Assembly: GCA_021286645.1 (NCBI GenBank)
Contig: JAJTBZ010000052.1
Coordinates: 1 to 42,148 of the forward strand
Length of the DNA stretch: 42,148 nt
Source: Ignavibacteria bacterium
Lineage (GTDB): Bacteria > Bacteroidota > Ignavibacteria > Ignavibacteriales > Ignavibacteriaceae
Direction: 5' to 3'
In this document: piece after piece, positions 1-42,148 of the stretch
Layout: every line of letters starts with the position of its first letter
Position numbering within the stretch: the first letter of the stretch is position 1
Notes under the pieces: model-generated
Databases searched by the model: none
What the model was told of the DNA's origin: nothing
Seen by the model: only the letters and a program-made list of their open reading frames with translations
Program-made: the position numbers and the translations under genes

Positions 1-1
1 T

Positions 2-343
2 GAAGTTGTTGACCTGACCGATTGGTGGGAAAGTGATGTTATCGACTTCAAGCCCGAAGACCACGCCTTCCTAAAAATTGATGAGGAGAACGGTTATTCC
101 ATGATGCCCCTCATTCGTCCCGGTGATGTAGTGTTAATTTCATTTTCGCAAAAACCTGTGGATGGCGATATAGTTGCCGCCCGGTGGGATGAAAATGCCG
201 GCGCGATTAAAGTGTATAACGAAAGCGCGCTGGACCCGAATCTTATAGTTCTAACAAGTTATAATCAGGTAGTGGCACCGATTTTTTTACGAAAAAGTCA
301 GGTCCGCTTGTATAAGGTAGTTTTAATCAAGAAAAAGAAATGA
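2..343 (+). CDS. S24/LexA-like peptidase-domain protein, C-terminal part (5' end outside window)
   Basis: The open frame runs in from the left edge, so the N-terminus (usually a DNA-binding domain in this family) is not visible; 113 residues are seen. The segment NGYSMMPLIRPGDVVLIS matches the S24 active-site region, with the nucleophilic Ser in G-x-SM-x-P followed by a GD turn. The later stretch DGDIVAARWDENAGAIKVY fits the beta-hairpin carrying the general-base Lys. Family members are LexA, phage CI-like repressors, or signal-peptidase-like proteins; without the N-terminus these cannot be separated. The stop overlaps the mnmA start in an ATGA, so the two are probably translationally coupled. 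An internal Met at 101 is not the real start because the frame and the fold both extend upstream of it. The fold is confident; the role as a repressor is inference. Confidence 0.75.
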   Translation, partial: EVVDLTDWWESDVIDFKPEDHAFLKIDEENGYSMMPLIRPGDVVLISFSQKPVDGDIVAARWDENAGAIKVYNESALDPNLIVLTSYNQVVAPIFLRKSQVRLYKVVLIKKKK

Positions 344-1419
344 GTATGAAAGTAGCGGTACTGCTTTCCGGCGGGGTTGATTCATCCGTGGCTTTACGCC
401 TCCTGCAGGAAGATAAGCATGATATAACTGCATTTTATTTAAAAATTTGGCTGCAGGATGAGTTTTCTTTTCTCGGCAATTGCCCGTGGGAAGAAGACCT
501 TGAGTATGCCCGGGGTGTTTGCGAACAGGCTGGCGTGCCACTTGAAATTATACCCCTGCAAGATGAGTACTGGAGCAAAGTTGTAAGTTACGCCATTCGC
601 GAAATTAAAGAAGGGCGCACACCTAACCCGGATATGTTTTGTAACAGCCTTATAAAATTTGGTGAGTTTTTCAATAAAATTTCTCCCGATTACGAAAAAG
701 TAGCTTCGGGCCATTATGCAAATCTGATTCATGGTACTAATTCGCTTGATCTACAATTAACCCCCGACCCGATTAAGGACCAGACGTACTTTCTGGCGTA
801 TTTAACCCGGGCGCAGCTGGGACGGGCTCTCTTCCCGATTGGCAATTATGACAAAAAGGGAATTCGCCGGCTGGCTAAACAGTATAATTTGCCCAATAAA
901 GACCGCAAAGACAGTCAGGGTGTTTGCTTTCTGGGTAAAATAAAATTTCGGGACTTTATCAAGTTCCATTTGGGTGAACTGCCCGGCGATATTGTAAATA
1001 TTGATACCGGTAAAATAATGGGCCGGCACCCGGGATATTATTACTATACTATCGGTCAACGTTCCGGTATTGGTTTGCATGGCGGGCCCTGGTATGTAAT
1101 TCAAAAAGATATTGTCAAAAATATTGTGTATATTTCCGGAAGCGCCGACTTGCTGGAACGCGAACAAAACAGTTTTAGGGTAGCCCATATCAATTGGATT
1201 AACAAGCCCGATTCCGAAGACTCTCTGCTGCGAGTGAAAATACGGCATGGCGCCCGATTCTTCGATTGCAGGCTTACTCTCGATTCCGAAAACTCAGGCA
1301 ATGTTCAGTTGCAGGGAAGCGACAAAGGAATAGCAGCAGGGCAATTTGCCGTTTTTTATAACGGTTTATCCTGCCTGGGCGGTGGTATTATAGATACAAT
1401 TGATTACATACAATCATAG
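340..1419 (+). CDS. mnmA: tRNA-uridine 2-sulfurtransferase MnmA
   Basis: MnmA installs the 2-thio group on wobble U34 of tRNA-Lys, -Glu and -Gln, using ATP to adenylate the uridine and a cysteine persulfide as sulfur donor in the cytoplasm. The 359-residue length is normal. The N-terminal PP-loop SGGVDSS is at residues 10-16. The persulfide pair is intact: Cys101 in NPDMFCN and Cys196 in DSQGVCFLG. The C-terminal beta-barrel region with YTIGQRSGIGLHGGPWYV is also present. The region around residues 35-50 (KIWLQDEFSFLGNCPWEED) resembles the subgroup that includes plastid-like MnmA rather than the E. coli form. ATG at 340 overlaps the stop of the upstream S24-like gene by four bases; an ATG two codons later is an alternative start. 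Function is well supported by motifs. Confidence 0.95.
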   Translation: MSMKVAVLLSGGVDSSVALRLLQEDKHDITAFYLKIWLQDEFSFLGNCPWEEDLEYARGVCEQAGVPLEIIPLQDEYWSKVVSYAIREIKEGRTPNPDMFCNSLIKFGEFFNKISPDYEKVASGHYANLIHGTNSLDLQLTPDPIKDQTYFLAYLTRAQLGRALFPIGNYDKKGIRRLAKQYNLPNKDRKDSQGVCFLGKIKFRDFIKFHLGELPGDIVNIDTGKIMGRHPGYYYYTIGQRSGIGLHGGPWYVIQKDIVKNIVYISGSADLLEREQNSFRVAHINWINKPDSEDSLLRVKIRHGARFFDCRLTLDSENSGNVQLQGSDKGIAAGQFAVFYNGLSCLGGGIIDTIDYIQS

Positions 1420-1451
1420 AGTATTGTCAGATTATAGTAAACGGAATTTCT

Positions 1452-3497
1452 ATGCAGAAAAATATTTGGCTCTCATATATTAAACATCCATCTGTTGCCG
1501 GATTTAATTATGAAACTATTCTCCGGAAATCCCATAACGTACTTAGCATTGGTCCTCAACCCGATCTAAAAAAGCTTCGGGAGCAATATTTGGATAAGAT
1601 CGCGGTTCCGGTACCACCAAGCGATGTGGTAGTGCCATATAACGTCAGCATTGCCGATCTTCGTGATAAACTTGCTCAAAGACCTTCCCCCGACTTATTC
1701 ATCTGGATAGAATCATTCGACGGCTTTTACCCTGAGGATGTGCAGGCGCTCACCTGCCCCAAAATTTGTCTGTTGCAGAACACGCATCTTTCGCTTGCAT
1801 GGCATTATGAGTGGGCATCTCAATTCGATTATGTATTCCTTGCCCAAAGGGAATACGTAGCGGAATTCCGCAAACGCGGTATAACACAAACTTACTGGCT
1901 GCCAGATGCTTTCGATCCCGAAGTCATGAGAAAGGCTTCCTTGTTAAAGAAATACGATATTGTTTATCCTGGTCTTATTCAGCATGGCAGCAGGTGTGAA
2001 GAACTGACATCCATGCTCTCCAGCCTCTTCAGTTTCAAGAACGATGTCCGTTTCCTTAGCGAGCGGGCTATTCAGCTTTCCCAGTCACGTATTGTCTTTC
2101 GCAACTCTGTGAAAAACGAGTTAGATTCCACAGTTTTCGATACGCTCGGGTGCGGCTCACTCTTATTTACCGATCGCAGCCTTAATTCGGGGCTGGATGA
2201 ATTATTTGTCGATGGCGAAGACATTGTAATTTACGAGCCGGATAACATAATTGACAAGGCTGAATATTACATAAAACATGGTAACGAGCGCGAGCGCATT
2301 GCAGAGGCAGGTTATGAGCGTGTTATTGCCGCTCACACTTATGAGCACAGGGTACAGGATATGTTGGACGTGGTTACCGGCTTACGGCAGGATACGCCCG
2401 ATGCAGCTGAATTGCGCAAAAGATCTCTGGGGAGTAAATATGTTCCCCATACCTTACCGGCAAAAACTTATTCCGTGGATGAAATTTTATCATTTGAAAT
2501 ACCTGAAACCCCGGGACGTAGTTTCATCATTCCGGTGCTCGATCTAAGTTCTCAAACAGAATTTACTTTCGAAACCCTGCTGGAAGATCTTAACCATCTT
2601 GAAGGAGATGTTATTGTTGTTTTTAATTCAGTCGAAATGGCCGACCGATTTAAACATCACCCGCGAATTACCTATAGCGCTTCTCTAAGCCATAATGTTG
2701 GTGTTGCGCGTGCATGGAATATAGGACTAATGATGTCCCGAACACCGGTGAGTTTTATTATTAATTCTGATTTACATATTGAACGTTCTGCTGTTGATGC
2801 GGTAGAGAAGGCTCTCTACGAGCTTGATAACGCGGCTATTGTCGGCATTGAAGGCGGATACATCGATTTTAATACCGCAGAAGATATTCAGCGGTTCTTT
2901 CATGGTACATTTACTATGCCTATTCAGGTTGATAATGTATCCGGATTTTTCTTCGCGGTGAAAACTTCTCTTTTTCACGATGGTACCCTGCTTTTCGAAA
3001 ACGCCTTTACCCCCTGTTATTATGAAGAATGGGATCTGGGTCTGCAAATAAAGAAAGCCGGACTCAAGTCATATATCATACCTGCTGAAGGAGTTCACCA
3101 CGAATTCAATACACGCGCCCGGACCGGTAAATTACAGTACTATAATGAAGAAGATACCATAATGAATATATCTGACCGGAACCAGAAAATCTTCTGGAAG
3201 AAGTGGGTAAAGATTATTCAGGAAACCGGTGAGCAGGATTTTATCCGCAGCCTTTGGTTCGAGAACCGGAAAAAAGCCGGGGAAGCTCTGCTTGCAGATA
3301 ATAAACTTGAAGAGGCAGAAAAAATATTCAGAGATATTCTTTCAAAAGACGATATAGAGATAAACGCGAACTACTATTGTGGGTTTATTTGCTACATTAC
3401 CGGCAGAACAGCAGAAGCAAAAAATTATTTTGAGAAGGTAATAGAAATAAATCCCGACGCGCATGCCGCACGGGGGTATCTGGATACAATTTCATAA
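1452..3497 (+). CDS. Three-domain glycosyltransferase: CgeB-like GT-B, GT2-like GT-A, C-terminal TPR
   Basis: A 681-residue cytoplasmic protein with no signal peptide. Residues ~1-320 look like the DUF3880/CgeB type GT-B fold; the donor-site half contains FDTLGCGSLLFTDRSLNSG and then a GEDIVIYEP stretch, as in family-1-like transferases. Residues ~355-560 form a GT2-like GT-A domain: FIIPVLDLSSQ at its start, the acceptor-side SHNVGVARAWNIGLMMS, a DxD-like FIINSDLHIE, and YYEEWDLGLQIKKAG near the end. Residues ~605-681 hold about two TPR units (for example KLEEAEKIFRDIL and AEAKNYFEKVIEINPDA). Two transferase domains plus TPR suggest glycan or protein-linked sugar assembly, but donor and acceptor cannot be read from sequence. 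The gap to mnmA is short (32 bases). The ATG has a GGA six bases upstream. Confidence 0.8.
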   Translation: MQKNIWLSYIKHPSVAGFNYETILRKSHNVLSIGPQPDLKKLREQYLDKIAVPVPPSDVVVPYNVSIADLRDKLAQRPSPDLFIWIESFDGFYPEDVQALTCPKICLLQNTHLSLAWHYEWASQFDYVFLAQREYVAEFRKRGITQTYWLPDAFDPEVMRKASLLKKYDIVYPGLIQHGSRCEELTSMLSSLFSFKNDVRFLSERAIQLSQSRIVFRNSVKNELDSTVFDTLGCGSLLFTDRSLNSGLDELFVDGEDIVIYEPDNIIDKAEYYIKHGNERERIAEAGYERVIAAHTYEHRVQDMLDVVTGLRQDTPDAAELRKRSLGSKYVPHTLPAKTYSVDEILSFEIPETPGRSFIIPVLDLSSQTEFTFETLLEDLNHLEGDVIVVFNSVEMADRFKHHPRITYSASLSHNVGVARAWNIGLMMSRTPVSFIINSDLHIERSAVDAVEKALYELDNAAIVGIEGGYIDFNTAEDIQRFFHGTFTMPIQVDNVSGFFFAVKTSLFHDGTLLFENAFTPCYYEEWDLGLQIKKAGLKSYIIPAEGVHHEFNTRARTGKLQYYNEEDTIMNISDRNQKIFWKKWVKIIQETGEQDFIRSLWFENRKKAGEALLADNKLEEAEKIFRDILSKDDIEINANYYCGFICYITGRTAEAKNYFEKVIEINPDAHAARGYLDTIS

Positions 3498-3537
3498 AGC
3501 CTGAGGTTAATTAGCGGTCACCTGTTGTGCCGAATCA

Positions 3538-3690
3538 CTAATTTGTGATCATGTATAATATAACGTTCAGTACTACTATAGCAAGAATTACAAAAAGGAC
3601 AAGAGCCGTTCTTTCTCTTTTCTTCCTATCCTGATGAATTTCACCTCCCAATTCCTGAAAGGTACTTTTTCCGCTGCCAAATTTAAACAT
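3538..3690 (-). CDS. Small single-pass membrane protein (50 aa), unknown function
   Basis: This reading frame fills the otherwise empty gap between the glycosyltransferase and the next gene. It begins MFKFGSGKSTFQELGGEIHQ, continues with a strongly charged stretch (DRKKRERT), then an uninterrupted hydrophobic helix ALVLFVILAIVVLNVILYMI, and ends in TN-stop. Positive charges just before the helix predict a cytoplasmic N-terminus. Upstream on the same strand TTTG (3741-3744), 18 bases, then AATCTTTG (3715-3722) is one mismatch from the TTTG/TAnnTTTG promoter of this phylum, placing transcription start close to the ATG. I do not recognise the family. The composition, clean topology and promoter support a real gene; the lack of a good Shine-Dalgarno sequence is the main doubt. 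Confidence 0.55.
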   Translation of the reverse strand: MFKFGSGKSTFQELGGEIHQDRKKRERTALVLFVILAIVVLNVILYMITN

Positions 3691-3714
3691 AGAATTCTAA
3701 TTTATTTTCCTGGC

Positions 3715-3744
3715 CAAAGATTCAATTAACTGATAATAACCAAA
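3715..3744 (-). promoter_or_regulatory. Candidate housekeeping promoter for the 50-aa membrane protein
   Basis: On the minus strand TTTG at 3741-3744 is followed after 18 bases by AATCTTTG at 3715-3722. This is one base off the Bacteroidota consensus TTTG-N17-23-TAnnTTTG. It lies about 25 bases upstream of the small ORF's ATG. It was found by eye and has not been tested against background frequency. Confidence 0.35.
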
Positions 3745-3809
3745 ACAGAGCTGTTTCGATTTGGAATGGTAAAATACAAAAAAAAAAGATTCTGTATAAT
3801 AATTTTCCG

Positions 3810-4472
3810 TTATTTCAGCTTTAGTGGCAACTTTTCCTCTGTCTTTATTTCATTTATCGGATAAGCTGAAAATGCATATCCTTCGTGATGTAAAATCCGT
3901 AAAAAATCTTCAAAATGAAGTTGATGTATACTGGGAATTCGAGCCAGAAGCAAAATTGCCGGGGGTGTGAAATAATAGATACCTGCCGGTTTCCACTGAT
4001 ATACCGCCGGTTGTGGCGATATCTTTATAATGGAATCCCTTTCATCAAGAAGTAAACTGCAAGACGAGGAAGCCCCCTCTTTGGCAGTTACTCCCAACAC
4101 CACATCAGCCTTTCTTGCGAGTTGAGCAAACGTTAAAAAATCCGCTAAATCAATTCCAGGATTTAACATACCCGGGAAAAGCAAACATACCGGCTCTTCT
4201 ATTCCCTGCTCATAGAGTGTTTCCAGAATTTCTAAATCATTTTCATAGCTGAACACCTGCCAATTGATGCAACGAGGGATTATCTGCGGTCGGGACAAAT
4301 GCACCGGCCGAAGCCTGGTCGGTAAGAACATCCACAGATTCTCAATTTTATAGGGGTTGGGTGATTTTATAAGGGAATCGATCGCTACCCTATAATCGGG
4401 TGCTATCGATTCCCTGAGAGTTTTTTTTGTCTGTCTGCCGGGTTGGGGACCCGTTGTAAGGGCAAGTATCAT
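3810..4472 (-). CDS. Degenerate sugar-nucleotidyltransferase-like protein (probable non-catalytic)
   Basis: A 220-residue protein whose order of elements follows the NTP_transferase fold. The N-terminus ILALTTGPQPGRQTKKTLRE sits where active enzymes have ILAGGxGxRLxPLT...K; the glycine-rich loop is lost. The middle (EPVCLLFPGMLNPGIDLADFL) aligns with the strand carrying the metal-binding GD, but here it reads PGM. The segment KADVVLGVTAKEGASSS and then AVYQWKPAGIYYFTPPAILLL matches the later region ending in the usual 'aGiYvfspevl'. The missing loop and metal Asp suggest a structural or regulatory protein rather than an enzyme. No membrane segment or signal peptide is seen. The start has no clear Shine-Dalgarno sequence. 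The family link is my reading of the pattern, not a search result. Confidence 0.55.
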   Translation of the reverse strand: MILALTTGPQPGRQTKKTLRESIAPDYRVAIDSLIKSPNPYKIENLWMFLPTRLRPVHLSRPQIIPRCINWQVFSYENDLEILETLYEQGIEEPVCLLFPGMLNPGIDLADFLTFAQLARKADVVLGVTAKEGASSSCSLLLDERDSIIKISPQPAVYQWKPAGIYYFTPPAILLLARIPSIHQLHFEDFLRILHHEGYAFSAYPINEIKTEEKLPLKLK

Positions 4473-4490
4473 AAAAGTCTAATTCTAAGT

Positions 4491-4550
4491 GGGCTCATAA
4501 TTTGTTATCCGGGTGTATAGTTTCCTCACTATACTAAAAATCATGAGCCC
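4491..4550. repeat. Nested inverted repeat (long hairpin) between two minus-strand genes
   Basis: Outer arms GGGCTCATaATTT (4491-4503) and AAATcATGAGCCC (4538-4550) pair over 13 positions with one mismatch. Inside lies a second perfect stem, GTATAG (4515-4520) and CTATAC (4529-4534), with an eight-base loop. Transcribed from the barrel gene at 4565-5092, it would fold just after that stop codon. There is no run of T after it on either strand, so it is not a standard intrinsic terminator. It may be a 3'-end stabiliser, a processing site, or a palindromic repeat found elsewhere in the genome. Confidence 0.6.
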
Positions 4551-4564
4551 TGGTGCCACATTAG

Positions 4565-5092
4565 TTAAAAATAAAACCGGGCAGTAATAACAGAACTTGT
4601 ATTGACGTATAGATCATTTTCTTCTTTCGGAACATCACGGCTAAACTGGGCATTAATTCCTATTTTTTCTTTAACACCGATACTGAACTGTTTTGCAAGA
4701 TAGTACTCCGCGCCTAATATAACATTTGCCTGAAGACTATTTTTTGCATCTGGTTCGGTTACATAAAAGCCACCCGATTTTACCGTCTCATAAATAGCAT
4801 CGACACCTATATAAGGACGCAGATCACTCTGGCCAAAATGATACAGGCAGGCCGCGCCAATTCGAAAATCCGTACCGGTAACTTTAGTCTGATTCGGAGC
4901 TGCATCACCCCCGGGGGAATATACATTTAAGCCAAGAATTAATTCGCCTGATAGCGAAGGCGTAAAATAATAGGCACCAATTATATTTGGCGAGGTTACC
5001 CCGTCTATACCAATTCCATATTTTCCTGTCTGGGCAAACGACATGGTGCTAACCAGACCTAATACTATTGCAAATAAAATACCTCTTTTCAT
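4565..5092 (-). CDS. Outer-membrane beta-barrel protein (porin-like, small)
   Basis: A 175-residue secreted protein. The chosen ATG at 5092 has GGAG five to six bases upstream and gives the signal peptide MKRGILFAIVLGLVSTMSFAQ; a start eight codons earlier would bury that signal. The mature part alternates short polar and aromatic strands (AYYFTPSLSGELILGLNVY, DFRIGAACLYHFG, LQANVILGAEYYLAKQFSIG), and it ends in a hydrophobic-aromatic strand SSVITARFYF, as expected for an outer-membrane barrel of about eight strands. No ligand can be inferred. It is divergent from a sigma-54 activator, with a sigma-54-like site and a palindrome between the two genes, so it may be that activator's target. Confidence 0.75.
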   Translation of the reverse strand: MKRGILFAIVLGLVSTMSFAQTGKYGIGIDGVTSPNIIGAYYFTPSLSGELILGLNVYSPGGDAAPNQTKVTGTDFRIGAACLYHFGQSDLRPYIGVDAIYETVKSGGFYVTEPDAKNSLQANVILGAEYYLAKQFSIGVKEKIGINAQFSRDVPKEENDLYVNTSSVITARFYF

Positions 5093-5121
5093 TTTATCTC
5101 CATTTTTGTTAAACATTGCTT

Positions 5122-5136
5122 ACTGTATCGTACAGT
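5122..5136. promoter_or_regulatory. Palindrome in the leader of the small barrel gene (possible operator)
   Basis: ACTGTA-TCG-TACAGT is a perfect 6+6 inverted repeat with a three-base centre. It sits between the candidate sigma-54 site (5155-5170) and the barrel start at 5092, so it would fall near the transcription start or in the 5'UTR. It could be bound by a dimeric regulator or fold as a small RNA hairpin. The symmetry is seen directly; the role is inferred. Confidence 0.4.
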
Positions 5137-5154
5137 GTAATTTGTTATTATATA

Positions 5155-5170
5155 TTCAACTCGTGTGCCA
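5155..5170 (-). promoter_or_regulatory. Candidate sigma-54 (-24/-12) promoter for the small barrel gene
   Basis: On the minus strand the bases read TGGCAC-ACGAG-TTGAA, against the sigma-54 consensus TGGCAC-N5-TTGCA. The GG element and spacing are right, while the -12 GC is replaced by GA. It lies about 62 bases before the ATG of the barrel gene and in the same divergent region as a sigma-54 activator; rpoN itself is at 15943. The off-consensus -12 position keeps confidence low. Confidence 0.35.
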
Positions 5171-5288
5171 ATTATTAAATTGCCATTATTGTGGATTTTT
5201 CGCATATTTGGAGGCGCGTATTCTTTTATTTAAGCAATTACCTTTATATAGTTCTTATATTTAAGCTTTCTATTGGATTAAAGAAATT

Positions 5289-7445
5289 ATGATACCCCTT
5301 GATATACCTTCTATGTTATCAATTAACGATGCCATAGCAAACATAAAGAACCCGTATCAGCAGCTTTTTACAATATTTACAAAACTTTCTGACCTGTTGC
5401 AAATGCGCCTGAACGGGCTAATTACTCTTAGCTATAATCATAGCACAGTCCACTTACATTTCCGCGAAAATCTCTCGCAGGGGCCACAGTTACCTCAGGC
5501 CATTCATCACCACTCTATGAAATTAGATCAGTTCACCGAATTATTAGGAGGCCTGCCTAACACAATAACATCTGTTTCCCGGCAAGCTTTATTTGCGCTA
5601 CTGGGTAAAAATGTTCCTTCCCCTCGTTCGGGTAAAAAAGGATACGATGAATTTATTCTCATTCCCATGCTTTCTGCAGGCGAACTGATTGGATATTTCC
5701 CTCTCGAAATTGCCTTGAATACCCTTAGCAGATCTGATAAAAATTATCTCATGAATGTCGCGAATCTGGTAGCAATTTCTTTACGCAATGTAAGCGCGTA
5801 CCATGAAATGCGAATGCTGAAAGAGGAACATGAAGCAAACCTTCGAATGAACAATGCTCTTGTTACTATTAATAAGAGCGATATATTTTATGCCAGGCTC
5901 GCGGAAGAAATTAGTTCATTTATCGGGTGCGACAATGTACTGGTAAGCTTTAAGCAAAAATCCATGCTGATATCCTCTGTTGTTTCCATTATGAAACAAA
6001 AAGGCTCACAGTTTCAGGTGGTTCCTTCTGCCAAAAGCAGCAGTGTTGCAATACTTTTGGCCCGGGAAGAATTCGAGAAAAGCCGGGAGAATTCATTCAT
6101 CGAACTCTACGATGCAGATTTTGATCGAATCTGCCTGCAATCTTCCCATTTTAAACAAATGAAAGAAAAATGCGGAGCAAACTCCGTAATGTTGTTTAAG
6201 TACACATCCACAGATGAAACGGAATTACTTCTTGCTATTAGCCGGAATAGAGATACAGCACTTTCCGAGGCCAAGTATTTTTTGCAGCGCCAGGAATTAA
6301 TTACTATTCCCGGTGTACAATTCACAAGCAAATCAAATCCTACCTGGGATGAAGAATTGAGCTTTTTTTGTTCTCTTCTTCCACAATTATATTTAGTTCT
6401 TTCAAATTACCATGCTTTCGAATCTATTAACAGCTTAAAAGCTAAACTTGAAGAAGAAAAAACATTCCTGCTGAGTGAAATTAACACCAGTCAGAATTTT
6501 CAGGAAATAATTGGCAAGAGTGCTGCAATCAAAGGTGCATTGCTAAAAGTTGAGCAGGTTGCCCCGATTGATGCAACGGTTTTACTGTACGGCGAAACAG
6601 GCACAGGAAAAGAACTTTTTGCCCGGGCGATTCATAACCTTTCGTTGAGAAAAGAGAAAGCTTTTATTAAAGTTAATTGCGCCGCGCTCCCCGCGCAACT
6701 CATAGAATCGGAACTCTTCGGTCATGAAAAGGGCAGTTTTACCGGCGCTATTGAACGGCGTATCGGTAGATTTGAGTTGGCAAATGGCGGAACAATATTT
6801 CTGGATGAAATTGGCGAACTGCCTTTAGACCTTCAGGTAAAACTGCTCAGAGTGCTCCAGGAAAGAGAATTCGAGCGCATTGGTGGAAAGACTACCCTCA
6901 AAGCCGATGTCCGGATTATAGCAGCCACCAATCGGGATTTGGAAAAGGAGGTAGCGCATAACAGATTCAGGGCAGATCTGTATTTTCGTCTAAATGTATT
7001 CCCTATTCTTGTTCCTCCACTCCGTGAACGTAAAGAAGATATCCCGCTGTTAATTCGCTATTTCCTTGAACAATATTCAAAAAAGATCGGGAAGACAGTT
7101 ACCACAATAAAGAAAAACAGCCTTGATGATCTTTCCAACTACTCCTGGCCGGGCAATATCAGGGAATTAGAACATATGGTTGAAAGAGCTCTTATACTCT
7201 CAGATGGTGAAACAATCCATTTTACCGGACTCATATCGGCTTCTGAACCAACAGATATTGCGCTGCATACATCATTCAAAACTATGGAGGAAATGGAGAA
7301 GGAGCACATAATACAGGCATTACGGTACACCAAGGGTAAAGTGATGGGAAGAAACAGCGCGGCCGAGTTGCTGGGAATGAATGGGAAAACTCTTGGCTCA
7401 AGAATGAGAAAATTAGGAATTAAGCGGGAAGTGCAATTTATATAA
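5289..7445 (+). CDS. Sigma-54-dependent activator: GAF-like sensor, AAA+ ATPase, Fis HTH
   Basis: A 718-residue enhancer-binding protein of the FhlA/NorR-like layout. Residues ~1-400 have no receiver domain and look like one or two GAF-type sensor modules, so it senses a small molecule or redox state rather than a phosphoryl group. The AAA+ domain has Walker A GETGTGKE (from ~435), the sigma-54 contact loop as GSFTGA (~482, an accepted variant of GAFTGA), Walker B IFLDE (~503-507), and the arginine-containing [13 protein letters not shown] and [11 protein letters not shown]. The C-terminal Fis-type helix-turn-helix includes [20 protein letters not shown]. It should hydrolyse ATP to open sigma-54 promoters. 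Its divergent neighbour is a barrel protein with a candidate -24/-12 site. The start lacks a strong Shine-Dalgarno sequence. Function class is firm; signal and targets are unknown. Confidence 0.9.
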
Positions 7446-7479
7446 AAAAAAGCCGTGGCATTTTCCAATGCCACGGCTT
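7443..7479 (-). terminator. Intrinsic terminator for the OmpA gene, shared by convergent genes
   Basis: A perfect stem GCCGTGGCAT/ATGCCACGGC (7452-7461 and 7468-7477) with a six-base loop lies between two convergent genes. Read on the minus strand it is followed directly by a run of T (complement of the A-run at 7443-7451), so it is a classical terminator for the OmpA gene. On the plus strand it lacks a T-run but may still end the activator transcript. Confidence 0.85.
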
Positions 7480-7498
7480 AACAATATCTACGAATAGA

Positions 7499-8647
7499 TT
7501 ATTTAATTATCTTAAATTCTACTCTTCTGTTTAATGCTCTACCGTCAGATGTTTTATCATCAGCAACCGGCTTCTTATCGCCAAATGCTGCAAGAGTCAA
7601 ACGGCTGGCATCAACACCTTTAGCTACCAGGTAGCTCTTAACTCTTTCAGCACGCTGCTGAGAAAGTTTCTGGTTTTTCTTTTCGGTGCCTTTTGCATCG
7701 GCATAACCCTGAACTTCAACTTTAACACTCGGATTAGCTAACAAAGTAGCTGCTGCCTGTGAAAGAATTGCATAGTTTTCCGGACGAATTTTCGGGCTAT
7801 TGTTATCGAAGTTGATACCAACTAAAACGATTTCGCCAGCTTCTTTTTTCTCTGCAACAACAGGCTGAATTTTAGCGAGTTTATCATCAATCATACGTTC
7901 AATTTTTGCATAATCGATATCAGCAGGGATATGTTTCGGCTGAGCATCGTCAATCATTTTCTTAATTTTATCATAATCTACGTTTGAACCACTGCTATAG
8001 TAGTTTGTTGTAGCACCGGTTGGCAAATCACAGTATTTTGTTCTTTCGCCACGGTTGAAATAATACATAACACCAAGTTCCATTGTGGTATATGAATCTA
8101 ATGTACCACCAAACAAACCGCCCTGTGCTCCATAAACACCATCAAATTTATCGGTAGAAATGGTATTATGGTTAAATTCAGCACGTAATAACCATTCGGG
8201 AGCGAGATCGAATAAAGCGCCGCCAATAAAGGTAATGCCTAATTCGCCAACGACCCATTTGTTATTAATATCTTTCGCGCCATCAACCTGATAGTTAACA
8301 GCAGAAACGCCTGTACCAAAATACATTTTAACAGCTGAGCAAGGTGTAAATTTATAGAGGTAATCTACATGTAATCCAATTGCTGTTGTCTTGGGCTGTA
8401 AACCGGTTACAGGATCCTGGCGACAGGTGAATTTAAGAAAGTCAGCTTTTAACCGTAATGAATTTACTTCATCAAAATCTCTCTGGTATAATAAATGGCC
8501 GCCAAAGTTCCAGTATTCAGAATAAACATCACCGAATAAACGGGGTGATGAAATACCAAAACCAATTGCAGAACCGTCTTTATAGCTAACTTGCGCGAAC
8601 ATTGGCGCAGTTAAAAGTAAAGCGAAAAGTACCCAACGCATTTTCAA
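7499..8647 (-). CDS. OmpA-family protein: outer-membrane barrel plus peptidoglycan-binding domain
   Basis: The signal peptide is MKMRWVLFALLLTAPMFAQ. Residues ~20-205 form an eight-strand-like barrel with many aromatic strands. A linker (~215-265) contains two similar copies, VDYDKIKKMIDDAQ and IDYAKIERMIDDKL. Residues ~275-382 are an OmpA C-terminal domain, recognisable by VGINFDNNSPKIRPENYAIL, VEVQGYADAKGTEKKNQKLS and RALNRRVEFKI; the Asp and Arg that bind diaminopimelate in this family are in NQKLSQQRAERV and GRALNRRVEF. It should tie the outer membrane to the cell wall. The first codon is a TTG at 8647 with AAGGA seven bases upstream; an ATG at 8641 is the alternative. It stands alone with its own terminator. 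Confidence 0.92.
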   Translation of the reverse strand: MKMRWVLFALLLTAPMFAQVSYKDGSAIGFGISSPRLFGDVYSEYWNFGGHLLYQRDFDEVNSLRLKADFLKFTCRQDPVTGLQPKTTAIGLHVDYLYKFTPCSAVKMYFGTGVSAVNYQVDGAKDINNKWVVGELGITFIGGALFDLAPEWLLRAEFNHNTISTDKFDGVYGAQGGLFGGTLDSYTTMELGVMYYFNRGERTKYCDLPTGATTNYYSSGSNVDYDKIKKMIDDAQPKHIPADIDYAKIERMIDDKLAKIQPVVAEKKEAGEIVLVGINFDNNSPKIRPENYAILSQAAATLLANPSVKVEVQGYADAKGTEKKNQKLSQQRAERVKSYLVAKGVDASRLTLAAFGDKKPVADDKTSDGRALNRRVEFKIIK

Positions 8648-8775
8648 AGTTGTATCCTTTCTATATGTACGAGAATGTTATTTTTCTGTTAATATCAATC
8701 TTTTTTTGCGTAACGTGTAAGATAAAGAATAGCTATGTGAATTCATACAAAAAATATTAATCTAACCATTTTTTG

Positions 8776-9345
8776 TTACTTAACGATACGTACTAAGCGC
8801 AACAACTGGGAGGTGAAATCGCATCCTTCCTGTTTTGCAGCTTCTAAATTAATTAGGATTTCCGGGCTATCCCCTTTTACTCCAATTCCAACAGCTAAAC
8901 CTTCATGAACAAACTTTTCCACCCCCGTGAATGTCATAATTTTTCTATCCCGGGCAACCGAGATAAGTTTACCTAAATCAAATGCTCTCAGGGGAAGAAT
9001 ATATAAAACTTTAATATCATTTCTAAGAACAAAGGAATTTAAATCAAAGTTCTCTGAAAGATCATAAAATATAAAATTAACTTCACTACCAAAAACCATT
9101 AAATTAGCGTTTTTGTCCCGAAACTCCTGCAAACGCGTTGCGGCATTGTTTGAGGTTCGAAAATGCGATTGAAAAACTATGCCTATATTAAATTTCGACT
9201 GGATTTTTTCTGGCATATTCCTTTCAAACATCAGGATTTTCATCAACAATGGCACCTGATCGGCTACCGTGGTAGTCATTTGCTGCGGGTAGACCGGTAA
9301 GCCAACTCCAATTACAAACGCGATTACAAGTATTATTCGTCTCAT
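8776..9345 (-). CDS. YfiR-family (DUF4154) periplasmic protein
   Basis: The ATG at 9345 gives MRRIILVIAFVIGVGLPVYPQ, a clear signal peptide; a longer frame upstream overlaps the TonB receptor gene and would place the signal inside the protein. The 189-residue product matches the DUF4154/YfiR pattern: a start like VADQVPLLMKILMFERNMP, a central VLYILPLRAFDLGKLISVARDRKIMTF, and the tail segment GDSPEILINLEAAKQEGCDF near SQLLRLVRIV. In Pseudomonas, YfiR is a periplasmic repressor of the membrane diguanylate cyclase YfiN. Here no cyclase is adjacent; the gene instead begins 10 bases after the stop of a TonB receptor, so it is likely translated from the same transcript. The partner kinase or cyclase is not visible. 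Confidence 0.8.
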   Translation of the reverse strand: MRRIILVIAFVIGVGLPVYPQQMTTTVADQVPLLMKILMFERNMPEKIQSKFNIGIVFQSHFRTSNNAATRLQEFRDKNANLMVFGSEVNFIFYDLSENFDLNSFVLRNDIKVLYILPLRAFDLGKLISVARDRKIMTFTGVEKFVHEGLAVGIGVKGDSPEILINLEAAKQEGCDFTSQLLRLVRIVK

Positions 9346-9355
9346 CGCGTACTCA

Positions 9356-11362
9356 TCAGGGCAGATTATACTGCAAATGTAGCTGAAATTCCCTGCCATC
9401 CTGCGGAATTACATTCAAAGGATTTACCGTATTTCCGGCAGGGTAGCTATATTTTTCATTAAAAATATTCGTTACCCGAAATAGCATGCTCAGGCCAATT
9501 TCTGAAAATATACCCCGAACTGCAAACATGCCTAAAGAAATAGAATTCAGATCTTTTCCGTTCAGTAAGGTACGGGAATCTTCAAAATGGTGCGAATAAC
9601 AAACGCTAAACCGGTGCGAAAACAAATACGCTATGGTAATATTCCCAAAATGTCCCGGGATATTTACGTTATCAATAACAGAATTATCATTTTGATGAAT
9701 GTATTGGCGTGTATAGTTTATGCCAAATTTGAAGTGCGCCAACGGGGCAGTTGCCAATTCGAACTCTGCTCCATCAACCGCATAGGATGCAAGATTCTCC
9801 TGTGAAACATCAAAATCGGGCATATAATAGTTAATCACATCCGAAATATTGTTCCGGAAAGCTGTTGCGGTAATAAAAAATAACTCATTCAGGTCGTATT
9901 CGGCAACTAATTCAAATGATTTGATCTTCTCAGTCTGTAGATTACTTGGCTGTGAAAAAAACGAAACAGAATCAGTTACAAAATAACTATTTTCATATAT
10001 CGTTGGAGAGCGGAAACCGGTAGAGTACAAGGCTTTTGCAGTAAGGGGCATCCAGGGTTTATAAATCAATCCGGCCCGGGGTGAAACAATAGCAGAAAGA
10101 TTAGTAATTTTATCGAGTCTTGCACCTATTGTAGTTGAAAATGATGGCCATATTTGGTAATCATTTTGTATATATGCTGCAAACGAACTACTTTTTTGGT
10201 CAATTTCACGCAATGTCGAATTTTCTGATTTCATTGTGAATAATTGAGTGATGTCTGCTTTTATTTCGGTACCGGCGGTTATAACACAACCATCGGTAAC
10301 TGAATAATTACACCTCAATTCACACCCTACCCAATCGACACTGTTCTTATCTGAATAGTTGGTTACCGTGGAACTCCAATCTTTCCGGGGGTAATTACGC
10401 TCAAAACGGTAAGAATCGAAATATCCTCTGATGGAAACATCCGTAGCTTCATTTAAGGATTTATCATAATGGATATCAACAAAGCCACGGTAATCGGTAT
10501 TCGATTCGTGGGTATCACCCATTTTCTTTTTAAATTTTACCGTAGGAAGATTTTTATCGCGATAATTAAAGCCTGCCTGAACGAATAACTCCGAATACTG
10601 CCAGTTACCGTAAACACTAAATGCCTGTTCTTTATCAGCCTCGGAAATAGTTTCGGGATTCTTTTTGTTTTTTTCAGGCACCGAAAACGTGTAATCACTG
10701 CCCGCGGCTTCCATAAAACGTGCCGAAAGTGTATACTCACTATTGGCTGCCAGTACACCGCTATGTAGCAAACTAACCGAAACCCTTTTATCAGTTCCCA
10801 GACCAAGATCGGTATTCAATTTACCGATACTTTCGGCGGAACGGGTTATAACATTAATTACAGCAAACACAGCGTTATTTCCATAAATAACCTCACCGGG
10901 GCCGCGAACAATTTCAACCCTTTCTACATCCTGAATATCAACTGCACAATCGTAACCGAACCCGCCCGAACCATGAACGGATTCATTGTAAGTATGCCCG
11001 TTAATTAACAGTAATATCCGGTTATTCTGGTCACCGATTCTATTATACCCACGCACACCGATATAATAAGTGTATTCGTCAAAATTCAGATAAAAGCTTC
11101 TGATGTTCTGTAACAGTTCGGAAAGGTTTGCCGAACCAAGCAACAGAATATCTTCCCGCGAGATCACCGTAATAGATGAGGGTATTTCACTGATATGCTG
11201 AAAATTATGTGATGTATTTTTAACAGGATTGTGGAGTAGTTGTTCAAGTGGTAATGTAGATGTGCTGTCGCTTACCTGTGCATATACAGATCCGTATATG
11301 ACAAAAGTGAAAGCCAACAACAGTACAAACGAGCTATTACATGTTCGTTCAATCTTCTTCAA
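9356..11362 (-). CDS. TonB-dependent outer-membrane receptor
   Basis: The TTG at 11362 is preceded by AAAGGGA and gives a signal peptide MKKIERTCNSSFVLLLAFTF ending near VYAQ; a TTG eleven codons earlier is also in frame. After a short lead (LEQLLHNPVK) comes the plug domain: SEIPSSITVISREDILLLGS, GVRGYNRIGDQNNRILLLIN, and VERVEIVRGPGEVIYGNNAV. The remaining ~450 residues alternate as barrel strands. At about 670 residues it is a compact receptor. The plug resembles the group of receptors commonly encoded with YfiR and histidine-kinase genes rather than SusC types, as no carboxypeptidase-like N-terminal extension or SusD partner is present. It lies between a receiver-only protein and YfiR on one transcript. 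The substrate is unknown. Confidence 0.9.
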   Translation of the reverse strand: MKKIERTCNSSFVLLLAFTFVIYGSVYAQVSDSTSTLPLEQLLHNPVKNTSHNFQHISEIPSSITVISREDILLLGSANLSELLQNIRSFYLNFDEYTYYIGVRGYNRIGDQNNRILLLINGHTYNESVHGSGGFGYDCAVDIQDVERVEIVRGPGEVIYGNNAVFAVINVITRSAESIGKLNTDLGLGTDKRVSVSLLHSGVLAANSEYTLSARFMEAAGSDYTFSVPEKNKKNPETISEADKEQAFSVYGNWQYSELFVQAGFNYRDKNLPTVKFKKKMGDTHESNTDYRGFVDIHYDKSLNEATDVSIRGYFDSYRFERNYPRKDWSSTVTNYSDKNSVDWVGCELRCNYSVTDGCVITAGTEIKADITQLFTMKSENSTLREIDQKSSSFAAYIQNDYQIWPSFSTTIGARLDKITNLSAIVSPRAGLIYKPWMPLTAKALYSTGFRSPTIYENSYFVTDSVSFFSQPSNLQTEKIKSFELVAEYDLNELFFITATAFRNNISDVINYYMPDFDVSQENLASYAVDGAEFELATAPLAHFKFGINYTRQYIHQNDNSVIDNVNIPGHFGNITIAYLFSHRFSVCYSHHFEDSRTLLNGKDLNSISLGMFAVRGIFSEIGLSMLFRVTNIFNEKYSYPAGNTVNPLNVIPQDGREFQLHLQYNLP

Positions 11363-11395
11363 AGCGTCCCTTTGTATATTGTTGGCTTTTACCAA

Positions 11396-11806
11396 TTACA
11401 TAATTTTATATTCTTCAAAAACCTTATGCAGCAATTCAAGGATCTCCTGCTTGGTAAATGGTTTTGAGATATAATGCGTACACCCGGCATTAAGGAAAAT
11501 TTCCCTGTCACCCACCATAGCATACGCTGTTACCGCTATAATCGGAATGGATTCATATCCCTGAATCTGGCGTATCTGTTTCGTGGCTTCCATGCCATTC
11601 ATCCCGAGGCCAAGATTAATATCCATCAAAATAAGGTCGTATTGTTTTGATTTCGCCATCTCAATGGAGCTTGGGCCATCGATAGCGCTATCGACACTGC
11701 AAATGTTTTTGATAAAGTATGTAATTACATCCCTGTTTTCAGGGTTATCTTCAACCAATAGTACATTTGCGAGTTTGCCTGATGGTTTACCGGGAGTCTG
11801 TGTCAT
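11396..11806 (-). CDS. Stand-alone response-regulator receiver domain (CheY-like)
   Basis: A 136-residue single-domain protein. It carries the acidic pair in VLLVEDNPEN, the phospho-acceptor Asp in DLILMDINLGLGMNGMEA, the Thr in IIAVTAYA, and the Lys in HYISKPF, so it should be phosphorylated. No output domain follows. The sequence is closest in style to receivers attached to hybrid kinases. It is the first gene of a minus-strand cluster that continues almost without gap into the TonB receptor and YfiR genes. A kinase is not encoded beside it; possible donors include the hybrid kinases at 31399 and 35649, but that is inference. Confidence 0.9.
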   Translation of the reverse strand: MTQTPGKPSGKLANVLLVEDNPENRDVITYFIKNICSVDSAIDGPSSIEMAKSKQYDLILMDINLGLGMNGMEATKQIRQIQGYESIPIIAVTAYAMVGDREIFLNAGCTHYISKPFTKQEILELLHKVFEEYKIM

Positions 11807-11941
11807 ACTAATTCTTCTGTTACTGCTAAGTTATGAAGTATTTAATTTACAAAACCTGATTCATTCAGCTCTGCTCAAAACGGTCCCACATTTCATAATG
11901 CAATTATAACGTATTTCAAACAAAATGTGAAGTAAATATTT

Positions 11942-14278
11942 TCATCGTAAAATAATCATTTTCCGGCTCTGCCGGAATTTGCCTGCTTCTAAAATATAAA
12001 AATATATCCCACTTGTCAAATTTTCTGACTCAAACTTAATTTTATATGTGCCCGCTTCCTGAATACCATGCATAATATCCCGGACTCTTTGACCGGTAAT
12101 AGAATATACTGTCAGGTTAACTGAGGATCTTTCAGGCAAAGAATATTCAATAAAACATGATGGATTGAACGGGTTAGGGTAATTCTGACCAAGTGCATAT
12201 TTTTTTACCGGTATTGCTGCTATATGCGAATAACCGCCAACAGTAAATGAGCCATCCCGATCTACAACAATCAACCGGTAATCGTAGTTTTCGTTCAGGG
12301 CACTCACATCGGTATAGTTGTACTGACGGGCAACAGCAGAGTATCCGGCCGCCGGCAGGCTGCTGATTTTACTCCATTGAGTCGAATTGGCATTTTTTCG
12401 CTCTATATCGAAATGCGATGTATTAACTTCTGACTTCGTTTCCCATGAAAGATATGGCTGCCCGGAGCGGATAGTGGCAGAAAAACATGACATTTCCACG
12501 GGAAGTGCACCCGAAGAAACATAGTACATATCATCAATATAGAGAGTCCAGTCAGCTGATCCATTTGGAGCGTAAAGCATAATTGCGTCCAATGTAACGG
12601 TGGGCCCATTTACTATGCCATTTCCCCCCGTACCCGGGAAACCAGACCATCCGCTGCCCTTCATATTAAATTCATAATAGTGCCAATTACCGTCATTGGT
12701 AATAGTTATCTTCGGTGACAGTTCCGAAGTTCCATTATCATCAACCAATACTGCAGCCTGGGAACCGGTTGGAGCCGTACTTGTCTTCAACCAAAACCCA
12801 TAATAACCATCGCAATTAACTGCCAAATTACCTGAAGGGCTTCCCCCACCGGAAAGGAAGCGCACCGTCCAGCTGCTTGTTGAAGATGTATTATCCTTTA
12901 ACACCAATTTCATACAGGCCAAACCATTCTTTGCCTGAGTAATATCTCTTTCTGCGGTTGAAGCAGTCGAAATGCCAACTGTTGAACCGCTATAGGTCGG
13001 GGCATTAGCAAATCGGCCCTCAGAAGATTCAAAATCGTCCAACACCGTATAGTTGCCGGGCATGGAAGATGCAAATGAATTTTTTAATGCTCCCCACAAC
13101 TCGGTATTTGCTCCATCATAACTGAGCGCCCACATACCGGTACCTGCAATACCTTTGGCTTTTACCGTGTCGTACTTCATCGCCAGGCTCAGTGAATCTT
13201 CGTACCATACCTGATGCCATTTACTGGAAACATCCTGGTATCGATACCATGGTTCATGATACACTGCATCAAAAAATTTATCACCTGAAACAAGTGTGGC
13301 AGCCTTCGTTTTTGCATTTGCATACGTAACACTGGAGGCCGAGGCAGTAGTTGCAGCCATATATACCGAACTGACTACCGGCCAATCATAGCCATAATAA
13401 GGAAAGCCGGCTATTAATTTTGCAGCTGTGGCACCTGCATTGGTGAAAGTATTTATTGAACGCGATACATGATAGGTCGATGTACCTGTAGTAAGGGGGG
13501 CAACCGGACCGGCATTCGCGCTGCCGCGGTAATAGTAATCGTAAGCCATTATAAAGTAATACGATACAACTGAATTAACCGTTGAAAAAAACGTACTCGA
13601 AAAAATTCCGCTCCAGTCAACAGCCGGTAAACATACAACCAATTCCTTACCGTGTGCGGATAAGGAATCGCCCAATTGCTTTATAAAGCCTCTAAAATCT
13701 GTAGAATTGGATGACGACATCGATTCAAAATCAATCGCCGCGCCATCGGCACTCCGTGTCGATAGTTGCGTTAAAATATTCTTAATCAGGTTAGTCTTGT
13801 TGGTGCTACTGCTTAATACCCGCGAGTGATTAGCAAACATTACCACGGCAAGATGAACCTTTACGCCACTATTCTTTGCATAGGTTATTGATTGAGAAGT
13901 AGCCCAGGAATTTGTTGTCATAAATCCACCGGTAGTAGCAGACGAAGTGTCTACATCGGCCGAAAAATATGCCATGTGGGTAAGTAAACTGAAGTAATAC
14001 CCGGACGCGGTGGCATCGCTCACCCAATATGGATGGAAACCGTACACCACTTTAGACATGGATGCAGGCGCATTATAGGTAGGTATATTTTTCTGCAAGC
14101 CTTCCCCTATTCCTACCAGCTCGGGGTGTGCTTTGTAATACTCCCAGTCCTGCTGATGCGGCGATTTTTGTGCAATCAACTTTGCCGGGGTTATAGATAA
14201 AACTAAAAAAATAAAAAGAACGACAATCGAAGAACAATCGAAACTTTTATTAGTGTAACCGTTTATTTTATAAGTCAT
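11942..14278 (-). CDS. Secreted GH18-family glycosidase-like protein with T9SS C-terminal sorting domain
   Basis: The 778-residue product has an N-terminal signal/anchor (IVVLFIFLVLSITPAKLIAQ). Residues ~75-400 form a GH18 barrel: VVYGFHPYWVSD, LLTHMAYFSADVD, the catalytic strand DGAAIDFE (178-185), YYFIMAYDYYYRG, IAGFPYYGYDW, and GTGMWALSYDG. Glu185, the expected acid, and Asp183 are present, but the Asp two residues before Asp183 in the DxxDxDxE signature is Ala. Residues ~405-590 resemble a carbohydrate-binding jelly roll (VLDDFESSEGRF and later TLYIDDMYYVSSG). The end contains NYPNPFNPSCFIEYSLPE and GIYFYILEAGKFRQSRKMII, the type A T9SS sorting domain. It should be exported and released or anchored at the surface; the true substrate, chitin or another glycan, is not known. 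Confidence 0.88.
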   Translation of the reverse strand: MTYKINGYTNKSFDCSSIVVLFIFLVLSITPAKLIAQKSPHQQDWEYYKAHPELVGIGEGLQKNIPTYNAPASMSKVVYGFHPYWVSDATASGYYFSLLTHMAYFSADVDTSSATTGGFMTTNSWATSQSITYAKNSGVKVHLAVVMFANHSRVLSSSTNKTNLIKNILTQLSTRSADGAAIDFESMSSSNSTDFRGFIKQLGDSLSAHGKELVVCLPAVDWSGIFSSTFFSTVNSVVSYYFIMAYDYYYRGSANAGPVAPLTTGTSTYHVSRSINTFTNAGATAAKLIAGFPYYGYDWPVVSSVYMAATTASASSVTYANAKTKAATLVSGDKFFDAVYHEPWYRYQDVSSKWHQVWYEDSLSLAMKYDTVKAKGIAGTGMWALSYDGANTELWGALKNSFASSMPGNYTVLDDFESSEGRFANAPTYSGSTVGISTASTAERDITQAKNGLACMKLVLKDNTSSTSSWTVRFLSGGGSPSGNLAVNCDGYYGFWLKTSTAPTGSQAAVLVDDNGTSELSPKITITNDGNWHYYEFNMKGSGWSGFPGTGGNGIVNGPTVTLDAIMLYAPNGSADWTLYIDDMYYVSSGALPVEMSCFSATIRSGQPYLSWETKSEVNTSHFDIERKNANSTQWSKISSLPAAGYSAVARQYNYTDVSALNENYDYRLIVVDRDGSFTVGGYSHIAAIPVKKYALGQNYPNPFNPSCFIEYSLPERSSVNLTVYSITGQRVRDIMHGIQEAGTYKIKFESENLTSGIYFYILEAGKFRQSRKMIILR

Positions 14279-14487
14279 TTATTCCGTTTTAGATAATCAA
14301 ATATAAATGCCTTTATAATTTAATAATTTTCGGAAATTAATCAAGACCCAAATTCGAAATGAAACAGCGTTACAAGTATCACCACACAAAAATCACACGC
14401 GGTAATTTACTGCCGGGTGTAAGTTAACACCGAAAGTTATATTTTCACCAATAATATAAACTTCTGTTGAAACCTCTTTATCTGTTG

Positions 14488-15051
14488 CTATTTCTTTATC
14501 TTCCAGGCGGGGTTCAATGTAACTATCTTATGGTAAACGGGACAAAGTTGTGTATGCGCACCCGGCAGATATCCCGAGCTCATTAAAAACTCATTTACGA
14601 TTTCTCCACCGGTGAACTTAAAATGCTTTTTAAATAGCTTTACCCAATCTTCTTTTGATTTACAACCGCGGGTATCCAGCCAGTTTTTAAGTGATCCGAA
14701 CTCCGACTGCAACCGTAAAACCTCCCCGGCGTTATTAATGGTGGCAAAAATTTTCAATCTATTACGAACGATTCCCGGATTGGCAAGTAGTCTTTGTACA
14801 TCGTCATCCGAATATCCGGCAATCTTCGAAATAGAATAATTATCAAAAGCCTCCCTGAAATGCTGTTCTTTGCGTAAAATGATGGTCCAGCTCAAACCGG
14901 CCTGAAATATCTCAAGAAGCAGCCTGCCAAACAATTCATTGTCATCATGTATCGGGAAACCATAAAGCTCATCATGATATGCCTTATGCAGGGCGTGATC
15001 TGAACCGGAACCATTTAATACATAATCACAATAGCTAAGCGGAGCATCCAT
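14488..15051 (-). CDS. tag: DNA-3-methyladenine glycosylase I (Tag)
   Basis: Tag removes 3-methyladenine from alkylated DNA. At 187 residues it has normal length. The zinc ligands known from E. coli Tag are conserved: Cys8 and His26 at the N-terminus (CDYV... and KAYHDELYG), His166 and Cys170 at the C-terminus (GAHTQLC). Glu47 in LLLEIFQAGLSW, the residue that contacts the base, is present with its conserved QAGLSW surroundings. The KHFKFTGGEIVNEFLMSSG segment also fits. The start has AAGGA before the ATG. It is a single minus-strand gene with no visible adaptive-response partner next to it. Confidence 0.95.
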   Translation of the reverse strand: MDAPLSYCDYVLNGSGSDHALHKAYHDELYGFPIHDDNELFGRLLLEIFQAGLSWTIILRKEQHFREAFDNYSISKIAGYSDDDVQRLLANPGIVRNRLKIFATINNAGEVLRLQSEFGSLKNWLDTRGCKSKEDWVKLFKKHFKFTGGEIVNEFLMSSGYLPGAHTQLCPVYHKIVTLNPAWKIKK

Positions 15052-15197
15052 TTCAATCCTTACAATTTATCTATGTTTTACTTACAATATACATATTTGC
15101 ATTAATAACCGGTATTCCTACAAATGAGTGACTCCATACCAAACTTTCCCACTTTTAATTTATTTCTTATCTTAAATAACAAAAAAATTAAGGTATA

Positions 15198-15767
15198 GTG
15201 AAAAGTCAGTTTTTATCAGTCGGCGGAGTTCTAATTAATAGAGAGCTTAGTACTATCAAATTCACCTGCGATCTTACCAAATGCAAGGGGGCATGCTGCA
15301 CCCTGGAAAGTGAATTTGGCGCACCAATTCGTGAAGATGAAATTCCGCTTATGGAGAACTCCATTGATGCGGCAAAAAAATACTTGCCTGCCGAGCACAG
15401 GGAAGAATTAGAAAAAAATGGCTTTTATGAAGTAAAGAATGGCGATTATTTAACCAGGAGCTTAAATAATAAAGCCTGCCTTCTGGTATATTATGACGAT
15501 GGTATTGCCAAATGTGCCCTGGAAAAAGCTTTTTTTAACGGTGAATCATCTTTTAGGAAACCTGTATCCTGTCATTTATTTCCTATCCGTATATCGGATT
15601 TCGGCGGCGATATTTTACGGTATGAAACCTTTTCTGAATGCGCTCCGGCCTTAGAACTGGGTAAAAAAACCGGAACATCCATAGTCAGGTTTTGCCATGA
15701 ATCACTTACCCGGAACTACGGGAAGGAATGGTATAACGAATTAACACGAGCCGCGGAAGAAGAATAA
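15198..15767 (+). CDS. DUF3109 family cysteine-rich protein
   Basis: A 189-residue cytoplasmic protein starting at GTG, four bases after AAGG. The Cys pattern identifies DUF3109: CDLTKCKGACCTLE near the N-terminus, CLLVYYDDGIAKCALEKAF in the middle, KPVSCHLFPIRI, and FSECAPALELG. These Cys residues probably bind a metal, as in the related YkgJ-type proteins, but the biochemical function of DUF3109 is not known. It is followed by rpoN on the same strand after 175 bases in which I see no obvious terminator. There is no signal peptide. Confidence 0.85.
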   Translation: MKSQFLSVGGVLINRELSTIKFTCDLTKCKGACCTLESEFGAPIREDEIPLMENSIDAAKKYLPAEHREELEKNGFYEVKNGDYLTRSLNNKACLLVYYDDGIAKCALEKAFFNGESSFRKPVSCHLFPIRISDFGGDILRYETFSECAPALELGKKTGTSIVRFCHESLTRNYGKEWYNELTRAAEEE

Positions 15768-15942
15768 TTCCACTCTCAATTATTCGAATTCAGGGCTCAA
15801 AGTTAAATTATTTTACCAGAGCAGATTATCACAGGGCAATAACAACAGTTTTTTTTCTTTAAAAACATCAGTAAATTATACAAAAGTTTTCGAAATAAGT
15901 ATTTATTAGGATCTAATCAGTTATTTGTAATTCAGGATCAGC

Positions 15943-17418
15943 ATGTTATCGTTACGCCAACAACAAAAATTAGAGCAAAAACTATCACCACAGCAAATTC
16001 AATATCAGAAGCTGTTGCAGTTGAATACTCTGGGGCTTGAACAGCGCATTAAAACCGAGCTGGAGCTTAATCCATTTCTTGAAGGCGAACTCGAACTCCG
16101 GGAAGATGATGACCGGGAACAACCGGAGGAAGTAGCTGCCGGTTCCGATGATGAGGGTGATGATAGCGAATCGGGCAGCGATGCCGATAATGAATTCGAT
16201 ATTAGTGACTACATGAATGACGAGGATTATTTCGATGATCCGGCAATTTATAAACAACCTCAAACTGAAGAAGACCGCCTGCAACCTTTCGCCCCCGCGA
16301 AAGAAAGCCTGAGTGAACACTTACTGAACCAATTATACCTGCTTAATATCAGTGAAGAACTTACCATTCTTGGTGAAGAAATTATTGGGAATCTTGATGA
16401 TGACGGCTATCTGAAACAGGATCTCGATACATTATTAAGCGGGTTAGAGCTGCTGCATCATATTACTGTAGATCCGAAACAAGCAGATGCTTTACTGAAA
16501 AAAATTCAAACTTTTGATCCCGTTGGCATTGCTTCCCGTTCGTTACAGGAATGTCTCCTCGTGCAAATTCAGAATATGTCTTTTGATCCGTATTATTCTT
16601 TCCTTGCTGAGAAAATGCTTACTGACTACTTTGAGGATTTTTCTCATAAGCGTTACGATATGCTTATGCAAAAAATGCAGCTGCGCGAAGAAACCCTGAA
16701 AACTTTGCTGGAACTCATCACTCACCTGAACCCCAAACCGGGTGAGGGTGATATCGACTACTCGGAATTAAACCAGATTACACCTGACTTTATTATCGAG
16801 AAAGACGGTACCGATTTCCATATTATTCTCAACGACCGAAGCCTGCCCACAATTACCATCAACCGCACGTATCTTGAGATGCTGCAGAAAAATAAAGGCA
16901 AGAAAAAACTCCAGACAACTGAAAAAAATACATATCTCTTCCTGAAAGAAAAATTCGAATCGGCGAAGTGGTTTATTGCCTGCATTGAACAGCGCAGGAA
17001 CACTATGTTGAAGGTAATGCGTAGTATACTCGAACGTCAATGGGAGTTTTTTGATCATGGCCCCCGCTTTTTACGGCCAATGATTTATAAAGATATTGCC
17101 GATGAAATTATGATGGATATTTCTACCATCAGCCGTGTTGTCAGCGGAAAGTTTGTTCAAAGCCCTCAAGGTATACATGAGCTAAAATATTTCTTTAGCG
17201 AAGGTCTTTCGACTGATTCAGGCGAGGAAATTGCCAATAAGCAAATTAAAGAAATCATCAAAGAACTGATCGAAAACGAAAATAAACGCCACCCGCTCAG
17301 TGATGATAAAATTGGCAGTATCCTCAATAAACAGGGCATCCATATTGCACGCAGAACTGTTGCTAAGTACCGGGAAGCTATGAAACTGCCGGTTGCACGA
17401 TTGCGTAAATCACTGTAA
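15943..17418 (+). CDS. rpoN: RNA polymerase sigma-54 factor RpoN
   Basis: The 491-residue protein has the standard order. Region I at the start is LRQQQKLEQKLSPQQIQYQK and on to LELNPFLE; an acidic region II follows (~50-110, many Asp/Glu). The core-binding part includes LSEHLLNQLYLLNISEE, the HTH region includes MDISTISRVVSGKFVQSPQG, and the RpoN box ARRTVAKYRE is at 469-478. It directs RNA polymerase to -24/-12 promoters and needs an activator such as the protein encoded at 5289. AGGA lies five bases before the ATG. It lies upstream of a run of envelope genes; the next gene begins 28 bases after its stop. Confidence 0.97.
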   Translation: MLSLRQQQKLEQKLSPQQIQYQKLLQLNTLGLEQRIKTELELNPFLEGELELREDDDREQPEEVAAGSDDEGDDSESGSDADNEFDISDYMNDEDYFDDPAIYKQPQTEEDRLQPFAPAKESLSEHLLNQLYLLNISEELTILGEEIIGNLDDDGYLKQDLDTLLSGLELLHHITVDPKQADALLKKIQTFDPVGIASRSLQECLLVQIQNMSFDPYYSFLAEKMLTDYFEDFSHKRYDMLMQKMQLREETLKTLLELITHLNPKPGEGDIDYSELNQITPDFIIEKDGTDFHIILNDRSLPTITINRTYLEMLQKNKGKKKLQTTEKNTYLFLKEKFESAKWFIACIEQRRNTMLKVMRSILERQWEFFDHGPRFLRPMIYKDIADEIMMDISTISRVVSGKFVQSPQGIHELKYFFSEGLSTDSGEEIANKQIKEIIKELIENENKRHPLSDDKIGSILNKQGIHIARRTVAKYREAMKLPVARLRKSL

Positions 17419-17446
17419 CAGCAGTAATTTACAGCAGGCTGCCATA

Positions 17447-18079
17447 ATGGAAGCTCTTTCCGGAACTGTCATCATCATTGCCTTATATGGCATTTTTGGA
17501 GCAAGCCATTCATGGTTGGCAAGTGAAAAAACAAAAAAACTTATTATACAGAAACACCCTGGTTTCCTCCCCTATTATCGAATTTCGTATAACATATTTG
17601 CCCTTGGTTCATTTTATGCCTTGTTAAAGGCTACCCCTTTTATTGATATAAAACTCTATGATATTCCGGCTCCGTTCGATTTACTTGTTTTGATTCCCCA
17701 AATTTTTTCCATACTTGGCGTTATTTATACTTTTCGGTATTTCGATTTACAGGAATTCCTTGGTATCAGTCAATTGGAAAGGCACTTTAAACTTGAAACC
17801 ACCGAATCCGAACAAGACGAGATTAGCACTTTTACTACTACCGGCCCGTTCCGGTGGTGCCGGCACCCGTTGTATTTTTTCTGTATAATTTCCTGTGTTT
17901 GCAGGCCCTATATGTTTTTACATTATGGCATCTCCATAGGCTGTATAATTCTTTATTTTATTATCGGTTCGAAACTTGAAGAAAAGAGCATGATTGAGAA
18001 ATTTGGATGGCGATATGAGCATTACAGCCGGGTAGTGCCTGCATTTATCCCACGTATAAGAGCATTAAAGAATCATTAA
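17447..18079 (+). CDS. ICMT/PEMT-like integral membrane methyltransferase family protein
   Basis: The start at 17447 gives a 210-residue protein; a TTG further upstream overlaps the rpoN end and adds a non-membrane lead, so it was not used. It has about five membrane helices (for example SGTVIIIALYGIFGAS, FDLLVLIPQIFSILGVIYT, CIISCVCRPYMFLHY and SIGCIILYFII). The conserved GPFRWCRHPLYFF with RHPxY, and the later KLEEKSMIEKFGWRYEHY with the EE pair and final Tyr residues, fit the isoprenylcysteine methyltransferase/phospholipid methyltransferase family. Bacterial members methylate lipids or other small substrates with SAM; the substrate here is not known. It lies between rpoN and lnt. Confidence 0.78.
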   Translation: MEALSGTVIIIALYGIFGASHSWLASEKTKKLIIQKHPGFLPYYRISYNIFALGSFYALLKATPFIDIKLYDIPAPFDLLVLIPQIFSILGVIYTFRYFDLQEFLGISQLERHFKLETTESEQDEISTFTTTGPFRWCRHPLYFFCIISCVCRPYMFLHYGISIGCIILYFIIGSKLEEKSMIEKFGWRYEHYSRVVPAFIPRIRALKNH

Positions 18080-18151
18080 GTGATGTATTCCTGCAGTGAA
18101 TATATGCATTTGTATTAGTATTTTGTACCTGCTATTTAAAATGAAAGATAC

Positions 18152-19795
18152 ATGAAGATATTTCAAAGAATTCCCAAAACTCCTACTGAAAAGAAATTGC
18201 TCCGGCAGGATCGGCTTTTACTTATCGCCTCCGGATTTCTGCTCGCTTGTGGTTTTCCGCCTATACCATTCCCGGCTACTCTCTTTTTCGGTCTCGTACC
18301 TTTCATATTTGTCATTGAGCGGCGAAAAACACTCATAGAGATCAATCGGGCAGTATACCTTATGACGTTTACCTTCTCGATTTTTGGGCTCTATTGGGTC
18401 GGGGGTTTTACCGAAATGAAGGATATTTACCTAATGATAGGCGGGGGGCTGCTATTCTTCATTAATCCCATGATCTACCTCCTGTCCGGATCCATGTATT
18501 ATTTCGTAAGAAAGCATGTAAGTAAATTGGCCGCGCTGCTGTGCTTCCCGTTCTTTTGGGTATCCCATGAATACTTATATACCGTAACCGATTGGAATTT
18601 CCCCTGGCTTAATCTGGGCAACGGAGTCTGTAATTTTACCCATTACATACAGATTGCCGATATAATTGGCGCTTTGGGTTTATCTCTGTTGCTTGTTAGT
18701 ATTAATGTGGCTTTATATTTAGCACTCGTTTATCGAAAGGTTCCGAAAAAACTTAATCTAAGCTTGCTTGTTATCATAGCCGCCTTGGTAGTGCCTCTAA
18801 TTTACGGATACCTGCGTTTACAGCCTGAAAAAAATACGCGCGTACTTAAAACTGCTGTTGTTCAGCCAAACCTTGATCCGTATGATAAGTGGGCAGGTTA
18901 CAGCACTAAAGAAATTGTAACCGGCTATCTTTCACAATCTCGTGCTCTGCTTACTTCGAAACCCGATATTTTACTCTGGCCGGAAACTGCATTACCCGTC
19001 TACTTGCTTGCTGAACCTTCGGCAGCATATCGCGACTCAATAAATCGATTTATTCTGGAAAACAAAATTCCCTTATTAACCGGCATGCCCGATATCCGGT
19101 ACTTCGCAGAATCGGACCCGCTTCGTCCTTCCGATGCAAAATTTGCCAAGGCTGCGCGCTATTACTACACAACATATAACGCAATTTACCTTATACAACC
19201 CGGCACACCCGAAATTCAGAAATACGGAAAATCAAAACTCGTTCCGTTTGGCGAACATGTCCCCTTTGTTGACCAGATACCAATGCTGGGCGATCTAATG
19301 CGATGGGGTGTTGGAATCAGCGGCTGGAATGTTGGCAAAGATACCGCAACTTTTAAATTATATTTAAACAGTGATACTGTTCAGATTGCAGGTGCAGTCT
19401 GTTACGAATCAATTTTTGGCAAAGTATTGGCCGATATGGTTAATCGGGGCGCCCAGTTGCTTATTGTAGTTACTAATGATAGTTGGTATGGAAATACGAG
19501 TGGGCCATATCAACATCGCGATTTCGCCAAACTGCGGGCGGTTGAGACACATCGAGATGTGGTTCGTTGCGCTAATGGCGGTATCAGCTGCATTATCGAT
19601 CATCATGGCAGATTAGGCGCGCAGACAAACATGTATGAAAAAACAACCATTATACTTCCTGCACATTTGAATAGTAGTAAAACATTCTATGTTCAATGGA
19701 GCAACTTGATACCATTCTCTGCTCTTACCGTATCTTGCGTTGCATTACTGGTTGCATTGTTTTTGAAACTGAAGCACAGGAAATCCGCAAGATGA
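18152..19795 (+). CDS. lnt: Apolipoprotein N-acyltransferase (Lnt)
   Basis: Lnt adds the third acyl chain to the N-terminal Cys of lipoproteins at the inner membrane. The 547-residue product starts with several membrane helices (residues ~20-225) and then a nitrilase-fold domain. The catalytic triad is visible: Glu278 in WPETALP, Lys362 in KSKLVPFGEH, and Cys417 in GAVCYESIF. Further signature pieces are VVTNDSWYGNTSGPYQH and LRAVETHRDVVRCANGG. A final helix (WSNLIPFSALTVSCVALLVA) closes the protein. Its stop overlaps the next gene's ATG as ATGA, indicating translation coupling with a barrel protein. Confident by motifs and topology. Confidence 0.95.
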   Translation: MKIFQRIPKTPTEKKLLRQDRLLLIASGFLLACGFPPIPFPATLFFGLVPFIFVIERRKTLIEINRAVYLMTFTFSIFGLYWVGGFTEMKDIYLMIGGGLLFFINPMIYLLSGSMYYFVRKHVSKLAALLCFPFFWVSHEYLYTVTDWNFPWLNLGNGVCNFTHYIQIADIIGALGLSLLLVSINVALYLALVYRKVPKKLNLSLLVIIAALVVPLIYGYLRLQPEKNTRVLKTAVVQPNLDPYDKWAGYSTKEIVTGYLSQSRALLTSKPDILLWPETALPVYLLAEPSAAYRDSINRFILENKIPLLTGMPDIRYFAESDPLRPSDAKFAKAARYYYTTYNAIYLIQPGTPEIQKYGKSKLVPFGEHVPFVDQIPMLGDLMRWGVGISGWNVGKDTATFKLYLNSDTVQIAGAVCYESIFGKVLADMVNRGAQLLIVVTNDSWYGNTSGPYQHRDFAKLRAVETHRDVVRCANGGISCIIDHHGRLGAQTNMYEKTTIILPAHLNSSKTFYVQWSNLIPFSALTVSCVALLVALFLKLKHRKSAR

Positions 19796-20364
19796 ATAGT
19801 ATGAAACATGGCAGGCCCATATCATTTAACCTGAAATTTTTATGCATCATGGCGCTCTTTTCTTTTTCAATGGCGTGGGGCCAAGGTTTTCGCTCCGGAG
19901 CACTGATTACACTGGGGGCGACTCATTCCGTAGTGGCTCATAACGGTACTTTGAACTTATCCGGTAAAGCTCTATGGATGATCAATGAGCGTTTCCTGGC
20001 AGGAGGCTCGTACCAAATTACCACTGGCAGCATTTCTCTTGGAAGCGCAAGCATTGAAGAACTTAATTCCGGCGGTTTAACTTTAGGGTATCGAACCTAT
20101 CATACCGATACGTGGAATATTGACATTATGGCCTCATTCGAAGGAGGAGGCCCGCGCCTCGATTACCAGGGCAGCCCTATTTTTATTGATTTATTGGTTG
20201 AACGCTACCAAATTTCGGTATCAAAAGCCATTTCATCAAAACTACAGGCATTTCTGTTAACCAGCTGGAATAATTTTCACGATCTTTCACCTAATTCATA
20301 TATCCATAAGAGTGAATTAACAGGTTTATCAGTTAGCGCGGGAGTTGCCTTTGAATTTCATTAA
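19792..20364 (+). CDS. Small outer-membrane beta-barrel protein, unknown family
   Basis: The ATG at 19792 overlaps the lnt stop by four bases; an ATG at 19801 is close by. The signal peptide is contained in LKFLCIMALFSFSMAWGQ. The ~165-residue mature part has alternating strands (LNLSGKALWMINERFLAGGS, SGGLTLGYRTYHTDTWNIDI, GLSVSAGVAFEFH) and ends in an aromatic C-terminal strand, as in eight-strand barrels. No motif gives the function. It is translationally coupled to lnt and its stop overlaps the DUF2279 start, so the three genes are likely expressed together. Confidence 0.7.
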   Translation: MNSMKHGRPISFNLKFLCIMALFSFSMAWGQGFRSGALITLGATHSVVAHNGTLNLSGKALWMINERFLAGGSYQITTGSISLGSASIEELNSGGLTLGYRTYHTDTWNIDIMASFEGGGPRLDYQGSPIFIDLLVERYQISVSKAISSKLQAFLLTSWNNFHDLSPNSYIHKSELTGLSVSAGVAFEFH

Positions 20365-21376
20365 TAACAAAAAATCAATGCCGCTCGGCTTTTTGCTCTG
20401 TTACCTGGCTATCATGCAAATATCGCTATACTCTCAGAGTTCGCCGGATTCAGCATCAGCGGCCTGTTTTCCCGTATTAACCCTGCAACAACAATTCCAT
20501 CGTGATATTAAACCATTAAAAGATTCGCTCTATACCGACTGGTCATCATGTGAAACCGTAATAAAGCCCGTGGAAGCTACTATTTTAGGCGGTATTTATT
20601 TCGGGTCACTGGTAGCACTGACTATTCATCAAAATAATGCCTGGTGGAAAGACCAACGCCGCTCTTTTCACTTTGAAGAGGATTGGCACTCTGCTTTGCA
20701 AATAGATAAGTTTGGGCATACATTCGGAACTTATATGATCTCATCGGTGTCTAAAGATGCAGTTCAGGAAGCCGGAGTTTGTGAACGCGATGCTATATGG
20801 GCAGGCGGTGCTTTGGGATTAGTATATCAGACATACACAGAAGTGCAGGACGGGTATGCTTCTGACTGGGGTTTTAGCCCTTCGGATTTCTATTTTGATG
20901 TGGTTGGCTCTTTAATGTTCATGGCACGCGAATACAACCCGGCATTCAAAATAATTTCGCCTAAGTGGCAATATATACCCAGTGACTGGCTGAATAAACC
21001 GGTCATGAATCGCCCGAAAACATTTATTGACGATTATAACAGCACTACATTTTGGTATGCCGTAGCAGTTTATTCGTTATTACCGGAAAAAGCCCAACAA
21101 TGGTGGCCTGAGTGGTTAGGATTAGCTTTTGGTTACGGGGCCGAAGGAATAGACGCGGGGCATGGCAGCGATAATAGTTATAATTTATTACATCGCAGAT
21201 ACATAATCGCTCTTGATGTAGATCTCGAAAAACTTTTACCCGATGGCCCATCACTGTGGAACTGGTGGAAGCGAAAGATGAACGTGGTGAAAATGCCGCT
21301 GCCCGCTATAGAATTTTCCGATAACAAAGCGAATTTTTACGTATTTTATCCATTTAATTTAAAAATAGTTTTCTAA
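20351..21376 (+). CDS. DUF2279 (YfiM-like) family protein
   Basis: I chose the TTG at 20351 because GGGAG ends six bases before it; an upstream TTG at 20345 abuts that motif and an ATG at 20378 has no Shine-Dalgarno sequence. The start overlaps the preceding stop by about 14 bases. A signal-like segment (PLGFLLCYLAIMQISLYSQ) precedes the DUF2279 signatures: IDKFGHTFGTYMISSVSK, then a stretch with GGALGLVYQTYTEVQDGY and SPSDFYFDVVGSLM. Two or three hydrophobic segments suggest an envelope protein. The biochemical role of DUF2279 is unknown. Context with lnt and a barrel protein points to the envelope. Confidence 0.78.
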   Translation: MNFINNKKSMPLGFLLCYLAIMQISLYSQSSPDSASAACFPVLTLQQQFHRDIKPLKDSLYTDWSSCETVIKPVEATILGGIYFGSLVALTIHQNNAWWKDQRRSFHFEEDWHSALQIDKFGHTFGTYMISSVSKDAVQEAGVCERDAIWAGGALGLVYQTYTEVQDGYASDWGFSPSDFYFDVVGSLMFMAREYNPAFKIISPKWQYIPSDWLNKPVMNRPKTFIDDYNSTTFWYAVAVYSLLPEKAQQWWPEWLGLAFGYGAEGIDAGHGSDNSYNLLHRRYIIALDVDLEKLLPDGPSLWNWWKRKMNVVKMPLPAIEFSDNKANFYVFYPFNLKIVF

Positions 21377-21408
21377 ATTAATTCCTTTATCACCATAATT
21401 GCATTGGT

Positions 21409-24400
21409 ATGAATAACACGAAAAAGATCTATTATTATATAATTGGACTGCTCGTGCCTGTATTCACAGGCATCATCCACCTCATGACGGTACAGGCCTC
21501 TGTATCTTTCTGGGATTGCGGTGAAGTTGCAGCTGCTGCCTATGGTATGCAAGTACCTCACCCCCCGGGATCTCCATTCCACACGTTGCTGGTTCGGTTT
21601 TTCTCGATGTTTCCTTTTGCAGAGAATTTAGGACACAGGATCAATCTATTCTCTGTATTTGTTTCATGCATATCCGTTTACCTGTTGTATCTTACAATTG
21701 TTAAACTGATTGAGAACTATCGTGGTAAAAATTATGCTTCGAATAGCGAAGCTATTATCACGTATGTATCGGCCGCTATCGGCGCTTTGGCCTTTGGCTT
21801 CAGCCATTCATTCTGGTTTAACGCTACTGAATCGGAAATATATGCAACAAATACGCTTTCTTTTGGCCTTATCGTGTACCTTATAATGTTATGGAATGAA
21901 AAATCCGAACAGTATGACAGTACAAAATATATCCTTCTCATTGCGTATGTAGTGGGCTTAACCACCGGTATTCGTATGTTTGGCGTGCTAACCATTATTA
22001 CCGTTGCCATGATCATTATGTTCAAAAAATATGTAACCGATGAAGAAGCCGCCAAATTGAGCGGTTATATCTTACTCGGGCACATTGCTTTTGTTATGAT
22101 TATTGCATGCGTCCTCTGGGGTAATGAAACAAGCACTACCCCGCCCTCGCCTGAAGAATACAAAGCTTTCGATATGAAATTTAAGGCGATGCTCGTAGTT
22201 GCTAGCTTACCTTTTGCTTTCTTCTGGAAGAAAATCTTCAACAGGAACTCGATTTATATTGCCATTCTTGTTGGAGCCGTAGCAAAATTCCTCATATTCG
22301 ATATTATTGTAAAGCAAATTCCCGTTGTACTTGGCAGCATTGCGGGTAACAACTGGAATATGGCAATTACTATCTTCCTTTTGATTTTTGCCGGATTAGG
22401 TTTCGCGATCTATTACGCGTACAAGAATAAACTTGAAGTTGTTCACACGCTTGCATTATCGGTATTATTTATTCTTATTGGGTATTCCACATACTCTGTT
22501 ATTATTATCCGAGCTAATGCTACCCCGCCGATGAACGAAAATGAACCGAAAGATTTTACTGAATTGGTTTCATATTTAAATCGTACTCAGTATGGTGACT
22601 GGCCGACATTTAAACGTCGCTTCGCCACTGAACCACACCAGATGGGTGTGTACGCGAATTACAGTTCCGATTTGGATTTCTGGTGGCGTTATCAGATGAA
22701 TCATATGATGACCCGATATATCCTTTGGACCTATGGAGGACGTGAAAATTGGGTGCAGGATGCAGGTCCTAATGTGTACCCATTCAATGGTATTGCCAAT
22801 ACGTTCTTTGGAAAAATCTTCAATCTACGCTTTGGCGGCGATGCTCATAATTCATTCTTTGGCATCCCGTTCTTGATTGGCCTGATAGGAATTGTTTACC
22901 ACTTCCGTAAGGATTGGAAAACCGCATCTGCATTTATGATATTGTTTATTATCGTCAGCTATCTTTTCGCTTTTTACCAGAACCAGCAGGAACCACAGCC
23001 CCGCGAGCGCGATAAATTCCTTGCCCCGCTTGGGTTGGTATTCGCTGTGTGGATTGGCATCGGCGTTTCAGGTTTAGTTGATAAAGCCCGGCAGTTAATT
23101 AAAGCTCCGGCTATAAACAAACTTGCACCCGGATTTATTTTAATCCTCGCTTTCGCTTTTATTCCATTGCGCATGGTTCAGGCTAATTATCATGAACATG
23201 ACCGTTCAAAGAACTGGATACCATGGGATTTAGCGTATAACCTGCTGCAAAGCTGCGCCCCTAATGCTATCCTTATTACCAATGGCGATAACGATACATT
23301 CCCCTTATGGTTTTTACAGGATGTTGAAGGTGTTCGTCGTGATATACGTGTTGTCAATCTCAGTTTGGGTAATACCCCCTGGTATATATACCAACTAAAA
23401 AACTATGAGCCCTATGGAACTCCGAAGGTAAAAATTACTATTCCCGACGAGCGTATGAATGAAAATGATCTGCGCCCGACCCAATGGGAGCCGACTACTC
23501 TCTCTATTCCGGTGCCTCGTAATTTTGCTCAGTTGAGCCTTAATTACAAGAACCCTGAAATGAAAGACAAATATCTTGCCTTGAGTGGCAAAAAGAGTTT
23601 TGATGAATATGATATAAAAGATTCATCCGTTGTTCGCGAAGGTAAACTAACCTGGGTAATGCCTGCTACACTTAATTATGGCGACGTAAAGGGCATTCGT
23701 GTACAGGACTTACTCGTAAAAGAAATTGTTGAGAATAATAATTGGGAGCGCCCGATCTACTTCTCGGTTACCTGTTCTGAAGACTGCAAAATCGGGCTTT
23801 CAGAATACCTGAAGATGGAAGGTGTTGCATTCCGCCTTGTTCCGGAACGGAAACCAGGCGATAATGAATTTATGAATGAATCCGTTATGCGCAAGCAGTT
23901 GTATGATGAACGCGATGATTATAGCAAGGAATACCGTCCGGGCTTCAAGTTCAGAGGCATCGCCAGCGGTGAACTGGCTATGGACGATAATCAGGAACGT
24001 TTAATCCAGAACTATCGCAATTCTTTTATACGCTTAGCATTGTATTATTTAAAGAATAATAACGATCAGGCGAAAGCCAATGCTACTTTGGAATTAATGG
24101 AGAAGAAAATTCCAAGAAATATTGTGCGTATTGACCATCGGTTATTGTTTGATATTGCTGGCTTATATAAACAAGCAGGCAATGAAAAAGAATATAATAC
24201 GATCCTTGGCGAGGTTGAAGTAGAAGCACTTAAAGATTTGGAACAAAATCCAATGGATGTTAATGGCTACTATAACCCGTATAATATACTGTTAACGATT
24301 TATGAATACCGGCATGAAACAAAAAAAGCTGTTGACCTTTTGAACCAGCTCAAGAAGATTGATCCCCGGCAAACCGAGGGAATCAATATGCGTATTCAGC

Positions 24401-24435
24401 GCCTCATGAATCCGCCGCAGGTTTCACAGAAATAA
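21409..24435 (+). CDS. DUF2723 (TMEM260-like) membrane protein, putative GT-C O-glycosyltransferase
   Basis: The 1008-residue protein has about 12 membrane helices in residues ~5-580 and a soluble C-terminal half. The DUF2723 hallmark FWDCGEVAAAAYGMQVPHPP is at ~34-53; the Asp and Glu of WDCGE would be the acidic first-loop residues of a GT-C enzyme. Other pieces typical of the family are WFNATESEIYATN, QQEPQPRERDKFLAP and ITNGDNDTFPLWFLQ. Vertebrate TMEM260 is reported to be a protein O-mannosyltransferase, so a role in periplasmic protein or glycan glycosylation is plausible, but bacterial members are uncharacterised as far as I know. The end has helical, TPR-like repeats. It follows the DUF2279 gene by 32 bases and ends at a terminator. 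Confidence 0.85.
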   Translation: MNNTKKIYYYIIGLLVPVFTGIIHLMTVQASVSFWDCGEVAAAAYGMQVPHPPGSPFHTLLVRFFSMFPFAENLGHRINLFSVFVSCISVYLLYLTIVKLIENYRGKNYASNSEAIITYVSAAIGALAFGFSHSFWFNATESEIYATNTLSFGLIVYLIMLWNEKSEQYDSTKYILLIAYVVGLTTGIRMFGVLTIITVAMIIMFKKYVTDEEAAKLSGYILLGHIAFVMIIACVLWGNETSTTPPSPEEYKAFDMKFKAMLVVASLPFAFFWKKIFNRNSIYIAILVGAVAKFLIFDIIVKQIPVVLGSIAGNNWNMAITIFLLIFAGLGFAIYYAYKNKLEVVHTLALSVLFILIGYSTYSVIIIRANATPPMNENEPKDFTELVSYLNRTQYGDWPTFKRRFATEPHQMGVYANYSSDLDFWWRYQMNHMMTRYILWTYGGRENWVQDAGPNVYPFNGIANTFFGKIFNLRFGGDAHNSFFGIPFLIGLIGIVYHFRKDWKTASAFMILFIIVSYLFAFYQNQQEPQPRERDKFLAPLGLVFAVWIGIGVSGLVDKARQLIKAPAINKLAPGFILILAFAFIPLRMVQANYHEHDRSKNWIPWDLAYNLLQSCAPNAILITNGDNDTFPLWFLQDVEGVRRDIRVVNLSLGNTPWYIYQLKNYEPYGTPKVKITIPDERMNENDLRPTQWEPTTLSIPVPRNFAQLSLNYKNPEMKDKYLALSGKKSFDEYDIKDSSVVREGKLTWVMPATLNYGDVKGIRVQDLLVKEIVENNNWERPIYFSVTCSEDCKIGLSEYLKMEGVAFRLVPERKPGDNEFMNESVMRKQLYDERDDYSKEYRPGFKFRGIASGELAMDDNQERLIQNYRNSFIRLALYYLKNNNDQAKANATLELMEKKIPRNIVRIDHRLLFDIAGLYKQAGNEKEYNTILGEVEVEALKDLEQNPMDVNGYYNPYNILLTIYEYRHETKKAVDLLNQLKKIDPRQTEGINMRIQRLMNPPQVSQK

Positions 24436-24439
24436 GTAT

Positions 24440-24472
24440 AAAAAAAGGCTGTCAGAAATGGCAGCCTTTTTT
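24440..24472. terminator. Bidirectional intrinsic terminator between DUF2723 and bshA
   Basis: AGGCTGTCA (24446-24454) pairs with TGGCAGCCT (24459-24467), using one G-T pair, around a GAAA loop. A-run 24440-24446 and T-run 24467-24472 give U-tracts on both strands. The hairpin lies between converging genes. Confidence 0.85.
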
Positions 24473-24495
24473 CTATCATAAAATATTACACACCA

Positions 24496-25620
24496 CTATC
24501 TTCCAAGAACCTTATCGTAGTATGCCTCATATTGAGGAATAATTAAGGATTTTTCAAATTTCGTTCTGGCGCGTTCGCGGGCGTTGAGAGAAAACAGTTT
24601 ATATTTCTTTTCATTGCTAAGCAAATCAACCGCGTATTTTGCCATCCGGTCTACATCGCCAATTTCTGCAATGAAACCTGTTTCATTATGGCGCACTAAT
24701 TCCGGCAGACCGCCTACGCTGGTAGATATAACAGGCAAACCACAGGACATTGCCTCGAGTGCTGCCAAACCAAAACTTTCCGATTGAGAAGGAATCAGGA
24801 AAAGATCAGCAGCGCTTAGTATATCGACAATGGCATCCTGCTTACCGAGAAATATAACATTATTGGTCAAATCAAGTTCGCGTACCAGGCGTTCACATTC
24901 CGATCTGTCAGGTCCGTCACCTACCAGCACGAGCTTCGCGTTAACTTCAGCCAATATATATTTCATCATCCTTATTGTATCGGTTACCCGCTTTACCGCG
25001 CGAAAATTTGATGTGTGCACGAGAATTTTTTCACCATTCGGTGCCAACCTCCGCCGAAAACAGGTCTCTTTTCCCGGCCGGTACACCTCGCTATCAATAA
25101 AATTTGGTATTACTTCAATGTCTTTTTCAATATTGTAATTAGTGAGTGTCTTTTCCTTCAGGTACCGGGATACCGTGGTAACTCCATCGCTTTTTTCAAT
25201 ACTAAATTTCACCAAATGAAGAAAAGTAGGTTCCAACCCGACCAGGGTTATATCGGTACCGTGGAGAGTGGTGATAATTTTAATATCCATCCTGTCTTTG
25301 ATAATTTCCCTGGCCAGAAACGCGCTGGTAGCATGGGGAATTGCATAATGAACGTGAAGTAAATCGAGTTTCTCATAAGTAGCTACTTCAACCATTTTAC
25401 TGGCCAAAGCGAGGCTGTACAGATTAAATTCGAATAATGGATAATTTGTAGTTTCCACTTCATGGTAGTAAACATTTTCAATATAATGGTTAAGCCTGAA
25501 TGGCAGGGCATAACTGATAAAATGCACCTCATGCCCCTTTAGGGCTAATTCCTTCCCTAATTCGGTTGCGACAACTCCGCTGCCCCCATACGTTGGGTAG
25601 CACGTAATTCCAATTTTCAT
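24496..25620 (-). CDS. bshA: N-acetyl-alpha-D-glucosaminyl L-malate synthase BshA
   Basis: BshA makes the first intermediate of bacillithiol by transferring GlcNAc from UDP-GlcNAc to L-malate. The 374 residues follow the GT4 GT-B layout. The N-terminal half begins MKIGITCYPTYGGSGVVATE and contains HEVHFISYALPFRL and LHVHYAIPHATSAF, which are characteristic of BshA. The C-terminal half has DLFLIPSQSESFGLAALEAM, with the E-x7-E acid pair, and GLPVISTSVGGLPEL. The other bacillithiol genes bshB and bshC are not in the window. It is divergent from trmB with a 190-base spacer. Confidence 0.93.
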   Translation of the reverse strand: MKIGITCYPTYGGSGVVATELGKELALKGHEVHFISYALPFRLNHYIENVYYHEVETTNYPLFEFNLYSLALASKMVEVATYEKLDLLHVHYAIPHATSAFLAREIIKDRMDIKIITTLHGTDITLVGLEPTFLHLVKFSIEKSDGVTTVSRYLKEKTLTNYNIEKDIEVIPNFIDSEVYRPGKETCFRRRLAPNGEKILVHTSNFRAVKRVTDTIRMMKYILAEVNAKLVLVGDGPDRSECERLVRELDLTNNVIFLGKQDAIVDILSAADLFLIPSQSESFGLAALEAMSCGLPVISTSVGGLPELVRHNETGFIAEIGDVDRMAKYAVDLLSNEKKYKLFSLNARERARTKFEKSLIIPQYEAYYDKVLGR

Positions 25621-25688
25621 AATATGCCCATTTTTTGTTTTTCCAGATACAAGTTAGCTAAATATTCAGGTACGCGAAAACACAAATT

Positions 25689-25721
25689 CCCCATTGATTT
25701 TCTTAAATTTTTTCCATGGGG
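25689..25721. other. Short inverted repeat CCCCAT/ATGGGG in the bshA-trmB spacer
   Basis: CCCCAT (25689-25694) and ATGGGG (25716-25721) are separated by 21 bases, mostly A/T. It could be a weak hairpin or a regulator half-site pair in the divergent control region. Six-base arms are easily due to chance. Confidence 0.2.
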
Positions 25722-25770
25722 ATCAGAACAAATTTTGTATTCCGTACAATGAAAACAACATGAATAATTG

Positions 25771-25778
25771 TATTTTTG
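25771..25778 (+). promoter_or_regulatory. TAnnTTTG (-7) element for trmB
   Basis: TATTTTTG matches the Bacteroidota -7 element and lies 32 bases before the trmB ATG at 25810. I see no good TTTG/TTG at 17-23 bases upstream. If used, transcription starts near 25785, which excludes the in-frame codon at 25768 as the trmB start. Confidence 0.4.
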
Positions 25779-25809
25779 TTCTTCAATTTTACAATTACTA
25801 TACCGGAAT

Positions 25810-26478
25810 ATGGCTCGTAAAAAACACAGGAAACAATTTGAAGTTAGAACCCTGCCAAACGTATTTCATACGAAGCAGGAAGATATATCGCATAAACTTA
25901 TAGAATGGTTCGGTTCTGCCGGAACATATACGCTGGAATTAGGATGCGGTAATGGAGAGTACACAATTGATTTGGCCAGGAAATATCCGGATAAAAGATT
26001 TATCGGTGTTGACCGGGCAGGTGCGCGTATTTGGAATTCATCGAAATCGGCCCTAAATCAGGACGTAAAGAATGCGGCTTTTTTTCTTACCTATGTTGAA
26101 AGGCTTTCACTCATTTTCAATGAGCCTTGTATTGATGAGATATATATTCCTTTTCCCAATCCACTGCCGCGCAGGCGACATATGAAAGCAATGCTGGTGC
26201 ATCCCCGGTTTTTAGCTTTGTACAAAAAATACCTCGTACCGGGTGGTAAGATTCATTTAAAAACTGATGATGATATACTATATGAGTTTGCTTTACAGGT
26301 AGTTCGGGAGAATAATCTGATTTTGCACGTGGCTACAGAAAACACCTACCTGAGTGAAGGATTACCCGAACCGGTCCTTTTACAGACTCGGTTCGAGAAA
26401 TTCCATTTATCACAAGGGAGAACTATCAAATATGTTTGTTTTAGCTTCCCTCCGGAAGAGAAAACTCAAGATAATTAG
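25810..26478 (+). CDS. trmB: tRNA (guanine-N7)-methyltransferase TrmB
   Basis: TrmB methylates G46 of tRNA using SAM. The ATG at 25810 gives a 222-residue protein starting MARKKHRKQFE; a longer frame from 25768 begins upstream of the likely transcription start. The SAM-binding strand is LELGCGNGEYTIDLA (43-57), followed by FIGVDRAG. The motif normally written FPDPWP is here IPFPNPLPRRRH, with Asn117 where E. coli has the catalytic Asp144. The later LQTRFEK region (TxFE) is conserved. Everything else argues for a working enzyme, so the Asn may be tolerated or compensated. The stop of this gene overlaps the stop of the convergent carbonic anhydrase gene by four bases. Confidence 0.88.
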   Translation: MARKKHRKQFEVRTLPNVFHTKQEDISHKLIEWFGSAGTYTLELGCGNGEYTIDLARKYPDKRFIGVDRAGARIWNSSKSALNQDVKNAAFFLTYVERLSLIFNEPCIDEIYIPFPNPLPRRRHMKAMLVHPRFLALYKKYLVPGGKIHLKTDDDILYEFALQVVRENNLILHVATENTYLSEGLPEPVLLQTRFEKFHLSQGRTIKYVCFSFPPEEKTQDN

Positions 26479-27503
26479 AGAGAAGCAAGATATTTTTTAG
26501 TTTCTTCCACAGTAGAGAAACTACCGACACGCACACGGTACCATACTCGATGATCGGCAGAAGTGAATTCCATTATAAATGCATTGGGATATTTCGCTTT
26601 TATTTTTCTCAATTCTTTTTCGGCTTTCACCTTATTCTGCCAGGATGAAAGCTGTGCACAATATTTTTTTCCATCAGAAAAAATATTGTCACTAACCTTT
26701 ACATCAGCTTTCAAATCATAATCTGCTGAACCGGTCATTTGAGATTCCGCCATTTGAGATTTCTCGCCGGCCGGTTCTTTATCCTGCCCGGCCTTCCCGA
26801 GGTGCCCCTTTTTATTTCCCGGTTCGGCCTCTTTTTCATGATGAGATCCGGATGCTTCTGCCGCAGGTTCAAAAAAGTTCACTTCGCCACTCTCGATATT
26901 GTAAATACCACAGGCTATTTTTAGTTTCTTTTCATGAACTAATTCCGTAATAATTGAACTTTCCTGCAGGCATTTGGAAGTTTGCAATTCAACATTTTCT
27001 TCAATTGCCAATGAAAATTGCAGATTCTTATCTTTCGATTTACTCTTTGCCTTATCGACAGCGGGTTTAATTTTTCCGGCTAATGCGTTGATATTTTTAC
27101 CGAAATCGCCGCCTTCCAAAGTTGCTTTAACCGCACCACAGGCTGAGTGGCCAAGTACCACTAACAATGGGACATGTAAATGTTCAGCGCCATATTCAAT
27201 GCTTCCTAAAGTCACCTCGTCAATAACGTTTCCTGCTACCCGAATAATGAATATTTGCCCCAGGTCCTCATCAAAAATCAATTCGGGGGGCACGCGGGAA
27301 TCAGAGCAGGTAAGAATAATAGCATAAGGATGTTGACCTTTTTTCTGCTCCTCGCGCTGCGGCTTAAAATCTTTTTGCTTTGGTGTAGCCGAAAGGTAAC
27401 GCTTGTTACCTTCTTTTAGTTTTGCAAGTGCTTCATCCGATGTGACTTGCCCAAAAGCGAATACGCAAACTGTTAATATCAGAAAGAGAATTTTTTTAAC
27501 CAT
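26475..27503 (-). CDS. Periplasmic beta-carbonic anhydrase fused to a C-terminal SPOR domain
   Basis: The ATG has a perfect GGAGG seven bases upstream. Residues 1-18 (MVKKILFLILTVCVFAFG) form a signal peptide. Residues ~20-215 are a beta-class carbonic anhydrase: the zinc ligands are Cys66 and Asp68 (TCSDSRVPPE), His119 and Cys122 (LGHSACGAV), and the enzyme interconverts CO2 and bicarbonate. A charged, low-complexity linker of ~50 residues (220-272) follows, then residues ~278-342 read as a SPOR domain (GKKYCAQLSSWQNKVKAEKE, then WYRVRVGSFSTVEETKKYL). SPOR domains bind denuded peptidoglycan at division sites, so the enzyme is probably tethered in the periplasm to the wall. The fusion is unusual. 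It faces trmB convergently. Confidence 0.9.
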   Translation of the reverse strand: MVKKILFLILTVCVFAFGQVTSDEALAKLKEGNKRYLSATPKQKDFKPQREEQKKGQHPYAIILTCSDSRVPPELIFDEDLGQIFIIRVAGNVIDEVTLGSIEYGAEHLHVPLLVVLGHSACGAVKATLEGGDFGKNINALAGKIKPAVDKAKSKSKDKNLQFSLAIEENVELQTSKCLQESSIITELVHEKKLKIACGIYNIESGEVNFFEPAAEASGSHHEKEAEPGNKKGHLGKAGQDKEPAGEKSQMAESQMTGSADYDLKADVKVSDNIFSDGKKYCAQLSSWQNKVKAEKELRKIKAKYPNAFIMEFTSADHRVWYRVRVGSFSTVEETKKYLASL

Positions 27504-27627
27504 AGAACACCTCCTTGTTTTCGATGTATTATCGTTAATAAGGTAACTTTAGTTTAGAGCCACATTGCTATAACCCTCCAATTCACGCCATTCAAATGAA
27601 CAATTATGGACTTCCGTAATTCTTGCA

Positions 27628-27658
27628 TTTGTAAACTGGTGGCATTTACGTATTTTTG
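27628..27658 (+). promoter_or_regulatory. Housekeeping promoter of pckG
   Basis: TTTG (27628-27631), 19 bases, then TATTTTTG (27651-27658) is a full match to the Bacteroidota primary-sigma consensus TTTG-N17-23-TAnnTTTG. Transcription should start near 27665, giving a ~100-base leader before the pckG ATG. This is the clearest promoter in the window. Confidence 0.7.
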
Positions 27659-27718
27659 TGGCAATATTTTTCACAAGTCCTAAGAAAGGTAAATTCTTGG
27701 GCGTTTTTTTCACAAAAA

Positions 27719-27741
27719 GTTAATATTTATTGGATATTAAC
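27719..27741. promoter_or_regulatory. Perfect inverted repeat in the pckG leader
   Basis: GTTAATAT (27719-27726) and ATATTAAC (27734-27741) are exact reverse complements separated by seven bases. It lies in the predicted 5'UTR, 28 bases before the pckG start codon. It may be an operator for a dimeric regulator or a leader hairpin near the ribosome site. The symmetry is seen directly; the role is inferred. Confidence 0.45.
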
Positions 27742-27769
27742 TTAATTATTAAAATGGTAGGATAATTCC

Positions 27770-29560
27770 ATGACAAATAATAAAAAATTATTACAGTGGG
27801 TAGATGAAGTAGCTGCATTATGCCAGCCTGAATACATCTATTGGTGCAGTGGTACAGACGAAGAATTCAAGGAAATGGCTGAATTCATGACCAAAAAGGG
27901 ATCGTTTATTAAATTGAACAAAAACAAACGTCCCAATTCTTATTATGCAGTCTCCGACCCTTCCGATGTCGCCCGTGTTGAAGACCGTACATACATCTGC
28001 TCGAAACGTCAGGAAGATGCCGGCCCGACAAATAACTGGAAAGATCCGGAAGAAATGAAAACCACGCTGCGCGGATTATTCGAAGGATCTATGCGCGGTA
28101 GAACCATGTATGTAATCCCCTTCTCTATGGGTCCTCTTGGTTCGAAAATTTCCCAACTCGGTGTTGAGATAACCGATTCACCGTATGTTGTTTGCAGTAT
28201 GAAAATTATGACTCGCATGGGTTCGAAGGTACTCGATGAAATTGGTGAAAACGGCGATTTCGTGAAATGCTTACACTCTGTCGGCTTCCCGCTGGATGAA
28301 GGTAAGCAGGATGTACCATGGCCATGCAACAGGACAAAATATATTGTGCATTTCCCCGAAGAACGTGCTATCTGGTCGTATGGTAGCGGGTATGGCGGAA
28401 ACGCTTTGTTAGGTAAAAAATGTTTTGCTCTCCGTATCGCTTCTGTTATGGCACGCGATGAAGGTTGGCTTGCAGAACACATGTTAATTGTTGGTATTAC
28501 GGCTCCCTGGGGCGAAAAGAAGTATATTGCTGCTGCATTCCCATCAGCTTGCGGCAAAACAAACCTCGCTATGCTTACCTCAACTTTACCCGGATGGAAA
28601 GTTGAATGCGTTGGTGATGATATCGCGTGGATGAAATTTGGCGAAGACGGAAGATTATACGCAATCAATCCTGAAAACGGTTTCTTTGGTGTTGCTCCGG
28701 GCACTTCTATGAAAACTAATGGCAATGCAATGCTTTCGATGCAGGCAAACTCCATTTTTACCAACGTAGCTTTAACAGATGATGGCGATGTATGGTGGGA
28801 AGGTATGACAGATGAGAAACCTTCACATCTAATTGACTGGCTGCGTAGAAGCTGGAACCCCCAGATTAAACGCGCTGCTGCTCATCCCAATGCCCGTTTT
28901 ACTGCTCCGGCCAAGCAATGCCCTGTTATGGATTCAGAATGGGAAAGCTCAAAGGGTGTTCCTATCTCTGCTATTTTGTTTGGAGGAAGACGGTCAAGTG
29001 TTATTCCGTTAGTTCATGAAGCTTTGTCTTGGAATCACGGTGTATTCATGGGATCAATGATCTCATCTGAAACAACTGCTGCAGCCATTGGTGCCGTAGG
29101 TCAGTTGCGCCACGATCCGTTTGCCATGCTTCCATTCTGCGGATATAACATGGGCGATTATTTCAATCATTGGGTTTCGATGGGTCAGAAAACCGAAGCA
29201 GATAAACTGCCAAAAATCTTCTACGTGAACTGGTTCAGAAAAGATGAAAACGGGCATTTTATGTGGCCGGGTTATGGAGATAATATCCGCGTTATCAAAT
29301 GGATATTCGAACGTATCGACAATAAAGATAACTACAAGGAAATTTCTCTCGGTCGTGTTCCTGTACAGGATGCTCTCGATTTAACCGATTTGGATGTAAC
29401 TGAAGATACCATGAAGAAACTCTTTACCGTTACAAAAGAAGAAGGTTTGCGGGAAGTTGAAGAAATGAGAAAGTATTATACTACATTTGCAGAAACTTTA
29501 CCTCAGGCATTAACGGAACAATTGAGTGAGTTAGAAAAACGCGTTGAAAAATACTCGTAA
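27770..29560 (+). CDS. pckG: Phosphoenolpyruvate carboxykinase (GTP), PckG
   Basis: The enzyme interconverts oxaloacetate and phosphoenolpyruvate using GTP, at the entry to gluconeogenesis. At 596 residues it has the normal length of the GTP class. The kinase-1 loop is [13 protein letters not shown] with the reactive Cys at 261, and the following [11 protein letters not shown] holds the metal Asp residues. The C-terminal part shows [15 protein letters not shown] and [20 protein letters not shown], specific for the GTP form. The ATG has AGGA seven bases upstream, an ~100-base leader with an inverted repeat, and a good promoter. A strong terminator follows. Confidence 0.97.
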
Positions 29561-29589
29561 GTAACTTACACCAGTATATTGATTTAGAC

Positions 29590-29626
29590 AAAGAAGCAGA
29601 TCCTTTACGATCTGCTTCTTTTTTTA
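29590..29626 (+). terminator. Intrinsic terminator of pckG, overlapping the end of the convergent gene
   Basis: AGAAGCAGATC (29592-29602) pairs perfectly with GATCTGCTTCT (29609-29619) and is followed by a T-run to 29626. It is a canonical terminator on the plus strand. The right half of the stem is also the last codons and stop of the TPR gene on the minus strand. Confidence 0.9.
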
Positions 29627-31236
29627 TTTAATTCTTTCAATAACGATTCGGCATCGTCTTTATATGTTACTGTACCCAATCGCAATGCCTGCTCGCAATC
29701 GGTTTTTGCTGAAACGTTGCTAAACAAATGGAATTGAATTAACGCTCTCAAATAGTACGCGTCAGCATAATCTCCATCAGAACGGATTGCCTTGTTAACC
29801 TCACGAAGCGCGTCATCATACTTATCCATACGGTCATAACAAAAAGCTTTCATAAAATGAGCAAGCTTATTATCGTGATCCATTTTAATAATTTTATCGT
29901 AGTCTTGCAATGCAGCATTATATTCATCTGTACGGATTTTCAAATCACCACGCGTAAAGTATCCTTCGACAAATTCAACTTTCGTAAGAGCTTTCGTCAG
30001 ATCGATCATCGCCCCGGCGTAATCGAGCTGTTCCATCCTCGCAAGAGCACAGCTATGGTACAGCAGGTGGTTTTCTTCAGTGCGACTAATTGCTTCCATA
30101 AAATCGCGGATAGCATCGCTAAGTTTCTTCATTTTTACATAGCACGAAGCGCGGGTGCTATAAAACTCCCAATTTTGCGGATCCTTTTGAATTGCCTGGC
30201 TAAACAATTCGACTGCTTTTTCAAAATTATTATCCGCCAGTTCAATCTCACCCAGGATGAAGTATGGGTACGCTTCCGGTGGGTCCCATCCAATGACGGA
30301 ATAAAGATCTTCTTTTGCCTGCTGAATATTGTTGAGAACTTTATGCAGTTTACCCCTGCGTTCCAAAATATCTTTCCTTTCAGGATCGAGTGAAAGGATT
30401 TTATCATAATCTGCAAGAACTTGGGGATACTGCTCAAGAAGCGCCAGTGCCTCAGCACGTAATTCATATGCGAAGATATACGAAGGATTCATATCAACTG
30501 CCCTATCAAGGCTTTTAAGAGCTTCATCAGGCTTGCCGGTACCAATATACAGCTTACCAAGCATACAATATACTTCAACATTCGATGGATCGAGAACTAT
30601 ACATTTCTGATAATCATGCAAAGCTTCATCGACCAACCCCGCAGCAAATTTCGCCTGGCCGCGTAAAAGCCATCCTTCGCATAGATCCGGCTTCTGGTCT
30701 ATTACTGTAGTAAAATCGGTGATTGCCCTTTTTACATCCGGAATTTCCAGCCATATTTTGCCGCTCAGCAAGTGAGCTTCATAAACATTGGGGTTTTTGG
30801 TAAGAATCGTTGATAGATCTGACTGAGACCGTTCATACTCTTTAGTTTTATACAGGCAGTACGCCCTATGGTAAAATGCTTCAATTGGCGCTTCGCTAGA
30901 TGCAATATATTTTGAGATATTTTCAGTAGCCTTATCATACTCAGCTAAATTCTTATAGCATAGCCCCCTGGCATAATAAAATACTGCAGGAACATTACTT
31001 ACCAACTTAGCAAAACTATCAAAATCATTAATTGCATCCGCAAATTTCCCTGTCTGCTTTAAGCACAGCCCACGGTGGAAATACGCTTCCGCAGACTGAG
31101 CGTTTTCTTTCAAGATAGCGGAAAATATATCCAACGCCTCAGCGTATTGATCATTTTTATATTTCTCAATCCCGTCCTGTAATAATTGCTTATCAGTCCC
31201 GGACTGTTTGTTCTTAAAAAAACCGAAGGCCATCAT
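29605..31236 (-). CDS. Cytoplasmic TPR-repeat protein
   Basis: The 543 residues begin MMAFGFFKNKQSGTDKQLLQ and have no signal peptide or membrane helix. From ~residue 15 to the end they consist of about a dozen tetratricopeptide repeats, such as AEAYFHRGLCLKQTGKFADAI, CEGWLLRGQAKFAAGLVDEA and YIFAYELRAEALALLEQYPQ. No enzymatic domain is seen. It should act as a protein-binding scaffold, but partners are unknown. It is divergent from the TPR-containing histidine kinase at 31399, which shares only the repeat type. Its 3' end overlaps the pckG terminator. Confidence 0.8.
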   Translation of the reverse strand: MMAFGFFKNKQSGTDKQLLQDGIEKYKNDQYAEALDIFSAILKENAQSAEAYFHRGLCLKQTGKFADAINDFDSFAKLVSNVPAVFYYARGLCYKNLAEYDKATENISKYIASSEAPIEAFYHRAYCLYKTKEYERSQSDLSTILTKNPNVYEAHLLSGKIWLEIPDVKRAITDFTTVIDQKPDLCEGWLLRGQAKFAAGLVDEALHDYQKCIVLDPSNVEVYCMLGKLYIGTGKPDEALKSLDRAVDMNPSYIFAYELRAEALALLEQYPQVLADYDKILSLDPERKDILERRGKLHKVLNNIQQAKEDLYSVIGWDPPEAYPYFILGEIELADNNFEKAVELFSQAIQKDPQNWEFYSTRASCYVKMKKLSDAIRDFMEAISRTEENHLLYHSCALARMEQLDYAGAMIDLTKALTKVEFVEGYFTRGDLKIRTDEYNAALQDYDKIIKMDHDNKLAHFMKAFCYDRMDKYDDALREVNKAIRSDGDYADAYYLRALIQFHLFSNVSAKTDCEQALRLGTVTYKDDAESLLKELNKKRSRS

Positions 31237-31398
31237 ATACTCAATTAAATAAAAAAATAAACCCGATGATATGTAAAATAGCTAATTCCGCTTATTTTTC
31301 GCAAATACTTAATAATCTGGTAACAAATTTAACATGCACCGGGAAATTTTCGATAATATTAAGTAATTTATACCTGAATAATTGAATGTAGTTGGACC

Positions 31399-34300
31399 AT
31401 GAAATACCCGTACTTATTGCTCATAGCCTTCTTTTACACAATCAGAGTTCTCTCATTGCCTGTAGCCGCTTCGCCTGTTGACAGTCTGGAAAGGAGACTT
31501 CAGGCCAGATTAATTCAAGGCATACAGGATTCCTCTACTGCCATGTTATATATTGATATCGCCTTCGAGCTACGGGGCAAAGAATTGCAAAAAGCAGTAC
31601 AATACACCAATCAGGCAATTCACATCTACAAATCTTGTGGTACAAAGTTACAATTAGCTCATGCATACCATATGCTGGCAGAGTGTTATAAGAACTTTGA
31701 ACATTACAATCAGGCAATTGAGAATTATTATAAGGGTTATGAACTATTTAAGGAATTAAACTACATCCAGGGTATGGCCTATTCTCTGAATGACGTTGCG
31801 AACGGCTATTTCAATGAACAGATTTACGACATTCCTATCCAATTTTACCGGGATGCCGCAGAACTTTTTAGAAGACAAGGGGATCAAACCGGGATCGCTG
31901 TTTCGCTAAATAACATAGCCCTCTGCTACCGAAATTTACAGAACTATGATTCTGCCATTTATTTTTTCAAAATCGCTTTGGCCATACGCGAAAGCTTAAA
32001 GTCACCATTACTTATCAGTCACAGCTACGCGTATTTATGCAATACCTACGATCGGAAAAATTTACTCGACAGCGCGTATTACTTTGGTAAAAAATCTGTT
32101 GTTACCTGCGCACCTCTGCACCCGTTAGGGAAAGATGAAATCAACCTTATTGCCGGTAATCATTATACCTTTGCCAGAACTTTGGCCAAAATGAAGAGAA
32201 TTGATGAAGCAAGAACTGAGTTTCTTCTATCCCACAAGTTATTTATTGCCGCCGGTTATGAATTCGAGATCATGAGGAACTGCAATGAAATCGCTTCCTT
32301 TTTCTTATCTATCGGGCAGTTTGATACCAGCTTGTATTACATCAATATAGCGAAAGAACTTGGAGAAAAAAGAGGCTTCTATCGAGGTTTGAAAGTAACT
32401 TATGAACTTTTTTCCGACCTGGCCGAAAAAAAAGGTGATTTGAAAGCAGCTAAGCGATATCTTGAAAAAGTTATTTCCATTGATGATACTTTAGCCTCAC
32501 AGGACCTTGCAAAAAAACTGGGAGAGATTCGAATCTCTGTAGAAACCTACAAGCAACAACAAACAAATGCCGCTTTGCTGGAAAAGAATCGTGCTGATCA
32601 ATATTTCTACGTGTCCATTTTATTCATTCTCGCTTTATTTATTTTATTCATCTTCTACAGACTTGCAACAACACGAAGAAATGAAAATCGTTTCAGGTTG
32701 TTCACGAATGCTTCTTTCGAAAGTATAATATTTGTTCAGGATGGGAAAATTGTTGAATGCAACGATCGGTTTACGAAACTCATTGAATCGCCCACAATAG
32801 AATTTCTTGGAAGGAACGTGACAACTATTCTTCCCGAGGAAGATTTCTTTGCAGTAACCAAATTCGATCCACTAAAATCCGAATCGATAGATTTTCAATC
32901 GCGAATTGAACTGAAATCCGGTAAAGAGTTGTTCGTTGAAATCTCTGCCCGCTTATTGGATTACCATAATAAACCCGCCTATGTTCTTACCCTGCGGGAT
33001 ATTACTCAGCGTATTGAAACAGAAAACAAAATACTTCGTTCAGAAGCAAAACTGCACGAGAGTGAACAACGATATAAGAACTTGTTCGTAAACAACCAGG
33101 CGGTTATGCTTATTGTTAATCCACAATCGGGAAAAATAATAGATGCGAACCCTTCTGCTCTGCAATACTATGGTGCTACCGAAGAGGAATTGATCGATGC
33201 CCCGATGCATTTAATTGATGTAGCGAAGAATGAAGAGATAAAAGAAATGCTGTTCCACATGCTTGACGATCCGGATACCTGTTACCCGGCGACACATCTT
33301 ACGTCAGGTGGAAGAATTCGTCAGGTAGAAATATATCCGAGTAAAACAGTTATTGATGATACACCATACTTGCATTTAATTATATTTGATGTATCGCAAC
33401 GGTTGCTTGCCGAGAACGAAATTCATCAACAGAAAACTATGCTTGAAAGCATTCTTACTAATATGGCGCAGGGATTACTGGTAGCCGATGAGCATCATAT
33501 TATCCAGGCATATAATGATCAGTATTTACGAATGTTTTCCATTACCCCGGAGGAACTTCCACTGGGATTGCCGTTTGACCAGCATATTTCCGTCTGGGAA
33601 AACAAGCACCCGGCAGCATCCGGCCACAGGCTTACCTATTCAAAAGGCATGGAAGCGGGTTCGTTGCAAACCTTTGAAATTAGTTTTTATGTTAATTCAC
33701 GAGATATCCGCTGGATACAGGTATTTCATAATCCAATTCCAACCGGTGGATTCGTTCGAACATATTCGGATATCACCGAACGAAAACTTATGGAAAAGAT
33801 GCTTCGTGAAAATGAAGAACAATTCCGCCTTATGGTTGAAGTGATGCCTTTCCCAATTGTTCTTTCGCGTGTTTACAATGGAAGTATCTATTATTTGAAT
33901 CAAAACGGTATTGCTTTGTTTGCTTACGACCCTACAATTTCCGGTTATATACTACTATCAGAATTTTGTGAAAGCCCGTATAAATGGGATGAATATGTTG
34001 CATCGGTAATTAATGATGGTTTCGCGAAAAATAAAGAATTTGTATTCCATAGAACAACAAACGAGCGTTTTTGGGCCGAAGCTTCTTCGGTAGTCATTCA
34101 GCTTAAATCGGAAGAGTTGTTATTTACCGGGTTAAATGATATTACTTTACGTAAGCAGACTGAAGCAGAATTGTTAAAAGCCAAAGAAGAGTCAGATAAA
34201 GCCAATCGTTCAAAAAGTGAGTTCCTGGCAAATATCAGTCATGAAATCAGAACACCCATGAACGCGATACTTGGCTTCACGGAATTATTAAAGAAGCGCC

Positions 34301-35640
34301 TGGATGATGGGACATCAAAAGACTACCTTGATGGAATTGAGCAAGGCGGCAGAAATTTGCTCAATCTTATAAATGACGTACTTGATCTTTCAAAAATTGA
34401 AGCGGGCAGGTTAGATCTAAAACCATTGCCAACGAATCTACGTACACTGTTAAAAGAAGTATATAACACTTTCCATTATCAGGCTCTTGGCAAAGAATTA
34501 ACTTACGAAATGAAAAATTCGCCGGAGTTACCTGCTTTTATCTTAATTGATGAAATTCGAATTCGACAAATCTTAACAAATTTGCTTTCCAATTCAATTA
34601 AGTTCACTCATTCAGGGTATGTACGACTGTTAAGCATATCCGAAGCCGCTGATTTGCAGGCAGATACAATTAAGCTCACGTTCATTGTAGAAGATACCGG
34701 AATTGGAATTGCTGAGGACCAGAAAGAAAAAATATTCGAAGCTTTCCACCAGCAGGAAGGCCAAAATACCCGTAAATATGGCGGTACCGGGTTGGGATTA
34801 ACAATTACAAGAAAGCTGGTCGAATTAATGAATGGGGAAATAACTCTTTGGAGCGAAGCAAATATCGGAAGCAGGTTCACGATTACTTTCAACAACATTC
34901 AGGTTGTACCTTCTAATGTCGTTGAACCCGAAATGTTACCGGACAAAGCCCCCTTACCCGATTTCCTGAAGCAAACGGTACTTATTGCTGAAGATGATGA
35001 ATCTAACCGCCGAATTCTGGCGGGGTATCTTTCCGATGCCAATCTTGAAATAATTACCGCACAAAATGGTAAGGAAGCTCTTAATTTGCTTGCCGAAAAA
35101 AAGATCGACCTGATTCTAATGGACTTGTACATGCCCGAAATGGATGGATATGAGGCAATGGAGCGTATCAGGGAAAATCCTCTTTATTCACATATACCCA
35201 TCGTTATTGTGACTGCAGTATTACGGCCAGACATGACAAAAATAGAATCGTATGACGGCTATCTGCGGAAACCGGTCAGGAAACAGGAACTTCTAACTGA
35301 AATAACACGGCATTTACGTCATAAAATTGAGAATAAAAATATTACTCTCTTAAAATCAAATCATCAAATTAGTGAAATCGAACAGTCTGTTGACCCGGAA
35401 ATAATTCGTATTTTAGAACTGGAATTTTTGCCAAAAGTTCACGAACTTCGTGGTTCGATGATTATTGATGATTTACAGGTTTTTGCCGATGAATTGGAAC
35501 GCTTCGCGAGAGAAATCAATCTGCCCCGACTCGTACATCTGGCAGAGTTTTTCCAACGCGAAATTCAAAGCTATGACACACATAGAATACAACGAACTCT
35601 CGCACAATTTGAAGATTATATTGTTCAGTTACAAAAATAG
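31399..35640 (+). CDS. Hybrid sensor histidine kinase: periplasmic TPR, TM, four PAS, HisKA, HATPase, receiver
   Basis: The 1413-residue product starts with a signal/anchor (YLLLIAFFYTIRVLSLPVAA) and ~370 residues of TPR units, likely periplasmic. A membrane helix follows (FYVSILFILALFILFIFY, ~403-420). Four PAS-like modules fill ~430-930 (each ending in forms such as VLTLRDITQRIE or GFVRTYSDITERK). The HisKA site is His948 in ISHEIRTPMNA, and HATPase_c has NLLSNSIKF and GGTGLGL (from ~1127). The receiver has VLIAEDDESN and the phospho-acceptor Asp1242 in LILMDLYMP. The last ~100 residues are helical and sit where an HPt domain would, but I see no HPt-type His motif. It is followed eight bases later by a second kinase. 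Confidence 0.93.
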   Translation: MKYPYLLLIAFFYTIRVLSLPVAASPVDSLERRLQARLIQGIQDSSTAMLYIDIAFELRGKELQKAVQYTNQAIHIYKSCGTKLQLAHAYHMLAECYKNFEHYNQAIENYYKGYELFKELNYIQGMAYSLNDVANGYFNEQIYDIPIQFYRDAAELFRRQGDQTGIAVSLNNIALCYRNLQNYDSAIYFFKIALAIRESLKSPLLISHSYAYLCNTYDRKNLLDSAYYFGKKSVVTCAPLHPLGKDEINLIAGNHYTFARTLAKMKRIDEARTEFLLSHKLFIAAGYEFEIMRNCNEIASFFLSIGQFDTSLYYINIAKELGEKRGFYRGLKVTYELFSDLAEKKGDLKAAKRYLEKVISIDDTLASQDLAKKLGEIRISVETYKQQQTNAALLEKNRADQYFYVSILFILALFILFIFYRLATTRRNENRFRLFTNASFESIIFVQDGKIVECNDRFTKLIESPTIEFLGRNVTTILPEEDFFAVTKFDPLKSESIDFQSRIELKSGKELFVEISARLLDYHNKPAYVLTLRDITQRIETENKILRSEAKLHESEQRYKNLFVNNQAVMLIVNPQSGKIIDANPSALQYYGATEEELIDAPMHLIDVAKNEEIKEMLFHMLDDPDTCYPATHLTSGGRIRQVEIYPSKTVIDDTPYLHLIIFDVSQRLLAENEIHQQKTMLESILTNMAQGLLVADEHHIIQAYNDQYLRMFSITPEELPLGLPFDQHISVWENKHPAASGHRLTYSKGMEAGSLQTFEISFYVNSRDIRWIQVFHNPIPTGGFVRTYSDITERKLMEKMLRENEEQFRLMVEVMPFPIVLSRVYNGSIYYLNQNGIALFAYDPTISGYILLSEFCESPYKWDEYVASVINDGFAKNKEFVFHRTTNERFWAEASSVVIQLKSEELLFTGLNDITLRKQTEAELLKAKEESDKANRSKSEFLANISHEIRTPMNAILGFTELLKKRLDDGTSKDYLDGIEQGGRNLLNLINDVLDLSKIEAGRLDLKPLPTNLRTLLKEVYNTFHYQALGKELTYEMKNSPELPAFILIDEIRIRQILTNLLSNSIKFTHSGYVRLLSISEAADLQADTIKLTFIVEDTGIGIAEDQKEKIFEAFHQQEGQNTRKYGGTGLGLTITRKLVELMNGEITLWSEANIGSRFTITFNNIQVVPSNVVEPEMLPDKAPLPDFLKQTVLIAEDDESNRRILAGYLSDANLEIITAQNGKEALNLLAEKKIDLILMDLYMPEMDGYEAMERIRENPLYSHIPIVIVTAVLRPDMTKIESYDGYLRKPVRKQELLTEITRHLRHKIENKNITLLKSNHQISEIEQSVDPEIIRILELEFLPKVHELRGSMIIDDLQVFADELERFAREINLPRLVHLAEFFQREIQSYDTHRIQRTLAQFEDYIVQLQK

Positions 35641-35648
35641 TTTGATAT

Positions 35649-36779
35649 ATGCACAGGACAGAGAAACAACAACCGCTTTTACTTATCGTGGATGATATTC
35701 CCGAGAATCTTCGCCTCATCGGTAATATCTTTCGCGCTGAAGGTATGCAAATTGCAATTGCCTCCGATGGGAAAAAAGCTCTCGAAATTGCACAGGCAAA
35801 ACGACCTGATCTGATTTTACTCGACGTTCAGATGCCCAATGAAGACGGGTTTGAGATATGCAGCAAGTTGAAAGAATTACCCGATATTAAAGACATTCCC
35901 GTACTTTTTCTTACTGCAAAAACAGCGGTCGAGGATATTTTACGCGGGTTCGAGTTGGGGGGCGTTGATTACATTACGAAACCATTCAACCAATTTGAAT
36001 TGGTAGCACGTGTTAAGACACATCTCGAATTACGCCTTGCACGTAAAAAAATTGAAAGCGATGCAATCGAGCTCCAGGAGTTAATTGCAACAAAAGATAA
36101 ATTTTTCAATATCATCGCGCATGACTTAAAATCGCCCTATAGTGCTTTAATGGGATTTACCGAGATCATTAAAAACGAGGCCAAAACGATTGACCGCGAT
36201 GAACTACAGGAATATGCAAATTTTCTGTATGAGGCAGCAGAACACTCCCTGAAACTTGTACAAAACCTGCTTGAATGGGCACGTCTCCAAACCGGCAAAA
36301 TGAAATTTGAACCAAATGTGTTTAACCTGCACGACCTGACCCGTAGTATGGGTAAAATGATACTCGCGCAAGCCGCTGCCAAGAATATCGAGATTGTTAA
36401 CCTTATCCCTGAATCACAATGTGTTCTTGGAGATGTAGCAATGATTGATACCGTGCTGCGAAATATTACTTCTAATGCAATAAAGTTTTCCAATCCAAAT
36501 TCCAAAATTACGATTGGTTCTTCCGTTATGAAAGGCCTTGTTGAAGTTACCATTGCCGATCAGGGTGTTGGAATCCCTGCAAATGTGCAGGAACGTCTGT
36601 TCCAACTAACCACCGATTACACTACAGAAGGAACCGCAAACGAAAAAGGAACGGGGCTGGGCTTAGTACTCTGTCATGAAATATTACAGAAGCATGACCA
36701 AATCATTTGGGTCGAAAGCATTGAAGGAGAAGGAACAACTATTCATTTTACTCTTGAGGCTGCAACCAGTAAAGAATAA
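35649..36779 (+). CDS. Receiver-histidine kinase hybrid (REC-HisKA-HATPase), soluble
   Basis: The 376-residue protein begins with a receiver domain: LLIVDDIPEN, Asp59 in DLILLDVQMP, Thr89 and Lys111 in DYITKPF. A coiled linker (~120-150) leads to HisKA with His158 in NIIAHDLKSPYS, then HATPase_c with NITSNAIKFS, IADQGVGIP and GTGLGLVL. No signal peptide or membrane helix is present, so it is cytoplasmic. The gap of eight bases to the big hybrid kinase and the presence of a receiver at its N-terminus suggest that it takes phosphate from that kinase and passes it on, but the direction of flow is inference. No output DNA-binding domain is found in this operon. Confidence 0.93.
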   Translation: MHRTEKQQPLLLIVDDIPENLRLIGNIFRAEGMQIAIASDGKKALEIAQAKRPDLILLDVQMPNEDGFEICSKLKELPDIKDIPVLFLTAKTAVEDILRGFELGGVDYITKPFNQFELVARVKTHLELRLARKKIESDAIELQELIATKDKFFNIIAHDLKSPYSALMGFTEIIKNEAKTIDRDELQEYANFLYEAAEHSLKLVQNLLEWARLQTGKMKFEPNVFNLHDLTRSMGKMILAQAAAKNIEIVNLIPESQCVLGDVAMIDTVLRNITSNAIKFSNPNSKITIGSSVMKGLVEVTIADQGVGIPANVQERLFQLTTDYTTEGTANEKGTGLGLVLCHEILQKHDQIIWVESIEGEGTTIHFTLEAATSKE

Positions 36780-36790
36780 TTGCGCAATTA

Positions 36791-36833
36791 ATAAAAAAAG
36801 CGGCTGCAAAGGAAAATTCCTGTGCAGCCGCTT
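36791..36833 (-). terminator. Intrinsic terminator of the ahcY operon, shared with the kinase operon
   Basis: AAGCGGCTGCA (36798-36808) pairs with TGCAGCCGCTT (36823-36833), with a second small AGGA/TCCT stem in the loop. The A-run at 36793-36799 becomes a T-run on the minus strand, directly after the stem. It lies between converging genes and best fits termination of ahcY. Confidence 0.85.
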
Positions 36834-36852
36834 GTATTTTCTACTATTTCTA

Positions 36853-38178
36853 TTAATATCGATAGTATTCCGGTTTGTATGGCCCGTCAACAGTTACGCC
36901 GATATATTCAGCCTGTTTCGGAGTTAACAAATCAAGATCCACACCAAGTTTACCCAAGTGCAAACGTGCAACTTTTTCATCCAAAATCTTTGGCAATACA
37001 TAAACTTTGTTTTCATATTTACCAGGATTCATCCAAAGTTCCATTTGGGCAAGCACCTGATTCGTAAACGATGATGACATAACAAATGAAGGGTGACCCA
37101 TCGCGCAACCCAGGTTCACAAGGCGTCCCTCGGCTAAAACGATAATATCTGTACCATCAATAGTATATTTGTCTACCTGTGGTTTAATAACTTCACGGGT
37201 ATTACCGTAATTTTCTGTTAACCACGCCATATCAATTTCATTATCGAAATGGCCGATATTACAAACAACCGCGTTTTGTTTCATCAGACGGAAATGCTTT
37301 TCTGTTACGATATCGCAATTACCGGTAGCAGTAACAATTATATCGCATAATGGAATTGCTTCTTCAAGCTTCTTAACTTCGTAACCTTCCATCGCTGCCT
37401 GCAAAGCGCAGATAGGATCGACTTCAGTTACAATTACACGGGCTCCGGTGCTGCGCAGCGACTGGGCAGAGCCTTTGCCAACATCACCGTAACCGGCTAC
37501 AACACATACCTTACCGGCGAGCATAAGATCGGTAGCGCGGCGTAATGCATCAACCAAAGATTCACGACATCCGTATTTGTTATCAAACTTCGATTTTGTA
37601 ACCGAATCATTTACGTTAAATGCCGGTACAGGAAGCGTACCTTTGCTTACTCTTTCGTATAAGCGGTGTACACCGGTTGTTGTTTCTTCAGATATACCGC
37701 GAATACCGGGAACTAATTCAGGATATTTATCAAGAACCAAATTCGTAAGATCGCCGCCATCATCCAGAATCATATTAAGCGGTAAATTTTCTTCACCAAA
37801 GAATAAGGTCTGATCGATACACCAATCATATTCTTCCAGAGTTTCACCTTTCCAGGCGTAAACCGGAATGCCGGCAGCTGCAATTGCTGCTGCTGCATGA
37901 TCCTGAGTAGAGAATATATTACATGATGACCATTGAACATCAGCACCGAGTTCTTTTAATGTTTCAATCAGAACTGCAGTTTGAATTGTCATGTGCAGGC
38001 AGCCTGCTATTCTGGCGCCTTTCAGTGGCTTCGATGCACCGTATTCTGCACGTAATGCCATTAAACCGGGCATTTCTGCTTCGGCGAGACGTAATTCTTT
38101 ACGTCCCCACTCTGCGAGCCCGATATCTTTTACTTTATAGGGTAGTTTTTGTGTAACTTCGACTTTCGTGTCAGCCAT
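36853..38178 (-). CDS. ahcY: Adenosylhomocysteinase AhcY
   Basis: AhcY hydrolyses S-adenosylhomocysteine to homocysteine and adenosine, relieving inhibition of methyltransferases. The 441-residue length is that of the form without the ~40-residue bacterial insertion. Visible signatures are [26 protein letters not shown], the NAD-binding [31 protein letters not shown] and, at the C-terminus, the [10 protein letters not shown] tail with its conserved Lys and Tyr. AAGGA lies before the ATG. It follows metK with a terminator-like hairpin in the 91-base gap. Confidence 0.97.
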
Positions 38179-38229
38179 TGTTTAATTCCTTTTACTTACA
38201 AACTTATTACAATATTCAGCTATCAAGCT

Positions 38230-38264
38230 AAAAATAATCAGTGCCCTCGCACTGAAGGCACTGA
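38230..38264 (-). terminator. Terminator-like hairpin between metK and ahcY
   Basis: On the minus strand TCAGTGCC and GGCACTGA (38238-38245 and 38257-38264) pair over eight bases and are followed by TTATTTTT. It lies just after the metK stop and before ahcY. It could terminate most transcripts from metK, letting ahcY be read from leakage or a second promoter. Confidence 0.7.
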
Positions 38265-38269
38265 TAAAA

Positions 38270-39433
38270 TTATTTTACGTATGTCTTAAACACAGGGACC
38301 AGATCTAATTGTTCCCAGGTAAAGTCTTTATCGTTACGTCCGAAATGCCCGTATGCAGAGGTTTTTGCATAAATGGGGCGGCGTAATTTCAAACGCTCAA
38401 TAATACCCTTCGGGGTTAAATCAACTTCTTTTGCAATAATCGCGGCAATTTCCTTATCGGGTAATTTACCTGTTTTCTTTGTATCAACAAATATTGATAC
38501 CGGTTGAGCAACACCAATAGCATAAGCAACTTGAACAAGGCACTCTTTTGCAAGGCCGGCCTTAACAATATTTTTTGCTATATGACGGGCCGCGTAAGTA
38601 GCGCTTCTATCAACTTTGGAAGGATCTTTTCCGGAGAAAGCGCCGCCGCCGTGAGGAGCCCAGCCGCCGTATGTGTCAACAATAATTTTACGTCCTGTTA
38701 AACCGCTGTCACCATGGGGGCCGCCAATTTCAAATCGGCCGGTAGGGTTAACAAAGTATTTTGTTTTTTTATCGAGCAGTTTTGCAGGTATTACCGCTTT
38801 AATTACATGCTCAATAACATCAGCTTTAATTTTCGATTGTTTCACATCGCCATCATGTTGCGTAGAAATAACTACTGCATCAACGCGCAATGGTTTATGA
38901 TCGTCTGAATATTCGATGGTTACCTGTGATTTTGCATCCGGACGTAAATACGGCATCAATTTCAGGTTTTTCTTCCTGATATCGGTTAACTTTTTAACCA
39001 ATTTATGCGCGTAAACAATAGGCATAGGCATTAATTCGGGTGTTTGATCACATGCATAACCAAACATAATTCCCTGGTCGCCGGCTCCGCCGGTATCAAC
39101 ACCCATTGCTATATCACCCGACTGACGGTGGATTGTATTTAATATTCCACACGATTCAGCATCAAATTTATATTCGGCTTTAGTATACCCAATTTCTTTA
39201 ATTCTGTCGCGAATAACTTTCTGGTAATCTACCAGCACTTCCTTCTCTTTTTCCTTGGAGATGGTAATTTCACCACCAACAACAACGAGACCGGTGGTAA
39301 CGAATGTTTCGCAGGCAACCCGCGCATTTGGATCCTGTGCGTAAATAGCATCTAATATCGAGTCTGATATCGCATCACAGACTTTATCCGGATGCCCTTC
39401 CGATACTGATTCGGATGTAAAGAAATATGACAT
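38270..39433 (-). CDS. metK: S-adenosylmethionine synthetase MetK
   Basis: MetK makes SAM from methionine and ATP. The 387-residue product has the family signatures: [15 protein letters not shown] at the N-terminus, the methionine-site [17 protein letters not shown]-like and [18 protein letters not shown], the glycine loop [16 protein letters not shown], and DFTWE near the end. AGGA precedes the ATG. It is followed by ahcY, the other half of the methyl cycle, and preceded by a sugar nucleotidyltransferase only 33 bases upstream. I see no SAM-type riboswitch in that gap. Confidence 0.97.
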
Positions 39434-39466
39434 TATATGTTTCCTTGAATATAGTTAAATTTCCAT

Positions 39467-40444
39467 CTAATAAAATTCTATCTCGGTAGAATCACCCGAG
39501 TTTAATTTGCGGAACGATCCCGTAATTGAGGAATTTGTTCCAATTATCGATTCTCGTAATAAATCGTTTCGAATTTCAGAATTCGAACCTATTATCGAAT
39601 TTACAACAATACTGTTTTCAACCACAGCATCTTTATCAATCGTTGTATATGGGCCGATGATTGAATTGGTTACCCTTGCAGTATCGTGAATAAAAACCGG
39701 AGGATTGATAATTACCCTCTCCCTTGCCGGTATTACACCATTCTGATCCAACAAATATTTATTCGTTTCAAGCAAAGTCTCCGGCTTCCCACAATCATAC
39801 CAACCTTCTACTGGAAAACTGCTCATCTTTTCGCCACGATTAAGCATTAACTGCAAAGCATCAGTAAGCTGAATTTCGCCTTTTGTCCTGATGTCTTTAC
39901 TCACTAATTCAGTCAGGCACTCTGCCAATAAATTTTTATTTGTAATATAGTATAATCCAACCAAGGCCAAATGAGAAACCAAATCTACCGGCTTTTCTAT
40001 CAGCGCCTTAATATAGCCATCATTAAGAATGGCTACACCGAATCTGCTTGGATCATTTACATGTTTAACACCAAGACTTGAGACTTTCTGTTTGAACACT
40101 TCCGTCAGGTTTACGTCAAAAATAGTATCACCTAAAATGATGAACAACTCTTCATCATCAAAAGTTGGTACTGCTAAATATATAGCGTGGCCCAAACCTT
40201 CAAGTGACTTTTGCTCAACAAAATCAGCGTTCAATTCCGGGTATGTATCGGCTACATATTTTTTCACCAACTCACCCAAGTGTCCATAAATGAAAGTAGC
40301 CTTATAAATTCCTTCCGCAAGCAATTTATCTATTATGTGACCCAGAATGGGTTTCCCTGCCACATTCAAAAGTACTTTTGGTACCGTATGCGTGTGGGGC
40401 CGTAATCTGCTTCCATACCCTGCAACGGGTATAATCGCTCTCAT
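39467..40444 (-). CDS. Sugar-phosphate nucleotidyltransferase (glucose-1-phosphate thymidylyltransferase-like) with LbH tail
   Basis: The ATG at 40444 has AGGA eight bases upstream and starts MRAIIPVAGYGSRLRPHTHT; an in-frame start 18 codons earlier was not used. The 325 residues carry the signature GYGSRLRP...PKVLLNVAGKPIL, the metal site LFIILGDTIFDVNL, and VEGWYDCGKPETLLETN. The end (INPPVFIHDTARVTNSIIG onward) is a left-handed beta-helix repeat region, typical of the longer RmlA-like enzymes. It should make dTDP- or UDP-glucose; the base cannot be decided from sequence. Genes for the later steps of a sugar pathway are not adjacent; metK follows closely. Confidence 0.87.
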   Translation of the reverse strand: MRAIIPVAGYGSRLRPHTHTVPKVLLNVAGKPILGHIIDKLLAEGIYKATFIYGHLGELVKKYVADTYPELNADFVEQKSLEGLGHAIYLAVPTFDDEELFIILGDTIFDVNLTEVFKQKVSSLGVKHVNDPSRFGVAILNDGYIKALIEKPVDLVSHLALVGLYYITNKNLLAECLTELVSKDIRTKGEIQLTDALQLMLNRGEKMSSFPVEGWYDCGKPETLLETNKYLLDQNGVIPARERVIINPPVFIHDTARVTNSIIGPYTTIDKDAVVENSIVVNSIIGSNSEIRNDLLRESIIGTNSSITGSFRKLNSGDSTEIEFY

Positions 40445-40470
40445 CAACAGTTCCTTAAATAAATTGGGTA

Positions 40471-40482
40471 ATTTAGCTAAAT
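40471..40482. promoter_or_regulatory. Perfect 12-base palindrome before the nucleotidyltransferase gene
   Basis: ATTTAGCTAAAT is its own reverse complement, flanked by GGGTA on the left and CCCC on the right, so near-symmetry extends further. It lies 27 bases before the minus-strand ATG in the divergent spacer with uvrA. It may be an operator; no regulator is known for it. Confidence 0.35.
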
Positions 40483-40586
40483 CCCCATTGAATAACAAGT
40501 TATATACGAGTCATTCAAGAATTTCAACATAATTTTCTGCAATGCAAGGTCAATTATTTTACTGTGCTTATCCGATGAGTTATTTA

Positions 40587-40594
40587 TATCTTTG
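40587..40594 (+). promoter_or_regulatory. TAnnTTTG (-7) element for uvrA
   Basis: TATCTTTG matches the Bacteroidota -7 consensus and ends 31 bases before the uvrA ATG. No clear TTTG is found at the usual upstream spacing, so it is a weak or partial call. I see no LexA-like palindrome beside it. Confidence 0.35.
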
Positions 40595-40625
40595 CACATT
40601 GTTTTGATAATGTACATAAGAATCC

Positions 40626-42148
40626 ATGCTTCAGATAAAATCTACGAAAGACGAGAAAAAGATCACCATCCGTGGTGCTCGTGAACATAATCTTAAGAAT
40701 ATCGATATCGATATCCCCAGGAATAAACTGGTCGTAGTAACCGGTGTCTCCGGTAGTGGTAAATCTTCATTGGTATTCGACACAATCTATGCAGAGGGGC
40801 AGCGCCGCTATGTCGAGAGCCTCTCTTCATATGCGCGGCAATTTCTTGAACGCATGGATAAACCTGATGTGGATATGATTCTGGGCATTAGCCCGGCAGT
40901 TGCCATCGAACAAAAAACAGGCTCGAAGAATAGCCGATCAACTGTTGGAACAACAACAGAAATATACGATTATCTCCGATTGTTATATGCCCGGGTTGGA
41001 AAGACATTCTGTTTCACCTGTGGTAAAGAGGTTGTACGGGCTACTACGGGTACCGTTGCAGATTTTCTTGAACAACAGGCAAACGGAAGCAAATGGATTC
41101 TCGCGTTTCCATTACATGAGCATCCCGATCGCTCTATTGAGGATGAAATTGCATTACTGAAAAAGCGTGGCTTTTTTAGAATTTACTCACAGGGCAGACT
41201 CGTTGATTTAAGTGAGGAAGAATACGTTCCACCCACAAAGAAAGATATATTTGTAGTTGTGGAACGATTTAAAATCGCCCGGAGCGCAATGCGTGAAAAA
41301 CTCGGCGAATCAATTGAAGGTGCTTTTAAAGAAGGCGAGAACAGAATTGCAGTTATCAATACCGATACAGGCTATTTCGCGGAGTTTAACAAGTTTTACG
41401 AGTGTTGCGGAATTCGATACGAAGAACCTGAACCTCGTTTTTTTTCCTTCAATAACCCATTTGGCGCCTGTCCGGTTTGCCAAGGTTTTAGCAAAGTAAT
41501 TGGCATCGATATGGGTATGGTTATTCCGAACCCGTCTTTAAGCATTGTTGATGGTGCTATTGCTCCTTTTCGGACACCAAAATACTCCACGAATAACCGG
41601 GCACTAATTCGCAATGCCGAGAAATACAATATTCCTGTCAATGTTCCATTTAATCATTTAACGCAAGAACAGGTAGATTTAGTCCGCGAAGGATTTGGCA
41701 ATTATGTAGGAATTGACAATTTCTTCAAGGAATTGGAAGCTTACACGTATAAAATGCCAATTCGCGTACTTTTAAGTAAATATCGTGGATATACAACTTG
41801 TCATGCCTGTAAAGGCACCCGCCTGCGCCCCGAGGCCCTACAAGTAGAAATTAACAGTAAATCGATTAATCAGATTACCGCCCGTTCAATAGCAGAGGTG
41901 TTACAGTTTTTTTCGGAACTGAAATTAACAGAATATGAACTAACTATCGCCGACCGGGTTTTAAAGGAATTATTAAAGCGCCTGAATTATTTGAATGATG
42001 TAGGTTTAGGTTATCTTACTCCGGATCGGATTAGTTCTACTCTTTCAGGAGGAGAAACACAGCGTATTAACCTGGCAACAGCGCTTGGCTCTTCTTTGGT
42101 TGGCACTCTCTATGTACTCGATGAACCAAGTATTGGTTTGCATCCCCG
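40626..42148 (+). CDS. uvrA: UvrABC excinuclease subunit A, N-terminal half (3' end outside window)
   Basis: UvrA is the damage-recognition ATPase of nucleotide excision repair. The frame begins at ATG 40626 and is open to the right edge; about 507 of the usual ~950 residues are seen. Visible are ITIRGAREHNLKNIDIDIPR, the first Walker A VVTGVSGSGKSSLVFDTIYA, EGQRRYVESLSSYARQFLER and the UvrA stretch GTTTEIYDYLRLLYARVG. The Zn-finger region FFSFNNPFGACPVC is present, followed by CHACKGTRLRPEA. The ABC signature LSGGETQRINLA and Walker B LYVLDEPSIGLHP close the visible part. It is divergent from the nucleotidyltransferase. Confidence 0.97.
   Translation, partial: MLQIKSTKDEKKITIRGAREHNLKNIDIDIPRNKLVVVTGVSGSGKSSLVFDTIYAEGQRRYVESLSSYARQFLERMDKPDVDMILGISPAVAIEQKTGSKNSRSTVGTTTEIYDYLRLLYARVGKTFCFTCGKEVVRATTGTVADFLEQQANGSKWILAFPLHEHPDRSIEDEIALLKKRGFFRIYSQGRLVDLSEEEYVPPTKKDIFVVVERFKIARSAMREKLGESIEGAFKEGENRIAVINTDTGYFAEFNKFYECCGIRYEEPEPRFFSFNNPFGACPVCQGFSKVIGIDMGMVIPNPSLSIVDGAIAPFRTPKYSTNNRALIRNAEKYNIPVNVPFNHLTQEQVDLVREGFGNYVGIDNFFKELEAYTYKMPIRVLLSKYRGYTTCHACKGTRLRPEALQVEINSKSINQITARSIAEVLQFFSELKLTEYELTIADRVLKELLKRLNYLNDVGLGYLTPDRISSTLSGGETQRINLATALGSSLVGTLYVLDEPSIGLHP

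Follow-up and report, generated by a model that had tools for sequence, protein, structure and literature searches.

We analyzed a window of 42,148 nucleotides, which is a whole contig (JAJTBZ010000052.1) of an Ignavibacteria bacterium genome with 99.02% completeness. Located >14 kb from either contig end, a gene on the reverse strand encodes a protein that combines a beta-carbonic anhydrase with a C-terminal SPOR domain. The gene and its parts are as follows:

26475..27503, minus strand: gene encoding the carbonic anhydrase-SPOR protein, an open reading frame of 342 aa plus stop codon with an ATG start
27510..27516, minus strand: ribosome-binding site AAGGAGG, read from the sequence, six bases before the ATG
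27450..27503, minus strand: probable Sec signal peptide, residues 1-18, read by eye, with cleavage likely before Q19
26865..27449, minus strand: beta-carbonic anhydrase domain, residues 19-213, based on Pfam Pro_CA, PDB matches and the structural model
26721..26864, minus strand: low-complexity linker, residues 214-261, based on low pLDDT in the model and low identity to the genus mate
26478..26720, minus strand: SPOR cassette without the last strand, residues 262-342 (profile match 278-342)

The start codon is immediately preceded by AAGGAGGTGTTCT. At its 3' end, the gene has a 4-base overlap with a convergent TrmB-like gene (Pfam Methyltransf_4); the other neighbors are PEPCK_GTP and a glycosyltransferase that we read as BshA-like. 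In a second genome of the genus, the corresponding gene lies on a 7.4-kb contig among different genes, one of them IspG-like by eye; therefore, the context says nothing about function. The divergent PEPCK gene, 266 bases away, was considered as a partner and rejected, as it is absent from the genus mate's 7.4-kb contig. Scans for promoters (6 sites, 3.8 expected) and terminators (2 sites, 1.4 expected) were uninformative. A sigma-54-type regulator at 5289-7445 of the window resembles by eye one at L141:2758-4908, which lies beside the sister carbonic anhydrase of genome G723; the regulator in the window is 19 kb from the carbonic anhydrase-SPOR gene, so the resemblance is perhaps due to chance.

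Domains of the carbonic anhydrase-SPOR protein

Pfam identified a full-length Pro_CA domain at residues 61-208 (E 2.7e-39, 135.4 bits against a cut-off of 25.7, profile positions 1-156 of 156). An earlier note on this DNA had proposed an apparently intact beta-carbonic anhydrase in one gene and had correctly named C66, D68, H119 and C122; R70 is also present, such that the protein has the three zinc ligands (C66, H119 and C122) and the Asp-Arg pair (D68 and R70), all of which are kept in the genus mate. The nearest PDB structure is 2a5v (Mycobacterium tuberculosis Rv3588c), both by sequence (E 6.5e-28) and by fold (TM 0.89 by target length). The carbonic anhydrase part should fold as a normal beta-carbonic anhydrase, and we predict that it interconverts CO2 and bicarbonate. 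The genome also encodes a second, divergent carbonic anhydrase-like protein (L033:1231-1827, 198 aa), in which CxDxR and HxxC are present and which, at 24.7 bits, falls short of the Pfam cut-off (25.7).

The signal peptide claimed in the earlier note is probable from a reading by eye, with residues 1 to about 18 looking Sec-type. Exported beta-carbonic anhydrases in Gram-negative bacteria have already been proposed, according to part of PMC5746736. Compared with beta-carbonic anhydrases that carry a signal peptide (Pro_CA; PRK15219), the protein in the window has the same whole catalytic domain, zinc ligands and Asp-Arg pair; however, it adds a linker and a SPOR tail, and its score against NCBIfam PRK15219, a carbonic anhydrase subfamily, is under the cut-off (157.9 bits, cut-off 221).

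AlphaFold2 modeled the whole protein with a mean pLDDT of 83.9 and a pTM of 0.61. The carbonic anhydrase (pLDDT mostly >90) and the SPOR domain are both confident, whereas the linker is disordered, with pLDDT <50 at residues 220-258.

A SPOR domain at the C-terminus had likewise been claimed, and the PF05036 profile search was significant for the whole protein (residues 278-342, E 1.1e-8, 35.7 bits against a cut-off of 21) and for the C-terminal 95 residues alone (E 7.2e-10, 39.5 bits). The domain is genuine but short: the match covers only profile positions 2-64 of 76, and the model stops with the second helix, such that the last strand is absent. Short strands ahead of the SPOR core in the model might replace it. 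With a model of the SPOR domain only (two alignment rows, mean pLDDT 88.2), Foldseek placed the SPOR domain of Pseudomonas aeruginosa RlpA best (6i09, E 0.026; 6i05, E 0.039; probability 1.00), 6i09 being a complex with denuded glycan; none of the matches reached E 0.001, and YbjN, which is unrelated, came next (E 0.044). VIA aligned the model with the RlpA domain at Z 7.5 (<8) and 1.9 A over 62 residues, followed by unrelated chains (Z 6.3), CwlC (5.9), DedD (4.9) and DamX (4.2). The Pfam match is decisive for SPOR identity, and the fold match alone is not.

Residues of note in the cassette are Q284, S287, W288, W321, R323 and R325. VIA gave aligned ranges only (model 24-86 to chain 266-328, an offset of 242 at both ends), so the following pairs between the window protein and RlpA assume an in-register match: Q284/Q270, S287/A273, W288/F274, R323/R309 and R325/R311. 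In the part of PMC6895207 that treats them, these RlpA residues, Q270, R309 and R311 among them, are contact or patch residues for denuded glycan, and R309 corresponds to FtsN R285. Q284, R323 and R325 would therefore lie on glycan-contact residues of RlpA, provided that the structures align in register; under the same assumed register, RlpA R302 has no clear partner. In profile alignments, Q284 also aligned with the first-strand Gln of CwlC and DedD. Relative to the SPOR domains of RlpA, FtsN and DamX (PF05036), the tail has the same fold by model comparison and, if in register, the glycan-site residues (one Gln and two Arg), whereas it lacks the last strand, has a conserved IF(S/T)DG ahead and sits on a metabolic enzyme.

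Distribution and origin of the fusion

The same architecture is present in the genus mate (G395, Ignavibacteriales bacterium NC_groundwater_380, 89% complete; locus L095 on JACPGF010000397.1), with 54% identity over residues 2-341; the fusion thus occurs in 2/2 genomes of the genus examined, and the earlier note's view of a true fusion, as opposed to an assembly join, held. Identity to the genus mate is 67% in the carbonic anhydrase, 43% in the SPOR cassette, 28% in the linker (over 46 codons) and 35% in the signal peptide (over 17 compared codons). Differences at codon positions 1/2/3 are 0.29/0.21/0.62 in the carbonic anhydrase, 0.63/0.52/0.65 in the linker and 0.47/0.37/0.59 in the cassette. 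Based on both comparisons, the cassette is constrained, but less so than the carbonic anhydrase.

We searched for carbonic anhydrase relatives running on into a SPOR domain in overlapping sets of genomes. Within the family (80 genomes, list complete), only the two genomes of the genus have the fusion. Across the order (163 genomes centered on G723, E at most 1e-30, a list that did not include the genome of the window), it was found only in the genus mate. Within the class (391 genomes drawn evenly, E at most 1e-20, genus mate not listed) and the phylum (395 genomes drawn evenly), where at most five candidates were scored per relative, it was found only in the genome of the window, for the phylum among the matches listed. 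Among the 100 distinct carbonic anhydrase reading frames compared, 2 have a SPOR tail. Beyond the phylum, fusions were sought solely by two exact-peptide-pattern scans of genome contigs: the first found no relative, and the second found 28 carbonic anhydrase loci, with the fusion in one (L095). Fusions with a strongly diverged carbonic anhydrase or SPOR domain could be missed by these searches.

In open-licence PMC literature, we did not find the combination of carbonic anhydrase and SPOR domain, nor any paper on Ignavibacteria and the SPOR domain; by title, nothing was on the subject of carbonic anhydrase fused to a peptidoglycan-binding domain, of SPOR with OmpA domains, or of Ignavibacterium and carbonic anhydrase. 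Exported beta-carbonic anhydrases have already been proposed and SPOR domains are well known; what appears to be new, judging by these literature searches, is their combination.

In a tree of the carbonic anhydrases (96 rows, 4 of the 100 frames being too short; midpoint root, bootstrap not settled), the fused pair forms a group (100/75) nested among SPOR-less carbonic anhydrases, so the tail was probably gained. Nearest to the pair is the SPOR-less carbonic anhydrase of G723 (fork 100/75); no SPOR gene adjoins it, based on a reading of 6 kb. Next out is a SPOR-less carbonic anhydrase in a Spirochaetes metagenome-assembled genome (fork 100/92; L096:4944-5642), which is 59% identical to that of the window, a result of either transfer or misbinning. 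A single recruitment in the genus ancestor probably gave the protein its tail, taken from the C-terminal SPOR cassette that other exported proteins and porins in this order have. In a tree of 36 SPOR rows, whose bootstrap had not settled, the carbonic anhydrase pair groups together, as does a pair of HU-domain proteins; the neighbors of the carbonic anhydrase pair are not settled, and the donor type therefore cannot be named.

The SPOR cassette in Ignavibacteriales

A cassette profile built from nine tails, two of them from the carbonic anhydrase fusions, had matches with E ≤1e-10 in 152/391 genomes of the class, a count that includes weaker SPOR types (such as the HU-domain proteins). By sequence, this profile also matched CwlC (E 0.0036), but DedD and FtsN only at E 0.37 and E 0.79, respectively. 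The genome of the window has four SPOR places, one of which is an HU-domain protein (L002); this protein matched the profile at 2.2e-15, compared with 1e-35 for the carbonic anhydrase, whose own row is contained in the profile.

We read 30 cassette loci, which are among the best matches and not a random draw, and one of which is the gene in the window. The earlier note had considered an enzyme held at the septum or wall, and the proteins that carry these 30 tails do not bear out a special link to the septum: at E 0.001, all 30 match SPOR, 17 match Adhesin_E (not all above the Pfam cut-off; e.g., one protein scores 20.3 bits against 23.7), 7 porin-like proteins match TSP_3, 6 match OmpA, 3 match an outer-membrane barrel and 1 matches Pro_CA. 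By reading, all 30 cassettes stop a few residues past the second helix, as in the carbonic anhydrase. In the 30 aligned rows, including that of the window, Q284, S286, A294, R323, V324, R325 and G327 are invariant. The tail is thus shown, at the level of sequence, to belong to an order-wide cassette. The Adhesin_E-SPOR and porin-TSP_3-OmpA-SPOR proteins of Ignavibacteriales have the same C-terminal cassette of about 82 residues with about the same end, whereas the N-terminal part of the window protein is a carbonic anhydrase.

Across these loci (L153-L182), the cassette without its last strand has a conserved IF(T/S)DG...Q-x-SSW start and, in this order, sits at the C-terminus of porins and of exported proteins that resemble Adhesin_E. 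One porin (L168:1498-2808, minus strand) has TSP_3-type repeats and a SPOR tail, with the OmpA domain absent by eye, which fits the counts of 7 for TSP_3 and 6 for OmpA; in this protein, SPOR may replace OmpA as the wall anchor.

Candidate roles of the SPOR tail

We consider it probable that the protein is a periplasmic beta-carbonic anhydrase that a reused wall-binding tail keeps on the peptidoglycan. Judging from its N-terminus, it would be exported by the Sec pathway, and the catalytic domain, with its active-site residues in place, would take up the normal beta-carbonic anhydrase fold and interconvert CO2 and bicarbonate. Beta-carbonic anhydrases are dimers or higher oligomers, so flexible linkers would attach at least two SPOR tails to each enzyme. 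As the aligned residues suggest, these tails would bind glycan strands from which amidases have removed the stem peptides, and several weak contacts between tail and glycan would add up to retention of the enzyme. The net effect would be an exchange of CO2 and bicarbonate fixed in the periplasm near the wall. Four Amidase_3 loci are present in the genome, which is therefore able to make denuded glycan.

General retention is favored because the same tail occurs on porins, beside the OmpA domain, which is usually a link to the cell wall; from the proteins that carry it, we infer that the cassette is a wall anchor. It is also favored because two other carbonic anhydrases of the class show another apparent tether. 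These two (L011 and L089, from two genomes of one genus) have the longest tails after the fused pair among the 100 frames, with a hydrophobic helix at the end by eye. The presence of the tail on a metabolic enzyme, porins and exported proteins suggests that SPOR is usable as a general wall-retention tag, and the fusion would offer a naturally evolved template for immobilizing a carbonic anhydrase in the periplasm.

Alternatively, SPOR could concentrate the enzyme at the constriction site by binding denuded glycan, and the enzyme would there control local pH or bicarbonate while the wall is split, much as the earlier note had suggested; we regard this as rather unlikely. According to part of PMC6895207, known SPOR proteins all act in division or morphogenesis, and five FtsN residues are needed for septal localization (Q251, S254, W283, R285 and I313). 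Via RlpA, with the register inferred, FtsN Q251, S254 and R285 correspond to Q284, S287 and R323, and W283 corresponds to W321 by its spacing from R285; however, I313 is left without a partner, as the tail lacks the last strand. The FtsN model TIGR02223 also matches weakly (E 5.4e-5, 22.9 bits, under the cut-off of 107.65), and the Amidase_3 enzymes could supply the denuded glycan. FtsN is marked by an N-terminal transmembrane anchor; the N-terminus here would, by eye, be a cleavable signal peptide. No division gene was read next to the fusion in the window or in the genus mate. Most of the 30 best tails are on Adhesin_E-like proteins or porins, and general wall retention therefore explains the tail equally well or better. 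A more specific version, in which the carbonic anhydrase is aimed at denuded division-site glycan and its exchange of CO2, bicarbonate and protons tunes amidases or wall synthases, is unlikely; if true, a septal carbonic anhydrase would be a direct link of inorganic-carbon chemistry to cytokinesis.

The tail could also be degenerating, i.e., a recruited SPOR relic that no longer binds glycan on what is now a soluble periplasmic carbonic anhydrase. The absent last strand and the lower identity of the cassette between species (43%, against 67% in the carbonic anhydrase) are consistent with this explanation; however, the other 29 cassette proteins stop at about the same point, Q284, R323 and R325 are invariant across the 30 rows, and second-position changes in the cassette are rarer than third-position changes (0.37 vs 0.59), all of which makes degeneration quite unlikely.

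It is highly improbable that the catalytic domain is a beta-carbonic anhydrase-superfamily enzyme with another substrate, such as carbonyl sulfide: the PDB sequence matches do include a carbonyl sulfide hydrolase (chain 3vqj, E 0.014), and the substrate cannot be read from the motif only, but carbonic anhydrases match far better, as with 2a5v. An artefact, through a frame error or a contig join of two neighboring genes, is virtually impossible given the fusion in a second assembly, the lack of any internal stop and the distance of the gene from the contig ends.

Retention on the wall would differ from the joining of a beta-carbonic anhydrase to an envelope part in SulP transporter fusions, e.g., Rv3273, which are among the closest known arrangements; the carbonic anhydrase in the window has a wall-binding tail, not a membrane transporter. 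Among the other carbonic anhydrases compared, L003 and L004 have a long N-terminal extension that is coiled-coil-like by eye, and L136 is a 744-aa frame with the carbonic anhydrase at its C-terminal end; fusions of SulP with carbonic anhydrase are a known type.
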